64,000 nucleotides of DNA from Halorubrum trapanicum (GTDB taxonomy: Archaea > Halobacteriota > Halobacteria > Halobacteriales > Haloferacaceae): contig NZ_JAGGKE010000002.1 in NCBI RefSeq assembly GCF_017873555.1, positions 62,001 to 126,000 of the forward strand, in the 5' to 3' direction. Positions 1-64,000 of this stretch are shown piece by piece. The position numbers and the translations under genes were made by a program. Below the pieces are notes generated by a model. That model searched no databases and was not told the DNA's origin. It worked only from the letters and a program-made list of their open reading frames with translations. Every line of letters starts with the position of its first letter. Position 1 is the first letter of the stretch.

Positions 1-52
1 CGGCGACGGCTCTGCGGCGGCGGCCGGCGCGGCGGCGACCGCGGCGACGTAG
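1..52 (+). CDS. C-terminal tail of a gene cut by the left edge
   Basis: Reading from base 2, an open frame runs for 16 codons to a TAG stop at 50-52. It encodes an Ala-rich tail (GDGSAAAAGAAATAAT). The strong G/C third-position bias and the convergent arrangement with the next minus-strand gene fit the end of a real plus-strand CDS. The body of the gene lies outside the window, so no function can be given. A chance open stretch in GC-rich DNA is the alternative. Confidence 0.4.
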   Translation, partial: GDGSAAAAGAAATAAT

Positions 53-83
53 CGACGACGGAGTTCCCTCCGAAAAAGGGGAT

Positions 84-368
84 CTACGGGTCGAGCTCGT
101 CGACGTACTCCTCGCGTTCGCTCTCGTCGTCGACGTTCCCGTCCGGCGGGACGAGCTGTCCCGTGTACAGGTAGCTGACGACGAACATGACGATGAAGCC
201 GACGCCGACCGCGGCCGTCGTCCGGACGACGAACGGGATATCGTTGAAGTAGAGGTACCGGTCCGCGACCGCGATGGCGACGAACGTCACCAACAGCACC
301 TTCTGTTCGTCGGTCGGGTCGCGAACGAACCCGACCACGTCGTCCTTGAGGTCGCCCAGCAGGCCCAT
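84..368 (-). CDS. Small two-helix membrane protein, function unknown
   Basis: This is a 94-residue protein. A short amphipathic N-terminus is followed by two hydrophobic segments, at about residues 22-40 and 46-69, and then by a strongly acidic cytosolic-type tail (DDESEREEYVDELDP). Its ATG overlaps the stop codon of the upstream aminotransferase gene by one base (TGATG), so the two are almost certainly co-transcribed and translationally coupled. I recognise no catalytic motif. It resembles the many small haloarchaeal membrane proteins of unknown role, and the coupling suggests it is made together with the aminotransferase but does not reveal a joint job. Confidence 0.8.
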   Translation of the reverse strand: MGLLGDLKDDVVGFVRDPTDEQKVLLVTFVAIAVADRYLYFNDIPFVVRTTAAVGVGFIVMFVVSYLYTGQLVPPDGNVDDESEREEYVDELDP

Positions 369-1522
369 CAGGCGTCACCCCCGGTCGTCGCGGCCGAGTC
401 GGATTCCGCCGTATGATCCTCGATCACGCGGCTCACCCGGTCGAGACCGTCTTCCAACTCCTCGGTCGGGAGGCCGAACCCGATCCGGAAGCGGTCCGGG
501 AAGCCGAACAGGTGTCCGGGCGCGAGGACGACGCTCGCCTCCTCGACGACCGTCCGGCAGAAGTCCTCCGCGTCCGCGAAGCCGTCGGGGACCGTCACGA
601 AGGCGTTGACGCCGACGGGGTCAAGCCAGTCGAGGTCGTGCTCGTCGACCCAGGTCGCGACGCGGTCGCGGTGGTCGCCCGCCAGCTCGCGGTTCTCCGA
701 CAGGATTCGGTCCTCGCGCCGCCCGAGCGCCTGCTTCGCCACGTGCTGGCCGAAGAGGCTCGGCGAGATGGTGGTGTAGTCCTTCCAGCGCCACGCGCGC
801 TCGACGACCGGTTCCGGGCCGGCGATCCAGCCGAACCGAAGCCCTGCCAGCCCGTACGCCTTCGTGAGGCTGGTCGTCGAGATCCCGTGCGCGCCGTAGC
901 TCGCGACCGGCGGCTGCGGCTCCGCGGCGAGCAGGCGGTACACCTCGTCGCAGAGCAGGTAGGCGTCGCGCTCGACCGCGACGTCGTAGGCCGCGCGCAT
1001 CGCGGCCTCGTCGTGGTACCGGCCGGTGGGGTTGTTCGGGTTGTTGGCGACGATCACGGCGGTGTCGTCGCGGGCCGCGTCGGCGACCGCCTCGGGATCG
1101 AGCTCCCACTCCGGCGGCTCCAGTTCGACGCGGGTCACGTCCCCGAACGCGTCCGGGACGGCGTGGAGCGCCTGATAGGTGGGGGTGACGACGACGGCGT
1201 GGGTGCCGGAGCCGACGCCCGATTCCCCGCCGTCTCCGTCGACGGCGCCCTCGTCGCCGAGCAGCGAGAGGAACGTCAGGAAGTTCGCCTCCTGCGTGCC
1301 GCAGGTGAACAGCACCTCGTCGGCCGAGCGGTCGTAGCGGTCGCCGACGGACGCCCGGAACTCGGGGTCCCCGTTCGTCGGGATGACGTAGCCGAGCTTC
1401 CCCGGGTCGAGGTCGAACCGACTCGCGTCGAGCGACCGGATGCCGCTCTCGGCCAGCATGATGTCGGCCTCGTGTTCGTGCTCCGCGAACCAGCGTTCGA
1501 GGCCGAACGGGTCGATGCGCAT
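368..1522 (-). CDS. PLP-dependent class I/II aminotransferase
   Basis: This 384-residue fold-type I aminotransferase moves an amino group between an amino acid and a 2-oxoacid using pyridoxal phosphate in the cytosol. Visible motifs are the NPNNPTG turn at residues 161-167, the cofactor-contacting DEVY at 192-195, the Schiff-base lysine in SLTKAYG (Lys221), and the downstream LRFGW with a conserved Arg. Length and order match the aspartate/LL-diaminopimelate aminotransferase family. The substrate cannot be read from sequence. A Gly/Asp-rich insertion near residues 94-106 (DGDGGESGVGSG) looks like a haloarchaeal surface loop. The gene is coupled by a one-base overlap to the small membrane protein downstream. 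Confidence 0.93.
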   Translation of the reverse strand: MRIDPFGLERWFAEHEHEADIMLAESGIRSLDASRFDLDPGKLGYVIPTNGDPEFRASVGDRYDRSADEVLFTCGTQEANFLTFLSLLGDEGAVDGDGGESGVGSGTHAVVVTPTYQALHAVPDAFGDVTRVELEPPEWELDPEAVADAARDDTAVIVANNPNNPTGRYHDEAAMRAAYDVAVERDAYLLCDEVYRLLAAEPQPPVASYGAHGISTTSLTKAYGLAGLRFGWIAGPEPVVERAWRWKDYTTISPSLFGQHVAKQALGRREDRILSENRELAGDHRDRVATWVDEHDLDWLDPVGVNAFVTVPDGFADAEDFCRTVVEEASVVLAPGHLFGFPDRFRIGFGLPTEELEDGLDRVSRVIEDHTAESDSAATTGGDA

Positions 1523-1649
1523 ACCCGCGTTCGGGCGGCCGCGAGGTTAGGTGCTGTGGTTGCTGGTGGCGGCGCCGTGGTTGCGGGTGGCAGTCGCGGG
1601 GCGGACCGACGTGTTCCGCGTCGGTGCTCCGACGATTCGACAGGGGGCG

Positions 1650-2104
1650 CTTCCAAAGCCTCAGCCGCGAGGGCGGCGCACGCTCGCTGCGCGCTTCACT
1701 CGGTCGCTCACTTCGTTTGCTCCCTCGTTCCAGTGCTTACGTCGCCTGCGCCGCCCTCGCGGCAGCGTGGCGCTACGCGCCACGGGCAACCGGCGGCTTT
1801 GCCGCCGGTGACTGCCCCTTTGAGTCCCACCCCGCACAGCGCCTCACGCCTCCCCAGCCTCGTCAGTCGCCCGGAGCAACGCGGAGGGCGACTGACTCCA
1901 GCGAGGGACCTTCGGTCCCTCTGGCAGCCGGCGCGTCGCGCCGGCGACAGTGCGAGAGCGAAGCTCTCGCTTGAAACCGGACGGAGTCCGGTGACAGCGA
2001 GGCGCGACGCGCCTCTGGCAGTCGGGCGAAGCCCGACGACCTCGCGCGTGCGACTTCGCGCCCTGCGGGCGCTCGTCGGCACGCGCCACCGCATTGATTT
2101 ATAA
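1650..2104 (+). repeat. Structured intergenic repeat, copy 1 (expanded form)
   Basis: This is the longest of four copies of one repeat family in the window. It opens with the shared TCCAAAGCC-CAGCCG motif at 1651, contains the shared linker TGCCCCTTTGAGTCCCACC near 1813 and CCTCACGCCTCCCCAGCC near 1841, and ends at a TTTATAA motif at 2098-2104. Its main stem is 17 bp and perfect: 1664-1680 pairs with 1747-1763 around a 66-nt loop. A second stem pairs GTCAGTCGCC (1862-1871) with GGCGACTGAC near 1887-1896. There is no credible gene here although open frames cross it. It fills the gap between the aminotransferase and the AI-2E-type permease gene. Confidence 0.85.
1766..2072. repeat. Nine short perfect hairpins with 3-nt loops
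   Basis: Inside repeat copy 1 there are perfect odd palindromes of 15-21 nt with three-base loops at 1766-1784, 1789-1809, 1904-1920, 1927-1945, 1952-1970, 1976-1992, 1999-2015, 2021-2037 and 2058-2072. Six of them (1904-2037) are evenly spaced by 5-6 nt linkers such as CTGGCA, GACAGT, GACAGC and TGGCA. Stem sequences differ from hairpin to hairpin, so this is not a simple tandem repeat. The first two interrupt the junction between the main stem and the TGCCCC linker, which is uninterrupted in copy 4. Confidence 0.85.
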
Positions 2105-2198
2105 GTTACCGTCGCCGCCGGCCGAGGCTGTTTAAGTATCTCCTCGCGGTCGCCGCCCCCACCACAACGACTTTGCTCGCCGATCGCGACACGACGGC

Positions 2199-3227
2199 AT
2201 GGTTCTCAACCGGCAACGCTTGTTGGGCGTCCTGCTCGTCGCCCTGGCGACGCTCGCGGCGGCCGTGCTGGCGGAGGTGTTACGGACGGTGGTGTTCGCG
2301 GTCACCGTCGCGTACGTCTTGTATCCCATCCGGCAGCGGCTCGTCGGCCGCGGCCTCTCTCGCCGGATCGCGTGCGCCGCCGCCACCGCCGTCGCGTTCG
2401 TCGGTGCCACGCTCCTCGTGGCGCCGCTTTTGTACGCGCTGTACCGACGGCGGTCGGAGCTGATCGAGATCATCCGCCAGATCCCCGACTCCGTCCCGAT
2501 CAGCGTCGGCGGGTTCGAGACGGTCGTCGAGATAGCGCCGTTCGTCGCGGCCGCCGAGACGTGGGTCCGGGGGGTCGCGCTCGCGGTCGCGGGCGCGGCA
2601 CCGGTGCTCGTCTTGGAGCTCGTCGTGTTCACGTTCCTCGTGTACGGGATCCTCTACCGGCCGAGCGCGGTCGAGACCGCCGTCTTCGGCGTCGTGCCGG
2701 CCGAGTACCACGACATCCCGACCCGGCTCCACGAGCGCACGCGGCAGACGCTGTACTCGATCTACGTGCTTCAGGCCGCGACCGCGGCGGGCACGTTCGT
2801 CCTCGCGTTCGCGGTGTTCTGGGCGCTGGGATACGGTTCGCCGGTCCTGTTGGCCGTCATCGCGGGGGTTCTCCAGTTCATCCCCATCGTCGGTCCGAGC
2901 GTCCTGATCGTCGCGCTCGGGGCCGGCGACTTCCTCGTCGGGGAGACCGGGCGGGCGGTCGCCGTGCTGGTGATCGGGCTGGTCGTCGTCGCCTTCGTCC
3001 CCGACGCGGTGATCCGGACGCGACTCGCCGACTGGACCGGGAAGATCTCGCCGGGTCTCTACTTCGTCGGGTTCGTCGGCGGCATCCTCACGCTCGGCGC
3101 GGTCGGCGTGATCGTCGGTCCCCTCGTCGTCTCGCTGCTGCTCGAAGTGATCGACATGCTCTCGGAAGGCGGCGCATCGTCGGAGGCCGTCGCGGCGGCG
3201 GCCGAGTCAGTCGAAGGGGGGCGATGA
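2199..3227 (+). CDS. AI-2E family transporter / PerM-like permease
   Basis: This 342-residue integral membrane protein has about eight hydrophobic segments in the arrangement of the AI-2E exporter (PerM, UPF0118) family. Two N-terminal helices come first, then a long amphipathic region (about 85-105), then a C-terminal bundle containing LQFIPIVGPSVLIVALGAG, typical of the family signature region. Members export small molecules or act as Na+/H+ antiporters, and the substrate here is unknown. The ATG at 2199 starts directly with a hydrophobic helix. An AT-rich TTTAAGTAT at 2131 lies about 65 nt upstream, so a short leader is possible. The Ala/Glu-rich C-terminal tail is haloarchaeal in style. 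Confidence 0.88.
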   Translation: MVLNRQRLLGVLLVALATLAAAVLAEVLRTVVFAVTVAYVLYPIRQRLVGRGLSRRIACAAATAVAFVGATLLVAPLLYALYRRRSELIEIIRQIPDSVPISVGGFETVVEIAPFVAAAETWVRGVALAVAGAAPVLVLELVVFTFLVYGILYRPSAVETAVFGVVPAEYHDIPTRLHERTRQTLYSIYVLQAATAAGTFVLAFAVFWALGYGSPVLLAVIAGVLQFIPIVGPSVLIVALGAGDFLVGETGRAVAVLVIGLVVVAFVPDAVIRTRLADWTGKISPGLYFVGFVGGILTLGAVGVIVGPLVVSLLLEVIDMLSEGGASSEAVAAAAESVEGGR

Positions 3228-3316
3228 CTCGCCGAACTGACCGGCCACCGAGCGACTGAACTCACACCCCGCCGCCGGTACGGCTTTCCCTCCGCCGGCC
3301 GTCCCTCCGGTAGCTG

Positions 3317-4963
3317 ATGTCCTCGACGGATCCCCCTACGGCTGTCGGCGACGCCCCGGCGCTCGCGGCCCGACGGTTCGACGCCCTCGCAGACCGCGTG
3401 GCGCGCTCGCGGCCCGCGGACGACGGCGACGGCCCGAGCGGCGAGCCCGACGCGCTCGACGTGTTCGCCCCGGCGACAGCCGAGCGGATCGGGAGCGTCC
3501 CGGCCTGCGACGCGGCCGACGTCGGGGGCGCGGTCGAGCGCGCCCGAGCGGCCCAAGAAGAGTGGGCCGAGACCCCCGTCGACGAGCGCGCGCGGATCGT
3601 CGACCGGTTCGGCGACCTCGTCGTCGACCGCCGCGAGGAGCTGCTCGACGTCCTCCAGGTCGAGACCGGGAAGTCCCGTCGCACCGCAGTCGAGGAACTG
3701 TTCGACGTCCCGAGCGGCTGCTCGTACGTCGCGAGCGAGGCGCCCGACGCGCTCGCCGAGGAGCGGCGCCGGGGCGTGGCGCCCGGGATCACGACTGCGA
3801 CGGTCACGCGCGAGCCGGTCGGCGTCGTCGGGGTGATCTCGCCGTGGAACTACCCCCTCACCCTCTCGATGGCCGACGCGATCCCGGCGCTGGCCGCGGG
3901 CAACGCGGTCGTCCTCAAGCCGGACGAGAAGACCCCGTACGGGGCCTTGCTTCTCTCCGAGCTGCTGGAGCTCGCCGGCCTCCCCGACGACCTCTTTCAG
4001 GTCGTCACGGGCGAGGGACCGACGGTCGGCCCGCCGCTGATCGACGCGGTCGACTACGTCGCGTTCACCGGCAGCACGGAGACGGGCCGGACGATCGCGG
4101 AGCGCGCGGGCCGGAACCTGATCGGCTGCTCGCTGGAGCTCGGCGGCAACAACCCGCTCGTCGTGCTCGGCGACGCCGACGTCGACGAGGCCGCCCGCGG
4201 CGCGGTCCAGGCCTGCTTCTCGAACGCGGGCCAGCTCTGCCTCTCCGCCGAGCGGGTCTACGTCGTCGAGTCCGCGTACGATGCGTTCCTCGACGCGTTC
4301 GTCCGCGAGACCGAGGCGCTGACGCTCGGGACCGGCTACGACTACGGCGCCGACCTCGGCTCGCTCGTCGACGCCGACCAGCTGGCCCGGGTCGAGTCGC
4401 ACGTCGCCGACGCCCGCGAGCGCGGCGCGACCGTCGAGACCGGCGGGCGCGCCCGTCCGGACGTCGGATCCTACTGCTACGAACCGACGGTGCTGACCGG
4501 CGTCGACCCGGACGCGACCGTCGCTTGCGAGGAGACGTTCGGGCCGGTGGCCGCGGTGACGCCGGTCCCGGACGCGGACGCGGCGGTCGCGGCCGCGAAC
4601 GACTCCCCGTACGGACTCAACGCGAGCGTCTGGACCGCGGACCGCGAGCGCGGCGCCGAGCTCGCCCGCGATATCGACTGCGGCACCGTGAACGTCAACG
4701 ACGCGTTCCTCGCGACGTGGGGCGCCGTCGACGCGCCGATGGGCGGGTTCGGCGACTCCGGGCTCGGGCGTCGACACGGACCGGAGGGAATTCAGCGGTA
4801 CACGGAGACGCGGACCGTCGGCGTCTCGCGGGTCGGCCCGCTGACCTTCCCCGACCGGGTCCCGACCGACTGGTTCGTGCGGGGCGCGTTCGGGGCGATG
4901 CGGGTCGCTCGCGGGGCGCGGCGCGCGGCGAGGGGAGTGCGGCGACGCCTGTCGCGTCGCTGA
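3317..4963 (+). CDS. NAD(P)-dependent aldehyde dehydrogenase (succinate-semialdehyde type)
   Basis: This 548-residue enzyme of the aldehyde dehydrogenase superfamily oxidises an aldehyde to the acid. The catalytic cysteine is in NAGQLCLSAER (Cys308) and the general-base glutamate in LELGGNNP (Glu274). The cofactor motifs SPWNYPL and FTGSTETG are both present, as is the late EETFGP motif. The closest style is succinate-semialdehyde dehydrogenase (GabD-like), but the substrate is inferred. It is somewhat longer than the usual 450-500 residues because of an N-terminal acidic/Ala-rich extension and a basic C-terminal tail (RGARRAARGVRRRLSRR) that could lie on membrane or nucleic acid. Confidence 0.93.
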   Translation: MSSTDPPTAVGDAPALAARRFDALADRVARSRPADDGDGPSGEPDALDVFAPATAERIGSVPACDAADVGGAVERARAAQEEWAETPVDERARIVDRFGDLVVDRREELLDVLQVETGKSRRTAVEELFDVPSGCSYVASEAPDALAEERRRGVAPGITTATVTREPVGVVGVISPWNYPLTLSMADAIPALAAGNAVVLKPDEKTPYGALLLSELLELAGLPDDLFQVVTGEGPTVGPPLIDAVDYVAFTGSTETGRTIAERAGRNLIGCSLELGGNNPLVVLGDADVDEAARGAVQACFSNAGQLCLSAERVYVVESAYDAFLDAFVRETEALTLGTGYDYGADLGSLVDADQLARVESHVADARERGATVETGGRARPDVGSYCYEPTVLTGVDPDATVACEETFGPVAAVTPVPDADAAVAAANDSPYGLNASVWTADRERGAELARDIDCGTVNVNDAFLATWGAVDAPMGGFGDSGLGRRHGPEGIQRYTETRTVGVSRVGPLTFPDRVPTDWFVRGAFGAMRVARGARRAARGVRRRLSRR

Positions 4964-4998
4964 CCGGGCGACCGGGCGACCGGTCGGTCGCTCCCGAC

Positions 4999-5925
4999 TC
5001 AGCGCCCGGCACCCGCGTTCGACTCCGCGGACGACACGGGCTCTCTCGCCCGCCGGTACCCCATGGCGAGCGCGTACGCCAGGCCGACGGCCGCGCCGAC
5101 GGTGAGGACGCCCGGCCCGACGCTCAGGGAGATCTCCGTCGGCGTCGACGCGAACGAGAAGAGGTAGGTGAACGTCCCCTCGGTGCCGATCGTGAGCGAG
5201 TCGACGCCGAGGTAGTCCAGCGCGAACGGGCCGACCACCGCCAGCAGGACGAACACCGCGACGGCGGCGACCGCGGCGCCCGCGAGTCCGTCCCAGACGA
5301 GCGCGGTCACCGACACACGGCGCGGCCGGTCGTCTGCGTCGCCGTAGATCCGGACGCCCTTCGGGTGATCTTGGAGCCGCGCATCCGCGGGCACGCCGAG
5401 CAGCGTCAGCGTCATCCAGAGATCGGCGACCGCCCCGGCGGCGTTGGCAGCCAGCGGCACCACCAGCCACCCCCACTCGAAGACGAGCATCAGGGGGACG
5501 CCGACGGCGGTCATGACGACCAGCGGCGTCAGCAGGACGACGATGAACTGATCGCGGGAGAACTCGTGGTCCGTCGTCGCGTAGGCGTACGGCAGGATGA
5601 AGTGCGCGACGCCGAACCCGTACCGCGGCTCGCCGCCGTAGTACCGGATCGCGAGCCCGTGGAGCCACTCGTGCGGGACGAGGAACACGGTCGTGAGGAG
5701 GAGGATCACGAGGACGTCGAGCGCGCTCGTCCACCACTCAACGCCGACGGGACCGAACTGGAACGTCGCCGGGGCGCCCGTCACCGTCTCGTACAACCCG
5801 CCGAGCGCCGACGCCGCGACGATCAGGCCGAGGGTGCCGAGACACGTCATCTGGATCGTCAGCGCCCGCGTCAGTTCGAGGTCGGCGAGCAGCGTGTCGG
5901 ACTCGGCGGAGGGCGTCGATGTCAT
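4999..5925 (-). CDS. DUF3267 membrane protein with HExxH zincin motif
   Basis: This 308-residue protein has about six to seven hydrophobic segments. The second is immediately followed by PHEWLHGLAIRYYG, in which HEWLH (residues 85-89) is a zinc-metallopeptidase HExxH motif. That combination marks the DUF3267 family of putative membrane-embedded zincins, distantly like site-2 proteases. Peptidase activity is inferred from the motif and no substrate is known. The C-terminal third is an Ala/Val-rich helical pair ending in a short basic tail. It converges with the aldehyde dehydrogenase gene (35 bp between stops) and is not obviously in an operon. Confidence 0.85.
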   Translation of the reverse strand: MTSTPSAESDTLLADLELTRALTIQMTCLGTLGLIVAASALGGLYETVTGAPATFQFGPVGVEWWTSALDVLVILLLTTVFLVPHEWLHGLAIRYYGGEPRYGFGVAHFILPYAYATTDHEFSRDQFIVVLLTPLVVMTAVGVPLMLVFEWGWLVVPLAANAAGAVADLWMTLTLLGVPADARLQDHPKGVRIYGDADDRPRRVSVTALVWDGLAGAAVAAVAVFVLLAVVGPFALDYLGVDSLTIGTEGTFTYLFSFASTPTEISLSVGPGVLTVGAAVGLAYALAMGYRRAREPVSSAESNAGAGR

Positions 5926-6044
5926 AGGCTACAACTGGTTGGAGGCGTGATATACCTGTCTCCGAGGTGCTGACGGACGCACGGCTCTCCGGGAGCGAAA
6001 AAGTCCGAGACGGGAAAGCGCCGTGTCGGTCGGCGTCGGGACCG

Positions 6045-6644
6045 TTACTCCTCGTCGTCGATCAGGTCGCCGAACACGGACGCCGCGGTGTCGGGCACGT
6101 CGAAGTCGTGGTAGTGCTCGCCCTTCTCGTTCGAGAGGATGTTGAGCGCGGCGGCGGCGCCGTCGCCCGCGGAGATGACCGCCTGCCACTCCTCGGCGCG
6201 GGCCATCGCCCCGGTCGCGTAGACGCCCTCGACGCTGGTCTCCATCGAGACGCCGACGCTGACTGTGTCGTCGTCGTCGAACTCGCAGCCCAGCGACTCC
6301 GCGAGGTCGCGGTTCGCGCCCGTCGCGAGGACGACGTAGTCGGCGTCGTACTCGCCCTCCTCGGTCGTCACGGCGAAGCCGTCGCCGGCCGCCTCGACGC
6401 CGGTCACCTTCTCTCCCTGGTGGCGGTCGACGCCGAAGTCGTCGACCTGCTGGCGGGCGGTCGCCATGAACTCGCTGCCGCCGACGGAGCCGACGCCGAG
6501 GAAGTTGAACAGGTGCGCCTTGTGCATCCACGTCCCGTCCGTGTCGAAGAGGGTCGTGTCGAGTCCGTTCTTGCTCGCGAACAGTCCGGCGCTCAGCCCC
6601 GCCGGTCCACCGCCGACGATTACGACGTTTGTCATGGTCGCCAT
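6045..6644 (-). CDS. Short FAD-dependent oxidoreductase, thioredoxin-reductase-like
   Basis: This is a 199-residue flavoprotein. The N-terminal Rossmann motif VVIVGGGPAGLSAG binds FAD, ATGANRD is the second dinucleotide-site segment, and VYATGAMARAEEWQAVISAGDG is the C-terminal FAD motif of thioredoxin reductases. At about 200 residues it is much shorter than true thioredoxin reductase (about 310). The NAD(P)H domain with its redox CxxC is missing; the only cysteine is in SLGCEFDDD. It is therefore a compact FAD-only relative common in haloarchaea whose electron donor is unknown. Translation may start at the first ATG (6644) or at the second in MATMTN. Confidence 0.85.
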   Translation of the reverse strand: MATMTNVVIVGGGPAGLSAGLFASKNGLDTTLFDTDGTWMHKAHLFNFLGVGSVGGSEFMATARQQVDDFGVDRHQGEKVTGVEAAGDGFAVTTEEGEYDADYVVLATGANRDLAESLGCEFDDDDTVSVGVSMETSVEGVYATGAMARAEEWQAVISAGDGAAAALNILSNEKGEHYHDFDVPDTAASVFGDLIDDEE

Positions 6645-6675
6645 AACGCAGCCCGGCCCATAAGGGTTGACGGAA

Positions 6676-6775
6676 GCGGGGATCGACGGCGACCGACCGG
6701 ACGGGGATCGACGGCGACCGACCGGACGGGGATCGACGGCGACCGACCGAACGGGGAGACGACGGCGACGGGGCG
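6676..6775 (+). repeat. 25-bp tandem repeat in a divergent promoter region
   Basis: Units beginning GGGGATCGACGGCGACCGAC recur at a 25-bp period. GATC sits at 6681, 6706 and 6731, and a fourth, decayed unit follows from about 6753. The array lies between the start of the FAD oxidoreductase gene (minus) and the subtilase gene (plus), so it could affect both promoters or be neutral slippage in GC-rich DNA. Confidence 0.85.
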
Positions 6776-6856
6776 GGTCGCGCCGATCGGTCGGTCGCGA
6801 CCGTCCGCGACTCCCCGAGCAGAAGCTATTTGCGCCGACACGAGGAGGATCCGTCT

Positions 6857-8575
6857 ATGATCGACGGCCGGCCGCGGCACGAGTCGGTACGGGGGTCGTC
6901 CGAGACCGAGAGGTCGCGCGCCCCCGATCGGCGGATCCGTGCCGCGGTCGCGGTCGGCGTCGTCCTCGTCGCGCTCGCAGCGGGAGCCGGCGTCGTCGCG
7001 GGTGCCACTTCCGCGGCCGCCAGCCCCGGCGCTGCGACCCCCGGACCGGTCGACGGCGGACCCGGTTCGGCGGCGGTCGCGCAAACCGGGTCTCCGCTCG
7101 ACGGCGAGAACGGAACGGTCGAACTCGTGGTGCGGTTCGATCCGGTCGACGACCCCGCGGCGCTCGGCGCTACTGACGGCGTCCCCGCGGCGGGCGCGAA
7201 CGCGAGCGCGACGGTCGCGGACCTCCGAGAGCACGCCGCCGCCGAGCGGGACGCCTTCGAGTCGTTCGCGGCCTCGCGGCCCGGAATCACGGTCGAACGC
7301 GAGTTCTGGCTGGCGAACGCGCTGCTCGTCTCCGTCGACGCGGAGACCGTGGCGGCGAGCGACCTGCGCGCGGTCGAGAACGTCACCCGGATCCACGAGA
7401 ACGTCGCCGTCGAGCCGATCGAGACGGCCGCCGAGGGTCCGGCCGCACCGACCGCCAGCCCGCAGATCGACGCCGATCCGAGCGGGCGGGCCGTGGCCGG
7501 GGTGCGGCAGATCGGCGCGCCGACCGCGTGGGAGCGGTTCGGCACGCGGGGCGCGGGCGCCACCGTCGCGGTCGTCGACACCGGCGTCGACCCCGCCCAT
7601 CAGGACATCGACCTCGCGGGGTGGGCGTCGTTCGACGCGAACGGGACGCTCGTGAGCGACGACGTCGCGGACGCGAGCGACCCCGACGGCCACGGGACCC
7701 ACGTCGCGGGGACGGTGGCGGGCGGGAACGCCTCGGGGACGTACATCGGCGTCGCGCCCGAGGCGAGCCTCTACGGCATCGACGCGTTCGGGGAGAACGG
7801 GACGGCGACGTTCGCGGGGGTCGTCGCCTCGATGGAGCACGCGACGACGGCGGCCGACGCCGACGTGCTCCAGCTGAGCCTCGGCGCCAACGGTACCTTC
7901 CGCGGGTTCATCACCCCGGTCAGGAACGCCCGGGCGACCGGGACCGTCGTCGTCGCCGCGGTCGGAAACGAGGGAGCGAACGCCTCCTCGTCGCCCGCCA
8001 ACGCCTACGACGCGGTCGCCGTCGGCGCTGTCGACGGGGAAGGGCAGGTCCCGCCGTTCTCGGGCGGGCAGCGGATCAACGCGAGCGCCGCGTTCGGTTC
8101 CCACCCGGACGACTGGCCGGCGTCGTACGTCGTCCCCGACGTGACCGCACCGGGCGTTCGGATTCCGAGTGCCGCCGCGGGCACCGAGGACGGCTACGTC
8201 TTCCAGCAGGGGACGAGCATGGCGGCGCCGCACGCCAGCGGCGTCGCGGCGCTCTCGGTCGCCGCGACCGACGGGCGGGTCGCTCCCCCGGCGATCGAGT
8301 CGGCGCTCGCAGACACCGCGGTCCCCCCCGCGAACGCGACGGCGCCTGACTACCGGTACGGACACGGCGTCGTCGACGCGCCGGCCGCCGTGGAGGCCGC
8401 CGTCGACGCGACGCCGCCGGAGTCGGAGCCGACCGGTTCCGGCGGTACCGAGGAGGGCCGCTCGGAGACGGGAGACGGAGAGACCGACGGCCGGACGCCC
8501 GGGTTCGGTGCCGTCGCCGCGGTCGTCGCCGTCGCGCTGGCGAGCCTGAGCGCGGTCACTCGGCGAAGTCCGTGA
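6857..8575 (+). CDS. Secreted subtilisin-like serine protease with PGF-CTERM anchor
   Basis: This is an S8 family protease of 572 residues. The catalytic triad is visible as Asp241 in VVDTGVD, His279 in GHGTHVAGT and Ser454 in GTSMAAPHASG, with the oxyanion Asn in AVGNEG. A hydrophobic signal region (VGVVLVALAAGAGVVAGA) is followed by an inhibitor-I9-like propeptide (about residues 85-175). The C-terminus has a Thr/Glu/Gly-rich linker, then TPGF, a hydrophobic helix and basic residues, which is the PGF-CTERM signal processed by archaeosortase ArtA and joined to lipid. I chose ATG 6857 because GAGGAGG lies just upstream; a TTG at 6830 is the alternative. Its 3' end overlaps the convergent gene by 20 nt. 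Confidence 0.93.
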   Translation: MIDGRPRHESVRGSSETERSRAPDRRIRAAVAVGVVLVALAAGAGVVAGATSAAASPGAATPGPVDGGPGSAAVAQTGSPLDGENGTVELVVRFDPVDDPAALGATDGVPAAGANASATVADLREHAAAERDAFESFAASRPGITVEREFWLANALLVSVDAETVAASDLRAVENVTRIHENVAVEPIETAAEGPAAPTASPQIDADPSGRAVAGVRQIGAPTAWERFGTRGAGATVAVVDTGVDPAHQDIDLAGWASFDANGTLVSDDVADASDPDGHGTHVAGTVAGGNASGTYIGVAPEASLYGIDAFGENGTATFAGVVASMEHATTAADADVLQLSLGANGTFRGFITPVRNARATGTVVVAAVGNEGANASSSPANAYDAVAVGAVDGEGQVPPFSGGQRINASAAFGSHPDDWPASYVVPDVTAPGVRIPSAAAGTEDGYVFQQGTSMAAPHASGVAALSVAATDGRVAPPAIESALADTAVPPANATAPDYRYGHGVVDAPAAVEAAVDATPPESEPTGSGGTEEGRSETGDGETDGRTPGFGAVAAVVAVALASLSAVTRRSP

Positions 8576-9407
8576 GCGAACCGGTTCCGTCGCCCCCGGA
8601 ATCGTCGTCGCTTTCGGAGTCGTGACCGTCCTCGTCGACGCCGTCCGACTCCCCCCACGGGTCGTCGGGGTCGACCGGCTCGACCGCGCGGTCGAGTTCC
8701 TCGGCGTCGTACTCGATCTCTTCGTCGAGCAGCATCGCGAGCCGCTGCCAGCGCGCGCTCTGCTCGTCTTCGCCCTCGGGGCCGACGCGGGCGCCGTGGG
8801 TCTTGAAGAATCGGGTGCCGCGCCCGCGCTTCGACCCCTCGCCGGTGTGGCCGTCGAAGACGGCGTCGAACTCCCCCTCCGGTTCGAGGTCGCCGACGGG
8901 AAAGTCGTGGGCCGGCTCCTCGCCGCGCTCGCGGGCCTCGGCGCGGATCTCGGCGACGGCGCCGAAGTAGGCGTCGGCGTTCGACGCCTCGCGGGTCGAG
9001 CGGGCGCGGGCGGCCGCGAGCGAGGCGTGGACCGCACAGAGGCGACCCTTCCACGCGTCCGGCTCCCAGCGCTCGGTGGCGAGCGCCTCGTAGCGCTCGA
9101 TGGTGAGCGCCACGTCGCTGCCCGCCCGGAGGTCCTCGACGACGTAGAGGTTCAGGCGGTCCCAGAGGTTCCAAGCGTAGCCGGAGCGGGCCAGCTCCCA
9201 GGCGGCCCACGCGGCGACCTCCTCGTCGGAGCGCCGGACCGCCTTCTGGAGGAGGCTGGAGACGACGTACCGGCTGTAGCCGCCGTCGGTCTCGTTGGGT
9301 TCCTTCTGCTCGCCGAAGTCGTTCTCGCCCGTCGCGTCCGGGGTCGTCTCGGTTTCGAGGCTCCCGTCCGACCCGAACGTCGCCTGTCTGTCGTCGCCGT
9401 CGGCCAT
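8556..9407 (-). CDS. Haloarchaeal protein resembling the MgsA/RarA C-terminal region
   Basis: This is a 283-residue soluble acidic protein without membrane segments. Its central part (about 42-150), including SRYVVSSLLQKAVRRSDEEV and NLWDRLNLYVVEDL, resembles the C-terminal tetramerisation region of the replication-associated AAA+ ATPase RarA/MgsA, where a similar KAIRGSD-type helix and SEDIG-type segment occur. No ATPase domain is present, so this would be a free-standing version. This is pattern recognition, not a search result. The last 60 residues are Asp/Ser/Gly-rich and probably disordered. It stands alone and overlaps the subtilase gene tail to tail by 20 nt. A DNA-repair role is only a suggestion. 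Confidence 0.75.
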   Translation of the reverse strand: MADGDDRQATFGSDGSLETETTPDATGENDFGEQKEPNETDGGYSRYVVSSLLQKAVRRSDEEVAAWAAWELARSGYAWNLWDRLNLYVVEDLRAGSDVALTIERYEALATERWEPDAWKGRLCAVHASLAAARARSTREASNADAYFGAVAEIRAEARERGEEPAHDFPVGDLEPEGEFDAVFDGHTGEGSKRGRGTRFFKTHGARVGPEGEDEQSARWQRLAMLLDEEIEYDAEELDRAVEPVDPDDPWGESDGVDEDGHDSESDDDSGGDGTGSLTDFAE

Positions 9408-9565
9408 GTCCTCGCTCCCGCCGCGAGCGACTTAACAGCCCCGCGGCGAGCACGGTCGGGACGCGAGGAGATCTCCGAGTCGGTCGATCCGCCCCGCGGT
9501 ACGGCGGATCACACCTGCGTTGAAAGGGAACCCTTAAGTCGAATCCGGCGGCTACGTTACGGTAA

Positions 9566-9639
9566 CCGCCCTTAGCTCAGCCTGGTAGAGCAGTCGACTG
9601 TAGATCGACTTGTCCCCCGTTCAATTCGGGGAGGGCGGA
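9566..9639 (+). tRNA. tRNA-Tyr (anticodon GUA)
   Basis: This is a complete 74-nt cloverleaf. Acceptor arm CCGCCCT (9566-9572) pairs with AGGGCGG (9632-9638), followed by discriminator A. The D-arm contains TAGCTCAGCCTGGTAGAGC, the anticodon stem GTCGA/TCGAC encloses loop CTGTAGA with anticodon GTA at 9600-9602, and the T-arm is CCCCG TTCAATT CGGGG. No intron is visible and the CCA is not encoded. The AT-rich accessory island starts just downstream, a common site for integrating elements. Confidence 0.97.
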
Positions 9640-9710
9640 CTGAATTTCTACACTTGTGAGCGACAGCGAGCGGTTGACGACTTTCCTCTCGGGGAGCGAT
9701 TAGTTCGGGT

Positions 9711-9937
9711 GTGCTGGCGCCGTACCACTTCTACGGGGGCGTGGCGCTGTCGCTGATCGGCTTTGCGTCGATCTGGCCTACTACCCGGCGACCGGCGCGG
9801 GATTCGCGTTCATCGGCTTGTTGGTCGCGCTCGACGACGTGATCGAGCACATGACGCCGTGCTCAATGCCACTTGATCAGGTATGGAAGAAAGCTGTATT
9901 CCCGATAAGGAAAGAGATCGAGAATAGGTATTCGTAA
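9711..9937 (+). pseudogene. Frameshifted remnant of a small membrane-protein gene
   Basis: From GTG 9711 one frame reads VLAPYHFYGGVALSLIGFASIW. Continuity then passes to another frame reading YYPATGAGFAFIGLLVALDD and on to a TAA at 9935-9937 (ending PIRKEIENRYS). The two halves together look like two membrane helices followed by a cytosolic tail, so a frameshift near 9775-9785 has broken a once-intact gene of about 75 codons. Its position right after tRNA-Tyr suggests debris from an integrated element. Base composition drops toward the 3' end, where the AT-rich island begins. Whether the shift is real or a sequencing error cannot be judged here. Confidence 0.6.
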
Positions 9938-10019
9938 CAAATATTGATCCACCACCCTCGGATGTGAATTTTATATTTCGGCCGATATTCTAATATTCCA
10001 CAGTACAATTAGTCGAGAT

Positions 10020-10475
10020 ATGACCGGAGTTTCCGGAGCAATCTCTGGCTTTGTATTAAGCGTTGTAGTGAACCTCGGTTCAATATGGTATCAAAATCGC
10101 AAGAGGAAAGAGCGAGAACAAGTGATCAAGGAGAAAGAGTGGTACCGGGACCTGTTACGGACCAGTCGGAATTTGGAAAGAGAAGCGTATCTGATTGATC
10201 CAACATCTGATGTGTCGGTAGGAAGAGACGGTTTTCAGTCAGATGATCCCAGTATCAAACAGATTGATGAACTGTTAAACGAGCTAGAGGGCTTAGTTGA
10301 TAAGAGACCGGAAACAGTAGAAAGCAGAGAAGCCAGCAGACGAATTTCAGAGATCGAAGCCTGGCACAGGCGAAATCAAGACGGTGATTCAATCTCCCCA
10401 ATTGACATCAAGGAAAGAATTATTGATGATTCAAGACTTATCAAAAATCTGTCAAAAAATCAAATCCCAGATTAG
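10020..10475 (+). CDS. Membrane-anchored hypothetical protein of the AT-rich island
   Basis: This 151-residue protein has one N-terminal hydrophobic segment (about residues 5-23, GAISGFVLSVVVNLGSIW). A highly charged, coiled-coil-like helix follows immediately (RKRKEREQVIKEKEWYRDLL), and then a polar helical cytosolic domain. There are no catalytic motifs that I recognise. Codon use is far more A/T-rich than in flanking genes, a sign of horizontal acquisition. An AT-rich TTTATATTTC about 50 nt upstream is a plausible promoter. Its stop is two bases from that of the convergent gene. Role unknown; small membrane-anchored proteins are common beside toxin-antitoxin or defence genes. Confidence 0.75.
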   Translation: MTGVSGAISGFVLSVVVNLGSIWYQNRKRKEREQVIKEKEWYRDLLRTSRNLEREAYLIDPTSDVSVGRDGFQSDDPSIKQIDELLNELEGLVDKRPETVESREASRRISEIEAWHRRNQDGDSISPIDIKERIIDDSRLIKNLSKNQIPD

Positions 10476-10477
10476 GA

Positions 10478-11182
10478 CTATATTCTCTCCTCGATCTCTT
10501 CTGGGGAATAGGCACTGACTGGTCCTGTTGTAATCTCTTCGACGGCGCTCAATAGCTTATCCCTCTTTTCATGTGGGCTCGAACCGTGCCTGATCAGAAT
10601 CTGGTTTCCTTGGGTCTGACACCAAAATGCCGCATCTACGAGACTCACTTCCTGAGCCTCGTACTCTGCAATACCTGAGATAGTGATCCGCAGCATAGTT
10701 GCACTCTGTCCACCTTTGCTGTATAAACCCTTGTCAGCAAAAAACCGCTTCCGTAACTGTCTTCTCTGTATTGAGCCCTGCCTCATGAACCGGTCCACTT
10801 CATTTCTAAAATCGGAGAGACCGACTTCATCAAAGTAATCATGCAGACTTTGGATATCAGGGAGGAGGGACTCGTCAACGTCGAAATCGACTGTTTGGTT
10901 GATGCTGGTATAATTTAACACGTCATTCTTATAATCTGCTGCCGTCAGTTCTCGATCATTCATATATTCCGTACAACTATCTACTAAATGTTTAAATAAG
11001 CGTTGCCGATTGGAAATCATTTCGTTCAAATCTGCGTAAGCGTCTTCGCTGGCAACGATAGATCCACCTCGATCGCTTATTTCTTCGAAAACGACGTTAG
11101 CACTCTCTTGACCATCGTTGTACACTAGACAGTAATCAAGAAGCACAGAGATATCCGCGAAGATTCGGTCAACTTCAGTCAT
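10478..11182 (-). CDS. PIN-like domain protein, candidate toxin of a two-gene module
   Basis: This is a 234-residue protein. The N-terminus (IFADISVLLDYCLVYNDG) has the hydrophobic-strand-plus-Asp pattern of PIN ribonucleases, with EDAYADLNEM as a possible second acidic cluster. The C-terminus (LVDAAFWCQTQGNQILIRHG, then SAYSPEEIEE) fits the last PIN strand and the usual terminal P-E-E motif. The assignment is weak and from pattern only. It overlaps the upstream gene by 8 nt, so the two are one operon. Its AT-rich codon use marks it as acquired. If it is a PIN nuclease, the upstream protein would be the natural antitoxin. Confidence 0.7.
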   Translation of the reverse strand: MTEVDRIFADISVLLDYCLVYNDGQESANVVFEEISDRGGSIVASEDAYADLNEMISNRQRLFKHLVDSCTEYMNDRELTAADYKNDVLNYTSINQTVDFDVDESLLPDIQSLHDYFDEVGLSDFRNEVDRFMRQGSIQRRQLRKRFFADKGLYSKGGQSATMLRITISGIAEYEAQEVSLVDAAFWCQTQGNQILIRHGSSPHEKRDKLLSAVEEITTGPVSAYSPEEIEERI

Positions 11183-12143
11183 TCATACCGCTCATCACCA
11201 GACCTCTCTCAAGTTCTCCCAGTTGCGTGCTGACCTCTCCACGAGCATTTTGATAGTCGCCCAAGCTTGGGCTCAGGCCGACACTAGCAACCTCATCTTC
11301 CCAGCTTGTCCTCTGCTGTGGGAATGTCTCACGGAACTGGGACAGTATATCCCTGCCCTTCATACGGAATTGATCTATCTCGTCTCTAGGAGCTTCAGCT
11401 TGGTCAAGCGAGATCTGCATCGCTCCCCAAGGCCAAATGTATCCATGGTAAAGATTCCTTGAACGCCTCACTGTCTGAAATGACAATCCTTCACCTTCAG
11501 AGGCTTCAAGAGAAACTAATGCATCCTGTAGTGTTTCTAAGAAACCAATAATGTGACTCTGTATGTTAGTGTCAAATACGTCTATCTTCTCCAACTCGTA
11601 TCTAAGATCGAGGGTTGATGACTGTAGATCGTCGATCGCATCACCAACCGAGTCTCTCAGTTCTCTGTTGGAACTGACGGCCACTGAATCTAGAATATCA
11701 AGTATGTCTAAGTTGGATTGGTATATTTGCTTGTATCTAGCCGGGGCCCATTCATTATAATTTTCATTGAGAAAGTCAAATAATGGCATTTTCCAATCAT
11801 CCTCAATATTGTTTGTTAGGAAGTAACTCTTGATCTCTCTGCGAGTGTAGTCTGCGTGAACAAGTCTCTCGGGATCCTCAAGTGGAGAAATATCTAGATA
11901 TTGAGGGCGAAGATTTTCGTAGGGTTCGAATTGACCGTAACGATACCAGGTTCGAATGATTGGTAGCCCCCAATCCTCCGACACCCGATAGACCTCCTTT
12001 TGAATCTTGATATTCTTGTCACTAAACCCTTCCTGAGGGTCTGGTTCTTCAATTCCCTCTTCATATAGGGCCGCTTCTAATCCGGCCTTGATGCCTTTAG
12101 CGACATCATGTGAATCTCCGTCTACGCTAAAGTTTGAAACCAT
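11175..12143 (-). CDS. Island protein with Panacea-like N-terminus, candidate antitoxin
   Basis: This is a 322-residue soluble protein. The N-terminal stretch KIQKEVYRVSEDWGLPIIRT, followed by WYRYGQFEPY, recalls the LQKLLY...W.YGP.VP pattern of Panacea (SocA-like, DUF4065-related) antitoxin domains. This is a weak resemblance. The remainder is helical and polar with no catalytic motif. It is the first gene of a two-gene unit, and its 3' end overlaps the PIN-like gene by 8 nt. The heptamer TGACAGT occurs twice just 3-25 nt upstream of its ATG, consistent with autoregulation. Codon use is AT-rich compared with the core genome. A phage-derived or defence function is the alternative. Confidence 0.7.
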   Translation of the reverse strand: MVSNFSVDGDSHDVAKGIKAGLEAALYEEGIEEPDPQEGFSDKNIKIQKEVYRVSEDWGLPIIRTWYRYGQFEPYENLRPQYLDISPLEDPERLVHADYTRREIKSYFLTNNIEDDWKMPLFDFLNENYNEWAPARYKQIYQSNLDILDILDSVAVSSNRELRDSVGDAIDDLQSSTLDLRYELEKIDVFDTNIQSHIIGFLETLQDALVSLEASEGEGLSFQTVRRSRNLYHGYIWPWGAMQISLDQAEAPRDEIDQFRMKGRDILSQFRETFPQQRTSWEDEVASVGLSPSLGDYQNARGEVSTQLGELERGLVMSGMND

Positions 12144-12145
12144 TT

Positions 12146-12167
12146 TGACAGTGACTTGTGACAGTCA
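12146..12167. promoter_or_regulatory. Direct heptamer repeats upstream of the candidate TA operon
   Basis: TGACAGT occurs at 12146 and again 13 bases later, directly abutting the start codon of the minus-strand gene at 12143. A TATA-like CTATAAC on the minus strand lies further upstream at about 12184-12190. Repeats in this position are typical operators for autoregulated toxin-antitoxin genes, but no binding is shown. Confidence 0.45.
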
Positions 12168-12264
12168 GCCGCACCGTTCTTGTTATAGACCGATTTGATA
12201 CATCCACTAATAGTTCTTTCCTCTATCTATCATATAGGGTAATGGGATCTCTGAGACACCATAC

Positions 12265-12420
12265 TCATACAAACGCCTGTGTCCGTTCCTCAGTATGCTC
12301 ACTAACGACCTCGTCAACGCCCTCCCGCTCGACCATCGCCTCGTGTAGCGGTCCCCAGTCGCCATCAGTTCGCTCATCTGAAGGTCGCAGAGTAAACGCG
12401 CGCCACTCACGCGGCGTTCT
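12265..12420 (-). pseudogene. C-terminal remnant of an unidentified gene
   Basis: On the minus strand an open frame ends at 12265-12267 after EWRAFTLRPSDERTDGDWG, then PLHEAMVEREGVDEVV, then SEHTEERTQAFV. The acidic, G/C-third-position composition is that of a real haloarchaeal protein and differs from the AT-rich genes to its left. No start codon or N-terminal part precedes it before the stop of the VapC gene, so it is probably the 3' end of a gene truncated when the island or the vapBC module moved in. The family is not recognised. Chance coding potential cannot be excluded. Confidence 0.35.
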
Positions 12421-12427
12421 CGACCCC

Positions 12428-12826
12428 TCAGTACTCGCGGACTCCCACGTCGGGGATCCGATTGAAGTCGTTCGGATTGCCGGTGATAACCGGCTCGTTG
12501 TGACGTATCGCGGTCGCCGCGATCCTGATGTCTCCCTGTCCGATCCGACTACCGTCGCGGCGGAGCTGCCCGTCGATGCATCCGGCCTGTTTCGCAACGT
12601 CCTCGGTGAAGTCGATGATGGGACGAGTCTGTAGCACAGAGCGGATGGTTTCCGCCTCTCGGGAGGTTCTCTCCGAGTGGCCGACGCCGACGTACAGCTC
12701 GTAAACGACCTGTGTCGGCACTTTCTGGGGAACGTTGCTGCGTTCGATTTCGCGGGCGGCGTCGATCGCCGCCTCGTCGCCGTTCATCAGATCGACGAGA
12801 AACGACGAGTCAAGAATCATCGTCAC
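12428..12826 (-). CDS. vapC: VapC-family PIN-domain toxin
   Basis: This 132-residue PIN-domain endoribonuclease is of the VapC type that cleaves RNA when not held by its antitoxin. The acidic active-site set is visible: Asp6 in ILDSSFLVD, Glu43 in VVYELYVG, Asp99 in IGQGDIRIAATA and Asp120 in TGNPNDF. Length is normal for VapC and nothing is missing. It follows the VapB gene with a 17-nt overlap, the usual translationally coupled order of antitoxin before toxin. The GC-rich codon use differs from that of the AT-rich genes nearby, so this module probably arrived separately from the rest of the island. Confidence 0.93.
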   Translation of the reverse strand: MTMILDSSFLVDLMNGDEAAIDAAREIERSNVPQKVPTQVVYELYVGVGHSERTSREAETIRSVLQTRPIIDFTEDVAKQAGCIDGQLRRDGSRIGQGDIRIAATAIRHNEPVITGNPNDFNRIPDVGVREY

Positions 12827-13058
12827 CGTCGAACCGGTCGACCAACTCGTCGATCTCTCGCGTGCCGGCCGCGTCGGATCTGTCGATAGCGCGCCGGAAC
12901 TCGTCGGCCTCCTCGTCGTTCAATATCCCGGCCAAATCGAGCAGGGACGACCCGCCAATCAGCCGGTCGACGGCATCGGAGAACGTCTCGTCCGGCCGCT
13001 TCTCGCTTTTAATCCGCTCGTAAACGTCCTCGTCGAGCCGAACGTTACGGGTCCCCAT
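12810..13058 (-). CDS. vapB: VapB-type antitoxin
   Basis: This is an 82-residue antitoxin. The N-terminus MGTRNVRLDEDVYERIKSEK is the ribbon-helix-helix-like DNA-binding module of haloarchaeal VapB proteins (NVRLDEDVYERIK). The C-terminal half is acidic and helical (RRAIDRSDAAGTREIDELVD) and would wrap the toxin's active site. The ATG at 13058 is preferred because a perfect palindrome lies immediately upstream of it; longer upstream readings run into unrelated GC-rich sequence. Its end overlaps vapC by 17 nt. It probably represses its own operon by binding the adjacent palindrome. Confidence 0.9.
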   Translation of the reverse strand: MGTRNVRLDEDVYERIKSEKRPDETFSDAVDRLIGGSSLLDLAGILNDEEADEFRRAIDRSDAAGTREIDELVDRFDGDDDS

Positions 13059-13059
13059 A

Positions 13060-13076
13060 CGTATACGTCGTATACG
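13060..13076. promoter_or_regulatory. Palindromic operator of vapBC
   Basis: The 8-bp palindrome CGTATACG occurs twice, at 13060-13067 and 13069-13076, separated by one T. It starts only one base before the ATG of vapB. A ribbon-helix-helix dimer pair would fit this spacing. The position suggests direct occlusion of transcription or translation initiation. Confidence 0.7.
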
Positions 13077-13177
13077 GAACCCTTTGAAGTTTCCTCTGAG
13101 AAAGGCGTAGGCTGACATCCCCCGACTCCCCTGTGCCGCCGTAACACACTTAAGAGCGCGCTCGATACGGTGTCGTA

Positions 13178-13927
13178 GTGGCATCCCGACAGGGCGGGTC
13201 GGGGGAGGCGGAACCCCTCGCGCCCGGATCGACGGAGCGTCGGACCGCTTCCACGACCGCCGCCGCGAACCGGCAGGCCGACGCGCGGCCCCGGTCGCCG
13301 CCGGAGTCGCCCGCGCGCCGCCGCGCTCGGGCCGGCCGAACCGACCGATCCGCAGAGTATCGATCGGTCGATTCGCGCCACGGCGGGGAGTCCGCCGCCC
13401 GGACGCCGGAGGACCCACCGGTACGCGATCCGGGTCTCTACGCGCTCACCGACCACTTCCGCGAGCGCCTCGAACAGCCCGGTCGGTACGTCTCGACGCG
13501 GACCGTGAGCGACGCGATCCGGAGCGGCCAGCTCCGCTGGAACAGCACCGACGGCTGGCGGTTCGCCCTGGTCGAGGGCGGCGTCCGGTTCGTCGTGGTC
13601 GTGAGCGACACGGAGACGAACTCGCCGGTCGTCGTCACGGGGTGGACGGAAGTCGCGGACCGCGAGGCCGCGCTGGCGGCCTCGCGGTGGGACGGGGTCG
13701 ACGTCGACACCATCGCCGTGCGCGCCGCGCTGAGCGAGTCGGCGTCGACGGCGATCCCCGACCGGATCCGCCCCCGGACCGTGACCCGCCCGTTCGAGGT
13801 GGGTGAACACCGCCTCGAAACCGAACCAGGCGAGCCGTTCGTGCGCTGTACCGACTGCGGCTGCCGATTCCGCTCGAAGGAGGGGATCACCTCGCGGCGG
13901 TGTCGGCAGCGGTCGCCGGGTCGGTAG
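13178..13927 (+). CDS. Hypothetical protein with C-terminal cysteine cluster
   Basis: This 249-residue protein starts at GTG 13178. The first 90 residues are Arg/Ala/Ser/Pro-rich and look disordered. A folded part follows (about 90-205: LYALTDHFRERLEQPGRYVS, then WRFALVEGGVRFVVVVSDTE), and a C-terminal CTDCGCRFRSKEGITSRRC cysteine cluster may bind zinc. The fold of the middle region is not recognised. A TTAAGAG-type TATA about 25-30 nt before GTG supports leaderless initiation. It ends 14 bp before repeat copy 2. No partner genes are evident. Confidence 0.75.
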   Translation: MASRQGGSGEAEPLAPGSTERRTASTTAAANRQADARPRSPPESPARRRARAGRTDRSAEYRSVDSRHGGESAARTPEDPPVRDPGLYALTDHFRERLEQPGRYVSTRTVSDAIRSGQLRWNSTDGWRFALVEGGVRFVVVVSDTETNSPVVVTGWTEVADREAALAASRWDGVDVDTIAVRAALSESASTAIPDRIRPRTVTRPFEVGEHRLETEPGEPFVRCTDCGCRFRSKEGITSRRCRQRSPGR

Positions 13928-13940
13928 TCGGCGGACTTCC

Positions 13941-14283
13941 TTTATAAACGACGTTCGAGTTCGCACGCTACTCGTGAGTGCTCACGCGAGTGCGATGGCG
14001 CGTGCCTGCGAGCGCCCGACGGGCGCGAGGAGCGCGCGCGAGGGAGCGGTGAGCGCTCGCAGAGCGCGAACCGCGAGGCTGGGGAGGTGTGAGGTGCGGT
14101 GCGGTGCGGTGCGGTCGCGGTCGGGTGGGACTCAAAGGGGCAGCCGGGAGGCCGCCGTAGGCGACGCAAGCACCGCAGGGAGCGAACGAAGTGAGCGACC
14201 GAGGAGCGCAGCGAGCGTACAGCGGCCTCCCGGCTGGGGCTTTGGAGGTGTTCGCCGTCGATCCACTGTCTGTCATTTATAAA
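13941..14283 (-). repeat. Structured intergenic repeat, copy 2
   Basis: This is a 343-bp copy bounded at both ends by the palindrome TTTATAAA (13941-13948 and 14276-14283), oriented on the minus strand. The main stem is 14 bp and perfect: AGCCGGGAGGCCGC at 14142-14155 pairs with 14222-14235. The stem sequence differs from the other copies while pairing is kept. Shared linkers (reverse complements of TGCCCCTTTGAGTCCCACC and CCTCCCCAGCCTCG) flank it. A hairpin GCGCCC-GTC-GGGCGC lies near 14013-14027 and a GTGCG pentamer run near 14094-14113. There is no gene inside; open frames crossing it are not believable. Confidence 0.87.
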
Positions 14284-14405
14284 CGAGCCGCCGAAGCATC
14301 GGAGGTGACCCTCGCAGCGGCGACCCTTCTCGACTCGCATGCCGTCGCCAATTCCTCGCGCCCGGTGACGCTATCCATTTCCGCGTCGCGGCCGAAGCGG
14401 CGGTG

Positions 14406-17400
14406 ATGACCGATGACACCGGCGACGACGACGCCGGAAATGATCCTGAGAACCTCTCCTTGGATCGCTTCCACGAGGCGCTCGAAGCCGAGGAGCGCCC
14501 GGTCGCGACCGCGAGCGAGGTCGCCCGCCGACTCGGGACCACGCAGGCCGCGGCCCGCGACGCGCTCGCGACGCTGGTCGACCGCGGCGACGTGGACCGG
14601 CTCAACGTGGAGACCGACCCCGTCGTCTTCTACCCGCGCGACTGGGGCGCGCTGGCGAGCCGCGAGCGCGTCGTGGTCTTCCCGAAGCGCCGCGAGATCG
14701 TCGTCGACCGCCCCACGCAGTACACCCGCGCGCGGCTCTCGCAGTTCGCGAACCTCGTCGACACCACCGGCACCGAACCGGGGACCCGCGGGTACCTCTA
14801 CCGGATCCGGCAGGAGGACGTGTGGGCCGCGCCGTTCGACGACGCCGACGCGCTCGTCGACGCGCTCCGCTCGGTGCTGCCGCGACGATACGACCACCTC
14901 GAGGAGTGGGTGCGCGACCAGTGGCGGCGCGCGCACCGCTTCCGGCTGTACACCCACGCGGACGGCTACGTCGTCCTCGAGGCCGCCTCGGAGAGCCTGA
15001 TGGGGAACGTCGCCGACCAGCACCTCGACGACGACCACCTCCGCGCGCCCATCTCGGACACCGAGGCGTGGGTCAACGAGGCGGCGGTCGCCGCGGTGAA
15101 GCGCGCGCTCTACGACGCCGGCTACCCCGTCGAGGACGACCGCGACCTCGAAACGGGCGACCCCGTCGAGATCGAACTCACGACCGACCTCCGCGACTAC
15201 CAGGCGACGTGGGTCGATGAGTTTCTCGACCGCAAATCGGGCGTGTACGTCGGCCCGCCCGGCTCCGGCAAGACGGTCGCCGCCATCGCGACGATCGCGG
15301 CCGTCGGCGGCGAGACGCTGGTTCTCGTTCCCTCCCGCGAGCTCGCCGGCCAGTGGCGCGAGGAGCTGCTCGACCACTCCACGGTCGACCCCGCCGACAT
15401 CGGGCTATACCACGGCGGAACCAAGGATATCCGCCCCGTTACGATCGCGACCTACCAGATCGCCGGGATGGACCGCCACCGGCGCCTCTTCGACTCCCGC
15501 GAGTGGGGGCTAATCTGCTTCGACGAGTGTTTGACCGGGGATACTATCGTTGAAACGCCCTCCGGAAGGACGACATTCTACGAGCTTGATGAGATATACG
15601 AGTTGGAGGACGGGTGGACGACGGATATCGATCTCTCGGTTCGCACGTTCGACCGTAAGCGGGGAACGTACCGATTCACTCCCGTCACAGGTATATACAA
15701 ATCCACGGCATCGGTCAAACAGATCGAAACACGTCAGGGATATCCGATAACGGCGACCGAGGGACACACTCACTTCGTCTTCGATCCCGAGACCGGGCGT
15801 ATCTCGGAACAAAAAGGCGTCTCGGAGGGTGAATTCGTCGTTAGACCGCAAACGGAGTCAGGGGGGTATACCGATACGGACGCGTCCGACATCGAATCTG
15901 CTGAACTGCTCGGTTGGTTTCTCGGAGACGGGCACCGAGATCGCCACGGGCACGTGAAATTCTCGTTCGCACGGAACAAACGGGAACAGATAGATATTCT
16001 TGAAAAGCTGTGTAACCGGGCCGAGATCGACTATTCGGTCTTTGAGAACAGCAGGGGCGACCTCACGTTATGGTCGAAACGATTTGCGGACCGACTGCCG
16101 TGGGATCTCCCGTCCGGGAGTAAGGCACGGAGAGTGACCGTCCCTCCAGCGGCATACGGATGGCATCCGAATCGAGCCGGTGCGTTGTTGAGAGGGCTCT
16201 TTGATGCCGAGGGATCCGTCGATAAGAAGGGTCGGATACAGTTTAACACAGTCTCAGAGGGCCTCGCAAAGGACGTTATCCTGCTTCTACAGCATCTCGG
16301 CATTCCATCAAGTTATCTTCAGATAGACAGAGAGGGCTCCCACAGCGATCAGCACCGAGTACTGATAGCATCCCGGTACGGTGTGCTGTTCGCTGAGAAA
16401 GTCGGATTCAGGCTACAACACAAATCGGAGCGAATCTCTCTCGGCGAGACTCCTGTGGCGGGGGTACCCGTTGGAACATACCTCGAACGGATCAAAGAGG
16501 ACGTGGAGCTTTCGAACGAACAGATCGCGGATATGATTGGTGTCGCTCGACAGACGATCGGAGATATCATCCGTGGAGACAACCGTCTGGGCCAACGACA
16601 TCTAAGTTCTCTCGTCGAAGGGCTTCGAAGGTACGCACAGACGGATCCGATCTCGGTTAATGCGATGCGTGAGGATGACGGAGTCACGTACGCAGAGATC
16701 GGCGACGAACTAAACGTCTCGACCAGTCACGCGTATACCTTGGTTTCCCGAGCGGATGAGAGAACAGAGAAAGTGATCGACGAACGCGAACAACGCTGTC
16801 GTATGAAGGCGGCACAGCACGCAGATCGGTTGGAGAAGCTCGAAGGTTTACAGATTACCGAGGTCACCTCGGTCACGCAAAAAGGTGTTGAGACAGTTTA
16901 TGACTTCGAGACTCAGGATCATACGTTCGTCGCCGACGGGTATCTGACACACAATTGTCACCACATCACGGCGCCGGTCTTCTCTCGGTCGGCGGAGCTA
17001 CAGGCGAAACACCGGCTCGGTCTCTCGGCGACGCCCGTCAGCGAGACGGGCAGCGAGGAGGAGATATACACCCTGATCGGCCAGCCGATCGGCGCCGACT
17101 GGGACTCGCTCTTCGAGGCCGGCTTCGTCCAGGAGCCGGAAGTGGAGATCCGGTACGTCCCGTGGCGCGACGAGACGGCGCGCAACGAGTACGCCGTCGC
17201 GGACGGCCGGGAGCGCAGACGGCTCGCGGCCGAGAACCCCGCGAAGATCGAGGAGATCCGCTACCTGCTGGCGGCCCACCGCGAGAAGAAGGCGCTCGTC
17301 TTCGTCGAGTACCTCGATCAGGGCGACGCGATCGCCGACGCGCTCGGCGCTCCCTTCATCAGCGGCGAGACGCCGCACCACGAGCGCGCGGAGCTGTTCC

Positions 17401-17741
17401 GGCGGTTCCGAGCGGAGAGCGGCGGTGACGGCGACGCGGCCGACGACGGTCCCGACCGCGGCGGCGCCGCCGGCGACGACCTCGACGTCCTCGTCGTCTC
17501 GCGGGTCGGCGACGAGGGGATCGACCTCCCGAACGCGGAGCTCGCGGTCGTCGCGAGCGGTCTCGGCGGCTCCCGGCGACAGGGCTCGCAGCGCGCCGGG
17601 CGGACGATGCGCCCGACCGGCTCCGCGCTCGTCTACGTCCTCGCGACGCGCGGGTCGAGCGAGGAGGAGTTCGCCCAGCGGCAGATGCGCCACCTCGGTC
17701 GGAAGGGCGTCCGCGTCCGCGAGACGAACGTCGCGGAGTGA
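14406..17741 (+). CDS. XPB/Rad25-like superfamily 2 DNA helicase containing an intein
   Basis: This 1111-residue precursor splices to a helicase of about 635 residues. The N-terminal part (about 1-245) contains a winged-helix-like module (ATASEVARRLGTTQAAARDA). The helicase core has Walker A GPPGSGKT (Lys289), the SRELAGQW motif, a DEAH-type box FDE|CHH interrupted by the intein, motif III GLSATP, and a C-terminal RecA lobe with QRAGRTMRPTG. It belongs to the archaeal XPB/Rad25 DNA-repair helicase group, which unwinds or translocates on DNA. An Asp/Gly-rich insert lies near residues 1010-1025. ATG 14406 follows a GTG at 14403, and either could start translation. Confidence 0.92.
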   Translation: MTDDTGDDDAGNDPENLSLDRFHEALEAEERPVATASEVARRLGTTQAAARDALATLVDRGDVDRLNVETDPVVFYPRDWGALASRERVVVFPKRREIVVDRPTQYTRARLSQFANLVDTTGTEPGTRGYLYRIRQEDVWAAPFDDADALVDALRSVLPRRYDHLEEWVRDQWRRAHRFRLYTHADGYVVLEAASESLMGNVADQHLDDDHLRAPISDTEAWVNEAAVAAVKRALYDAGYPVEDDRDLETGDPVEIELTTDLRDYQATWVDEFLDRKSGVYVGPPGSGKTVAAIATIAAVGGETLVLVPSRELAGQWREELLDHSTVDPADIGLYHGGTKDIRPVTIATYQIAGMDRHRRLFDSREWGLICFDECLTGDTIVETPSGRTTFYELDEIYELEDGWTTDIDLSVRTFDRKRGTYRFTPVTGIYKSTASVKQIETRQGYPITATEGHTHFVFDPETGRISEQKGVSEGEFVVRPQTESGGYTDTDASDIESAELLGWFLGDGHRDRHGHVKFSFARNKREQIDILEKLCNRAEIDYSVFENSRGDLTLWSKRFADRLPWDLPSGSKARRVTVPPAAYGWHPNRAGALLRGLFDAEGSVDKKGRIQFNTVSEGLAKDVILLLQHLGIPSSYLQIDREGSHSDQHRVLIASRYGVLFAEKVGFRLQHKSERISLGETPVAGVPVGTYLERIKEDVELSNEQIADMIGVARQTIGDIIRGDNRLGQRHLSSLVEGLRRYAQTDPISVNAMREDDGVTYAEIGDELNVSTSHAYTLVSRADERTEKVIDEREQRCRMKAAQHADRLEKLEGLQITEVTSVTQKGVETVYDFETQDHTFVADGYLTHNCHHITAPVFSRSAELQAKHRLGLSATPVSETGSEEEIYTLIGQPIGADWDSLFEAGFVQEPEVEIRYVPWRDETARNEYAVADGRERRRLAAENPAKIEEIRYLLAAHREKKALVFVEYLDQGDAIADALGAPFISGETPHHERAELFRRFRAESGGDGDAADDGPDRGGAAGDDLDVLVVSRVGDEGIDLPNAELAVVASGLGGSRRQGSQRAGRTMRPTGSALVYVLATRGSSEEEFAQRQMRHLGRKGVRVRETNVAE
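15528..16955 (+). mobile_element. Intein with LAGLIDADG homing endonuclease and HTH segments
   Basis: This is a 476-residue in-frame intein. Block A starts at Cys in CLTGDTIVETPSG and the C-terminal splice block is FVADGYLTHN, followed by extein Cys (CHHITAP). The endonuclease motifs are LLGWFLGDGHRD and LLRGLFDAEGSVD (two LAGLIDADG motifs with acidic residues retained). Two helix-turn-helix-like segments follow (LSNEQIADMIGVARQTIGDI and VTYAEIGDELNVSTSHAYTL). Insertion splits the DEAH motif between DE and the nucleophile Cys, so the host enzyme is dead unless splicing occurs. Base composition is clearly more A/T-rich than the host gene, indicating recent arrival. Confidence 0.95.
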
Positions 17742-17846
17742 GAGGAAGACGGACGCCGCGGCCGCGAGACGGCGGTCGCGGACGACGGGACGACCGGCCG
17801 GCCGGCGCGCCGAAGGCTTCAACACCCGCTCGGTCGACGTCGCGGT

Positions 17847-19616
17847 ATGGACGCGGACGACCCCGCCGCCGGCGACGACAGCCGCGACGAGAAGCCTCCG
17901 ACGGTCGCGGAGGCCGTCGTCGACGCGATGCTCGACCGCGGCGTCGAGACCGTCTTCGGTATCCCCGGGAAGCAGACCCTCCCGCTGAACCGGGCGCTCG
18001 CCGACCGTGACGCGCGGTTCGTCGTCGCCCGCCACGAGACCGCCGTTCCCCATCAGGCGTGGGGATACGCCGAGACGAGCGAGCCGGGCGAGATGGCGGC
18101 CACCTGCGTCGTCCCCGGCCCGGGCGACACGAACGCGATGAACGGGCTGAAGAACGCCCTGAACGACTGCGCCCCGATGCTCCACCTCGCCGTCGAGACG
18201 GAGCGATCGGTCCGCGGCGGCGACGGGATCCACGAGACGCCCCCCGAGACGTACGACACGGTCGTCAAGGAGAACGTCCTCGTCGACTCCCCCGCGGGCG
18301 CGGTCCCGGCCGTCGTCGAGGCGATCCGGACCGCCCGCGAACACCCGCAGGGACCGGTCCGCGTCGGGATCCCGAAGGACGTCCTCGCGAGCCGCACGCC
18401 CCAGCCCGCGGTCGGCGGCCGCGACCCCTCCCCGCCGCCGACCGCACCCGCGGACGCGGTTCGCGAGGCCGACGACCTCCTCGCCGACGCGAACTCCCCC
18501 GTCCTCCTCGCCGGCGGCGGCGTCAGGCGATCGGGCGCGAGCGACGCGCTCCGCGCGGTCGCCGAGGGGCTGGACGCGCCGGTCGTGACGACGTACAAGG
18601 GGAAGGGGACGCTCCCGGAGACGCACCCGCTGTCGGCCGGGGTCCTCTGTGGCGGCGCCAGCGCGGAGCTCCGCGACCTCCTCGCGGACGCGGACGTCGG
18701 TCTCGTCGTCGGTTCCGACCTCGACGCCGTCGCGACCGCCTCGTGGTCCGTCTCGATGCCCGAGTCCCTGGTCCACGTCACGCTCGACGGCGACGACGTG
18801 GGGTTCGGCTACGAGACCGACCTCGGCGTCGTCGCCGACGCCGATCGCTTCCTGCGCGCGCTCGACGACCGCCTCGACGGCGGTTCGGCCGCCGGCGAAC
18901 GGGCGGCGTCTCGCGACCGCACCGGGACCGAGCGCGCCGAGTCGGTCCGCGCCGCCGACCGCGAGCGGTTCGCGGCGCTGTCGGAACCGGCCGACGGCGA
19001 CGGCAGCGACGGCAGCGATGGCAGCGACGATCGCCCCCTCCGCTCCGTCGAGGTCCTCTCGGCGGTGCGCGACGCGGTCCCTGAGGAGGCGGTCGTCACC
19101 GCCGACGCGGGCGGATTCCGGCTGTGGACGCTCGTCTCGTTCCCCGCCTCGGGACCGGGGTCGTACGTCAACCCCGGTTCCTGGGCGACGATGGGCACCG
19201 GTCTCCCGTCGGCGATCGGCGCCAAGCTGGCGAACCCGGACCGCGACGTCGTCGCGCTCACCGGCGACGGGGGACTCATGATGTGCGTCCACGAGCTCCA
19301 CACGCTCGCGAGCGAGGGGATCGACGTGACCGTCGTCGCGCTCAACAACGACGACTACGCGATCATCAGCGAGGAGGCGTCGCGCTCGTACGAGTTCCCC
19401 GAGAGCGCCTACGGCTGGGCGGAGACCGGTCTCGACCTCGTCGCGGTCGCGGCGGGGATGGGCCTGCCGGCGGAGCGCGTCCGCGAGCGCGACGCGGTCG
19501 GCGACGCCGTCGAGCGCGCTCGGAACCGAGACGGGCCGGCGCTCGTCGAGGTCGTCACGGACCCGAACGAGCCGCAGGCGAGCGAGTGGATGACCGGCCC
19601 GCGACCCGAGGAGTGA
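17847..19616 (+). CDS. Thiamine-pyrophosphate enzyme, acetolactate-synthase-like
   Basis: This is a 589-residue TPP-dependent enzyme with the three-domain layout of acetolactate synthase/benzoylformate decarboxylase. The Pyr domain carries the catalytic glutamate in ARHETAVPHQAWG, a central nucleotide-fold domain follows, and the PP domain has the TPP/Mg motif LTGDGGLMMCVHE ... VVALNND. An Asp/Gly/Ser-rich insert (DGDGSDGSDGSDD, about 385-400) joins the domains. No regulatory subunit gene is adjacent, so a role outside branched-chain amino acid synthesis (for example a 2-oxoacid decarboxylase) is as likely. The start is ATG 17847. It follows the helicase gene by about 105 bp. Confidence 0.9.
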   Translation: MDADDPAAGDDSRDEKPPTVAEAVVDAMLDRGVETVFGIPGKQTLPLNRALADRDARFVVARHETAVPHQAWGYAETSEPGEMAATCVVPGPGDTNAMNGLKNALNDCAPMLHLAVETERSVRGGDGIHETPPETYDTVVKENVLVDSPAGAVPAVVEAIRTAREHPQGPVRVGIPKDVLASRTPQPAVGGRDPSPPPTAPADAVREADDLLADANSPVLLAGGGVRRSGASDALRAVAEGLDAPVVTTYKGKGTLPETHPLSAGVLCGGASAELRDLLADADVGLVVGSDLDAVATASWSVSMPESLVHVTLDGDDVGFGYETDLGVVADADRFLRALDDRLDGGSAAGERAASRDRTGTERAESVRAADRERFAALSEPADGDGSDGSDGSDDRPLRSVEVLSAVRDAVPEEAVVTADAGGFRLWTLVSFPASGPGSYVNPGSWATMGTGLPSAIGAKLANPDRDVVALTGDGGLMMCVHELHTLASEGIDVTVVALNNDDYAIISEEASRSYEFPESAYGWAETGLDLVAVAAGMGLPAERVRERDAVGDAVERARNRDGPALVEVVTDPNEPQASEWMTGPRPEE

Positions 19617-19706
19617 CCGCGGCCTCCGCCGGGAGACCTCGGTTTCACGGTACGCGTTTCCGAGATCTGAAGCGATCTATATGAGCGCCCGACCCCGAGT
19701 TCGCGT

Positions 19707-20213
19707 ATGCGAAACCCGTGGGTCCACGACGACGTTCCTGACGACACCGGGAGGGGGTACGACGGTCCCGTCCGGCTGTTGGCGGCGTTCATGTGGGGAT
19801 CGTTGGCCCTCGCCGTCGGCGGGTTCGTCCTGCTCTCCGGGTCGGGGGTCATCGACCTCGCCGACGGCGGGTCGTTCGGAGAAGTCGTCACGGGGGTCGT
19901 CGCCGCGCTCGCGCTCGCGTTGGCGCTTCCGGTCCTGTTGAAGCTGCTCGCGATCTCGCGGGCGCTCGCCCTCCTCGCCTTCCTCGGGACCAGCGCGGCC
20001 GTCGGTCGGTTCGTGATCGCCCGCGAACCGGAGCAGTTCCGGACCCTGCTCGACGCCCGCGACGAGCTCGCCGAGAACGCCGGCTCGCTCGGCGGTCTCT
20101 TCGACTTCGTCGACTCGATGTCGCCCGCGGTGGTCGACGGGGTCGTCGTCGACGGCGCAACGGTGATCGTCACCCGGGCGCTGGCGCTGATCGCCGCCGT
20201 CCCGGCCGCGTAA
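19707..20213 (+). CDS. Hypothetical membrane protein, four helices
   Basis: This 168-residue protein has four hydrophobic segments (about 19-42, 54-75, 77-93 and 142-165). A short soluble loop (ARDELAENAGSLGGLFDFVD) precedes the last. The N-terminus (MRNPWVHDDVPDDTGRGYDG) is polar. I recognise no family. A TATA-like TCTATATG at 19676-19683 is 24-31 nt before the ATG, which suggests a leaderless transcript. The next gene starts 86 bp downstream on the same strand but has its own spacing, so an operon is uncertain. Function unknown. Confidence 0.8.
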   Translation: MRNPWVHDDVPDDTGRGYDGPVRLLAAFMWGSLALAVGGFVLLSGSGVIDLADGGSFGEVVTGVVAALALALALPVLLKLLAISRALALLAFLGTSAAVGRFVIAREPEQFRTLLDARDELAENAGSLGGLFDFVDSMSPAVVDGVVVDGATVIVTRALALIAAVPAA

Positions 20214-20298
20214 CGCGTAAAATCCGGCCCCGTGTGCCGGGTTCTCTCCGCGTTCGGGTAGACGGGAGCCTTAACAACGCCCGTCGTGACTCCCATCC

Positions 20299-21363
20299 AT
20301 GACGCATCCGAACGACGTCGCGGTCGGGATCGTCGGACTCGGCGGCATCGGGTCCCACCACGCGACGAAGCTGACGGAACGCGGCGCGAACCTCGTCGGC
20401 GGGATGGACGTCGACGCGGACGCCCGCAAGCGGTTCCGCGAGGAGTTCGGCGTTTCCGTCTACGAGGACGAAACCGCCCTCTACGACGACTGCGACGCCG
20501 TGTTGGTCACCACGCCGAACCGCTTCCACGAGGAGTACGCCGTCTCGGCGCTCTCGGCCGGACTCGACGTGCTCATCGAGAAGCCGCTCGCGCACACGCT
20601 CGAAAGCGCCGAGCGCATCGCGGACGCCGCCCGCGACGCCGAGGGGTTCTGTATGGTCGGGTTCAACAACCGGTTCGCGGCGCCGGTCCGAGTGATCAAA
20701 CACTACCAAGACGAGGGGCGATTCGGCGAGACCACCCACGTCGAGGCGAACTACGTGCGTCGGCGCGGCGTTCCCGGCCGCGGCTCGTGGTTCACGTCGG
20801 CGGAGGTCGCCGGCGGCGGCGCGCTCATCGACATCGGCGTCCATGCGATCGACCTCGCCCTCTACTTCCTCGATCACCCCGAGGTCGTCGAGGTCTCCGG
20901 AGAGACGCGCTCGGAGTTCGGCGGCCGCGACGACTACGCGTACGTCGACATGTGGGGCGACGACGCCGGTCCCGAGGGGTTCGACGTCGACGACTCCGCG
21001 TCGGCGTTCCTCCGCGCCGCCGACGGCACCACCGTCTCGCTGGAGGTCGCGTGGGCGACGAACCGCCCGGCGACCGACGAGTTCGTGGTCCGGGGCACCG
21101 AGGCGGGCGCGACGTTCGACCGCGGCGGCGACGACCTCACGATCCACGAGGCGTCGGTCGGCGGCGGCCACCACCTCTCGGACGCGACGGTCGAAACCCG
21201 AGAGGGGGACAGCCACGCCGCCGAACAGGCCGCGTTCCTCGAAGGGGTCGCCGCGGGCGAGACGCCCGCGATCAACACCGTCGAGGAGGGACTGCGAGTT
21301 CAGCGCGTCATCGACGCTATCTACCGGTCCGCCGAGTCCGGCGCGGCGGTGCGGCTGGACTAA
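20299..21363 (+). CDS. Gfo/Idh/MocA family NAD(P)-dependent oxidoreductase
   Basis: This is a 354-residue dehydrogenase. The N-terminal Rossmann motif VGIVGLGGIGSHHA binds NAD(P), the family motif EKPLAHT carries the lysine that contacts substrate and cofactor, and the alpha/beta C-terminal domain includes GGALIDIGVHAIDLALY, a conserved helix of the family. Typical substrates are sugars, inositols or other polyols, and the specificity cannot be read here. Length is normal. It lies upstream of the DUF418 gene by 57 bp in the same direction, and the two may share a transcript. Confidence 0.93.
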   Translation: MTHPNDVAVGIVGLGGIGSHHATKLTERGANLVGGMDVDADARKRFREEFGVSVYEDETALYDDCDAVLVTTPNRFHEEYAVSALSAGLDVLIEKPLAHTLESAERIADAARDAEGFCMVGFNNRFAAPVRVIKHYQDEGRFGETTHVEANYVRRRGVPGRGSWFTSAEVAGGGALIDIGVHAIDLALYFLDHPEVVEVSGETRSEFGGRDDYAYVDMWGDDAGPEGFDVDDSASAFLRAADGTTVSLEVAWATNRPATDEFVVRGTEAGATFDRGGDDLTIHEASVGGGHHLSDATVETREGDSHAAEQAAFLEGVAAGETPAINTVEEGLRVQRVIDAIYRSAESGAAVRLD

Positions 21364-21420
21364 CGGCTCGTCCGCGATGGGAACCTATTCGGTCCTGGGG
21401 ACCGTTCTCGCGGACAACTC

Positions 21421-22623
21421 GTGACCCGCGACTCAGGCCCGACGCCGCCCTCCGAACGGATCACCAGCCTCGATGCGCTCCGGGGGTTCGCGCTGCTCGG
21501 CATCCTCGTCATCAACATCAGGGTCTTCTCGATGCCGGAGCAGACCCTGCTCAACCCCAACGTGTACGGCGACTTCACCGGTCTCAACTACTGGACGTGG
21601 TTCGTCGGCCACGTGTTCGCGCAGTCGAAGTTCATCACGATATTCTCGGCGCTGTTCGGCGCGGGCGTCCTCATGTTCATCGAGAGCAAAGCGGAGAAGG
21701 GACAGGACGCCGTTCGCCTCCACCTCCGCCGGACCGCGGTGCTGATCGCGGTCGGTCTCCTCCACGCGTACCTGCTGTGGTACGGGGACATCCTGGTCAC
21801 GTACGGTCTCACCGGGATCTTCCTGCTTTTCGTCCGCGACCTCGACGCCCGTCAACTCGCTGGGCTGAGCGCGATCTTCCTGCTTTTCGTCCCCGTGCTC
21901 GAACTGTTCGCGGCGGTGTCGATCGGCGGCGAGGCGATCGCCGGCCAGTGGATGCCCGCGGCGGACGCCATCCAACAGCAGGTGGCCGCCTACCGCGGCG
22001 GGTGGCTCGACCAGATGAGCCACCGCGTCTCCTCGTCGTTCCAGCGACAGACCAGCGGCTTCATCGGATCGAGCTTCTGGCGGGTCGGCGGCGTCATGCT
22101 GCTCGGCATGGCGCTGTACAAGCGGGGCGTGCTGACCGGCGAGCGCTCGACGGCGTTCTATCGCCGGCTCGTCGCTGGTGGCGTCGTCGGCGTCGGCATC
22201 GTCGTCGCGGGCGTCGCCTACATCGAGGCGAACGACTGGAGCGCGGGCGCCGCGCTGTACTGGCGGCAGTTCAACTACGTCGGGAGCCTCCTCGTCGCCG
22301 GCGGCTACGTCGGGCTCGTCACCCTGTTCGTCCGGTGGCGCGGCGAGGGGATCGCGACCACCGCCCTCGCCGCGGTCGGCCGGACCGCGTTCACGAACTA
22401 CCTGCTCCAGACCGTCGTCGCGACGACGATATTCTACGGCCACGGGCTGGGGCTGTTCGGCTCCGTCAGCCGGTTCGAGGCGATGGGGATCGTCGTCGGG
22501 ATCTGGGCGGTCCAGATCGTCCTCTCGGTGGCTTGGCTGCGCTACTTCCGGTTCGGCCCCGTCGAGTGGGTGTGGCGAACGCTCACCTACGGGGAAGCGC
22601 AGCCGATGCGGGTCGAAAGCTGA
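21421..22623 (+). CDS. DUF418 (YeiB-like) polytopic membrane protein
   Basis: This 400-residue membrane protein starts at GTG 21421. The N-terminal motif ERITSLDALRGFALLGILVI is the hallmark of YeiB/DUF418 and related heparan-acetyltransferase-like membrane proteins, and the C-terminal half with GRTAFTNYLLQTVV is the DUF418 domain itself. About ten hydrophobic segments are visible. The family is thought to carry out or assist membrane acyl transfer or transport, but no activity has been assigned to these members as far as I know. It is in the same direction as the upstream oxidoreductase gene. Confidence 0.9.
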   Translation: MTRDSGPTPPSERITSLDALRGFALLGILVINIRVFSMPEQTLLNPNVYGDFTGLNYWTWFVGHVFAQSKFITIFSALFGAGVLMFIESKAEKGQDAVRLHLRRTAVLIAVGLLHAYLLWYGDILVTYGLTGIFLLFVRDLDARQLAGLSAIFLLFVPVLELFAAVSIGGEAIAGQWMPAADAIQQQVAAYRGGWLDQMSHRVSSSFQRQTSGFIGSSFWRVGGVMLLGMALYKRGVLTGERSTAFYRRLVAGGVVGVGIVVAGVAYIEANDWSAGAALYWRQFNYVGSLLVAGGYVGLVTLFVRWRGEGIATTALAAVGRTAFTNYLLQTVVATTIFYGHGLGLFGSVSRFEAMGIVVGIWAVQIVLSVAWLRYFRFGPVEWVWRTLTYGEAQPMRVES

Positions 22624-22688
22624 GGTCGCGTTCTCCGAACTGAGACTCGCGAGGACACGTTCAACACCCTCCCGCCGAACCCCCGCGT

Positions 22689-22916
22689 ATGACCGGATTC
22701 GACGTTCACGACCACCGCCACGAGCTGAAACAGCTCCGCGATTCGGGCGCGACGAGCCTCTGGGAGAACCGCGAGGGGATGGGCTGTCCGGTGTGCGACG
22801 ACGTCTTCTCGCGGCTGTTCGTCACGCGGCAGGCCGGAACGACGTTCCCCGAGAACGACGGCGCGCGGTTCTGCCTGCTCCGCGACGACGACGCGGTGTA
22901 CCTGTTCCGGCACTGA
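22689..22916 (+). CDS. Small CxxC protein, haloarchaeal 'flagella cluster protein' type
   Basis: This is a 75-residue soluble protein. Its only distinctive motif is GCPVCDDVFSRLF, a CxxC knuckle near residues 33-36, with a third Cys in ARFCLLRDDD near 59. Together with His residues these could hold zinc. Similar short haloarchaeal proteins are often annotated as flagella cluster protein because a homologue lies in an archaellum gene cluster, but no archaellum gene is present here, so that name should not be taken as function. The ATG at 22689 is the first in frame and there is no convincing upstream partner. Confidence 0.8.
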   Translation: MTGFDVHDHRHELKQLRDSGATSLWENREGMGCPVCDDVFSRLFVTRQAGTTFPENDGARFCLLRDDDAVYLFRH

Positions 22917-22966
22917 GCGCACAGGCGATCGGTTATACGGGGCGTCGGCTCCGTTGGAACCCCTTC

Positions 22967-22988
22967 TTCAGACGTATATTCGTCTGAA
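22967..22988. terminator. Inverted repeat between convergent genes
   Basis: TTCAGACG (22967-22974) and CGTCTGAA (22981-22988) form an 8-bp stem around an AT-rich loop (TATATT). It lies between two convergent genes, so a bidirectional terminator is plausible, but no T-run follows. A similar sequence is found at about 23973 on the far side of the toxin-antitoxin pair. Confidence 0.4.
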
Positions 22989-23051
22989 ACGGCTGGTCGC
23001 TGAAGAGTGTAGATTGATCGCTGAGAATCCTCCCAGCCTGAGACGAACCGA

Positions 23052-23459
23052 CTACGCACTCGCGGGGGCGCTGTCGGCATCGCCGTCATCGATGAGCGGG
23101 TAGTCGATGTGGACTTCGATGCGGTCGAACGGGACGACCGGTTGTATCGCACCGCCGGGGCCGCCCTCTTCGAGCGTAAGGATGCCCAGTACTTCCAGCT
23201 GCTTCAGATCGGAGTGGACGTCGGACACGTCTCTCTCGACGAGCCGCGCCGCTTCGCGCATGCTTTCGGGAGCTTCTTCGGCGATCGCTCGGATGAGATT
23301 CAGGCGGAGCGGCGTGAGGCTGTCGACGAAGTCGTCGTAGGTTCCGAACTGGAGCGTCGCCTTTCCGTCTTGGTCGTCGTCCTCGACGTCCTGGACGAAC
23401 TGGAGTGCGTCCTGACGGACCTGTTCTCGGTCGCCGACGGTGATGTGGAGTGTGGTCAT
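23052..23459 (-). CDS. HTH antitoxin/transcription regulator (HVO_A0114-like)
   Basis: This is a 135-residue protein. The first 50 residues contain a short strand-rich segment (TTLHITVGDREQV) and an acidic helix. A winged-helix module follows (about 52-110: LTPLRLNLIRAIAEEAPESM, then REAARLVERDVSDVHSDLKQ, then LEVLGILTLEE), with a PFDRIEVHIDYPL strand at the end. This layout matches haloarchaeal HVO_A0114-type DNA-binding proteins that accompany DUF6516/TumE toxins. It lies 33 nt downstream of the toxin gene on the same strand, so toxin comes first and antitoxin second. It probably neutralises the toxin and represses the operon. Confidence 0.85.
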   Translation of the reverse strand: MTTLHITVGDREQVRQDALQFVQDVEDDDQDGKATLQFGTYDDFVDSLTPLRLNLIRAIAEEAPESMREAARLVERDVSDVHSDLKQLEVLGILTLEEGGPGGAIQPVVPFDRIEVHIDYPLIDDGDADSAPASA

Positions 23460-23492
23460 GGTTGGGGTGGCGGTGGGTCGGGTGGTGTTCGA

Positions 23493-23810
23493 TCAGCCCG
23501 GTCGGGGTGGGTCGCCGCCGACGGCGTCCCAGTACTCGTCCGCGCTCGCCCAGAACTCGACGAGCAGCTCCTCCATCCCAGGGAACCCGACGCCGTCGAG
23601 ATCGCCAGCTGCGGTGTGATGCTCGTGCCCCTTCGTCTCCTCGTGGGAGTTGTCGTACCGGACGAGCGTGAGATCGTCGAGGGTGCCCAGATGGAGCGTG
23701 TACTTCCAGCCCGAGGGGTACGTCTCGGTGTCGTCGGTCGGTCGAAGCACGACGTTCTCGACGAGGCCGGCTTCGACGTGCGTGTACTGGAAGAACGGCT
23801 CTGCGGGCAT
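23493..23810 (-). CDS. TumE-like (DUF6516) toxin
   Basis: This is a 105-residue protein. The core YDNSHEETKGHEHHTAAGDL matches the DNSH...HxHH pattern of the DUF6516/TumE toxin family, preceded by strand-forming WKYTLHLGTLDDLTLVRY. Family members are small toxins encoded with an HTH partner. The biochemical target is not established to my knowledge. It is the first gene of a two-gene operon, and several TTGGG/CCCAA half-sites lie just upstream of its ATG, as expected for autoregulation. The Pro/Gly-rich end (GGDPPRPG) is short and probably disordered. Confidence 0.85.
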   Translation of the reverse strand: MPAEPFFQYTHVEAGLVENVVLRPTDDTETYPSGWKYTLHLGTLDDLTLVRYDNSHEETKGHEHHTAAGDLDGVGFPGMEELLVEFWASADEYWDAVGGDPPRPG

Positions 23811-23820
23811 CCCGTACGTG

Positions 23821-23865
23821 TTGGGACACGACCCAACGGCATAAGCGTTGGGCAGAAGTCCAACG
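23821..23865. promoter_or_regulatory. Operator-like half-sites upstream of the TumE-like operon
   Basis: TTGGG at 23821, CCCAACG at 23832-23838, CGTTGGG at 23846-23852 and TCCAAC near 23859 form overlapping inverted repeats within 55 nt of the toxin ATG. The central pair (CCCAACG-N7-CGTTGGG) is perfect. The loop on the minus strand (CTTATGC) may be the TATA box, so binding there would block transcription. Confidence 0.6.
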
Positions 23866-24074
23866 CCGAACGAGAACGTCGCTCGTCAGCGACATCCTTA
23901 GTGGATGTTCCCTGGGCCGTCGGTTACTGATCTTCGAACAACGGATTCTACGGCTCTGTTAAAACCATATCCTTCTGACATATTCTCGAATGAAACTACC
24001 GTTCGCTGAAGCGTGCGAATCGGGCAAATGAACGTTCGTGTAGGGGTGAGTGACCGTAACAGTATTTATAGAAA

Positions 24075-24572
24075 ATCAAGGAGAATACCTGCGCGTTTAG
24101 GCGCAGGATGAATCCGACAGTACGTTCAACAGCCTCCGTTTGACGACAGTTCGGAGTTTCCAATCCGTACTTTTACTCACTAGTGCATCGTGCATACCGG
24201 TAGGGTCAGGTCGGAACGGAGCGATTCCGAACGACCTTTGGAGGCGGTCTCCCCGCCACTAATGAGACAATATCCGAAACGCCAACACGGTGAACACGAA
24301 TGCTAGACGCGTTCGTCTCGTGCCTGTTGGTTGAGCAAGCCTCACGATAACTCTGAGTCCGCCGACGTGTCAGCGACTCCCTGCTGGCAAAAACAACAGA
24401 TGGAAGTCACCGATACTGAGGATAGGAGTATCGGCGGTTTGGCACCGCCAGACAGCCACTGACTACGACGACTGGGTTAAACGGGTTCCCGCAAAGTGGC
24501 AGAAATCATGGTTGCAAACCTGAAACGCCCACCGCTCGGGATTCCTCCGCCTGAAGGCGGAGGAGGATGTCA
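24075..24572. mobile_element. Non-coding IS200/IS605-derived element (PATE-like MITE)
   Basis: About 500 bp without a gene is bounded by two terminal hairpins of the kind seen at IS200/IS605 ends in haloarchaea. They are CCTGCGC-GTTTAG-GCGCAGG at 24088-24107 with GGAGAAT before and GGATGAATCC after it, and TCCTCCGCC-TGAA-GGCGGAGGA at 24543-24564 followed by GGATGTCAAC. There are no terminal inverted repeats or target duplications, as expected for this family. No tnpA or tnpB remains. This matches the palindrome-associated transposable elements (PATEs) described in haloarchaea. The interior also has a GGCGG-TTTGGCA-CCGCC-like hairpin near 24433. It lies directly upstream of the small membrane gene at 24597. 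Confidence 0.65.
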
Positions 24573-24596
24573 ACAAGGCGAACCCGTTTACGCGAT

Positions 24597-24776
24597 ATGG
24601 AGCGTCGAACGCAAGCGATTCTCATTGGAATAATCGGCTTCGCTGGCGCACTCCTTCTACTGGGGTTAACCGTCTATCCGTTCCAGTATGGGCCCACAGA
24701 GAGCCTTCTGCTCGTTGGGGATTCATCATTTTCGCCCTATTGGAGACTGTACTCGATGAAACATCGTTCTGATTGA
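24597..24776 (+). CDS. Small membrane protein next to the transposable element
   Basis: This is a 59-residue protein from ATG 24597; an upstream ATG at 24567 lies in the element's terminal sequence and is less likely. It has one clear hydrophobic helix (ILIGIIGFAGALLLLGLTVY) followed by a polar segment ending SPYWRLYSMKHRSD. It may be a fragment of a longer membrane protein, as its upstream region has been replaced by the mobile element and its own promoter is not obvious. Codon use is less GC-rich than the core genes. Function unknown, and it may not be expressed. Confidence 0.5.
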   Translation: MERRTQAILIGIIGFAGALLLLGLTVYPFQYGPTESLLLVGDSSFSPYWRLYSMKHRSD

Positions 24777-24883
24777 ACACTCTCCGCGACCATTCGATAG
24801 CCGCTCGGTCGGTAGTCAGGCTGTATTGAGCGCGATCGGGTCAGAATATCTCACTTGCGACGGATCGCAACGGATCCGGGGCG

Positions 24884-26506
24884 TCAGTCGTCGCCCGCGG
24901 GGTCGACGCCGGGGTCCGGGTCGTCGATGTACCGCTCGGTCCACGTGCCGCGCGAGAACCACGCGACGCCGACGATCGCGCCCAGGATGTTCCCGAGCGC
25001 CATCCCGACCCAGACGCCGGTCTCGCCCCACCCGGCGACGAAGACGAGGTACGCCACGCTCGCGACCCGGCCCACCCAGAGGGTGAGGATCGAAATGACC
25101 ATCGCGGTCTTCGTGTTGCCGGCGCCGCGGAACGCGCCTAAGATTACCTGCGAGACACCGATGAAGGCGAACTCGACCGAGCGGATCCGGACGTACTCGA
25201 CCGCGTAGCCGATCGTCGCGAGCGCGTCCGGCACGTCGCCGAGGAACGCCCCGACGATCGGCTCGGTGAACGCGACGGCGACGACCGCGACGAGGAACAT
25301 CACGCCCGCGCCGGTCGTGGCGGCGAACTTCACCGCCTTGGCGGCGCGGTCGGCGCGGTCGGCGCCGAGGTTCTGCCCGACCATCGTGTCGATGGCGCGG
25401 CCGAGTCCCATCGCCGGCAGGAAGACGAGGGAGATGAGCCGGTTCCCCAGCCCGTAGGCGGCGACGACGGGCGGCGAGAACGTGACGATCATCGCCGTGA
25501 GCGTGATCATCGCGAGCGCGCTCGTCGTCTGCTCGACGCTGGAGGGGAGACCGAGCCGGAAGATGTCCCGGATAAAATCGAGGTCGGGCGCGAGGTGCGA
25601 GACCGTCACGTTCGGACCGTACCCGGTTCCGAACAGGATCCAGAGTCCGATCGCGGTCGCGACGCCGCGCGAGAGGATCGTCGCGAGCGCGGCGCCCCTG
25701 ATTCCGAGTCCGGTGATCCCCGTCGCCGAGAGCAGGGTCGCCTCCAGCGCGACCGGGTCGAGCGCGGCGAGGCCGGGTACCGCGGCGAGCCACTCGAACA
25801 GCGGGTTCCCGTCGAACCCGAAGATGAAGAACGGGTCCAGCAGGACGTTCACGAGGACGGAGACGAACATGACTGCCATCGGCGTCCGGGTGTCGCCGTA
25901 GCCGCGCATCAGCGCCGAGAAGACGAAGAAGCCGAACATCAGCGGGATCCCGGCGAAGATGACTTCCATGTAGTCGGCCGCGAGCGGTATCACGGTCGCC
26001 GCGGTGTCCGCGTCGCTCGGGAGGATCTCGAGGGCGGGGCGTGTGTAGAAGTAGCCGGCGATACCGATGAACACGGACAGCACCGAGACGGTGAATATCG
26101 TCTGTCCCGCGACGAGCCCCGCGGAGCCGTCGCCGTCGGCGCCGGTGTACTGCGCGACGAGGATCGCGCCCGCGGTCGTGAAGCCGCCGGCGACCGCGAT
26201 AAGCAGGAAGATGAGGGGGAACGCGAGGCTGATCGCGCCGACGGCCTCCGCCGAGAGCCGGCCGAGGTAGAGGGTGTCGACGATGTTGTACGTCACCTGT
26301 AACAGCTGGATGACGACGATCGGCCACGCGAGGCGGAACAGGGGACGGAGGAGGCTCCCCTCGGTGATCGACCCGTCGTCGAGGGGGCCGTCGTCGTCGC
26401 CGCGCTCGTCGGGCGGACCGCCGGCGAAGGGTTCGTCCGAGCCGTTGGAGGGTTCCTCCGGGTCGGCAGCGGGGTCGTCGCTCACTGGCGTAGAAACGCC
26501 GGGCAC
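24884..26506 (-). CDS. MATE family multidrug/sodium antiporter
   Basis: This 540-residue integral membrane protein has twelve hydrophobic segments in the two-bundle layout of MATE exporters, which expel cationic drugs or metabolites using Na+ or H+ gradients. Family-like segments include LRPLFRLAWPIVVIQLLQVT at the start of the first bundle, MRGYGDTRTPMAV, and a pseudo-repeat in the second bundle (FRAGNTK-like GAFRGAGNTKTAMV). The N-terminal 55 residues are acidic and Gly/Ser-rich (DPAADPEEPSNGSDEPF). The start is GTG 26506, with GTG 26485 as a good alternative. It stands alone, 23 bp upstream of the MscS stop. Confidence 0.93.
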   Translation of the reverse strand: MPGVSTPVSDDPAADPEEPSNGSDEPFAGGPPDERGDDDGPLDDGSITEGSLLRPLFRLAWPIVVIQLLQVTYNIVDTLYLGRLSAEAVGAISLAFPLIFLLIAVAGGFTTAGAILVAQYTGADGDGSAGLVAGQTIFTVSVLSVFIGIAGYFYTRPALEILPSDADTAATVIPLAADYMEVIFAGIPLMFGFFVFSALMRGYGDTRTPMAVMFVSVLVNVLLDPFFIFGFDGNPLFEWLAAVPGLAALDPVALEATLLSATGITGLGIRGAALATILSRGVATAIGLWILFGTGYGPNVTVSHLAPDLDFIRDIFRLGLPSSVEQTTSALAMITLTAMIVTFSPPVVAAYGLGNRLISLVFLPAMGLGRAIDTMVGQNLGADRADRAAKAVKFAATTGAGVMFLVAVVAVAFTEPIVGAFLGDVPDALATIGYAVEYVRIRSVEFAFIGVSQVILGAFRGAGNTKTAMVISILTLWVGRVASVAYLVFVAGWGETGVWVGMALGNILGAIVGVAWFSRGTWTERYIDDPDPGVDPAGDD

Positions 26507-26529
26507 GCTCTATCAGGCTTCCGATCCGG

Positions 26530-27612
26530 TCACTGCCCGCTCCCGTCGTCGCGGTCGGTTTCGGGGACGCCGTCGCCGCTCGATTCGGGGGACGCGTCGC
26601 CGCCGAGAGGCGCCGACTCCGTCGGTGCGTCGTCGCTGAGGTCCGGGGTGGCGGCCGCGGGCGCGTCGTGTCCGCCGACCGCCGCCGCGTCGGATCCGGC
26701 GTCCACGCGCGCGACGCCGGAGGTGTCGTCGAAGACGAGATGGCGGTGGGGGTACGCCATCGTGACGTTCGCGTCCGGGTCCCCGAGCCGCTCGCGGATC
26801 TTCGTGTTCACGTCCGACTGGACCTTCGCCAGCTTGTAGGGCTTCTTCACCCAGTACCGGAGCCGGAGCAGGATCCCGTCGTCGCCGAACTCGTGGAGCC
26901 GGCAGTCGGGACCCGCCATGTACCGCGCCACGCCGATGCGGATGTCGGGACCGCCGTCGATGACAGCCTCGCAGTCGCGCGCCGCGCGCTCGATACGGCG
27001 GCGCGCCTCGGGAATGTCGCTCTCGTAGGTGACCAAGACGTCGATCGACCGGCGGGTGCGCTCGTCCTCGGCGGAGAAGTTCGTCACGTCGCGCTCGCGC
27101 ATCGTCCCGTTCGGCACGACGAGGAAGGTGTTATCGAGGGTGAAGATCTTCGTGTACCGGATCGTGATGTCCTCGACGAACCCCGTCGTCCCGTCCTCCA
27201 GCTCGATCATGTCGCCGATCTCGAACGGCTGGTCCGCGAGGATGAACACGCCGTTGATGAAGTTCCCCACCAGCGGCGCGAGGATGATACCGATGACCGC
27301 GGAGAACACCGCGGTCCCGAGGAGGAGGTCGGCGAACTGGAACCCGACGGCGTCGAGTCCGACGAACAACGCGACCCCGATCGTCCCGGCCCGAACCCCG
27401 CGGACGATCGTCTGCGCGACGCTCTGGCGCGCCACGCGGCGCGCCACGGGGCGGCCGATCAGTCGCACGAGGAAGTTGGCGACGACGACGCCGACCGCGA
27501 CCGACGCGACGACCGTCAGGAGACTCGCTCCCGGGAGGTTCCCGAGCCGAGACCCGATCTCGGCGAGCCGCGAGACGACCCCCGATATCGGCGTCCCCTC
27601 CGGAAAGACCAT
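26530..27612 (-). CDS. MscS-family mechanosensitive channel
   Basis: This is a 360-residue protein from ATG 27612. Three to four N-terminal helices come first, then the pore-lining helix and beta domain typical of MscS (IILAPLVGNFINGVFILADQ, then PFEIGDMIELEDGTTGFVED, then TLDNTFLVVPNG). It opens under membrane tension to release solutes during osmotic downshock. The last 70 residues are a low-complexity acidic/Ala tail (GGHDAPAAATPDLSDDAPTE). A reading extending to 27702 would add a basic, non-membrane leader and is rejected. It is divergent from the PAC2 gene at 27734. Confidence 0.92.
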   Translation of the reverse strand: MVFPEGTPISGVVSRLAEIGSRLGNLPGASLLTVVASVAVGVVVANFLVRLIGRPVARRVARQSVAQTIVRGVRAGTIGVALFVGLDAVGFQFADLLLGTAVFSAVIGIILAPLVGNFINGVFILADQPFEIGDMIELEDGTTGFVEDITIRYTKIFTLDNTFLVVPNGTMRERDVTNFSAEDERTRRSIDVLVTYESDIPEARRRIERAARDCEAVIDGGPDIRIGVARYMAGPDCRLHEFGDDGILLRLRYWVKKPYKLAKVQSDVNTKIRERLGDPDANVTMAYPHRHLVFDDTSGVARVDAGSDAAAVGGHDAPAAATPDLSDDAPTESAPLGGDASPESSGDGVPETDRDDGSGQ

Positions 27613-27733
27613 AGCGGACCGCCGTCGGCCATCCGAAAAAGCGTTTCTCCCCGCGGACGCTCGGCGACGGACGCGGGCCCCGGACGCGGCGGACGGGGAC
27701 AACCACTATGACGCGGCTGAGCGAACGGGGAGT

Positions 27734-28483
27734 ATGTCACGCCAGCCCGCGGATCCGACGGGACCGAGGTTCAGCGTCGAACACGACTCGCAGCCGGGAG
27801 ACGCGGTGATCGCCGGGTTCTCGTCGTTCGGACTCGCCGGCCTGACCGCCGTCGACTACCTGGTCGACGACCTCGACCTCGAGGAGACGGGCCACGTCCG
27901 GATCGACGGACTCCCGTCGATCACGCCGTTCACCAAGGGGACGCCGCGACACCCGATCCGACTGTACTCCGCGCCGGATCTCGATCTCACCGTCTTGATC
28001 GCCGAGCAGTTCGTGCCGCCGATGCCCGGCGAACTGCTCGCCGACGCCCTCCTCGACTGGACGGAGGCGAACGGGACCGAGGAGATCGCGGTGTTGGCGG
28101 GCGTCCCCGTGGCGCACGGTCCCGACGCCCATCGGACGTTCCACGTCGCCACCGAGGACTACCGCGCCGCGCGCTTGATCGACGGGACCGACGTTCCCCC
28201 GATGGAGTCCGGCTTCCTCGACGGAGCGAACGCCGGGCTGCTCGAACGCGGGCTGGAATCGCCGCTCGGCGTCGGGGTGTTCGTCACCCCGGTCCACGCG
28301 CAGGCGCCCGACGTCGACGCCGCGGTGCGGCTCGTCGACACCGCGAACGCGATATACGAGCTCGGCGTCGACGCGGCCCCGCTGGAGGCGTTCGCGGAGG
28401 AGATCCGCCGCCGCTACGAGGACCTCGCCGAGCGGATCGAAGAGCGAGAGCCGGAGGGGAGCTACGACCGAATGTACATGTAA
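27734..28483 (+). CDS. PAC2-family protein (proteasome assembly chaperone-like)
   Basis: This is a 249-residue soluble protein. The pattern GDAVIAGFSSFGLAGLTAVDYL at the start, ITPFTKGTPRHPIRLYSAPD in the middle and LAGVPVAHGPDAH belong to the PAC2 (DUF75) family, related to eukaryotic proteasome assembly chaperone 2. In archaea these proteins are presumed chaperones or ATP-independent assembly factors. The C-terminus is a charged helix (RRYEDLAERIEEREPEGSYD). The ATG at 27734 follows the sequence GGGGAGT. It is a single gene, divergent from the MscS gene. Confidence 0.92.
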   Translation: MSRQPADPTGPRFSVEHDSQPGDAVIAGFSSFGLAGLTAVDYLVDDLDLEETGHVRIDGLPSITPFTKGTPRHPIRLYSAPDLDLTVLIAEQFVPPMPGELLADALLDWTEANGTEEIAVLAGVPVAHGPDAHRTFHVATEDYRAARLIDGTDVPPMESGFLDGANAGLLERGLESPLGVGVFVTPVHAQAPDVDAAVRLVDTANAIYELGVDAAPLEAFAEEIRRRYEDLAERIEEREPEGSYDRMYM

Positions 28484-28552
28484 CGGCCGCCGGTCGACCC
28501 GCGTAGAGGAGTCCGCTCCGAAAACCCGTACAACTCGGCTCATAGTAAAAAG

Positions 28553-28560
28553 CTATAATC
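28553..28560 (+). promoter_or_regulatory. TATA box of the TrmB-like gene
   Basis: CTATAATC lies 22-29 nt before the ATG at 28582, which implies a leaderless transcript. The imperfect palindrome ATAG-TAAAAAG-CTAT at 28542-28556 overlaps it and could be an operator for the regulator itself. Confidence 0.6.
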
Positions 28561-28581
28561 CCCGCCCCCGTTTCTCGCCAC

Positions 28582-29634
28582 ATGACCGACGATCTCCGGG
28601 ACACGCTCGACCGCGTCGGGGACCGATTCAACCTCGGCGAGTACGAGATCGACGCGTACCTCGCGGTGTTGGAACACGGGGAACTGACGGCGAGCGACAT
28701 CGCCGACCGGACCGATATCCCGCAGCCGCGCGTGTACGACACCGTCCGGAGCCTCTCGGACCGCGGCCTCGTCGAGCTCCGCGAGTCGCGGCCGATGAAG
28801 ATCGTCGCCGTCGACCCCGACGACGCCTTCGGCGACCTGCGCTCGTCGTTCGCGGAGATGGTCGACGAGCTGGAGGCCCGCTACACCGCGCCGACCCGCG
28901 AGACCGAGGCGGTGTCGCTCGTGAAGTCGCGCTCGACGATTCTCCGATACCTCGAAGAGGTGATCGAGAACGCGGAGTACGAGCTGGCGGTGTCGCTCAC
29001 CCCCGGACTCCTCCGGCGGTTCCGCGACAAGCTCGCCGGGAAGGTCGCCGCGGGCGTCAGCGTCGAACTCCTCGTCACGCCCGCGTCGAACGCGCCGGAC
29101 CCGTCGACGTTCGACTACCTGGAGGTCGCGACCATCGCCCGCGCCCGCCGCGGGATCACCACGCCGGTCCTCGCGGTCGGCGACGGCGAGTACTCCGTGT
29201 ACGCCACCCAGGACGCCCTGCGAGACGACCGCGAGCGCTACGGCGTCATCTTCAACCGCTCCGCGCTCGGTTTCCTCGTCTCCGGCTTCTTCGGGACCGT
29301 CCTGTGGACGACCGCGGAGACGCTCGCCGCCGACGGAGCGGAGCGCCCCTTCCCGCGCCGCTACGCCTCGATCCGGCGCGCCGTGAAGGACGTCCGCGAG
29401 TTCGACGACGAGGAGTTCTACGCGGCCGTCGAGGGGCGCGACATCGAGACGGGCGCCGACGTGACCGTCCGCGGAAAGGTCGTCGACGTCGCGTTCGTCG
29501 ACACCGAGGAGGTGGCGTCGCTGGTCGTCGAGACCGAGGACGGCCGCGTCGAGATCGGCGGCCGCGTCGCCGCCCTAGAGGACGTCGAGGGACAGGAGAT
29601 CGTGATCGGACGCGGCGAACCGCCCGCGTTGTGA
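28582..29634 (+). CDS. TrmB-family transcriptional regulator
   Basis: This is a 350-residue protein. The N-terminal winged-helix HTH ([20 protein letters not shown], then [20 protein letters not shown]) is the TrmB DNA-binding domain. A helical linker leads to the sensor domain with the [20 protein letters not shown] phospholipase-D-like core found in TrmB proteins. In TrmB the C-terminal part binds sugars and the protein represses or activates sugar uptake and gluconeogenesis genes. A further C-terminal strand domain ([20 protein letters not shown]) resembles the haloarchaeal TrmB extension. The ligand is unknown, and no transporter is adjacent. Confidence 0.92.
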
Positions 29635-29716
29635 GGCGATCCGCGCCCGCCGCCGCCCGCGCCCGCCGCCGCCCGCACCGACAGCGTATTTACGCCCGGG
29701 TACCCACCGGTTCGAC

Positions 29717-30190
29717 ATGACCCTCGTCGTGGTCCCGGTCCGGTTCCCCCCCTCGTCGCACTCGGCGGCGACGCTCCGAGAGGCGGCCCGCGTCGCCGAG
29801 GAGCGCGGCGCCGACCTCACGGTCCTTCACGTCGATTTATATCAGCGGTCTGGCGGCGTCTCGCGAAGTGATCTCAAACGGGCGGTCGAAGAGCGGATCG
29901 GCCGGATAGACCGCGCGCGGTACGTCGTCCGCCGCGGCTTCCTCGTCGAGGAGACGATCCTCGAGGAAGTCGTCGCCGAGGGCGCCGACATCGTCGTCAT
30001 CGGCTCGAAGCAGGCCGGACGGTGGCGGCGGATGGTCCAGAAGCTGCTCTCCGACCCCGACATCGACTCGTTCCTCCGCGGCGAGCTCGACTGTACCGTG
30101 GTCACCGTCGACGCCGACGGCGAGACCACGACCGACGAGGCGGGGAACGGCGACGCCGTGCCCCTCCCGGACGAGACCGACGACGACTGA
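29717..30190 (+). CDS. UspA-family universal stress protein
   Basis: This is a 157-residue cytosolic protein of the universal stress protein fold. The first strand VVVPVRFPPSS, the middle strand LTVLHVDLY and the second half VAEGADIVVIGSKQAGRWRR, with LDCTVVTVDAD at the end, follow the Usp pattern. The ATP-binding GxxGxxGxxS motif is changed to GSKQAGRWRRMV, so it may not bind ATP. The last 25 residues are acidic. A TATTTAC at 29687 is about 25-30 nt upstream of the ATG, giving a leaderless transcript. It is a single gene between trmB-like and DJ-1-like genes. Confidence 0.88.
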   Translation: MTLVVVPVRFPPSSHSAATLREAARVAEERGADLTVLHVDLYQRSGGVSRSDLKRAVEERIGRIDRARYVVRRGFLVEETILEEVVAEGADIVVIGSKQAGRWRRMVQKLLSDPDIDSFLRGELDCTVVTVDADGETTTDEAGNGDAVPLPDETDDD

Positions 30191-30234
30191 GCGCCGCCGG
30201 CTCGCCGAGCGAGCGAGACTGTCGGCGCGGCGGG

Positions 30235-30885
30235 CTACGCCGCGACCTCGTACCGCCGCTCGTACTCGATGACCGTCGCCACCCGGTCGGCTATCTGCTC
30301 CCCGAACTCGCGCTCGACGACGTACAGCGCCAGGTCGATGCCGGAGGTGACCCCGCCCGCGGAGAGGAGGTCGCCGTCGTCGACGACGCGAGCGTCGACG
30401 ACCTCAGCGCCCGACTCGCGGAGCTCCTCGATCGCCGAGGCGTGCGTGACGGCGCGGCGCCCGTCGGTGACGCCCGCCTCCGCGAGGAGCATCGAGCCGG
30501 TACACACCGAGGCGATCCGCGTGCCCGCGGCGTGGTGCGCCGCGAGCGCGCGCGGGATGTCGCCCTTCCGCGCCTCCGCCCACGCGCTCGCCGCCTCGTC
30601 GCGCGCGCTCCACCCGCCCCCGGGGACGACCAGCAGGTCGGGCGCGTCGTCGGCGTCCGGATCGGGAAGCGTTCCGTCGACCCCGGCGCGAGTCCCGTGG
30701 CTGGCGGTCACCCGTTCGCGTTCGTCGAGCGCGACGTAGCGGACGCGGCCGGCATCGCCGCTCGACTCGCTCTCGGTCGCACCGCTTCCCTCGGCGGCGT
30801 AGCCGAGCGCGTAGTCGAACACCTCGTACGGGCCGATCGCGTCCAGCTCGTCGAAGCCGTCGTACAGCAGAATGTCGACGTTCAT
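30235..30885 (-). CDS. DJ-1/PfpI family (GATase1-like) protein
   Basis: This 216-residue protein has the class I glutamine-amidotransferase-like fold of the DJ-1/ThiJ/PfpI superfamily. The nucleophile elbow is IASVCTGSMLLAEAG (Cys128), with the upstream acidic partner in FDELDAIGPYEVFDYAL. Members include glyoxalases, deglycases, hydratases and the sensor domains of AraC-type regulators; there is no DNA-binding domain here, so an enzyme is more likely. A Gly/Ser-rich loop of about 12 residues (EGSGATESESSGDAG) is inserted near residue 33. It is a single gene, convergent with uspA-like. Confidence 0.9.
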   Translation of the reverse strand: MNVDILLYDGFDELDAIGPYEVFDYALGYAAEGSGATESESSGDAGRVRYVALDERERVTASHGTRAGVDGTLPDPDADDAPDLLVVPGGGWSARDEAASAWAEARKGDIPRALAAHHAAGTRIASVCTGSMLLAEAGVTDGRRAVTHASAIEELRESGAEVVDARVVDDGDLLSAGGVTSGIDLALYVVEREFGEQIADRVATVIEYERRYEVAA

Positions 30886-30976
30886 ACCGGTTCGGAGGAG
30901 GGCGGGCGGCTTGTGCGTTCCCCTCCGACCGAACGGGAATCGCGCCCGCGCGGTCGTCCCGACCGCTCGTCGCGCG

Positions 30977-31666
30977 TCACTCGTCGGCGAACGCCGACAC
31001 GACCCGCTCGATGTCCGCGGTGACCCGGTCCGGATCGACCCGCTCGCCGCGGTACGCGCGCTCGACGACCCCGTCGGGGTTGACGAGCAGAGTCAGCACG
31101 AGGTGCGTGAAGTCGTACCCCGGGAGCCGGTCGCTTTCCGTCGTCCGCTCAAAGCCGATCCCCAGCCGGTCCTCGACCACGGCCTTCGCGCGGGCCGGCG
31201 TTTCGGGCCGGAGGTACAGCCAGTTGCCCGCGTCGAGGTCGGCGCCGATCGACTCGGCGTTGTCGCGGAGCGCGGCCGCGTCGTCGCGCTCGGGATCGAA
31301 CGTGATCGGGAGGAAGTACACGTCGTCGGTCAGTCCCGCGTCCGCGACGCGGCGCTGGACCGTCACCCACTGTCGGAGCAGGATCGAGCACTCCGCGGGG
31401 CAGAAGGTGAACACGCCGGTCACGAGGGCCGTCCGGTCGAGCGCGTCGCTGTCGGCCGTCTCGTCCGCGAGCGGGGCCGGCAGTTCGAACGACGGGAGCG
31501 ACTGTCCGTACGCGGGGTACGCGAGGTCCTCGCTGTCCGCGATCTGGTCCTCCTGCGGGTCGAGCACGACGCCCTCCGGCCCGCCGCCGAACAGGCGCGA
31601 GGCACAGCCGGCGACGGCGCCGGTTGCGACCGTTCCGACGCCGGCGAGCAGCGGTCGGCGCTTCAT
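30977..31666 (-). CDS. SCO1/SenC-family copper chaperone lipoprotein
   Basis: This is a 229-residue lipoprotein. The N-terminus MKRRPLLAGVGTVATGAVAGC combines an RR pair and a lipobox ending at Cys21, indicating export with a lipid anchor on the outer face. The thioredoxin-like domain carries the copper-binding CPAEC (Cys89, Cys93) and a histidine in YDFTHLVLTL, the SCO ligand set. SCO proteins load copper into cytochrome oxidase subunit II and may have redox roles. ATG 31666 was chosen because the leader begins there. Nearby nosYFD and nosL genes make this stretch a copper-related neighbourhood. Confidence 0.93.
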   Translation of the reverse strand: MKRRPLLAGVGTVATGAVAGCASRLFGGGPEGVVLDPQEDQIADSEDLAYPAYGQSLPSFELPAPLADETADSDALDRTALVTGVFTFCPAECSILLRQWVTVQRRVADAGLTDDVYFLPITFDPERDDAAALRDNAESIGADLDAGNWLYLRPETPARAKAVVEDRLGIGFERTTESDRLPGYDFTHLVLTLLVNPDGVVERAYRGERVDPDRVTADIERVVSAFADE

Positions 31667-31823
31667 ACTCGGCCGATCGGTCGAGCGGCGCATAACGCGT
31701 CTGGTGCGATCGACGAACGACCTCGGCGCGGGCTCGGGGAGTGGGCGAGCGGCGGTTCGACTCGGCACCGCACCTCTCAGAACGGCGACAGCGACGTTCA
31801 GTCCGTCCGCCGCCTCGACGGGG

Positions 31824-32336
31824 TCAGCCGTCGGCGTCAAAGAGGGAGTCGACGGTGCGGGCGAAGCGGTCGACGAGCCGGTCGGGCAGCGACGGCGACA
31901 CCTCGTCGAGCAGCTCGGCCGTGCGCTCCGGACGGGCCAGTGCGACGGTCATCGGTCGGTCGGGGGACTTCTCGACGATCCCGTGGTCGGCAAGGGTCGA
32001 GACGTGCCACGACACCGTGCTCTTCGCGAGGCCGAGGTCGTCCGCGAGCGCCGCCGGCCGGGTCGGCCCCGCCGCGTGGAGCCGGACGACGATCTTGCGC
32101 GCCGTCTCGCGTCTGAGGAACGCGAGGGTCCGGCGGTCCCACGCGTCGACGCTCGGGTCGAAGTAATGCGCGCGCCCGCCGATCCGTTCGACCGCGAGTT
32201 CCCCGTCCCGGACCAGTCGCCGGAGGTGGTACTGCGTCTGCCCCGTCGCGATGTCGAGGTCGCGGCCGATCCGGTTGAAGTGGGCGCCGGGGGTGTCGCG
32301 GACGTGGCGCCGAATCCGGGCTCTGGTGTCCGGCAT
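31824..32336 (-). CDS. Double winged-helix transcriptional regulator
   Basis: This is a 170-residue protein with two winged-helix modules. The first (ARIRRHVRDTPGAHFNRIGR, then DLDIATGQTQYHLRRLVRDG) and second (LADDLGLAKSTVSWHVSTLA) are both DNA-binding HTH segments of the ArsR/MarR style. The pattern is found in haloarchaeal regulators that follow gene clusters for respiration or copper. It sits between the SCO gene and the small membrane protein gene, and regulation of those or of the nos-like genes is an inference. No metal-binding cysteines are visible, so it is not a classic ArsR metal sensor. Confidence 0.88.
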   Translation of the reverse strand: MPDTRARIRRHVRDTPGAHFNRIGRDLDIATGQTQYHLRRLVRDGELAVERIGGRAHYFDPSVDAWDRRTLAFLRRETARKIVVRLHAAGPTRPAALADDLGLAKSTVSWHVSTLADHGIVEKSPDRPMTVALARPERTAELLDEVSPSLPDRLVDRFARTVDSLFDADG

Positions 32337-32528
32337 CGTTCTCGCTCGTGCTAGCCGGCTGGGAGCTAAAAAGCGCGCGCGGTGTCTCCCGTCGTGGGAA
32401 CGGTGGGGCGCGACCGGAGCGCACCGCTCGGCGGGCGAAGACGCCCGGAGGAAGGACGCTACCCGGGAACGGGCCGACACCCGACGAAGAGGAGTCTTCT
32501 TGTCGCTCGCGTCGAAAGGGACGGTGTC

Positions 32529-32879
32529 ATGCAGGCGCCGTTCTCTCCGCCGGTCGCGCTCACCGGATGGGCGGTGGAGGGGTCGCTGCCGATCCTGGCG
32601 GTCGTGGTCGTCGCCGGCGTCGGCACGGGCGTCCTCTTCGCCGTCAGCCTCGTGGCCTACCGGCGGCGGCGGACCGCCCAGTACCGACTGATCGCGCTCG
32701 CGGTCGGTGCGCTGTTGGCGCGGTCCGTCGTCGGCGGCGGGACCGTCCTCGGCGTCGTCCCGATGCCGGTTCACCACCTGCTCGAACACTCCCTCGACTT
32801 CCTGATCGCGGCGCTCGTCCTCTACGCGGTGTACGCCCACGCGCCGGGCGCCGTCGGCGATGACGCCGCGACCGAGTGA
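32529..32879 (+). CDS. Small membrane protein beside the copper-related genes
   Basis: This 116-residue protein from ATG 32529 has three hydrophobic segments (about 14-38, 48-65 and 75-100) and an acidic tail (GAVGDDAATE). A histidine-containing motif PMPVHHLLEHSLDF lies in the third segment; two His facing a membrane could bind metal, but that is speculation. It is of a type frequently found next to HTH regulators in haloarchaea. It is convergent with the nosY-like gene by 6 bp. Function unknown. Confidence 0.78.
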   Translation: MQAPFSPPVALTGWAVEGSLPILAVVVVAGVGTGVLFAVSLVAYRRRRTAQYRLIALAVGALLARSVVGGGTVLGVVPMPVHHLLEHSLDFLIAALVLYAVYAHAPGAVGDDAATE

Positions 32880-32885
32880 GCTGCC

Positions 32886-33749
32886 TCACCGCCGGACCTG
32901 CTCGCGGACCCGCTCGACCGCCACGTCGACGTGCGACCCGAACGCGAGGAGCGCCGCGGCGACGGCGACCCCGCCGACGGTCCACCCGACGAGCGACGCG
33001 ACCGCCCGACCGCCGTCGACGAACCCGCCCTCCGGCGCGAATGCGACGCCGATCACGTGTTCGAAGACGAGGCCCCTGAACGCCCCGTTGGGCGTGAGCG
33101 CGACCGATCCCCCGATCCCGCTCGGCGAGGCGCCGACCGACAGCGAGCGGAGGACCGCGAGGTCGCCGCCGAGGATGCCCGCGAGCAGCGCGAGGACGGC
33201 GAGCGCAATCGCGCTCCGCCGGCTCGTCGCGACCGCCGACACCGCCGCCGACAGCGAGAGGTACGCCGCCCCGAACAGGAGAACGAGCGCGAGGAACCGC
33301 ACGAAGAGCACCGGGGAGTCGACGCCGGCGTGCGTCGCGAAGATCCCCGTGTCCGGGGCGGCGGTGAGCCAGACGTACGCGCCGACGAGCGCGAACGGTC
33401 CGCCGACGAGGGCGGCGAGCGCGACCGTCCGCGCCAGCAGCACCCCGAGGACGTACTCGGCCGCGCTCACGGGGTACGTTCGGATCACGGCGAGTTCGCC
33501 GCTCGCGGCGTCCGCGAACAGCGCGCGGTAGCCGAGCACCACCGCGAGCAGCGGGACCAGCACCTCGGTCGGCAACAGCAGGTCGACGACCGCGGGCACG
33601 AACCCGGTCGCGCCGCCGCCGCCGACCGCGACGAGACCCCCGAGGACGACGAGCAGTCCGACCGCGAGGACGGCGTAGCCGGGCGTCCGTCGCACCGTCG
33701 CCAGCTCTCGACGGAACACGAGCCAGACGCCCGCGAGCGCGCTCGTCAC
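32886..33749 (-). CDS. nosY: ABC-2 type permease, NosY-like
   Basis: This 287-residue membrane protein has six to seven hydrophobic segments in the ABC-2 permease pattern and begins at GTG 33749. The loop after the second segment (FADAASGELAVIRTYPVSAA) matches the conserved cytosolic loop of NosY, and an extended polar periplasmic-side region lies near residues 205-245. It is the permease partner of the NosF-like ATPase. GTG overlaps that gene's stop by four bases (GTGA), which couples translation. In denitrifiers NosDFY help mature nitrous-oxide reductase copper centres; here no nosZ is in the window. Confidence 0.88.
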   Translation of the reverse strand: MTSALAGVWLVFRRELATVRRTPGYAVLAVGLLVVLGGLVAVGGGGATGFVPAVVDLLLPTEVLVPLLAVVLGYRALFADAASGELAVIRTYPVSAAEYVLGVLLARTVALAALVGGPFALVGAYVWLTAAPDTGIFATHAGVDSPVLFVRFLALVLLFGAAYLSLSAAVSAVATSRRSAIALAVLALLAGILGGDLAVLRSLSVGASPSGIGGSVALTPNGAFRGLVFEHVIGVAFAPEGGFVDGGRAVASLVGWTVGGVAVAAALLAFGSHVDVAVERVREQVRR

Positions 33750-34543
33750 CGGTCGGACACCCCCGCGACGTGAACCGACTCGCCGTCCGTCCCGCCGCCG
33801 CCGTCGTCCTCGCTCTCCTCACCGTCGGGAGTCGTCGGTCGACCGGCCGAACTCCCCGCGACGGCGCGGTACAGCTCCCGGATGTCGTCGACGTCGTGGT
33901 CAGCGAGGAGCCGCTCGCGGGCCCCCGCCGCGGCGACCCGCCCGCGGCGGAGGACGACGACGGCGTCCGCGTGTGCGTCGACGAGGTCGAGGTCGTGCGA
34001 ACTGACGACGACCGCGGCGTCGTCGCCCGCGCGGGCCGCCGCGCGGAAGGCCCGCTCGCGCATCTCGGGGTCGAGGCCGCTGGTCGGCTCGTCGAGGACG
34101 ACGACGGCGGGGTCGCCGAGCGTCGCCTGCGCGATCCCGAGCAGCCGCCGCATCCCGCCGGAGAGCGCCTCGACGCGCCTGTCTGCCGCGTCGGAGAGCC
34201 CGACCGCCGCCAGCGCGGCGTCCGGGTCGCCGCCGACGAGCGCCGCGTAGAAGCCGAGCGTCTCGCGGGCGGTGAACCCGTCGCGGAACGGGACCCGCTG
34301 CGGGAGGTAGCCGACGCGCTTCTCATCGCCGTCGCGCGGGCCGCCGTCCCGGTACCGAACTGACCCCGCCGTGGGGTCGACCGTCCCGGCGAGCGCGCCG
34401 AGCAGCGTCGACTTCCCCGAGCCGTTCGGGCCGACGACGACGGTGACCCCCGGTCCCACGGACAGCGACACGTCGGCGAGGACGGGGACGCCGCCGTACG
34501 TGCGCGTGACCCCGTCGAGGGTCGCGAGCGGCTCGTCGGTCAC
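33746..34543 (-). CDS. nosF: ABC transporter ATPase, NosF-like
   Basis: This is a 265-residue ATPase from GTG 34543. Walker A GPNGSGKST, Q-loop LPQRVPF, signature LSGGMRRLLGIAQ, Walker B VVVLDEPTSGLDP and the H-loop SSHDLDLVD are all present, so it should be active. It sits between nosD and nosY and overlaps both by four bases (GTGA), so the three are a single translationally coupled unit. The C-terminal 35 residues are Asp/Glu/Gly-rich and disordered. A reading in the same frame that extends through nosD to 35623 is a GC-rich shadow. Confidence 0.92.
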   Translation of the reverse strand: MTDEPLATLDGVTRTYGGVPVLADVSLSVGPGVTVVVGPNGSGKSTLLGALAGTVDPTAGSVRYRDGGPRDGDEKRVGYLPQRVPFRDGFTARETLGFYAALVGGDPDAALAAVGLSDAADRRVEALSGGMRRLLGIAQATLGDPAVVVLDEPTSGLDPEMRERAFRAAARAGDDAAVVVSSHDLDLVDAHADAVVVLRRGRVAAAGARERLLADHDVDDIRELYRAVAGSSAGRPTTPDGEESEDDGGGGTDGESVHVAGVSDR

Positions 34544-36609
34544 GCTTCCCCTCCCGCCGTCGCGGGACGGTCCGCGCGGCGCCACTCCGTCGAGTGTCGG
34601 AGCGCCGTGGCGTTCCCCGTCCGGGCGAGCGCGGACCGCCACCCCGTCGGAACCCGTCGGTCGGTGTCGGCCGTCGTCGCCGCGTCGACTCGGTCCGGGT
34701 GGTAGGGCTCGGTCGCCGGCGCCGGGTCGACGATGCTCCCGGACCGGGCCCCGGGGACGGTCCCGCGGAGGCGGTCCAGGAGCCGCGCGGCGGGCGACTC
34801 GCGCACTGTAACCGCGCTCACCTCTCGGTGGAGCGCCGCGTCGACCGGCGACGTCGGGCGGTACGCTCGGCTCCCGGAGTCGTGCGGCCCGACGTTCGCG
34901 CCCTCCCAGTAGTTCCCGCGGTCGCCGTCGGCCCACACGCGCAGCGCGCCGGCCCCGGCGGCCGCGTGGTCGCCGTTCCGGACGAAGTCGTTCGCGGCGA
35001 CCCGGCTCGACGGGACGACGGTCGTCGCGCGCGCGCCGAGCTCGTTGTCGACGACGACGTTGTGCTCGTACAGCGATCCGCGGGCGCTCGTGGAGAAGCC
35101 GAGTTCGTTGCCGACCAGCGTGTTGTAGCCGATGTACGTCCGCGTCCCCGACGCCTGGATCCCCGCGCTGGAGTTGCGAACGTCGTTGCCGACGATCGCG
35201 TTCCCCGCCGGCCGCGTCATCACGGTGACCCCGGCGAACAGCTCGTTCCGGAAGGCGTTGTCCGCGACCAGCGCGTCGCCGGTGTACATGAGATGCGTCC
35301 CGTACCGGTTGTCGGCGAACGTCGAGTTGCGGACGATAGAGCCGTCGGCGCGGTGGAGGTAGATCCCGTCCCGGCCGCCCTCGAACCGGCTGTCGCTGAC
35401 GGTGACGCGCGACTCCATCCCGGTGATGCCCATGAACCCCTCCTGCCACTCGTCGGTTCCATCGACGACGAGCCCGCTCACGGTCGCGTGCGAACCCTCC
35501 CGCAGCAGGATCCCGCTCGCGTTCGTGTCGACGACGACGTCGTCGACGACGAGTCCCGGCGCGCCGACCGCCTTGACCCCGGCGTCGCCGTGGCCGTAGC
35601 CGAGCTGGATGTTCGTGTCCCACGTGCCGCCCTCCGGGTCGCGGGACTCGCGGGCCGCGTCCGGGTCTCGGGTCCGGTTCCCCGTCCCCGCGATCCGCAT
35701 CCCCGCGAGCGCCACGTCGGGGGCGCGGACGGTGATCACCGACCCGGTCCCGTTGCCGACGACGCGGGTCACGCGCTCGTCGCCCCGCTCGCTGCCGGTG
35801 CCCGCACCGGCGATCGTCACGGACCGGTTCACCGTCACGGTCTCCTCGTAGGTTCCGGGGGGAACGCGGACCGTCGTGTTCGGCGGCGCGGCCGCGACCG
35901 CGGCGTCGATGGTGGGGGCGTCCTCGCCGACGACCACGGAAACCGGGCGGTCAGCGCGCCGCTCTGCCGCCGCGAGCCGCTCGTTCGCCGTCCGCCAGCG
36001 GTCCGGGGCGAGCGCCCGCACGGTCGCCGCGGAGTCGACGTCGAACGACCGGCCCCGGACCGCCTCCCACCCGACGACCGACCCGCCGTGGTCGTCGGCG
36101 AACGCCGCCGCGGCCTCGTGCTCGGCGAAGGGGACGACGACCGCCCCGGCCGGCGTCCGAGCGTCGCTGTCGACGACGTATCGTGCCTCTCCGACCGGCG
36201 TCCACCCGCCGGCGCCGCTCGCGGAGAACAGCCCCGACTCGGTCGTGCCGGCGTCGCGATGGTCGAACGTCTCGACGTACGCGATGAGCGGATACCCGAA
36301 CTGTCGCTCCGTCCGGCCGTCCGACAGCGACTCGACGAACGAGGCGATCCCGTTGTAGCCGACGACGTACTGGAGCTGCGAGTAGAACACCTGGACCCGC
36401 GGCAGCGTCGCGTCGTCCGCCATCAGCGCGTCCGTCTCCGAGGAGAGCCCCAGCTCGACCGCGTCGTCGAACCGCACCGGTTCGGGAACCGACTCGCTCG
36501 GGTCGGCGGTGAACGCGCCAGCGGTCCCGACGGCCGCGACGGCGACGAGCGCGACGGCCGCGAGACGGAGGCGACGCGACCGGGCGGAGTCGGTGTCGAA
36601 AACTGCCAC
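34540..36609 (-). CDS. nosD: NosD-like secreted beta-helix protein
   Basis: This is a 689-residue exported protein. The leader has a hydrophobic segment (LRLAAVALVAVAAVGTAGAF). An N-terminal domain of about 230 residues (FVESLSDGRTERQFGYPLIA, then a VVPFAEHEAAAAFADDHGGS segment reminiscent of NosL) precedes a right-handed beta-helix that begins PNTTVRVPPGTYEETVTVN. It continues through repeated G/N-turn strands such as YLHRADGSIVRNSTFADNRYG. NosD binds periplasmic-side components and is needed to load copper into NosZ with NosFY. Here the N-terminal domain with its NosL-like segment looks like a fusion. First gene of the nosDFY unit. Confidence 0.9.
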   Translation of the reverse strand: MAVFDTDSARSRRLRLAAVALVAVAAVGTAGAFTADPSESVPEPVRFDDAVELGLSSETDALMADDATLPRVQVFYSQLQYVVGYNGIASFVESLSDGRTERQFGYPLIAYVETFDHRDAGTTESGLFSASGAGGWTPVGEARYVVDSDARTPAGAVVVPFAEHEAAAAFADDHGGSVVGWEAVRGRSFDVDSAATVRALAPDRWRTANERLAAAERRADRPVSVVVGEDAPTIDAAVAAAPPNTTVRVPPGTYEETVTVNRSVTIAGAGTGSERGDERVTRVVGNGTGSVITVRAPDVALAGMRIAGTGNRTRDPDAARESRDPEGGTWDTNIQLGYGHGDAGVKAVGAPGLVVDDVVVDTNASGILLREGSHATVSGLVVDGTDEWQEGFMGITGMESRVTVSDSRFEGGRDGIYLHRADGSIVRNSTFADNRYGTHLMYTGDALVADNAFRNELFAGVTVMTRPAGNAIVGNDVRNSSAGIQASGTRTYIGYNTLVGNELGFSTSARGSLYEHNVVVDNELGARATTVVPSSRVAANDFVRNGDHAAAGAGALRVWADGDRGNYWEGANVGPHDSGSRAYRPTSPVDAALHREVSAVTVRESPAARLLDRLRGTVPGARSGSIVDPAPATEPYHPDRVDAATTADTDRRVPTGWRSALARTGNATALRHSTEWRRADRPATAGGEA

Positions 36610-36713
36610 GCGTCCGCTTCGATCGGCGGCGACTTAGCGCGTCTGGTTCGTTCCTCGAACGCGCCGCTGAACGAGTCCAGAGGGGCTAATAGCCGGGTAT
36701 CCGAAATCAGACT

Positions 36714-37316
36714 ATGACGAGAAGTCACCCGTCGACGAGGGCACTCGACCGACGCGAAAGCGTCCCGCGGCGACGCCTGCTCGCGGGAATCGCCGCCGCC
36801 GGCGCCGCCGGCACCGCCGCCGTCGCCGGCTGCGCCGGCGGGGGGTCGGACTCGATCGCTCCCGTCTCGATCGACGACGACCAGGCCTGCGACCAGTGCG
36901 GGATGATCGTCGCCGACCACCCCGGAACGGTCGGGCAGGTCCACTTCGAGGACGCCGAGCCGGAGGGCGGGCGCCCGGCGCAGTTCTGTAGCGCCAACTG
37001 TGCGTACACGTACCGGTTCGACGCGGAGGACGCGGGGCGGACGCCGCTCGTGACATTCCTCACCGACTACTCGGCGGTCGATCAGGAGGTGTTCGAGGAG
37101 GGAGGCGACACGATGTTCTCCTCGCACGTCGGACGCGAGGCGTTCGTCCGCGAGTCGGTCCTCACGGTCGTCGCGCGCAGCGAGGTGATCGGCGCGATGG
37201 GACCGGACCTGATCCCGTTCAGCGACGACGGCGACGTCGAGGACTTCGTCGACGAGTACGGCGGGGAGACGATGCCCGCGACCGAGGTTGACCGCGGGAC
37301 GCTGGAGGCGCTGTGA
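36714..37316 (+). CDS. nosL: NosL-like copper-binding lipoprotein
   Basis: This is a 200-residue lipoprotein. The twin-arginine leader (VPRRRLLAGIAAAG) is followed by the lipobox AVAGC (Cys40). The NosL core is clear: ACDQCGMIVAD with CxxC at residues 59-62, and QFCSANCAYTY. In bacteria NosL binds Cu(I) and delivers it to NosZ or to the NosDFY complex. It is divergent from nosD with a shared 104-bp promoter region, so the copper genes here are NosL on one side and NosDFY on the other. Without NosZ nearby the client is unknown. Confidence 0.93.
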   Translation: MTRSHPSTRALDRRESVPRRRLLAGIAAAGAAGTAAVAGCAGGGSDSIAPVSIDDDQACDQCGMIVADHPGTVGQVHFEDAEPEGGRPAQFCSANCAYTYRFDAEDAGRTPLVTFLTDYSAVDQEVFEEGGDTMFSSHVGREAFVRESVLTVVARSEVIGAMGPDLIPFSDDGDVEDFVDEYGGETMPATEVDRGTLEAL

Positions 37317-37328
37317 GGGCGGGGGCGC

Positions 37329-40300
37329 CTACTCCGCGCCGCCCCACTTCGCGACGCGCTTCGGGCGGTCCGACACCGCCATCACGTCGAGGTCGTCGCC
37401 CGCGTGGTCGAGCGCCTCCAGCGCCGCCTTCGCGGAGGCGTGCGTCGAGAAGTAGGTGATCTCCTCTTCGACGGCCACTTCGAGGAGGTCGCGCTGGCGC
37501 GAGACGATGAGGTCGAGCTCGCCGCGCTTGGCCGCCTCGATCAGGTCCGTCGCCTCGCTCAGCTCGAAGTGCTCCGCGTACCCCGCGACGAGCGCTTCGC
37601 CCGCCTCGGTGCCCGGGTCCGGGAACTCCTCGGCCGAGAGGTCGACGACGGCGGTGCCGGACTCCGGGATCGGCTTACCCGTAGAGTCCTGCGCCTTGTC
37701 GTACGCCTTGCCGAAGGAGGTTGCGGTGCCCATCACCTCGCCGGTGGACTTCATCTCCGGGCCGAGCCGCGGGTCCGAGCCCGGCAGCCGGTCGAACGGG
37801 AGGACGACCTCCTTCACCGAGCGGTGCTCGGGGATCTGCTCGTCGACGTCGAGGTCGGCGAGGGTCAGGTCGTCGGTCATCACCTTCGCCGCGAGCTTGG
37901 CGATGGGGACGCCCGTCGCCTTCGAGACGAACGGGACGGTCCGCGAGGAGCGCGGGTTCGCCTCCAGCACGTACACCTCGCTTTCCGCCTCGCCCTCGAC
38001 GCCCGTCACCGCGAGCTGGACGTTGAGCAGGCCGATCGTGTCGAGCGCGCGGGCGATGTCCTCGGTGACCTCGCGGACCCGGCCGAGCGTCTCGTCGCCG
38101 AGCGAGCGCGGCGGGATCATACACGCGGAGTCGCCGGAGTGGACGCCCGCGCTCTCGACGTGCTCCATCACGCCGCCGAGCAGGACGTCCTCGCCGTCGG
38201 CGACGGCGTCGACGTCCAGTTCGACGGCGTCGTCGAGGAACTGGTCGACGAGGATGGGCTTGTCCGGCGAGACGCGGACCGCCTCCTCGATGTACTCCTC
38301 AAGCTCTGCGTCGTCCTCGACGACCCGCATCGCGCGCCCGCCGAGCACGTAGGAGGGGCGCACGAGGACGGGGTAGCCGATCTCGTGGGCGAGTTCGAGC
38401 GCCTCGGCCTCGCTGGTCGCGGTGCCGCCCTCGGGCTGGGCGACGCCGAGCTCGTCCATCAGGACGTTGAAGCGGTCGCGGTCCTCCGCCAGATCCATCG
38501 CCTCGACGCTCGTGCCCAGAATCTCGCAGTCGAGTCCGCGGCGGTCGATCTCATCCTTGAGCGGTTCGCCCACGTTGACGGAGGTCTGCCCGCCGAACTG
38601 GACCATCACGCCGTCGGCGCCGGTGGTCTCGATCACGTCGGCGACCTCCTCGGCGGAGATGGGTTCGAAGAACAGCCCGTCCGAGGTGTCGTAGTCCGTC
38701 GACACCGTCTCGGGGTTGTTGTTGATCACGTGCGCGTCGATGCCGAGCTCGCGGAGCGCGCGCACCGCGTGGACCGCACAGTAGTCGAACTCGACGCCCT
38801 GCCCGATGCGGATCGGGCCGCCGCCGACGACCACGACGCTCTCGACGTCGGGGTCGACGCGGACCTCGTTCGCCGCGCCCGCGGTGTCCGCCCCCTGTAG
38901 GAACTCCGGCAAGCGCGCGGAGTAGTAGTAGGGCGTCGACGCCTCGAACTCGCCCGCGCAGGTGTCGACCTGCTTGTAGGTTCGGTCGGGCACCGCGCTC
39001 TCGACTGTCCCCACGTCGGCGTCGACGCCGCCGGCGGCCGCGGTCGCGGCGATCTCGGCGTCGGTGCGGCCGACCATCGCCGCCTCGGTGAAGTCGCCCT
39101 CAGCGGCCGCCGCGGTGCCGTCGGCGATCTTCTCGAAGCGCTCGACGTACCAGCGGTGGATGCCGGTGAGATCGATCACGTCGTCGACGGCGTAGCCGCG
39201 GTCGAACGCCTCGAACATCGCGTACGGACGGTCCGGGCTGGGGCGTTCGAGGTACTCCGACTCCAGTTCGTCGTCGTCCACCGCCTCGAAGTCGACGGCG
39301 GGGTCGTACTCGGAGGAGCGCAGCGCCTTCACCATGCTCTCCTCGAACGTCCGGCCGATGGACATCGCCTCGCCGGTCGACTTCATCGCCGTGCCCAGCT
39401 CGAAGTCCACGTCGTCGAACTTGTCGATGGGCCACCGGGGCACCTTCGTCACCACGTAATCGATCGCCGGCTCGAAGGCGGCGGTCGTCTCGCCGGTGAT
39501 CTCGTTTTCGATCTCGTGGAGCCGCTTGCCGAGCGCGACCTTCGCCGTGACGCGGGCGATCGGGTAGCCCGTCGCCTTCGAGGCGAGCGCGGAGGAACGC
39601 GAGACGCGCGGGTTCACCTCGACGACGCGGTACTCGCCGCCGGGGGTTCCGTCGTCGTGCCACGCGAACTGGATGTTACAGCCGCCCTGGATGCCCAGAT
39701 CGCGGATGACTTCGAGCGCGGCGTCGCGCATCTCCTGGTGACCGTCATCGGGGATCACCTGCGAGGGGGTGACGACCGTCGACTCGCCGGTGTGGATCCC
39801 CATCGGGTCGATGTTCTCCATGTTACAGATGATGATACAGGAGTCGTCGGCGTCCCGCATCACCTCGTACTCGAGTTCGACCCAGCCCGCGATGGACTCG
39901 GTGATGAGCACCTCGCTGTTCCGGGAGAGCCGCAGTCCCTTGCGGACGCGCTCGACCAGCTCCTCGAACTCGTCGACGACGCCGGAGCCGGAGCCGCCGA
40001 GGGTGTACGTCGTCCGGGCGATGACGGGGAGGCCGCCGACCGAGTCGACCGCCGCCTGGACGCGCTCGCGGAAGGCCGCCTCGTCGAAGTCGGTGACCGA
40101 CTCGCCCTCGTCTAAGGAGATGGTCGTCGACTTCGGCACCGGCTGGCCGAGACCCTCCATCCGCTGGCGGAACAGGTCGCGGTCCTCCGTGGCGTAGATG
40201 GTGTCGAGCGGCGTCCCCATCACCTCGACGTCGTGTTCTTCCAGAATTCCCTCCTCGGCGAGTTCGGCGGTTACGTTGAGTCCGGTCTGGCCGCCCAGGC

Positions 40301-40556
40301 CCGCGATGACGCCGTCCGGCTCCTCGATGCGGATGACCTCCGCGATGGCCTCGGGCGTGATCGGCTCGATGTACACCCGGTCTGCCGTCTCGGGGTCGGT
40401 CATGATCGTCGCGGGGTTCGAGTTCACCAAGACGACGCGGGCGCCCTCCTCCTGGAGCGCGCGACACGCCTGCGCGCCGGAGTAGTCGAACTCGGCCGCC
40501 TGTCCGATCTGGATCGGTCCGCTGCCGATGAGTAGAATCGTCCGGTCCTCGCTCAT
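37329..40556 (-). CDS. carB: Carbamoyl phosphate synthase large subunit
   Basis: This is a 1075-residue enzyme that makes carbamoyl phosphate from bicarbonate, ammonia (from CarA) and two ATP, feeding pyrimidine and arginine synthesis. Two homologous ATP-grasp halves are visible: each begins with an IQIGQAAEFDYSGAQACRAL- or RIGQGVEFDYCAVHAVRAL-type pre-ATP segment and has the VEVNPRVSRSSALASKATGYPI- or LEANPRSSRTVPFVSKATGVPI-type core. The C-terminal allosteric MGS domain is the last 140 residues. Length is full. carA is not in the window. A CTTATTA on the minus strand near 40580-40587 is 24-31 nt upstream of the ATG. Confidence 0.97.
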   Translation of the reverse strand: MSEDRTILLIGSGPIQIGQAAEFDYSGAQACRALQEEGARVVLVNSNPATIMTDPETADRVYIEPITPEAIAEVIRIEEPDGVIAGLGGQTGLNVTAELAEEGILEEHDVEVMGTPLDTIYATEDRDLFRQRMEGLGQPVPKSTTISLDEGESVTDFDEAAFRERVQAAVDSVGGLPVIARTTYTLGGSGSGVVDEFEELVERVRKGLRLSRNSEVLITESIAGWVELEYEVMRDADDSCIIICNMENIDPMGIHTGESTVVTPSQVIPDDGHQEMRDAALEVIRDLGIQGGCNIQFAWHDDGTPGGEYRVVEVNPRVSRSSALASKATGYPIARVTAKVALGKRLHEIENEITGETTAAFEPAIDYVVTKVPRWPIDKFDDVDFELGTAMKSTGEAMSIGRTFEESMVKALRSSEYDPAVDFEAVDDDELESEYLERPSPDRPYAMFEAFDRGYAVDDVIDLTGIHRWYVERFEKIADGTAAAAEGDFTEAAMVGRTDAEIAATAAAGGVDADVGTVESAVPDRTYKQVDTCAGEFEASTPYYYSARLPEFLQGADTAGAANEVRVDPDVESVVVVGGGPIRIGQGVEFDYCAVHAVRALRELGIDAHVINNNPETVSTDYDTSDGLFFEPISAEEVADVIETTGADGVMVQFGGQTSVNVGEPLKDEIDRRGLDCEILGTSVEAMDLAEDRDRFNVLMDELGVAQPEGGTATSEAEALELAHEIGYPVLVRPSYVLGGRAMRVVEDDAELEEYIEEAVRVSPDKPILVDQFLDDAVELDVDAVADGEDVLLGGVMEHVESAGVHSGDSACMIPPRSLGDETLGRVREVTEDIARALDTIGLLNVQLAVTGVEGEAESEVYVLEANPRSSRTVPFVSKATGVPIAKLAAKVMTDDLTLADLDVDEQIPEHRSVKEVVLPFDRLPGSDPRLGPEMKSTGEVMGTATSFGKAYDKAQDSTGKPIPESGTAVVDLSAEEFPDPGTEAGEALVAGYAEHFELSEATDLIEAAKRGELDLIVSRQRDLLEVAVEEEITYFSTHASAKAALEALDHAGDDLDVMAVSDRPKRVAKWGGAE

Positions 40557-40737
40557 TACGCGGACGGAATACGCTCATCGTAATAAGGTCGGCGGTAGAG
40601 TACGAATCTCGCAGCGAGTTTGCGATTTTCGCAAGTGAGAGCGTACCACGGTGGTCGGTACTACACGACACGACGCGCCGACGCCCGCCGCGAACGCGCT
40701 CGCCGACGCCCGACGTGTTCGACGCGCCACCGTCGAA

Positions 40738-40757
40738 TGGGCGGTTCGAACCGCCCA
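40738..40757. promoter_or_regulatory. 20-bp perfect palindrome upstream of a lipoprotein gene
   Basis: TGGGCGGTTCGAACCGCCCA reads the same on both strands. It lies 43 bp before the ATG at 40800 and just upstream of the TATA-like GATTTATC (about 40767-40774), a position typical of operators. The palindrome also lies between carB and the lipoprotein gene but is 180 bp from carB. The regulator is unknown. Confidence 0.5.
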
Positions 40758-40799
40758 CCACAAGGGATTTATCGAGATGTCGAGCACTCCGAGACGGCT

Positions 40800-41810
40800 A
40801 TGACCTGTTCCCGCCGCCGTGCCCTCCAACTGCTCGGCGCCGCCGGCGCGACCGCGGCGACCGCCGGGTGTCTGAGTCCCGGCAGCCTCGATTCGTACGC
40901 GCTCATCGCTGACGAACTGGATCTCTCGTCGATCGGTCGCCCCTACCTGTGGCCCGACCCGACCGAGATCGACGCCGTGACTCGCGTCGACTTCGCGACC
41001 GAGACGAAGACGGCGCATCTCTCGGAGCTGTTCGAAACGGGGAGCGTGACCGTCCAACAGTGGCCGCTCGTCGGCCGCGACGCGTGGGGGTCCGAGACGA
41101 GACCCCGCCCGACGTTCCTCGAACGCGACGGGACCTTCTACGAGGTTCGAATCGTATCGGAGCGTTCCCTCGAACGGGAGCGGTGGCACTTCGCGCTCGA
41201 ACGGGTCTACGAGACGCCGCCCGACGACGCGACGGTCGCGGAACCACCGTTCGACCTCTCCGAAGGGGACGGGCGCGTGCTCGACGCGGCGCTCGACGCC
41301 GTCTACGCGGGCAACGACGGCTTCCTCGGCGACCCCGAGTTCGACGAGCTTCAGACGGTCGAGTTCCACCGCGAACTCGACGCCGAGGCCAGCGACCTCG
41401 TCCCGTCGCCCGCGTTCGAGTTCGTCGAGTACGAAGACGAGTACTTCCGGGTGGTCACCGAGCGTCGGACCGTCGAGGTCCCGGAGTGGACGTACGCGAT
41501 CACCGAGATCAGCGACACGCGGAGCGAGTTCACCGCGCACGCACGGGAGAAGATCGTCGAACGCGACCTCGCCTCGAGTGAGCTCTCCGAGTCCGCCCGA
41601 CAGGTGTTAGACGACGCGATCGCCGAGGACCCGCGCCGCTACGAGGAGGGCGCACCGCCGTCGGAGGAACTCGACGAGGCCCTCGGCGCGCTCGGCATCG
41701 CCGAGGACCTCGAACCGATAGCGAACTACGACGACCGCGTCGACTTCCGGAACGTCGTCGTCGAATATCGAGACGGCGTCTATCGGTTCGATCTGATCGT
41801 CACCCCGTAG
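40800..41810 (+). CDS. Hypothetical secreted lipoprotein
   Basis: This 336-residue protein has an export leader MTCSRRRALQLLGAAGATAA and a lipobox ending in ATAGC (Cys23), so it is a probable twin-arginine exported lipoprotein on the outer face. The mature part is acidic and contains two sections of similar style (TFYEVRIVSERSLERERWHF near 125-145 and EYFRVVTERRTVEVPEWTYA near 215-235), suggesting a duplicated beta domain. I recognise no enzyme family. A GATTTATC TATA-like sequence about 30 nt upstream and a perfect palindrome before it suggest regulated expression. Confidence 0.8.
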   Translation: MTCSRRRALQLLGAAGATAATAGCLSPGSLDSYALIADELDLSSIGRPYLWPDPTEIDAVTRVDFATETKTAHLSELFETGSVTVQQWPLVGRDAWGSETRPRPTFLERDGTFYEVRIVSERSLERERWHFALERVYETPPDDATVAEPPFDLSEGDGRVLDAALDAVYAGNDGFLGDPEFDELQTVEFHRELDAEASDLVPSPAFEFVEYEDEYFRVVTERRTVEVPEWTYAITEISDTRSEFTAHAREKIVERDLASSELSESARQVLDDAIAEDPRRYEEGAPPSEELDEALGALGIAEDLEPIANYDDRVDFRNVVVEYRDGVYRFDLIVTP

Positions 41811-41883
41811 AACGCTCGCGGGTCCCGTCGAACAACCCCTCACACGGCCGCGGACGGCCGCGTTCCGGGCCGCTGGACGCCTT

Positions 41884-42108
41884 TCAGGTATCGAGCCGGT
41901 ACCGGTACGGCTGCCCCGCGATGACCTCGATCTCGCCGCGCTCGGCCCGGCGCCCGAGCACCGTCGCGACTCGGTGCGGGCTATCGATCTCCTCGCACTC
42001 GTCGCACTCGTCGACGAGGGCGAGGATCTCCCGCGCCGTCAGCGGCTCGTCGGCCTCGGCGAGCACGCCGCGGATCCGGTCGTACCGGTCGTATTCGCCG
42101 GCGCTCAT
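41884..42108 (-). CDS. Small winged-helix-like protein
   Basis: This is a 74-residue protein. DRIRGVLAEADEPLTAREIL is followed by a short loop containing CDECEEIDSP and then HRVATVLGRRAERGEIEVI, which matches the helix-turn-helix-wing layout of small archaeal DNA-binding proteins. The CDEC pair could bind metal. The C-terminus (AGQPYRYRLDT) would form the wing strand. It is a single gene, and its role as a regulator is inferred from shape only. Confidence 0.75.
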   Translation of the reverse strand: MSAGEYDRYDRIRGVLAEADEPLTAREILALVDECDECEEIDSPHRVATVLGRRAERGEIEVIAGQPYRYRLDT

Positions 42109-42247
42109 GTGTCTTACGCACGGTCTCCGAACATATAGGGTTCAGTGAGACAGGAGTCGGACGGTTGTCTGACACGAGGCGTGAAGCGGCCGTTAACCGG
42201 TGTTTGAGCGGGTCATCGGGGCGCGATCGAACGGGACTCGATCCCCC

Positions 42248-42781
42248 TCAGGCGTACGGGTCCTCGGCCTCGAGGTCGCGTTCGTCGCGGTACTGCTCGA
42301 CGAACTCGCTCACGTCGAACTCGACCATCTCCCGCTCGAACGCCGACAGCGCCTCGTCGTCGTCGGCGTGGCTCACGGCGTGTTCCATCAGTTCGACGAC
42401 GAGTTCGACGACGACCTCGTGGAGGCGACGGGAGTCGAACTCCGTCACCCACGCCATCGCGTACCCGACGTCGGCGTTCTCGCTGGCGTCGTGCGCGACG
42501 ACGGCCTCCGGGAACTCCTCTAAGACGACGCCGAGCAGGTGCGGCGTGTCGAACTCCGGCATCTCCTCGCTCGTCGTCTCGATCGCCTCGCGGAGGACTT
42601 CGACGAGGAAGTCCGGGAGGAACCGCTCCGGGGGATGAACGTCCATCACGACCGCGTGCGCCTCGCCGCAGTCGCACTCGTACTCGCGCATCCCGAGGTC
42701 CAGTTCGCCGACGCCGATCGCCTCCCCGCAGGGCAGCTCCAGCGCGTTCTCGTCGCCGCCGGGGACGCGGGGCTGAGACAT
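42248..42781 (-). CDS. DUF5815 haloarchaeal protein
   Basis: This is a 177-residue soluble, acidic protein. The N-terminal part contains MREYECDCGEAHAVVMDVHP, a Cys-x-Cys turn, and the rest is mainly helical (DFLVEVLREAIETTSEEMPE, then RRLHEVVVELVVELMEHAVS). It matches the DUF5815 type as I recall it: conserved in haloarchaea and without a known function. The protein ends with an acidic stretch (YRDERDLEAEDPYA). It is a single gene about 140 nt downstream (in the minus direction) from the acidic small protein at 42864. Confidence 0.8.
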   Translation of the reverse strand: MSQPRVPGGDENALELPCGEAIGVGELDLGMREYECDCGEAHAVVMDVHPPERFLPDFLVEVLREAIETTSEEMPEFDTPHLLGVVLEEFPEAVVAHDASENADVGYAMAWVTEFDSRRLHEVVVELVVELMEHAVSHADDDEALSAFEREMVEFDVSEFVEQYRDERDLEAEDPYA

Positions 42782-42863
42782 ACCTCCGTTTGGTCGCTGG
42801 CGAGGTTAAAAGGAGCGAAACGGGGCGGTGCGGCGGCGGGAGAGACGGCGGTCTCGACGCTCG

Positions 42864-43112
42864 CTACTCGAAGTCCTCGTAACCGGACTCCTCGTCACCG
42901 TCGTCGGATTCCCCGTCGCCCTCGCCGTACTCGTCGCCCTCGCCGTACTCGTCGCCCTCGCCGTGCGTCTCCACCTCCGCTTCGACCGCGATCTCGATCC
43001 CGTTCGCCTCGTAGGTCGCCTCTATCGTCTCGGCGTCGCTGCGTTCGACCTCCAGTTCGTCGCGGTCGACCTCGACTTCGACCTCCACGTCGACGGTGAT
43101 GTCGTCGGACAT
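42864..43112 (-). CDS. Very acidic small protein with GEGDEY repeats
   Basis: This is an 82-residue protein of extreme acidity. An amphipathic strand region (ITVDVEVEVEVDRDELEVER) is followed by a short folded stretch (AETIEATYEANGIEIAVEAE). The tail contains GEGDEYGEGDEYGEGDGES, three near-identical six-residue units from an 18-bp tandem repeat. No homologous family is recognised. The first 60 residues are regular enough to fold as a small beta domain. The repeated tail is likely disordered and may vary in copy number between strains. Confidence 0.7.
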   Translation of the reverse strand: MSDDITVDVEVEVEVDRDELEVERSDAETIEATYEANGIEIAVEAEVETHGEGDEYGEGDEYGEGDGESDDGDEESGYEDFE

Positions 43113-43172
43113 GGCTGCGCGTACGCGCGCACCGCTGAAAATATCCCCGCAGGCGAACGACGGTCGGCCGCG

Positions 43173-45395
43173 TTACTGGAAGCCGATCCGGCCGCCGGTG
43201 TCGCGGAGCGACTCGCCGCCCCCGCCCTTGAACTGCTCTTTGACGTCCTCGTAGTACGCGAGGATGTCGTCGTTGATCGTCGGCCGCACCGACTCCATCG
43301 CGCGCCGGAAGTGCTTCATCTCGACCTCCTCGGCGTCGTCGTCGTCGCGAAGCGCCTCGATGGCTGCCTCGCGGGCGATCCCCTCGAGGTCGGAGCCGAC
43401 GTAGCCGTCGGTGATCTCGGCGACCTCGCGGAGGCTCACGTCGGGCGCGAGCGGCGTGTCCTGCGTGTGGATGTCGAGGATCTGCTCGCGGCCCTCCTGG
43501 TCGGGCTGGCCGATCATCACGAGGCGGTCGAACCGGCCCGACCGCAGCAGCGCGGGGTCGATCATGTCCGGGCGGTTGGTGGCGCCGATCACCATCACGT
43601 CGCCCATGTCCTCCAGCCCGTCGAGCTCCGTCAGGAGCTGGTTGACGACGCGCTCGGAGACGTTGTTCCCCATCTCCTGTCCGCGCGAGGGCGCGAGGCT
43701 GTCCAGCTCATCGAAGAAGATGATCGTCGGACTCACCTGCCGGGCCTTCCGGAAGGTCTGTCGGATCGCCTTCTCCGACTCGCCGACCCACTTCGAGAGC
43801 AGCTGCGGCCCCCGCACCGAGATGAAGTTCGCGTTCGTCTCGTTGGCGACCGCCTTCGCCATCAGCGTCTTCCCGGTGCCCGGCGGGCCGTACAACAGCA
43901 CCCCCTTCGGGGCGTTGACGCCCATTCGGTCGAACTTCTCCGGCGAGGTGAGCGGCCACTCCACCGACTCCTGAACCTGCTGTTGGGCCTCGCTGAGTCC
44001 CCCGACGTCGTCCCACGATATCTTCGGCAGCTCGACGAGCACCTCGCGCATCGCCGACGGCTCCACCTCGTTCAACGCGCCGGAGAAGTCGTCACGCTTG
44101 ACGATCATCCGGTCGATGAGGCTCGGCGGGACCTCCTCCTCGTCGAGGTCGATCTCGGGGAGGTACCGGCGGAGCGCCTTCATCGCGGCCTCCTTCGTGA
44201 GGCTCTCGATGTCGGCGCCGACGAAGCCGTGCGTCTCGTCGGCGAGGTGATCTAAGCTTACGTCGTCGGAGAGCGGCATCCCCCGGGTGTGGATCTGGAG
44301 GATCTCCTTGCGGCCCACCTCGTCGGGGACGCCGATCTCGATCTCGCGGTCGAACCGGCCAGGGCGGCGGAGCGCGGGGTCGACGCTGTCGACGCGGTTC
44401 GTCGCGCCGATGACGATCACCTGCCCGCGGGTCTCTAACCCGTCCATCATCGTCAGTAGCTGGGCGACGACGCGGCGCTCGACCTCGCCGGTCACGTCCT
44501 CGCGCTTGGGCGCGATCGAGTCCAGCTCGTCGATGAAGATGATCGAGGGGGACTCCTCTTTGGCGTCCTCGAAGATCTCCCTGAGCTGCTGTTCGGACTC
44601 GCCGTAGTACTTCGAGATGATCTCGGGACCGGCGATGGAGAAGAACGACGCCGACGTCTCGTTGGCGACCGCCTTCGCGAGGAGGGTCTTCCCGGTGCCC
44701 GGCGGGCCGTGGAGCAGGACGCCCTGCGGCGGCTCGATGCCGAGCTTCGAGAAGATCTGCGGGTGCTTCATCGGCAGCTCCACCATCTCGCGGACGCGCT
44801 GGATCTCCGACTGGAGGCCGCCGATGTCCTCGTAGGTGATCCCGCCGCCGGTCTTCTCGAACCCGGAGATCGGCTCCTCGCGCAGTTCGACCTCGGTGTC
44901 CTCCGTGATGAGACAGACGCCGTCAGGCTCCGTCTCGACCGCGATCAGCGGGATCGCCTGCCCTGGCGACCGCATGAACGGGTGGTTCGTCGACGACATC
45001 ACGGGGACGATGTCGCGCTCGACGACCGGCCGCTTGAGGATCTGGCGTTTCACCATGCCGGCGGCGTCGGAGCCGAACTGGACCGACGCCTCCTCCGGCG
45101 GGGCCAGCACGAGCTTGTCGGCCTTCTCGGCCTCCGCCTTCCGGATCGTGACGCGCTCGCCGATGCCGACGTCCGCGTTCTGTCGGGTGAAGCCGTCCAC
45201 CCGCACGGTGTCGGTGTTCCAGTCCTGGCGGTCCGCGCGCCAGACCTTCGCGGCGGTGGTCTCCGCGCCCTCGATCTCGATGATGTCGCCGGGCGAGAGC
45301 TTCAGGTGTAGCAGGGTGTCGGGGTCGAGTCGGGCGATGCCGCGCCCCGAGTCGTTCGGGTACGCCTTCGCCACTTCGAGTTGGACTTCGTTCAT
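43173..45395 (-). CDS. cdc48: Cdc48/VAT-type AAA+ ATPase
   Basis: This is a 740-residue two-ring AAA+ unfoldase of the Cdc48/VAT group that extracts and unfolds proteins, often for the proteasome. The N-terminal double-psi barrel domain (about 1-180) is followed by two AAA modules. Each has Walker A GPPGTGKT and Walker B ([30 protein letters not shown]), second-region-of-homology Arg fingers ([22 protein letters not shown]) and sensor motifs. Length is standard. The C-terminus ([18 protein letters not shown]) is short. It lies opposite larC with a 227-bp divergent region. Confidence 0.97.
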
Positions 45396-45622
45396 GGTTC
45401 CTCGCGGGGGTTGTTCCTATCTCCTTCCGGTTCGGGAATAAGCCTGTTGCCCGTCCCGGCGCCGCCGCTTCGCACCGGCCGACGGGCGACCGCGGCAGAC
45501 TGTGTGATCATATAGCACGGTACGGAGTCCGCTCTTAAAACCCCGTCGTAAGCGTGCGTTTTCGCCGTCTACTCCGGCTGCCGATCCGGGGGTATTTGTC
45601 CGCCAGTCGCCTCGGACGCACC

Positions 45623-47014
45623 ATGCGAACGCTCGTCTTCGACGGTCGGACCGGGGCCGCCGGCGACATGATCTGCGCCGCGCTGATCGCGGCCGGCGCC
45701 GATCCCGACGTCCTCGCCCCCGTGAGCGACGCCCTCCCGGTTCGGTATGAGGTCGGCGAGACGGAGAAAACCGGGATCCGCGCGACGACCGTCGACGTGC
45801 TCGTCGACGGGAACGACACCGAGAGGGTCGGAACTGATCCGGGTCACGACCACGGCCACAGCCACGATCACGACCACGATCACGACCACGACCACAGCCA
45901 CGACACGGAATCCTCCGGAGGCGACGATCACGCCGAGGGCGCCGGCGTCCACCGCACCTACCGCGAGGTGGTCGACCTCGTCGAGTCGATGGCCCTCCCC
46001 GCTCCGGTCGAGTCGACCGCGCTCGACGCCTTCGAACTGCTCGGTTGCGCGGAGGCGTCGGTCCACGGCACCGATCTCGACGAGGCGCACTTCCACGAGG
46101 TGGGCGCGGACGACGCGGTCGCCGACGTAGTCGGCGCGGCGCTGCTGCTCGAGGACGTCGACCCGGAGCGCGTGGTCGCGACGCCCGTCGCCGCCGGCGG
46201 GGGGACGGTGGAGATGAGTCACGGAACGTACCCGGTCCCGGCCCCGGCGACGACCGAGATCGCGACCCGGTCCGAGTTTCGGATCGTCGGCGGGCCGATC
46301 GACCGCGAACTGCTCACGCCGACCGGCGCCGCGATCCTCGGCGCGGTCGCCGAGGGCGTCGACGCGGTCCCGGACCTCGCGGTCGAGCGCGCCGGCTACG
46401 GGGCCGGCGACGCCGACTTCGACCGCCACCCGAACGTCTGCCGCGCGCTCGTCGGCGACGGGGGTCTGCCGGACTCCGAGGAGGAGGAACACGACGCGCA
46501 AGCGGACCACGCTCACGCAGACCACGCCCGCGACGGCGGACTCGTCCACGACGACATCGCCGTCTTAGAGACGAACCTCGACGACGCCGCGCCGGAGGTC
46601 CTCGGGGGACTCCAGGAGACTCTCACGCGCGCCGGCGCGAGAGACGTGACAATCGTCCCGACGACGATGAAGAAGTCCCGGCCCGGCCACCTCGTGAAGG
46701 TGATCTGTAAGCCGGACGACGCGGAGGCGGTCGCGGAGCGGCTCGCCCGCGAGACGGGGACGCTCGGGGTGCGCCAGTCGGGCGCGAGCCACCGCTGGAT
46801 CGCGGAGCGCGAGTTCGAGACGGCGACGCTCCGGGTCGACGGCGCGGACCACGAGGTGGCCGTGAAGGTCGCCTCGACGACGGACGGGGAGGTCTACGAC
46901 GTCAGCGGGGAGTACGACGACGCGGCCGCGGTCGCGGCGGCGACCGGGCTTCCGGTCCGAGAAGTGCTCCGGCGCGCCGAGACCGACGTGCGGGAGCGAC
47001 TCGCGGACGAGTAG
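45623..47014 (+). CDS. larC: LarC, nickel insertase for the nickel-pincer cofactor
   Basis: This is a 463-residue protein of the LarC family, which inserts nickel into the pyridinium-bisthiocarboxylate mononucleotide cofactor of lactate racemase-type enzymes. The N-terminal FDGRTGAAGDMICAALIAAG is the LarC signature and the C-terminal half carries MKKSRPGHLVKVICKPDDAE. A histidine-rich insertion (HDHGHSHDHDHDHDHDHSHD, about residues 78-97) and a second, shorter one (EEEHDAQADHAHADHARDG near 290-310) probably hold nickel. No LarB or LarE gene is in the window. ATG 45623 was chosen because it begins the family motif. Confidence 0.92.
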   Translation: MRTLVFDGRTGAAGDMICAALIAAGADPDVLAPVSDALPVRYEVGETEKTGIRATTVDVLVDGNDTERVGTDPGHDHGHSHDHDHDHDHDHSHDTESSGGDDHAEGAGVHRTYREVVDLVESMALPAPVESTALDAFELLGCAEASVHGTDLDEAHFHEVGADDAVADVVGAALLLEDVDPERVVATPVAAGGGTVEMSHGTYPVPAPATTEIATRSEFRIVGGPIDRELLTPTGAAILGAVAEGVDAVPDLAVERAGYGAGDADFDRHPNVCRALVGDGGLPDSEEEEHDAQADHAHADHARDGGLVHDDIAVLETNLDDAAPEVLGGLQETLTRAGARDVTIVPTTMKKSRPGHLVKVICKPDDAEAVAERLARETGTLGVRQSGASHRWIAEREFETATLRVDGADHEVAVKVASTTDGEVYDVSGEYDDAAAVAAATGLPVREVLRRAETDVRERLADE

Positions 47015-47037
47015 AGGAACGGGATACCGGTCCCCCG

Positions 47038-47385
47038 TCAGTCGGGCGGGTCGATCCGCTCGACGCGTTCGGGGTCGACGCCGAACCCGTCGGCGAGGCG
47101 CTCCCGGACGCGGTCGACGACGAACCCGTCGGTGGCGTCGTCGATCCCCTCGGCGAACTCGGCGTCAGGCTCCGGCTCCTCGCCGACCGCGAGGGTCGCG
47201 ACCGCCTCGACCGTGGTGTCGTTGAGACCGGGCCGGAGGCCGGCGATCTCGATCTCCTCGACGCGGAGACCGTCGATTCGCTCGATCTGTGCTCTGGCGC
47301 CGGCGACGAGGTCACCGGCGGCCGCCTGCGAGACGCGGACGGTCACCGTCGCCTCGACCGACGGCGTGTGGATGGCTGCCGCCAT
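47038..47385 (-). CDS. Hypothetical haloarchaeal protein, 115 aa
   Basis: This 115-residue acidic protein has a regular alternation of strands and helices (AAIHTPSVEATVTVRVSQAA, then GDLVAGARAQIERIDGLRVE, then EIEIAGLRPGLNDTTVEAVA) suggesting a compact alpha/beta fold. It has no cysteines and no catalytic motif that I recognise. The ATG at 47385 is chosen because longer readings upstream cross a low-complexity region. It is convergent with larC (23 bp between stops), and no partner is evident. Function unknown. Confidence 0.75.
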   Translation of the reverse strand: MAAAIHTPSVEATVTVRVSQAAAGDLVAGARAQIERIDGLRVEEIEIAGLRPGLNDTTVEAVATLAVGEEPEPDAEFAEGIDDATDGFVVDRVRERLADGFGVDPERVERIDPPD

Positions 47386-47965
47386 ACGCCCTCGCCGCGA
47401 GTCGAACGCGGGGCGGACGGTCGGGTCCCGGACGAAGCCGGGATTGCGACCGGTCCGCGTCCTCGAACGCGCCGACGGCGGGCCACCGACTGGGGGCACC
47501 AGCGGAAGTCGCCGGCGGCGCTCGCGAGGGATACGGTCGTCCGACTCGACGCGCGCGACGGACAGCGGCGGCTGGAGAGAACGGGAGATGGTCCGTCCCG
47601 CGGGGAAACCTCCCCAGCCGACGCGCGTCACGCGGTCGGGCGGACGGACCGTGGGTTCGGAGTCCCGTAGCCGATCCCGATCCACCCGAGGAACGCGACG
47701 CTCGCGGACCGCGCGAGCGTCGAGCGGGTGGAACGGGTCATGATCGGGCTCCGAGACGCGGGATGCGCCGGTATCGACTCCGTGTGGCGGTTTCGTATTA
47801 AAATTATGTTAGTTATGCTACAACGTGTCACGCCGTTTCCGCCTCGGGAGCGCCGCCGGAGTTCCCCGAGAATCCGCCGGAGCGGCCGCGGGCGCCGCGT
47901 TCCGTCGACGCCGAGACGACAGGCCTATGCCGAACGCCCGACCAGTTGCGCGTAAGCAGCCCGTC
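47386..47965. other. Region of about 580 bp without a convincing gene
   Basis: Only a 37-codon minus-strand frame from 47741 to 47628 (MTRSTRSTLARSASVAFLGW, then IGIGYGTPNPRSVRPTA) has gene-like codon use, and it may encode a tiny membrane-associated protein. The stretch 47788-47822 is strikingly A/T-rich (TATTAAAATTATGTTAGTTA) and looks like a promoter region for aspS, with a leader of about 145 nt. I see no tRNA or known RNA structure. Confidence 0.4.
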
Positions 47966-49270
47966 ATGATCGAGCGAATTCACACGTCGGACGTCGAACC
48001 GGACGCGGACGAGGTCGCCATCGCCGGCCACGTCCACGAGATCCGCGACCTGGGAGGCCTCGTCTTCCTCATCGTGCGCGACCGCGAGGGACTCATCCAG
48101 ATCGTCTTCAAGGAGGAGCGCGAGCCGGAGCTGTTCGAGGCCGTCCAGGACGTCGGCGCCGAGGACGTGGTCCGCGTCGTCGGCGAGCCGCTGGAGAGCG
48201 ACCAGGCGCCCGGCGGCGTCGAGATCGCGCCCACCGAGTACGAGGTCATCGACGAGGCGGACTCCCCGCTTCCCTTGGAGATCTCGAAGGACATCGAGGT
48301 CGACCTCTCCACCCGGCTCGACAACCGCGCGCTCGACCTCCGGAAGCCGGAGACGCTCGCGGTGTTCACCCTGCGCTCCGAGCTGATCACCGCGATGGAG
48401 GAGTGGTTCGAAGACGAGGGGTTCGTCGACATCAAGACGCCGCTGATCTCGAAGGGCGGCGCGGAGGGCGGCGCGGAGCTGTTCCCGATCCTCTACTACA
48501 ACCAGGACGCGTTCCTCTCGCAGAGCCCGCAGCTGTACAAGCAGATGCTGATGGCCTCGGGCTACGAGGCCGTCTACGAGACCGGCACCGCGTTCCGCGC
48601 CGAGGACTTCGCGACCTCCCGCCACGTCTCCGAGATCGCGATGTTCGACGTGGAGCTGGCGTACATCGACGACGAGGACGACGTGATGGACGTCCAAGAG
48701 GAGTCGCTGCGCTACGCGCTCCGCGAGGTCGCCGAGAACGCCGAGCGCGAGCTGGACCTCCTCGACGTCGACCTCGACGTGCCCGAAGACGACTTCCCGC
48801 GGATCACCTTCGACGAGGCGCTCGACATCCTCGAGACCGAGTACGGCCATTTCCCGGACGACCCGACCGACCTCGACACGAAAGGCGAGAAGCTGCTCGG
48901 CGAGCACTTCGAGGAGCAGGGCCATCCGGCGTTCTTCGTCGTCGGCTACCCCGACGAGAAGTTCTACTACATGCAGGACGTGCCCGAAGACGATATCGCC
49001 TCCCGGAAGTTCGACCTCATCTACAAGGGCCAGGAGCTCTCCTCGGGCGGCCAGCGCGAGCACGACGTCGAGCGCATGGTCGAGGTCATGGAGGAGGAGG
49101 GCGTCGAGACCGCGAACTTCGAGTTCTACATCGAGGCGCTGAGCTACGGCACGCCCCCGCACGGCGGCTACGGGCTCGGTATCGACCGCCTCGTCCAGAA
49201 GGTCGCCGGCCTCAGCAACATCAAGGAGGCGATCATGTTCCCGCGCGATCCGAACCGGCTGGAGCCGTAG
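47966..49270 (+). CDS. aspS: Aspartyl-tRNA synthetase (archaeal type)
   Basis: This is a 434-residue class II synthetase that charges tRNA with aspartate. The N-terminal OB-fold anticodon-binding domain ([20 protein letters not shown]) is followed by the catalytic domain with motif 2 [17 protein letters not shown] and motif 3 [14 protein letters not shown]. Archaeal enzymes of this type are often non-discriminating and also charge tRNA-Asn, which is then amidated; that applies here only by analogy. I start it at ATG 47966 ([10 protein letters not shown]). An in-frame ATG at 47927 would add a basic leader. Confidence 0.93.
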
Positions 49271-49498
49271 GCGGCCCGATCCCCCGCCCAGTTGCGCGCG
49301 TCGGAATCGGACTTCGATTCGCCCCGCGACCGCGCCGCCCGCTCGGCGGTCAGAGCTGTTCTTTTATAAGCAGAGACCGATTTTAGACGAATCCGCTCGT
49401 CAGACTCTCTTCCGGCGGTTAAACTGGGTTAAATCGGGCGAAAATGGGCTGAACGGCTTGCGCCATTAAAGGGCGTCGGGCACCGAGGGGGAGTCGCT

Positions 49499-49807
49499 AT
49501 GAACGCACTCCGAACGACGCTGCTCGTGGCGCTGGCCACGGTGGTACTGATCGGGACCGGCGCGGCCGCCGGCGCCGTCGCGGCAACTCCCGGGCCGGGG
49601 GACGCGCCCGGCGACGCGGGACCGCCGAGCGACCTCCCGGACCAGGTGCCGGACTTCGTCGGCGACATCCTCGATAGCGTGAACGAGTTCCTCTCCGGCG
49701 GCGTCGATGATCTCAGCGAGACCGTGAGCGAGATCGCCGGGAACGGCGCCGGCGAGGGCGGCGATTCGGGTGCGAGAGACGGATCCGACGCGGACGAGGA
49801 GGCGTGA
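49499..49807 (+). CDS. Small secreted protein, signal peptide and acidic tail
   Basis: This is a 102-residue protein. A clear signal peptide (LRTTLLVALATVVLIGTGAA) with a probable cleavage after AAAGAVAA is followed by a Pro/Gly/Asp-rich segment (TPGPGDAPGDAGPPSDLPDQ) and a helical acidic stretch (DFVGDILDSVNEFLSGGVDD). No enzyme motif is present. Its stop is one base before the GTG of the DUF4382 lipoprotein gene, so the two are probably co-transcribed. A TTTTATAAG at about 49362 and A/T-rich AAAACTGGGTTAAAT-like sequence near 49420 lie upstream. Confidence 0.75.
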   Translation: MNALRTTLLVALATVVLIGTGAAAGAVAATPGPGDAPGDAGPPSDLPDQVPDFVGDILDSVNEFLSGGVDDLSETVSEIAGNGAGEGGDSGARDGSDADEEA

Positions 49808-49808
49808 C

Positions 49809-50552
49809 GTGACGGACCGCACGCCCGACCGCGTCACGCTCGACCGCCGGACCTACCTCCAGGCGACCGGCGTCGCCGCGCTGGGCGCGGTCGGTCTCGC
49901 CGGCTGCGTCGGCCGCGCGACGGGGACGCTCGCGACGCGGGTGACTGACCAGCCCGCCGACATCGGTGACTTCGAGTCGCTCGTCGTCACCGTCGAGGGG
50001 TTCTGGCTCGGGCCGGAGGGGGCCGAGCCGGAGGACGGCGAGTCCGACGGCGACGGCAACGAGACCGACGCCGGCGGTGACGACACCGCAGACGGCGACG
50101 ACGAGACCGCGGACGGCAACGAGACGGACGGGGACGAGGACGCCCCCGACGGCCGCGAGTACTTCGAGTTCGACGAGCCGCAGGAGGCGGACCTCGTGGA
50201 GCTTCAGAACGGCGAGACCCGGCTGATCGACGAGCGCGAGCTACAGACGGGCGAGTATCCGTACCTCCAGCTCGACGTGTCGGCGGCCGACGGGACCCTC
50301 ACCGACGGGAGCGACGCGACCGTCGACCTCCCGGGCAACGCGCCGCTGAAGTTCAACGCGCCGTTCGAGATCCGCGAGAACGCGCGGACGACGTTCACCG
50401 CCGACTTCGCGCCGGTGCTGCGAGGGAACGGGCGGTACCTCCTCCGGCCGGTGCCGAGCGGCATCGAGGTCGAGTACGAGGAGTCCGGCGGATCCGACGG
50501 CGACGATTCGACAGGCGGCGAGAACTCGACCGACGGCTCGGGCGACTCGTAG
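49809..50552 (+). CDS. DUF4382 lipoprotein
   Basis: This is a 247-residue lipoprotein from GTG 49809. The leader LDRRTYLQATGVAALGAVGL ends in a lipobox (AGC; Cys32). The mature part begins ATRVTDQPADIGDFESLVVT, the opening strand of DUF4382 domains, and continues through an extremely acidic insertion (DGDGNETDAGGDDTADGDDE, about 75-118). The C-terminal strands DGTLTDGSDATVDLPGNAPL and LLRPVPSGIEVEYEESGG complete the beta-sandwich. DUF4382 proteins are exported and of unknown function. It is the second gene of a two-gene unit. Confidence 0.85.
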   Translation: MTDRTPDRVTLDRRTYLQATGVAALGAVGLAGCVGRATGTLATRVTDQPADIGDFESLVVTVEGFWLGPEGAEPEDGESDGDGNETDAGGDDTADGDDETADGNETDGDEDAPDGREYFEFDEPQEADLVELQNGETRLIDERELQTGEYPYLQLDVSAADGTLTDGSDATVDLPGNAPLKFNAPFEIRENARTTFTADFAPVLRGNGRYLLRPVPSGIEVEYEESGGSDGDDSTGGENSTDGSGDS

Positions 50553-50846
50553 CGACTCGCGTTCCCTCGGTCCCCCGTTGAAGCTGCGGTCGCGTCCGGT
50601 CGCTCGCTACAACGCGAGCGCGAGGCGCACCGCGGCTTCGGGGTCAGGGCTGGGTCGGTTCCCGGGATTTGGGGACCGGGGGAATGCGCGCACCGCTGCG
50701 GTCGGTTCCCGAGTCGAGGCACTCGTTCGCCGTCAGAGGCACACGACCCGCACGATCGCCCGCGAGACGACGCGTCCGGGCGGTCTTCGCTTTCCTCGAT
50801 TCGTCGGCTGCCGACCGGTTCTCCCGGACACTCTTCGCACGGCGAG
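50553..50846. other. About 290 bp without a recognised gene
   Basis: The stretch between the DUF4382 gene and the VTT-domain gene is GC-rich with several short inverted segments (for example TTCCCGGGATTTGGGGACCGGGGGAA-like around 50659-50685). I compared it by eye with conserved blocks of archaeal SRP RNA and RNase P RNA and found no match. Short open frames have poor codon use. It may contain an unannotated RNA or nothing. Confidence 0.3.
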
Positions 50847-51542
50847 TCACGCCGACGCCGCCGACTCAGGTCGCACGAACGTCCGATAGAGCGGCCCGGC
50901 GAGCAGCAGCGCGCCGACCGCGGCCATACCGAGGATGACGGTCGGGTCGACGAGCGACCCGCCGCTCGCCGCGAGGCGGTCGAGCGAGACGCCGACCGCG
51001 ACCCCGCAGAGGACCCACGGCAGCTCGCCGAGCGCGGTGCCGGTCAGGAACGGCCGAATTTTGACCCCCGCGGCCGCGGCTGCGACCGTCACCGCGTCGG
51101 AGGGGAGCGGCAGCAGGCGGGTTCCGGCCACGGCGCGCACGCTTCCGGACTCGGCCGCGAAGCGCTCGCCGGCGCGACAGAACCGGTCGGCGACACCCGG
51201 CTCCCCGTCGGTGCCGGAGCCGCCTCGGAGTCGGAGCCGCCCGGCCCGAGCGAGCGCGTACGGCGGGAGCGAGGTGCCGACCACGAGCGCGAGCGCGAAC
51301 GGCGTCCCGACCCAGCCGAAGCCGAAGCCGACGGCGACGGCGAGCAGGGTCGTCGGCCACGCGAGAAGGGGTCTGACGGCCGCGAGCGCGACGACGGCGA
51401 CCCCGAACCGCACCGGGTCGTCCGCGAGCCAGCGGAGCCGCGAGAGCGCCGCCTCGGGGGAGACCGCGAGCGCGAGCGCCGCCAGCGCGGCGACGACGAC
51501 GCCCGCGACCGCGTACCGCCCGACCGTCGACCGACGATTCAC
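50847..51542 (-). CDS. TVP38/TMEM64 (VTT domain) membrane protein
   Basis: This 231-residue polytopic protein has six to seven hydrophobic segments. The central part (PLLAWPTTLLAVAVGFGFGW, then VGTPFALALVVGTSLPPYAL) is the VTT (VTTL/DedA-like) signature with a conserved Gly-rich loop, placing it in the TVP38/TMEM64 family of lipid-scramblase or membrane-homeostasis proteins. The polar loop LRLRGGSGTDGEPGVADRFC follows the third segment. The start MNRRSTVGR is a basic leader. It is followed in the minus direction only by the gap described above. Confidence 0.85.
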   Translation of the reverse strand: MNRRSTVGRYAVAGVVVAALAALALAVSPEAALSRLRWLADDPVRFGVAVVALAAVRPLLAWPTTLLAVAVGFGFGWVGTPFALALVVGTSLPPYALARAGRLRLRGGSGTDGEPGVADRFCRAGERFAAESGSVRAVAGTRLLPLPSDAVTVAAAAAGVKIRPFLTGTALGELPWVLCGVAVGVSLDRLAASGGSLVDPTVILGMAAVGALLLAGPLYRTFVRPESAASA

Positions 51543-51591
51543 GCCCTCGCGTCGGCGGGCGTCCGGTAAACGCTTTGTGGGTCGCTCGCCG

Positions 51592-52119
51592 TCACTCCTC
51601 GACGAACGCCTCGCGGAACGGCTCCGAGAGGTGTTCGCGCTGCCACGCCCCCACGGCCTCCTCGCCGAGCAGGCTCGCCCACGCGGTCAGGATACCCGCA
51701 CACAGGACGACGCCGGGGACGACGTGCGCGGCGGCGTCGACGAACAGCGCCGGACGGAGGAGGAAGAACCCGACCCGGTCGGCGAGCGCGTCCCACGCCG
51801 GCCCGAAGACGGTCCAGCGGAACGCGAAGGGGACCACCGTCACCGTCGCGAGCGGGTACGCGAGGACGTCCGTCACCGGGCCGCCCTTCCCGCGGACGAA
51901 CGCCAGCGCGTAGAACCCCCAGCAGGCCAGGGAGGCGAAAATGCCGGCGATCCGCTGCGGGCCGATCGGCTCCCCGTGGCCCAGCGCGGCCAGTCCGAAG
52001 AACGCCGCGGCCGCCCCGGCGTAGCCGACGAGACACGCGAGCGCCCCGCCGAGGAGGACGAGCGCGTGCTCGGTCCGCGACTGCCCTGCGAACGGCGCCA
52101 GCCCCAGCGGAACGTTCAT
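51592..52119 (-). CDS. Hypothetical membrane protein, 175 aa
   Basis: This is a 175-residue protein with about five hydrophobic segments (18-45, 54-75, 85-105, 115-130 and 135-155). It ends with a charged amphipathic tail (WQREHLSEPFREAFVEE). No family is recognised. It lies between the VTT gene (49 bp away) and the NAD kinase gene (46 bp away), all on the minus strand, so a joint transcript with NAD kinase is possible. Function unknown. Confidence 0.8.
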   Translation of the reverse strand: MNVPLGLAPFAGQSRTEHALVLLGGALACLVGYAGAAAAFFGLAALGHGEPIGPQRIAGIFASLACWGFYALAFVRGKGGPVTDVLAYPLATVTVVPFAFRWTVFGPAWDALADRVGFFLLRPALFVDAAAHVVPGVVLCAGILTAWASLLGEEAVGAWQREHLSEPFREAFVEE

Positions 52120-52165
52120 GATCGGGGACTCCGGCCGGCCGCGGATTGAAGCTTGCGCGTCCGGC

Positions 52166-52993
52166 TCACGACAGCTTCCCGAGCGCCTCGAAGAAGTCGG
52201 AGGGCGGGCCGGCGACCCGTATCGGCGGCGCGGTCCGCTCGACGGTCACCTCCACCGGCCCGTCGAGCGCGGCGGTGTCGCGGCCGTCGCTGACGACGGT
52301 GGCGCCCGACTCGCCCGCGACCGAGACGGTGACGGTCGCGTCGGCGTCGACGACGAGTGGCGGCATCCCCTCCTCGGCGACCATCTCGTTGACGATCAGG
52401 CCGTCCACGTCCGGGTGGACGAGGGGGCCGCGCTCGGAGAGGTTGTACGCGGTCGACCCCGTCGGCGTGGCGACGAGGACGCCGTCGGCGTGACCGGCGC
52501 CGTACCGCGACCCGTCGACGCGCACCTCGTACTCGATCCCGCCGCCCGGACCGCGGCGGTCGCCCTGGACGACCACCTCGTTCGCCGCCGGCGTCGAGGT
52601 CCAGTCGCCCGCGCTGGCGGTGAGACGGGGGGCCTCTCGGACGTCCAGCCTGCCGTCGCGGAACGACCGTATCTCGGCGCGGAGCGAGGCGGCGGCGTCG
52701 GTCGGCGGGACGGCGTTGAGGAAGCCGACCTCGCCGAGGTTCACCCCGACGATCGGCGTGTCGCCGGCGTTGCGCGCGACGAACAGGAACGTCCCGTCGC
52801 CGCCGACGGCGACGACCAGGTCGCAGTCGTCGAACGCGTCGACCGGGCGGGCGTCGTCGCCGGCGTCGAGCGCCGCGGCGGTCTCCTCGTCGAGCCAGAC
52901 GGCCTCGCCCGCGTCGACGACGACGTCCCTGAGCGTCGCCGCGAGCGACGCCGCCCGCTCGCTGCCCTTTCGCGCCACGATGCCCACTTCCAT
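52166..52993 (-). CDS. nadK: NAD(+) kinase
   Basis: This is a 275-residue kinase that phosphorylates NAD to NADP. The diagnostic motifs are AVGGDGTFLF (GGDG nucleotide-binding turn), GVNLGEVGFL, and VATPTGSTAYNLS, all standard for NadK/PpnK. The N-terminal strand MEVGIVARKGSERAASLAAT and an acidic helix precede them. Length is typical of archaeal enzymes. The C-terminal segment VTVERTAPPIRVAGPPSDFF closes the beta domain. It is the first gene of the possible minus-strand run towards the VTT gene. Confidence 0.95.
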   Translation of the reverse strand: MEVGIVARKGSERAASLAATLRDVVVDAGEAVWLDEETAAALDAGDDARPVDAFDDCDLVVAVGGDGTFLFVARNAGDTPIVGVNLGEVGFLNAVPPTDAAASLRAEIRSFRDGRLDVREAPRLTASAGDWTSTPAANEVVVQGDRRGPGGGIEYEVRVDGSRYGAGHADGVLVATPTGSTAYNLSERGPLVHPDVDGLIVNEMVAEEGMPPLVVDADATVTVSVAGESGATVVSDGRDTAALDGPVEVTVERTAPPIRVAGPPSDFFEALGKLS

Positions 52994-53166
52994 GCCGAAC
53001 CCATCCCCGTCCCCGGGTAAAAGCGTGCGGACATCGGGCGACTGCGCCGGGAGTCATGGGAGGGCGGATCCGCCCGGTTCTCGGAAACTGAAACCTCGCC
53101 GGAAAGTTTCAAGCCGCTCGGCCGCGTTGCTCGGCGCATGTCGACTCCCTACGGGCGGCGGAAACG

Positions 53167-54648
53167 ATGAGCGAGGAGGACGACTGGTTCGAGCGCGCGC
53201 TGCGCGAGACCGACGAGATGTCCGACGAGCGCCCGGCGGGTAGATCGGAGTCCGGCGACGACGGGGACCCGGAGTCGAAGGGTGTGGAAATCAGCGACGA
53301 CAGCGCTGAAGTCGACGCCGACAGCGCGGAGGCCGACGCAGCCGACGCGGAACGCGAGTCCGACGACACCGAGAGCGGTCCCGACGACCCGGCGCGGGAA
53401 ATCGGTATCGGGAGCGACGACGCGGACGGGAGCGACGACTCGGGGGGCGATCCGTTCGGCGGCGACGACGCGGACAGGACCGATGTCTTCGGCGGCGACG
53501 ACGCGGACGAGACCGACATCTTCGGCGGCGACGACGCGGACGGGACCGATGTCTTCGGCGGCGACGACGCGGACGGGACCGACGTCTTCGGCCGCGACCA
53601 CGTTGGAGCCGAGACGGATGCCGATCCCGAGAACGACGACCCGGCGAACGGCGGCGTACCGGCGGAGGCGTTCGGCGACGTCGACGCCGACGACACTGAG
53701 TTCGGTTCCTTCGGCGAGGAGGACCCGTTCGGCGGAAGCCGGAGCGGTGGGTCCGGCGGCAAGTCGGGCGGCGGCGGGTCACCGAGCGGTGGCGGCGCCG
53801 GCGCAGACGCCGGCAGCGACCCCTTCGGCGGCTACCGCGGCTCCGCGGGCGGGGGCGACGACGACTTCGGGTTCGGAGAGTTCGGTGGCGGCGACGCCGA
53901 CGGTGGAGACGCGGCCGACTTCGACGTCGACCCCGACGAGTTCGAGTCGGCGATCGATCGGACCGACATCGGGATCGAAGGTCTCGACGACATGATCCTC
54001 GGCGGCGTTCCCAGCCGGTCGCTGCTGTCGGTCATCGGCGGCGCCGGGACCGGGAAGACGACGTTCGCGCTCCAGTTCCTCAACCACGCCCTCGAAGCGG
54101 GCGATAAGGGGATCTACATCACGCTCGAACAGACCAGCGAGTCCATCTTCGAGACGGCGACCGAGAAGGGGTGGTCGTTCCGCGAGCACGCCGACGAGGA
54201 CCGCCTCGCGGTCGTCGCCATCGACCCCATCGAGATGGCGAACTCGCTGTCGTCGATCCGGAACGACCTCGTCCGGCTCATCGCCGAGTTCGACGCGGAC
54301 CGGCTGGTGCTCGACTCCGTCTCCCTCTTGGAGATGATGTACGACCACCCCGCGAAGCGACGCTCGGAGGTGTTCGGGTTCACGCGCTCGCTGAAGGAGG
54401 CTGGCGTCACGACGCTGCTCACCTCCGAGGCGAGCGAGGAGACGCCGTACGCCTCCCGGCACGGGATCGTCGAGTACCTCACCGACGCGGTGTTCGTCCT
54501 CCAGTACGTCCGGGGGTCGGACTTCCGCGAGACCCGGCTGGCCGTCGAGATCCAGAAGATCCGCGACGCGAACCACTCCCGCGAGACGAAGCCGTACGAC
54601 ATCACGGACGCCGGTATCTCCGTGTACGACCAGGCGAACATCTTCTGA
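53167..54648 (+). CDS. KaiC/RecA-like ATPase with long acidic repeat region
   Basis: This is a 493-residue protein. The first 255 residues are extremely acidic and low in complexity. The rest is a KaiC-like RecA-fold ATPase with Walker A GGAGTGKTTFALQF (Lys297), the YITLEQTSESIFETATEKGW segment with its conserved E, Walker B-like LVLDSVSLLEMMYD, and a C-terminal DANHSRETKPYDITDAGISVYD. Haloarchaeal members are called HTR-like or gas-vesicle-neighbour ATPases; signalling is guessed. The N-terminal region contains an 11-residue motif (FGGDDADxTDV/I) repeated four times. Confidence 0.9.
   Translation: MSEEDDWFERALRETDEMSDERPAGRSESGDDGDPESKGVEISDDSAEVDADSAEADAADAERESDDTESGPDDPAREIGIGSDDADGSDDSGGDPFGGDDADRTDVFGGDDADETDIFGGDDADGTDVFGGDDADGTDVFGRDHVGAETDADPENDDPANGGVPAEAFGDVDADDTEFGSFGEEDPFGGSRSGGSGGKSGGGGSPSGGGAGADAGSDPFGGYRGSAGGGDDDFGFGEFGGGDADGGDAADFDVDPDEFESAIDRTDIGIEGLDDMILGGVPSRSLLSVIGGAGTGKTTFALQFLNHALEAGDKGIYITLEQTSESIFETATEKGWSFREHADEDRLAVVAIDPIEMANSLSSIRNDLVRLIAEFDADRLVLDSVSLLEMMYDHPAKRRSEVFGFTRSLKEAGVTTLLTSEASEETPYASRHGIVEYLTDAVFVLQYVRGSDFRETRLAVEIQKIRDANHSRETKPYDITDAGISVYDQANIF
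53455..53586 (+). repeat. 33-bp coding tandem repeat, four units
   Basis: TTCGGCGGCGACGACGCGGA starts units at 53455, 53488, 53521 and 53554, with a fifth, partial unit at 53587. The frame is kept, encoding 11-residue acidic repeats in the KaiC-like protein. Copy-number change would lengthen the disordered acidic arm without breaking the reading frame. Confidence 0.9.
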
Positions 54649-54713
54649 CGCGTCGCGCGCCGACGCCCGCGGGACACGGCAACCTTCATTCCGCGTCCGC
54701 CGGTGGGTCGGGT

Positions 54714-55568
54714 ATGACTGCGTCACAGGTCACCGCCGAACTGATCCCGAAGTACGTCGGCCTCCTCGCGCAGATCGCGGAGTTCCTCGTCGTCGCCGGC
54801 GCGCTGTACCTCCCCGGGAGGTACGTGGTCAGACCGATCGTCGGCTGGACGCTCGACCGCTGGGAGCTCGCACCGACCCTCGAACGGACCATCGAGAAGC
54901 TGCTCGGGACCGTCACCTTCGTTGCCGCGCTCGTCGTCGGCGCGTGGGCCGCGGGGTTCACCGGGTTCCTCGGCGGCTCGGCGCTCATCGTCGCCGCGCT
55001 CACGCTCGCGGTCGGGTTCGCGGCACAGGACGTGCTGTCGAACTTCGTCGCCGGCGTGTTCATCGTCCAGGACCGGAACTTCAACATCGACGACTGGATC
55101 GAGTGGGACGGCAACGCCGGCTTCATCGACGACATCGGCTTCCGCGTGACGCGGGTCCGCACGTTCGACAACGAGACGATCACGGTACCGAATACCGAAC
55201 TCGCGACCGAGGCCGTGACGAACCGGATGAGCAACGACACGCTCCGCATCTCGACGACCTTCGGCATCGGCTACGCCGACGACATCGACGAGACGACCCG
55301 GATCCTGCTCGACGCGGCCGCCGAACACGACGACATCGTCGCCGACCCGGAGCCGTCGGTCCGCGTCGCCGGTCTCGCGGAGACGGCGATAGACCTCCAG
55401 GCCCGCTTCTGGATCGCCGACCCCGACCGCGAGGAGTTCTCGGTGACGCGCTCGGAGTACATCCGGACCGTGACGGAACGGTGTCGGGACGCGGGCATCG
55501 ACCTCAGCACGACCAGCCAGCACGCGATCTCAGGCGATCTCACGGTCGAGGACGTCGGAGAAGCGTAA
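54714..55568 (+). CDS. Second MscS-family mechanosensitive channel
   Basis: This is a 284-residue MscS homologue, a smaller relative of the one at 26530. Three N-terminal helices come first, including AALTLAVGFAAQDVLSNFVA, the pore-lining region, then the beta domain (IVQDRNFNIDDWIEWDGNAG, then VTRVRTFDNETITVPNTELA). The C-terminal alpha/beta domain follows (ISTTFGIGYADDIDETTRIL). The glycines and alanines of the pore helix are conserved. It starts at ATG 54714, 65 bp downstream of the KaiC-like gene, and may be co-transcribed. Confidence 0.92.
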   Translation: MTASQVTAELIPKYVGLLAQIAEFLVVAGALYLPGRYVVRPIVGWTLDRWELAPTLERTIEKLLGTVTFVAALVVGAWAAGFTGFLGGSALIVAALTLAVGFAAQDVLSNFVAGVFIVQDRNFNIDDWIEWDGNAGFIDDIGFRVTRVRTFDNETITVPNTELATEAVTNRMSNDTLRISTTFGIGYADDIDETTRILLDAAAEHDDIVADPEPSVRVAGLAETAIDLQARFWIADPDREEFSVTRSEYIRTVTERCRDAGIDLSTTSQHAISGDLTVEDVGEA

Positions 55569-55615
55569 GCCAGCGGTGCGCCCACCTCGGCGCACCTGCG
55601 GCACGGGCCGCCGGC

Positions 55616-57517
55616 TCAGATCAGTCCGAGCGCGGTGAGGATCTGGTTCCCGAAGATCATCGCGATCAGCCCGGTCAACATCACGAGCCCGGACGAGACC
55701 GTGATCGTCCGCACCGCGGCGTGTCGGTCGCTGATCGGGACTCGGCTGATAACCGCCTCGGCGACCATCCGGAGGATGCGGCCGCCGTCGAGCGGGAACG
55801 CCGGCAGGCAGTTGAAAAGCGCCAGCTGGATGTTGATCCACCCCGACCAGAAGAGGAGGTTCGCCAGCAGGAACACGCCGCCGCCGAGCGCCGCGAGCGG
55901 CCCCTCGACGACGAAGAAGTTGGTCAACTCGCCGGTGAAGCCCGCGAAGTTGAACGGGAGCCCGAACAGGCTGCCGAGCGGGAGGATGAGCGCGACGAAG
56001 ACGAGACCGAGCGGCGAGTCCGTGATCCCGCCGAGCGGGAGCCCGTCAGCGGCCTCCGCGCCGCCGTCGCCGCCGAGCAGTTCGAGGTACGCGCCCGCGG
56101 GGTACTCGGTGACGCCCACGTCGTCGAGCGCGAGCCCGCTCGTCCCGGGGAAGACGCTGACGCCGATGAACCCGCCGTCGCGGTTCGGGTGCGGGTCGAG
56201 TTCCACGTCGTAGCTGTCGCGCTCGCCGTCGCCGTCGTAGACGGTGACGGGGACGGTCTCGCCCGGCTCGCGCTCGCCGAGGACGGCCGAGAGCGCCTCG
56301 TTGTCGACGACGCGCTCGCCGTCGACCGAGACGACCGTCAGCGGCTCGCCCAGTTCCGCGCCCGCGTCGTGGAGCGGGCCGTCCTCTTGGACGCCGACGA
56401 CGTACGCGCCGATCGGCGCGTCCGGGACGGTGACGGCGCCCTCGCCGTCGGCCGTTTCGACGCCCGTCGCGTTCTCCGCGCCGGGCGCGTCGCGGACCTG
56501 GTCGAGGACGCTCGCGTTGCCGGTCACCGTCAGCGTCGCGCGCTCGTCGTCGCCGACCGCGGCGTAGAAGTCGGACTCGGTCGCGACCGGCTCGCCGTTC
56601 ACGGCCGCGATGGTCACCGGTTCCTCCTCGATGGTCACGCCGAGGGGGTTGCCGCCGGCGGAGCCGACCACCTGTAGCTCGCGGTCGACCGTCAGCGTCT
56701 CCCGCGTGTCGCCGTCGTCGACGGTGAGCGCGACAGAGTCGCCGGCGTCGGCGATCGCGGACTCGAACTCGCCGCTCGTCTCGACCGGGGTCCCCGCAAC
56801 CTCGACGATCCGGTCGCCCTGCGAGATGTCGGCCGCGCCCGCCGGGGAGCCGGGGTTCACCTCGCCGACCGCGTAGCCCGCCGCGGGCGAGATGGCGCCG
56901 ACGACGGGACCGAAGAGGAGCGCGAAGACGACGACCGTGAGCACCGTGTTCGCGGTGACGCCGGCCGCGAACATCCGGGCGCGGGCGCCGCGGGAGGCCT
57001 CCTGTGTCGCCTCCTCGTCGGGCTCGACGAACGCGCCGACCGGGAGCAGCGCGAAGAAGACGAGACCCATCGAGTCGATGTCGATGTCCTCGACCCGGCA
57101 GAGCAGGCCGTGCGCGCCCTCGTGGATCACCATCGCGCCGGCGAGTCCGGCGACGATTTCCGGCGCGACCGACAGCGGGAGGAAGTCGTTGACGCCGGGG
57201 ATGATGAGGAAGTTCTGCGGCTGCTGGATCGCGGAGGGCTGCGCGTTCGTGAACGCCGACATCGCCGACGAGAGGATGAGCGCGAACGACGCCACCATCG
57301 CCACCAAGGCACCCCCCAGCCCGAGGTTGGCGACCGCGCGCCAGAACCGCTTCGGCGCCGCCAGCCGGCCGAGGAAGGCGCGGCCGCGGAGGGTCCGGAG
57401 GGTCAACACCGGTCCGGAGACCCTGACCGCGTCCGGGAGGATCCCCTCGTTCCGCAGCCACATCGCGACCGCGGAGTACGCGAGGATCCCCGTAAGCACC
57501 CAGAACAACGTGTTCAT
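55616..57517 (-). CDS. Site-2 protease (M50) with PDZ-like domains
   Basis: This is a 633-residue intramembrane metalloprotease of the S2P/M50 family. The zinc motif is in VIHEGAHGLLC (HEGAH, residues 132-136) in the second conserved helix, and the NPDG-type third ligand is in AFPLDGGRIL near the C-terminus. Between them lies a long region with two PDZ-like units (PGSPAGAADISQGDRIVEVA and AELGEPLTVVSVDGERVVDN). Members cleave membrane-bound regulators. The N-terminal 60 residues contain helix 1 and a basic stretch (RTLRGRAFLGRLAAPKRFWR). It is a single gene divergent from a small membrane protein. Confidence 0.93.
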   Translation of the reverse strand: MNTLFWVLTGILAYSAVAMWLRNEGILPDAVRVSGPVLTLRTLRGRAFLGRLAAPKRFWRAVANLGLGGALVAMVASFALILSSAMSAFTNAQPSAIQQPQNFLIIPGVNDFLPLSVAPEIVAGLAGAMVIHEGAHGLLCRVEDIDIDSMGLVFFALLPVGAFVEPDEEATQEASRGARARMFAAGVTANTVLTVVVFALLFGPVVGAISPAAGYAVGEVNPGSPAGAADISQGDRIVEVAGTPVETSGEFESAIADAGDSVALTVDDGDTRETLTVDRELQVVGSAGGNPLGVTIEEEPVTIAAVNGEPVATESDFYAAVGDDERATLTVTGNASVLDQVRDAPGAENATGVETADGEGAVTVPDAPIGAYVVGVQEDGPLHDAGAELGEPLTVVSVDGERVVDNEALSAVLGEREPGETVPVTVYDGDGERDSYDVELDPHPNRDGGFIGVSVFPGTSGLALDDVGVTEYPAGAYLELLGGDGGAEAADGLPLGGITDSPLGLVFVALILPLGSLFGLPFNFAGFTGELTNFFVVEGPLAALGGGVFLLANLLFWSGWINIQLALFNCLPAFPLDGGRILRMVAEAVISRVPISDRHAAVRTITVSSGLVMLTGLIAMIFGNQILTALGLI

Positions 57518-57646
57518 TAGCGGCGCCTTAGGTTCCGCCGTTCGTAAGGGGTTCGGTTCCGGGAACCCGTGTCCGGTCGTCGCCCGGGGCGGCGAGAGGC
57601 CGCCGCGAACTCAACACCCAAGTACCCCCCGGTCCAACCGTGGCCC

Positions 57647-57886
57647 ATGATCGCGCTCATCGACTTCGTCTCCCGGGTGGTCGGCGACATCGGGCGGTTC
57701 GTCGACATCTTCCTGAACGACCTGATTCTCGGCGCGGGCGACCCGCTGTCGGCGCTGCTCGTCGTCGTCGGGCAGATCCTGCTCGTCGGCGCCGTCGCCG
57801 TGTTCGGGTACGCAGCGGTCGGCGCGCTGCTCGGGGAAATCGGCGTTGACTTCCCCTCGCTGGGCGGGCGCGGGCGCTCGGAGTAG
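57647..57886 (+). CDS. Small membrane protein, 79 aa
   Basis: This is a 79-residue protein from ATG 57647. An amphipathic N-terminal segment (ALIDFVSRVVGDIGRFVDIF) is followed by one strong hydrophobic helix (LSALLVVVGQILLVGAVAVF), then a short Gly/Ala stretch and a basic-acidic end (GGRGRSE). No family is recognised. It is convergent with the chemotaxis transducer gene (34 bp between stops). Function unknown. Confidence 0.7.
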   Translation: MIALIDFVSRVVGDIGRFVDIFLNDLILGAGDPLSALLVVVGQILLVGAVAVFGYAAVGALLGEIGVDFPSLGGRGRSE

Positions 57887-57920
57887 CCGACGCGGTACCG
57901 CGGTTCGACCGCTCTCCTCC

Positions 57921-59681
57921 TCAGTCGTCGTCGCCCGTCGCCGACCGCGTTCCGGCGCCCGTCGCCGGATCCGGGTCGGTCGAACCCCCGACCGCGTCCG
58001 CGGTCCCTCCGTTTCCGTCCGGTACCTCGAACTCGTTGAGCCGCGCCAGTAGCTCGTCGGACTGATCCGAGAGGGTGTGAACCTGTCCCGTCACCTCGGA
58101 GACGGTCGCGGTCTGCTCCTCGGCCGCCGCCGCGACGGTCTCGGCCTCGGTGGCGGTCTGCTTGCTCACGGAGGCGACGCCGTCGACCATGTCGACGACC
58201 TCCTGGGTTGTGCGCGCCTGATCGTCGGTCGCATCGCTGATCTCCTGGACGGTCTCGTCGACCGTCGTCACGTCCTCGACGACCCCCTCGAACTCCCGCA
58301 GCGTCGACTCGATCGTCTCGACGCCCTCGGCGACCTGCGTCTCCATCGCCTCGGCGTCGGCCGCGGTCTCCGCGGAGGCGGTCTGGACCTCTTCGATGCG
58401 CCCGGAGATCTCCGCGGCGGACTCTCGCGTCTCCTCCGCGAGCGACTTCACCTCGTCCGCGACGACCGCGAACCCGTCGCCGGAGCCGTCGGCGCGCGCC
58501 GCCTCGATGGACGCGTTCAAGGCGAGCAGGTTGGTCTCCTCCGCTATCTCGTCTATCACGGCCGCGATCTCGTCGATCTCGCCGACCCGGTCGGCGAGGT
58601 CGGTGACCGCGGCCGCCGTCTCGCCGATCCGGGTCTCCAACGTCTCCAGTTCCGCGATCGCCTCGGCGGCCTCCTCGCGGCCGGAGCGACCGCGCTCGGC
58701 CGCGTCGCGGGCGGTCTCCGCCGCGTCGTCCGCGCTCGCCGCGATCTCCTCGACCGTCGCCGACAGCGTGTTCATCTCGCCGGCGATCGCCTCCAGCTCG
58801 TCGGTCTGTTCGGCCGCGCCGTCGGAGATCTCCTGGACCGAGCCGGCGACCTCGCCGCTCGCGTCGTCGACCTCGTCCATGCTGGCGCGCACGTCGTCCG
58901 CGGTGCCGGCCACGTCCGCGGTGAACGCGCCGACGTCGCCGAGCGTCTCGCCCAGCGTCGCGACGAGCCGGTTGTAGTTCTCGACGAGTTCGGCGTACCG
59001 CTGCTCGTCGGTCGCCAGCGCCTCCTCGTCGATGGTCGCGGTCAGGTCGCCGTCCTGCGCGCGCTCCGCGGCGTCGCCGAATGCGTCGACGAGCGCCTCA
59101 AGCTCGGTGGTGTAGGCGGCGAGGTTCTCGGCCATCTCGTCGAGCGACTCGCCGAAGGAGCCGGGGACCTCCTCGTCGAGCGCCGGGTCGTCGAACTCCT
59201 GGGCCGCGAGCGCCTCGGCCTGCGCGGAGACGGTGGTGAGGTAGCCGTGGACCTCGCCGAACGCACCGACGAGACTCCCGATCTCGTCGGGTTGGGAGGG
59301 GTCGAGCGCGCTCGCAGCGTCGCCCGGCGCGTTCGCCCCGCCGTCCCAGTTCCCCCCGTCAATCTCCCCCGCGGCGATCGCTTCCGCCTCGCGCTCCAAC
59401 GCCCGAATCGGGCCGGAGAAGTCGCGCCGGACGATGAGCAGCGTGTTGTAGATGGCGACGACGGCCCCGAGGAACAGGGTCCCGGAGACCACGTACGCGG
59501 CGGTCCCGGAGACGAGAAACTGGGTGAGGAAGATGCCGACGGTGACGAGGAACTGGATCCCGACCGCCGTGACGACCTTTCGCTCTATCGACTCCGTGAC
59601 GCCGAGCGCGTCCATCGTCCGCCACAGGAGGGCCTCGTACCGCCCGCGTATCCCCGGGCGGCGCTGTCGTGTCGTGGACAT
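57921..59681 (-). CDS. Methyl-accepting chemotaxis/phototaxis transducer (HAMP + MCP signal)
   Basis: This is a 586-residue transducer. Two N-terminal hydrophobic helices ([20 protein letters not shown] and [20 protein letters not shown]) are separated by only a few residues, so there is no large extracellular sensor domain. A HAMP-like segment ([20 protein letters not shown]) and a long coiled coil follow, then the conserved hairpin tip [20 protein letters not shown] of the cytosolic signalling domain that docks CheA/CheW. The sensory input is probably through the membrane helices or a partner. No che genes are in the window. Confidence 0.93.
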
Positions 59682-59807
59682 GTTCGGACCTCGACGAGAA
59701 CGGGTTATGAAGGTCCCGCCGAGGTTATCACGAGCGATTCTCGATTGTCACCGGCTGAGAATCCGACCGGGGGAGGCGTCGGAGTCGGAGGCCGCCCGGG
59801 TGCGGCC

Positions 59808-60791
59808 TCAGAAGCGGTCGCCGACCGCGTCGGCCGCGAGGTCGACGGCGGTCTCCAGATCCGGGCCGAGCGGCGAGCCGACGACGAGTCCGTCGGCGTG
59901 GTCGGCGACGGCGGCGGCGCGCTCGCGGACGGTCTCGGGGGTGCCCGCCATACAGAACGCGTCGATCATCTCCGGCGTCACGCGCTCGAAGGCGGCCGAG
60001 AACTCGCCGGCGGAGACGCGCTCGCCGATTTCCGTCGCCGCGTCCGGGTCGATCCCGTGACGCTTCAGGACGGGGGGGGCCGCGCCCGCGGTGATAAATG
60101 CGACCGGCGGGCGGGCGGCCTCGCGGGCCGCGGCCTGGTCCTCGGCGACCGAGACGGCGGCGTAGGCGATGAGGTCGAACTCGCCGCGGCCGTCGGGCCT
60201 GTCCTCCAGCCCGTCGTCGACCTGCTCGCGGGCCCACGCGAGGTCCTTCGGATGCGAGCCGTTGAACAGCAGGCCGTCGGCGTGTTTCGCGGCCATCCGG
60301 CACATGTGCGGTCCCTCGCCGCCGACGTGGACCGGAATATCGGCTCCCTGCGGCGGCTCGTAGTTGAGTCCCGCGTCCGTCGCGTCGAAGGCGCCCTCGT
60401 GGTCGACGCGCTCGCCGGCCCACAGCTTCTGGGCGGTCTTGAACGCCTCCAGCACGGGGCGGAGGCCGCGCTCGTCCGCGAGTCCGAGGTTCGCCAGCGT
60501 CGAGGGGTCGCCGGGACCGATCCCGAAGACGGCGCGGCCCCCCGACAGTTCGTCGAGGGTGGCGACCTTCGAGGCGAGCGTCACGGGGTGGGTCTCGTAG
60601 GGGTTCGCGACGCCCGGGCCGAGCCGGACCGACTCCGTGGCGGCCGCGAGCCGCGAGAGGAACGCCCACGGGTCGCGGTTGTTGTAGTGGCACGTCGAGT
60701 AGACGGCGTCGTAGCCGGCCGCCTCGGCGCGGACGCCGAGGTCGACGAGGCGGGACAACTCGTGTTCGGGGGTGAGTTCGATGCCGAGCAT
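59808..60791 (-). CDS. F420-dependent oxidoreductase, Mer-like (LLM family)
   Basis: This is a 327-residue luciferase-like monooxygenase/F420-dependent oxidoreductase. MLGIELTPEHELSRLVDLGV opens the TIM barrel, and YSTCHYNNRDPWAFLSRLAA, GPGVANPYETHPVTLASKVA and GRAVFGIGPGDPSTLANLGL match the methylenetetrahydromethanopterin reductase (Mer) pattern. Haloarchaea use similar enzymes with F420 on folate or other substrates, so the substrate is open. I start it at ATG 60791 (three nt before the cofE stop), not at an upstream in-frame ATG. It is directly downstream of cofE (2-nt gap). Confidence 0.9.
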   Translation of the reverse strand: MLGIELTPEHELSRLVDLGVRAEAAGYDAVYSTCHYNNRDPWAFLSRLAAATESVRLGPGVANPYETHPVTLASKVATLDELSGGRAVFGIGPGDPSTLANLGLADERGLRPVLEAFKTAQKLWAGERVDHEGAFDATDAGLNYEPPQGADIPVHVGGEGPHMCRMAAKHADGLLFNGSHPKDLAWAREQVDDGLEDRPDGRGEFDLIAYAAVSVAEDQAAAREAARPPVAFITAGAAPPVLKRHGIDPDAATEIGERVSAGEFSAAFERVTPEMIDAFCMAGTPETVRERAAAVADHADGLVVGSPLGPDLETAVDLAADAVGDRF

Positions 60792-60793
60792 GG

Positions 60794-61549
60794 TTACTCC
60801 TGAAACTCCCACTTCCGCAGGGCCTGCCGGACGAAGTCGCCCTCGACCTCGCGGAAGTGATTGTCCGAGCCGTCGTGGTCGCCAAACGTCCAGTCGCGGA
60901 CGACGACGACCGGGGTGCCCCCGTCGCCCTCGCCGGCGACGAGGTTGGCGGCCGCGGCGAGTTCGTCGATCACGTTCTGGACGGTGACGCCCATCTCGCG
61001 GCCGTCGCGGTCGCGCTCGCCGCGCCAGTCGCGGCTGGCGGGCAGCCCGGCCCAGCCGATCGCGACCCCGCGCTGCCCGTGGCGGAACGGGCGCCCGCAG
61101 GTGTCGCTGACGACGACTCGGTCGGCGGCGACCCCCTCGCGGATCCGTGCCGCGCTCTCCGAGGGGCGCTCCGGGAGCAACAGCAGGTCGCCGTCGGGGA
61201 CGTTCGACCGGTCTATCCCGGCGTTGACGCCGATGTGCCCGAATCGGGTCGCGGTGAGGAGGAACGGCGCTTCCGTGATCAGCTCCGTCGACTCCTCGAT
61301 GACGGCCTGCGCGAAGCGCGGGTCCTTCTCCTCGCCCACGACCTCCGCGAGGCGGTCTGCGACCGCCTCCGCCCGCTCGCTCGCCGGGAAGTCGTCGAGG
61401 TCGAAGACGCGGCCCTCCGCCTTCGAGACGACCGTGCTGGCGACGACGACCACGTCGTCCTCGCGGAGGTCGACGCGCTCGTCGATCATGGCCGCGAGGT
61501 CGTCGCCCTCCCGGATCTCCGGGAGGTCCGGAACCGCGAACAGCTCCAT
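60794..61549 (-). CDS. cofE: F420-0:L-glutamate ligase (CofE)
   Basis: This is a 251-residue enzyme that adds gamma-linked glutamates to coenzyme F420-0 with GTP. LREDDVVVVASTVVSKAEGR, RFGHIGVNAGIDRSNVPDGD and DTCGRPFRHGQRGVAIGWAG are the CofE signature blocks. Length matches archaeal CofE (about 250). It is the first gene of a two-gene unit with the F420-dependent oxidoreductase, a direct cofactor-supplier and cofactor-user pairing. Divergent from repeat copy 3 and tsr3. ATG 61549 follows a plausible TATA-poor region, so its promoter is not obvious. Confidence 0.95.
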   Translation of the reverse strand: MELFAVPDLPEIREGDDLAAMIDERVDLREDDVVVVASTVVSKAEGRVFDLDDFPASERAEAVADRLAEVVGEEKDPRFAQAVIEESTELITEAPFLLTATRFGHIGVNAGIDRSNVPDGDLLLLPERPSESAARIREGVAADRVVVSDTCGRPFRHGQRGVAIGWAGLPASRDWRGERDRDGREMGVTVQNVIDELAAAANLVAGEGDGGTPVVVVRDWTFGDHDGSDNHFREVEGDFVRQALRKWEFQE

Positions 61550-61660
61550 ACGAACGCCTGCGCGGCGACGAGGAAAAACCCCGCCGGTACCGGGCCGGTT
61601 TGACGGTATCGGGGCCGAGGGGCGGAACGTGGAGCGTGCGACCGAGACGGCGGCGATCGC

Positions 61661-61999
61661 TTATAAAGCGAACTGCGGTGGCGCGCGCCTCAGAGCGCCC
61701 GGTAGGGCGCGAGGAGCGCGTGCGAGGGAGTCGGCCGACCGAAGCGAAGCGGAGGGAGGCCGACGAGGCTGGGGAGGCGTGAGGCTGCGGTGCGGGGCGG
61801 GACTCAAAGGGGCAGTCGGCTCCGGGAAGACGGCCGAAGTAAGCACCGCAGCGAACGGAGTGAGCGAGGAGCGCAACGAGGCCCTCGACCGGAGCCGACT
61901 GCCCCTTTGTAGGGAGTAATCCGCAGCTCGCAGTCAGTTGCGTATAAGTAAGCGGCTGGGGCTTTGGCGGTGTTCACCGTTGCTCCGCACCCCTTATAA
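61661..61999 (-). repeat. Structured intergenic repeat, copy 3
   Basis: This copy is bounded by TTATAAA (61661-61667) and TTATAA (61994-61999). It has the longest stem of all: 20 bp perfect, 61806-61825 with 61889-61908. The stem here includes the AAAGGGGCAG linker and its reverse copy, so the conserved linker is duplicated in inverted form. A hairpin GCGCCC-GGTA-GGGCGC lies at about 61694-61709. About 60 bp (near 61903-61960) look inserted relative to the other copies. It occupies the region between cofE and tsr3. Confidence 0.87.
61994..61999 (+). promoter_or_regulatory. TATA box of tsr3 supplied by repeat edge
   Basis: TTATAA ends 23 nt before the GTG of tsr3 (62023), so its centre is about 26-27 nt from the start codon. 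That is the right spacing for a leaderless haloarchaeal promoter. The same motif is the right edge of the repeat, so the repeat probably provides the core promoter. Confidence 0.65.
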
Positions 62000-62022
62000 C
62001 CCAAACCACCAATCCCGTACTT

Positions 62023-62526
62023 GTGGACCTTCACGTCCGGTACGAGGGCGACGACGACCCGGATAAGTGCACGGCCCGGAAGCTCGCGCGGTTCGACCTC
62101 GCGGAGCTTCACCGCTCGGACCGCGCCACGCCGTACGGGGTCGTGCTCAACCCCCACGCGGAGCGCGCGCTCTCGCCGGCGGACGCCGACCTCGCACGCG
62201 AGAACGCCCTGGTCGCGCTCGACTGTTCGTGGGAGTCGGCCGGCGAGAAGATGTTCAGCCTCCCGGGCGAACACCGCGCGCTCCCGTACCTCGTCGCCGG
62301 CAACCCGGTGAACTTCGGGCGGCCGATGCGACTGACGACGGTCGAGGCGTTCGCCGCGGCGCTGATCGTCCTCGGCGAGCGCGACCACGCCGAGCGGGTC
62401 CTCTCGAAGTTCACGTGGGGCGAGACGTTCCTCGAACTCAACGCGGAGCCGCTCCGGCGGTACGCCGACTGCGAGGACTCCGCGGAGATCGTCGCGATCC
62501 AGCAGGAGTACCTCGACCGGGAGTAA
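62023..62526 (+). CDS. tsr3: Tsr3-like 16S rRNA aminocarboxypropyltransferase (DUF367)
   Basis: This is a 167-residue protein of the Tsr3/DUF367 family. [40 protein letters not shown] and [20 protein letters not shown] match the family blocks. In yeast and archaea Tsr3 transfers the aminocarboxypropyl group from SAM to a hypermodified uridine near the small-subunit decoding site. The start is GTG 62023, supported by a TATA at leaderless spacing. Length is usual. It is a single gene 93 nt before the peroxiredoxin. Confidence 0.93.
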
Positions 62527-62619
62527 CCGCCAGAAGCCTCCGAAACGCCCCCGTGCCGGATCCGGCACCGAACGGGGTCGCGACAAGCCTTTTGCCTGAA
62601 TCGACCGTACCGAGAAGCG

Positions 62620-63093
62620 ATGGTATCCACAGGCGACGCCGCACCGGCGTTCACCGCGACGGTCGGCACGAGCGACCACGAGCCGTTCGACCTCGACGAC
62701 CACATCGGCGACGGGCCGGTCGTGCTCGCGTTCTTCCCCGGCGCGTTCACGCCGCCGTGTACGAACGAGATGATCGCGTTCCAAGAGCGCGCCGACGCGT
62801 TCGCGGACGCCGGTGCGACGCTGTTCGGGATCAGCGCCGACTCGCCGTTCTCGCAGGGCGCGTTCCGCGAGGAACACGGGATCGAGTTCGACCTCGTGAG
62901 CGACATGGCCGGCGACGCGATCCGGGCGTACGGTCTCGAGATCGACATCGCCGACCTCGGGCTTCACGGGATCGCGAACCGCGCCGTGTTCGTCATCGAC
63001 GACGACGGGCAGATCGTCTACGACTGGGTCGCCGACGACCCGACGAACGAACCGGAGTACGAGGCGGTCCTCGACGCCGTCGAGAGCGCTTAA
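62620..63093 (+). CDS. Peroxiredoxin (AhpC/TSA-like, one-Cys)
   Basis: This is a 157-residue thiol peroxidase of the peroxiredoxin fold. The peroxidatic cysteine is Cys47 in GAFTPPCTNEM, with the conserved PxxxT/C pattern. Cys47 is the only cysteine, so it works as a one-Cys enzyme that needs an external thiol. VVLAFFPGAFTPP and LFGISADSPFSQGAF are characteristic. It reduces hydrogen peroxide or organic peroxides in the cytosol. It is a single gene; repeat copy 4 starts about 50 bp after the stop. Confidence 0.93.
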   Translation: MVSTGDAAPAFTATVGTSDHEPFDLDDHIGDGPVVLAFFPGAFTPPCTNEMIAFQERADAFADAGATLFGISADSPFSQGAFREEHGIEFDLVSDMAGDAIRAYGLEIDIADLGLHGIANRAVFVIDDDGQIVYDWVADDPTNEPEYEAVLDAVESA

Positions 63094-63143
63094 ATATCGG
63101 TTTATTTCGGAGAGTCCGGTTTCGTTGCCGTTCCGTCCCGCTT

Positions 63144-63550
63144 TTTATAAATGGTGGATGCGATCGTAGTGACGGATCCCTCCAAAGCCCCAGTCGCTCG
63201 GCTGTACGTAGGTGTCTGCTGATCGACGACGAATCCCTCCAAAGCCCCAGTCGCTCGGCTGTACGTAGGTGTCTGCTGATCGACGACGAATCCCTCCAAA
63301 GCCCCAGTCGCGAGGCGGGCGCACGCTCGTTGCGCTCCTCGGTCGCTCACTTCGTTCGCTCCCTGCGGTGCTTACATCGCCTGCGCCCGCCTCGCGACTG
63401 CCCCTTTGAGTCCCACCCGACCGCGACCGCACCGCAGCCTCACGCCTCCCCAGCCTCGTCGGCCTCCCTCCGCTTCGCTCCGGTCGGCCGACTCCCTCGC
63501 ACGCGCTGCCTCGCGGCCGCCTGTGGCGGCCGCTCGCAGGCGCGCGCCAG
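63144..63550 (+). repeat. Structured intergenic repeat, copy 4
   Basis: This copy begins at TTTATAAA (63144-63151). Its main stem is 19 bp perfect: 63305-63323 pairs with 63382-63400. The linkers TGCCCCTTTGAGTCCCACC (63399-63417) and CCTCACGCCTCCCCAGCC (63438-63455) follow, then a hairpin GCGGCCGCC-TGT-GGCGGCCGC at 63513-63533. The shared CGCGCC end is at about 63542-63547, but the final TTTATAA is missing. The start carries two extra 57-bp units. It lies between the peroxiredoxin and DUF5518 genes, with no gene inside. Confidence 0.87.
63177..63290 (+). repeat. 57-bp tandem duplication at the head of copy 4
   Basis: Two nearly identical 57-bp units starting TCCCTCCAAAGCCCCAGTCG (63177 and 63234) are followed by a third start at 63291 that runs into the repeat proper. 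Each unit includes the TCCAAAGCCCCAG opening motif and GCTGATCGACGACG. This looks like replication slippage or stepwise insertion at the 5' end of the element. Confidence 0.9.
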
Positions 63551-63605
63551 TAACGAAGCCTGCTCTTTTCGATTCCTCAAAACCGACACTCTCGAAAAGC
63601 GGCGT

Positions 63606-63968
63606 TTACTCTCCGACCACGCCGCCGATGGCCCCCGCGAGCGCGGAGTCGACCGCGAACAGCAGCGTCAGGAACAGCCCGACGACCAACACGCCGGCGC
63701 CGCCGAGCAGGCTCCCGAGCGGCCCGCCGACCAGTCCGACGAGGCTCCCGAACGCGGCGAGCGCGAGGGTGATAACGATCCCGCTCACCGACCCCGCCAG
63801 CAGGCCGTGCCAGAACCCGGAGAGCAGGCCGCCGCCGGCGAGGTAGCCCGCGACGAACCCGCCGACCAGCCCGGCGGCCGCGTGCCCCACGACCGGAACG
63901 GCCATTGCCAAGGCGCCGGCGATCAGCATCACCACGAACCCGTAGCCGACGGCGCGCCAGTCTGTCAT
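63606..63968 (-). CDS. DUF5518-type membrane protein
   Basis: This 120-residue protein is almost entirely hydrophobic, with four to five segments rich in Gly/Ala (VGYGFVVMLIAGALAMAVPV, then HAAAGLVGGFVAGYLAGGGL, then LAGSVSGIVITLALAAFGSL, then VLVVGLFLTLLFAVDSALAG). This Gly-rich four-helix pattern is that of haloarchaeal DUF5518 proteins, whose function is not known. The last residues (GGVVGE) are polar. It starts at ATG 63968, close to the right edge. Confidence 0.85.
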   Translation of the reverse strand: MTDWRAVGYGFVVMLIAGALAMAVPVVGHAAAGLVGGFVAGYLAGGGLLSGFWHGLLAGSVSGIVITLALAAFGSLVGLVGGPLGSLLGGAGVLVVGLFLTLLFAVDSALAGAIGGVVGE

Positions 63969-64000
63969 GCGCCGAGGTAGCCGTCCCGCGGATAAATACT

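Follow-up and report, generated by a model that had tools for sequence, protein, structure and literature searches.

The four repeats of the window (the whole stretch of 64,000 nucleotides analysed here, spanning C2:62001-126000 in a Halorubrum-like genome of 3.08 Mb) belong to a real, multi-copy family of dispersed, structured and intergenic elements that is class-wide in Halobacteria, with covarying stems, a strand-specific structure and a presence that varies between species. As far as could be checked, the repeat is neither named nor annotated. A literature search conducted mostly without subscription journals returned no description of it, and Rfam 15 yielded no family match, only a tRNA being recognised elsewhere in the window. 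The best Rfam match on copy 4 was DnaX (E 0.29), and a known Rfam RNA was rejected because no covariance-model match lay above the gathering score.

The sequence-only reading had located four copies in the window, each with a long self-complementary stem. All four are present at about those positions, and their long stems essentially match the earlier description. A covariance model (R1), for which mainly other genera supplied the sequences, matched exactly these four copies in the 64 kb window, with scores of 101 (copy 3), 85 (copy 4), 83 (copy 2) and 50 bits (copy 1), and the next-best match reached 13.5 bits at an E-value of 0.7. The C-rich motif order is found on the plus strand in copies 1 and 4 and on the minus strand in copies 2 and 3. 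The copies, their loci and their parts are the following:

Copy 1, divergent gap between an aminotransferase gene and an AI-2E-type transporter gene
1650..2104, whole element, with the box A side on the left and the box C/stem C side on the right
1654..1769, minus strand, core hairpin on the folded (G-rich) strand, R1 match of 50.4 bits
1812..1831, plus strand, box B, CTGCCCCTTTGAGTCCCACC, from the motif scan
1903..2044 (approximate limits), plus strand, nested array of small perfect hairpins lying between stems B and C, from reading the sequence
2098..2104, TTTATAA at the stem C end
Copy 2, tandem gap upstream of an XPB-type helicase gene
13941..14282, whole element, box A side right, TTTATAA at both ends
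14133..14244, plus strand, core hairpin on the folded strand, R1 match of 82.7 bits
14124..14143, minus strand, box B, from the motif scan
14231..14248, minus strand, box A (CCTCCAAAGCCCCAGCCG)
Copy 3, divergent gap between cofE-like and tsr3-like genes
61661..61999, whole element, box A side right
61805..61909, plus strand, core hairpin on the folded strand, R1 match of 101.3 bits
61953..61970, minus strand, second box A unit, upstream of the first at a distance of 57 bp
Copy 4, convergent gap between peroxiredoxin and DUF5518 genes, many congeners having the same offset
63144..63551, whole element, box A side left, TTTATAA at the start
63179..63310, plus strand, box A repeated as three tandem units at 57 bp spacing
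63297..63408, minus strand, core hairpin on the folded strand, R1 match of 85.4 bits, DNA fold z = -5
63398..63417, plus strand, box B, from the motif scan
63441..63551, plus strand, box C followed by stems B and C, ending near ..GGCGCGCGCC

In copy 3 (element E29), box A is atypical and fully complementary, as GGG replaces CCC and pairing of the arms continues across the internal loop. Nested at recurring places within elements are arrays of small perfect hairpins with stems of 8-9 bp and loops of 3-5 nt, in the window at 1765-2050 and also in L029, L131, L157 and L297, with linkers such as TGGCA or GACA and with loops in both inverted versions (TTC and GAA). The density of perfect 9-bp hairpins in element regions was about 5 times that of the remaining intergenic DNA, and some of these hairpins represent the element's own stem C.

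When the window's own genome was searched with the 20 bases of CTGCCCCTTTGAGTCCCACC, allowing up to 2 mismatches, 115 matches were obtained and 0 in the reversed control, which excludes chance. The 45 full elements identified in 1.19 Mb of contiguous sequence share a rigid architecture. Box A (CCTCCAAAGCCCCAGYCG) is often repeated, in this set with a spacing of exactly 57 bp, and is followed by the long stem and then by box B (CTGCCCCTTTGAGTCCCRCC), which lies 105-106 bp after box A in most elements. Box C (CACGCCTCCCCAGCCTCG) is mostly positioned 33-44 bp beyond box B, and stems B and C come thereafter. The conserved stretch extends from TTTATAA at its left limit to ..GGCACGCGCCACCGC at its right limit. 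The TTTATAA-type motifs reported on the window copies turned out to be borne by the element itself: they occurred within the 20 nt at the box A (left) side in 7 of 17 convergent-gap copies versus 1 of 1385 background windows, and TATA motifs were present at the right end in 3 of 13 copies. Several contigs of this genome (G000) end inside copies (C3:106, C5:69, C9:160, C10:159, C20:165 and C6:188824), indicating that the repeats break genome assembly, which should be taken as a warning. Some such contig ends (L020, L026) run into poly-G/poly-C junk.

The core of the element, which measures 350-450 bp as a whole, is a rod-like hairpin of about 105 nt on the G-rich strand. Its base helix consists of GAAAG or CAAAG, with CAAAG...CTTTG closing the hairpin over a conserved 3x3 loop (GGG/GGG), and above this base a long stem of variable sequence with purine-rich internal loops leads to an apex of 2-bp steps split by tandem G.A. 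The sequence TGCCCCTTTG, previously taken for a linker, belongs in part to the base helix, where it pairs with an upstream CAAAG, and the strand quoted earlier is the complement of the one that is structurally selected. The proposal that matched changes in the stems imply selection on a folded form held over 38 and over 101 copies. RNAalifold analysis of 38 modules gave 31 pairs, 27 of them with two-sided changes. In this set 94.4% of the cells paired as opposed to 69.6 in shuffled alignments, and covariation amounted to 0.625, compared to 0.178 in shuffled and 0.07-0.12 in slid alignments, a value as high being reached in 0 of 500 shuffles. In 101 modules aligned with the covariance model, an alignment that leans toward its own structure, 96.0% of the cells were paired at a covariation of 0.668. 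Compensatory changes as expected of a structured single-stranded RNA are, accordingly, a property of the family.

Searching haloarchaeal genomes with a covariance model built from 38 modules of many genera, as the earlier reading had suggested, revealed many further copies: the family was recovered from 125 of the 145 class genomes searched, in 50 of 58 genera, and the richest genomes contained at least 26-27 copies among the matches listed. Overall, copy numbers range from 0 to about 180 per genome. No match occurred outside the class Halobacteria in the phylum sample searched. The core hairpin pattern AAAGCCCC..GCCCCTTT matched 250 of 391 Halobacteria genomes, in 63 of 86 genera, against 0-1 matches in the reversed control, and among the named carriers are Haloarcula, Halobaculum, Haladaptatus, Natrinema, Halorussus, Halopiger and Halobellus. 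Although this search pattern itself imposes the 3x3 loop, a Halorubrum-dominated set of 122 elements that had been collected with a loose box A retained it as well. For the pair outside AAAG/CTTT, Halorubrum uses C-G (102/106), and G-C is found elsewhere (53/54). Within Haloarcula-type genomes the hairpins are arranged in inverted pairs, the outer ends of which are complementary but variable, without target duplication. The viral contigs and phages searched gave no match and the plasmids few, none of the latter under an annotated feature, and a 607 kb Halorubrum ezzemoulense plasmid in the collection was not among them. A virus- or plasmid-borne element was rejected on this basis, and such a distribution is unusual for an active mobile element.

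The non-standard pairs of the stems strongly indicate that one strand folds and is selected, since they are distributed asymmetrically between the strands. Among 216 modules, whose main stem comprised 2696 Watson-Crick pairs, departures on the G-rich strand were 65 G.U versus 12 A.C, and 22 to 9 (p = 0.03) after omission of the three heaviest positions, the cells of these counts not being independent events. The 101-module set displayed 99 G.U versus 28 A.C, with 19 of 25 informative columns pointing that way (sign test, p = 0.015). As a control, the tRNAs of the same genome had 29 G.U and 0 A.C among 481. An excess of G.U over A.C on one strand only, as expected of structured single-stranded RNA, is therefore also found here, and the loops of the G-rich strand contain purine-rich tandem G.A. 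A reading of 122 elements in which the departures appeared to be DNA-level and strand-symmetric was overturned by the larger sets, in which the A.C excess on the C-rich strand is clear. Wobble asymmetry may thus serve as a simple test for the selected strand of a palindromic repeat.

We favour that the selected strand acts as RNA or else as single-stranded DNA. Of these, RNA is preferred because of the wobble asymmetry, the RNA-like conservation of loops and the element-borne TATA motifs, and single-stranded DNA is the main rival because G.U accounts for about 2-3% of element pairs versus 6% in tRNAs of the same genome. The G-rich strand would, in the latter case, fold into a hairpin whenever single-stranded, similar to integron attC sites or IS200/605- and REP-like repeats, and a recombinase or transposase would move the element. 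The combination of a strand-specific structure with variable stem sequence is consistent with this, as are the inverted pairs lacking target duplication in Haloarcula-type genomes and a DNA fold z of about -5; tandem G.A and a GAA apex suit DNA hairpins. However, Y1 transposase (PF01797) gave no match in G006, G009, G011, G015, G186, G193 and G291, all of which carry 50-100 copies, so that this enzyme was rejected as the required mover. In addition, no linked recombinase gene was seen, and the absence from viruses and rarity on plasmids also speak against a DNA hairpin of this kind, which appears a rather improbable, if serious, alternative to RNA.

According to the gene calls, made with a simple codon-based gene caller, 0 of 45 elements are located inside genes, confirming that the copies are intergenic; that they occur in both orientations is equally apparent from the tandem gaps, where orientation relative to transcription was 9:9. 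Ordinary genes flank the window copies (aminotransferase, AI-2E-type transporter, XPB-type helicase, cofE-like, tsr3-like, peroxiredoxin and DUF5518), and the XPB-like helicase gene at 14403-17741 contains an apparent intein with a LAGLIDADG domain. Among the 44 elements with both neighbours called, 17 occupy convergent, 18 tandem and 9 divergent gaps, against a background of 219 convergent, 708 tandem and 216 divergent gene pairs (1143 in total). The resulting enrichment in convergent gaps (p = 0.003), together with the finding that an element can end directly at a stop codon, would be expected if the repeat acted in cis on flanking genes as a 3' UTR stabiliser, terminator or insulator with a REP/BIME-like function. 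Such a role is nevertheless unlikely, as orientation in tandem gaps is neutral, divergent gaps are not depleted, copies in the same gap differ between species and three congeners gave no motif match. On account of the neutral orientation, the upstream gene's terminator or UTR was rejected as an identity of the repeat, and a regulatory RNA of neighbouring genes is improbable; thus, from the initial suggestion of a spreading element or a regulatory RNA family, the dispersed family is retained and the regulation of neighbours is not.

Still less probable is a double-stranded cruciform that serves, strand-symmetrically, as a recombination site or in chromosome architecture. The long near-perfect palindromes, the depletion on secondary replicons and one inversion breakpoint lying where two relatives carry a copy could be explained in this way, but the mismatches are strand-asymmetric and conserved tandem mismatches interrupt the palindrome, which speaks against the symmetric DNA cruciform considered earlier. 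Also, the chromosomal spacing of the copies is random (CV 0.89 versus 0.93 in the null), and regular spacing as an architectural marker was rejected.

The peroxiredoxin (copies 3 and 4) and helicase (copy 2) gaps were compared across 30 genomes of the genus. The orthologous gaps contained a full element at the same offset, a partial element, one in the opposite orientation or none, demonstrating, in answer to a comparison proposed beforehand, that copies are gained and lost between species. Copies therefore persist from one species to another, with stems that differ. The copy 1 site is empty in G148, G011 and G133 and occupied in G006 and G153. At 55.6 kb, G153 and G038 carry an element whose end abuts the stop codon, and the site is empty elsewhere. 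Most congeners examined have the region 55573-64000 inverted relative to the 1-24 kb part, with a breakpoint near this same 55.6 kb site. Copy 3 replaces a segment of about 330 bp with a small ORF found in six relatives; at this site G148, G011, G006, G133, G153 and G038 have a short acidic ORF (about 35 aa) between the cofE-like and tsr3-like genes that is missing in the window genome. No clean target duplication was found with these relatives, which are too diverged to define an exact one. In the copy 2 gap of L153, L155, L160, L162, L166 and L174, a small additional gene, zinc-finger-like and conserved between species, lies beside the element or replaces it, and L134 and L146 have apparent IS1341-type (TnpB) elements downstream of the peroxiredoxin gene, in the gap where others carry the repeat.

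Copies also exchange sequence. Gene conversion is suggested by elements E08 and E12, situated 1 kb apart, whose right halves are identical. Box A was rewritten by box B (CCC to GGG) in window copy 3 and in E28, the reverse occurred in L147, and the inner loop of L027 is inverted; some of the arm matching, as in window copy 3, comes from such arm-to-arm copying. While this copying contributes locally, template switching at palindromes as the sole cause of complementarity, with no selection on structure, is highly improbable and largely refuted, as it would be strand-symmetric and would remove both the conserved 3x3 loop and the regularly placed tandem mismatches that persist across genera.

We give an about even chance to the interpretation that the repeats form a Halobacteria-specific family of dispersed, structured and non-autonomous elements, the action as RNA being included. 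The best supported mechanism is that the single-stranded G-rich sequence would fold and be read by a host factor. The G-rich strand would probably be transcribed as a small structured RNA, with the TATA-like boxes at the element ends as putative promoters, and host factors may recognise its fold. The element itself may be a selfish or tolerated passenger that is moved in trans, also within a species, by a DNA-processing enzyme of host or foreign origin, and its copies would then be homogenised by gene conversion and arm-to-arm copying; its lifestyle might resemble that of REP/BIME or SINE-type repeats. Retrotransposition by a canonical reverse transcriptase was rejected, as none (PF00078) was detected in 52 congeners (0/52), which also separates the element from SINE-like repeats that depend on such an enzyme in the genome. 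A bolder and distinctly speculative version holds that the copies are class-wide, self-promoted genes for a structured ncRNA that reach about 180 per genome, share a conserved 3D fold and a trans-acting protein partner, and spread independently of Y1 transposase and with no detectable reverse transcriptase. If true, Archaea would possess a mobile or domesticated structured RNA element of a new kind. In either case, so widespread a haloarchaeal structured repeat provides a system for studying how repeats spread without detectable reverse transcriptase or required Y1 transposase, and for asking which protein reads the fold.

Among known systems, the REP/BIME repeats of enterobacteria are intergenic, number hundreds per genome, are palindromic with conserved mismatches, occur singly or as inverted pairs with an enrichment between convergent genes, and are mobilised by RAYT/Y1 transposases. 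The haloarchaeal element likewise consists of dispersed intergenic palindromes in both orientations, but it is much longer, carries TATA-like boxes and has a sequence specific to an archaeal class, and a cognate RAYT-type Y1 transposase was undetected in several rich carriers. Integron attC sites have a strand-specific folded form in which structure is conserved and stem sequence varies. The same holds here, whereas linked gene cassettes or an integrase were not seen, and boxes and architecture differ. Covarying stems, conserved purine-rich internal loops and the preference for G.U over A.C on one strand are shared with the structured ncRNAs of Rfam, from which the family departs in having no Rfam 15 match and in its widely varying copy number. 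The PATEs, MITEs and SMRs of Haloquadratum walsbyi are short, transposase-free dispersed elements with palindromes, PATEs and SMRs lacking target duplication, and PATEs carry near-terminal palindromes of the IS605 type (PMC3119063). Palindromes are present in our element, too; in contrast to PATEs, however, the whole element is structured and its stems covary between copies. It also differs from a MITE, defined by target duplication and by conserved terminal inverted repeats that a transposon shares, in that the ends of Haloarcula-type pairs are complementary but variable and lack a duplication, and the ends of the Halorubrum elements share only TATA-like motifs.
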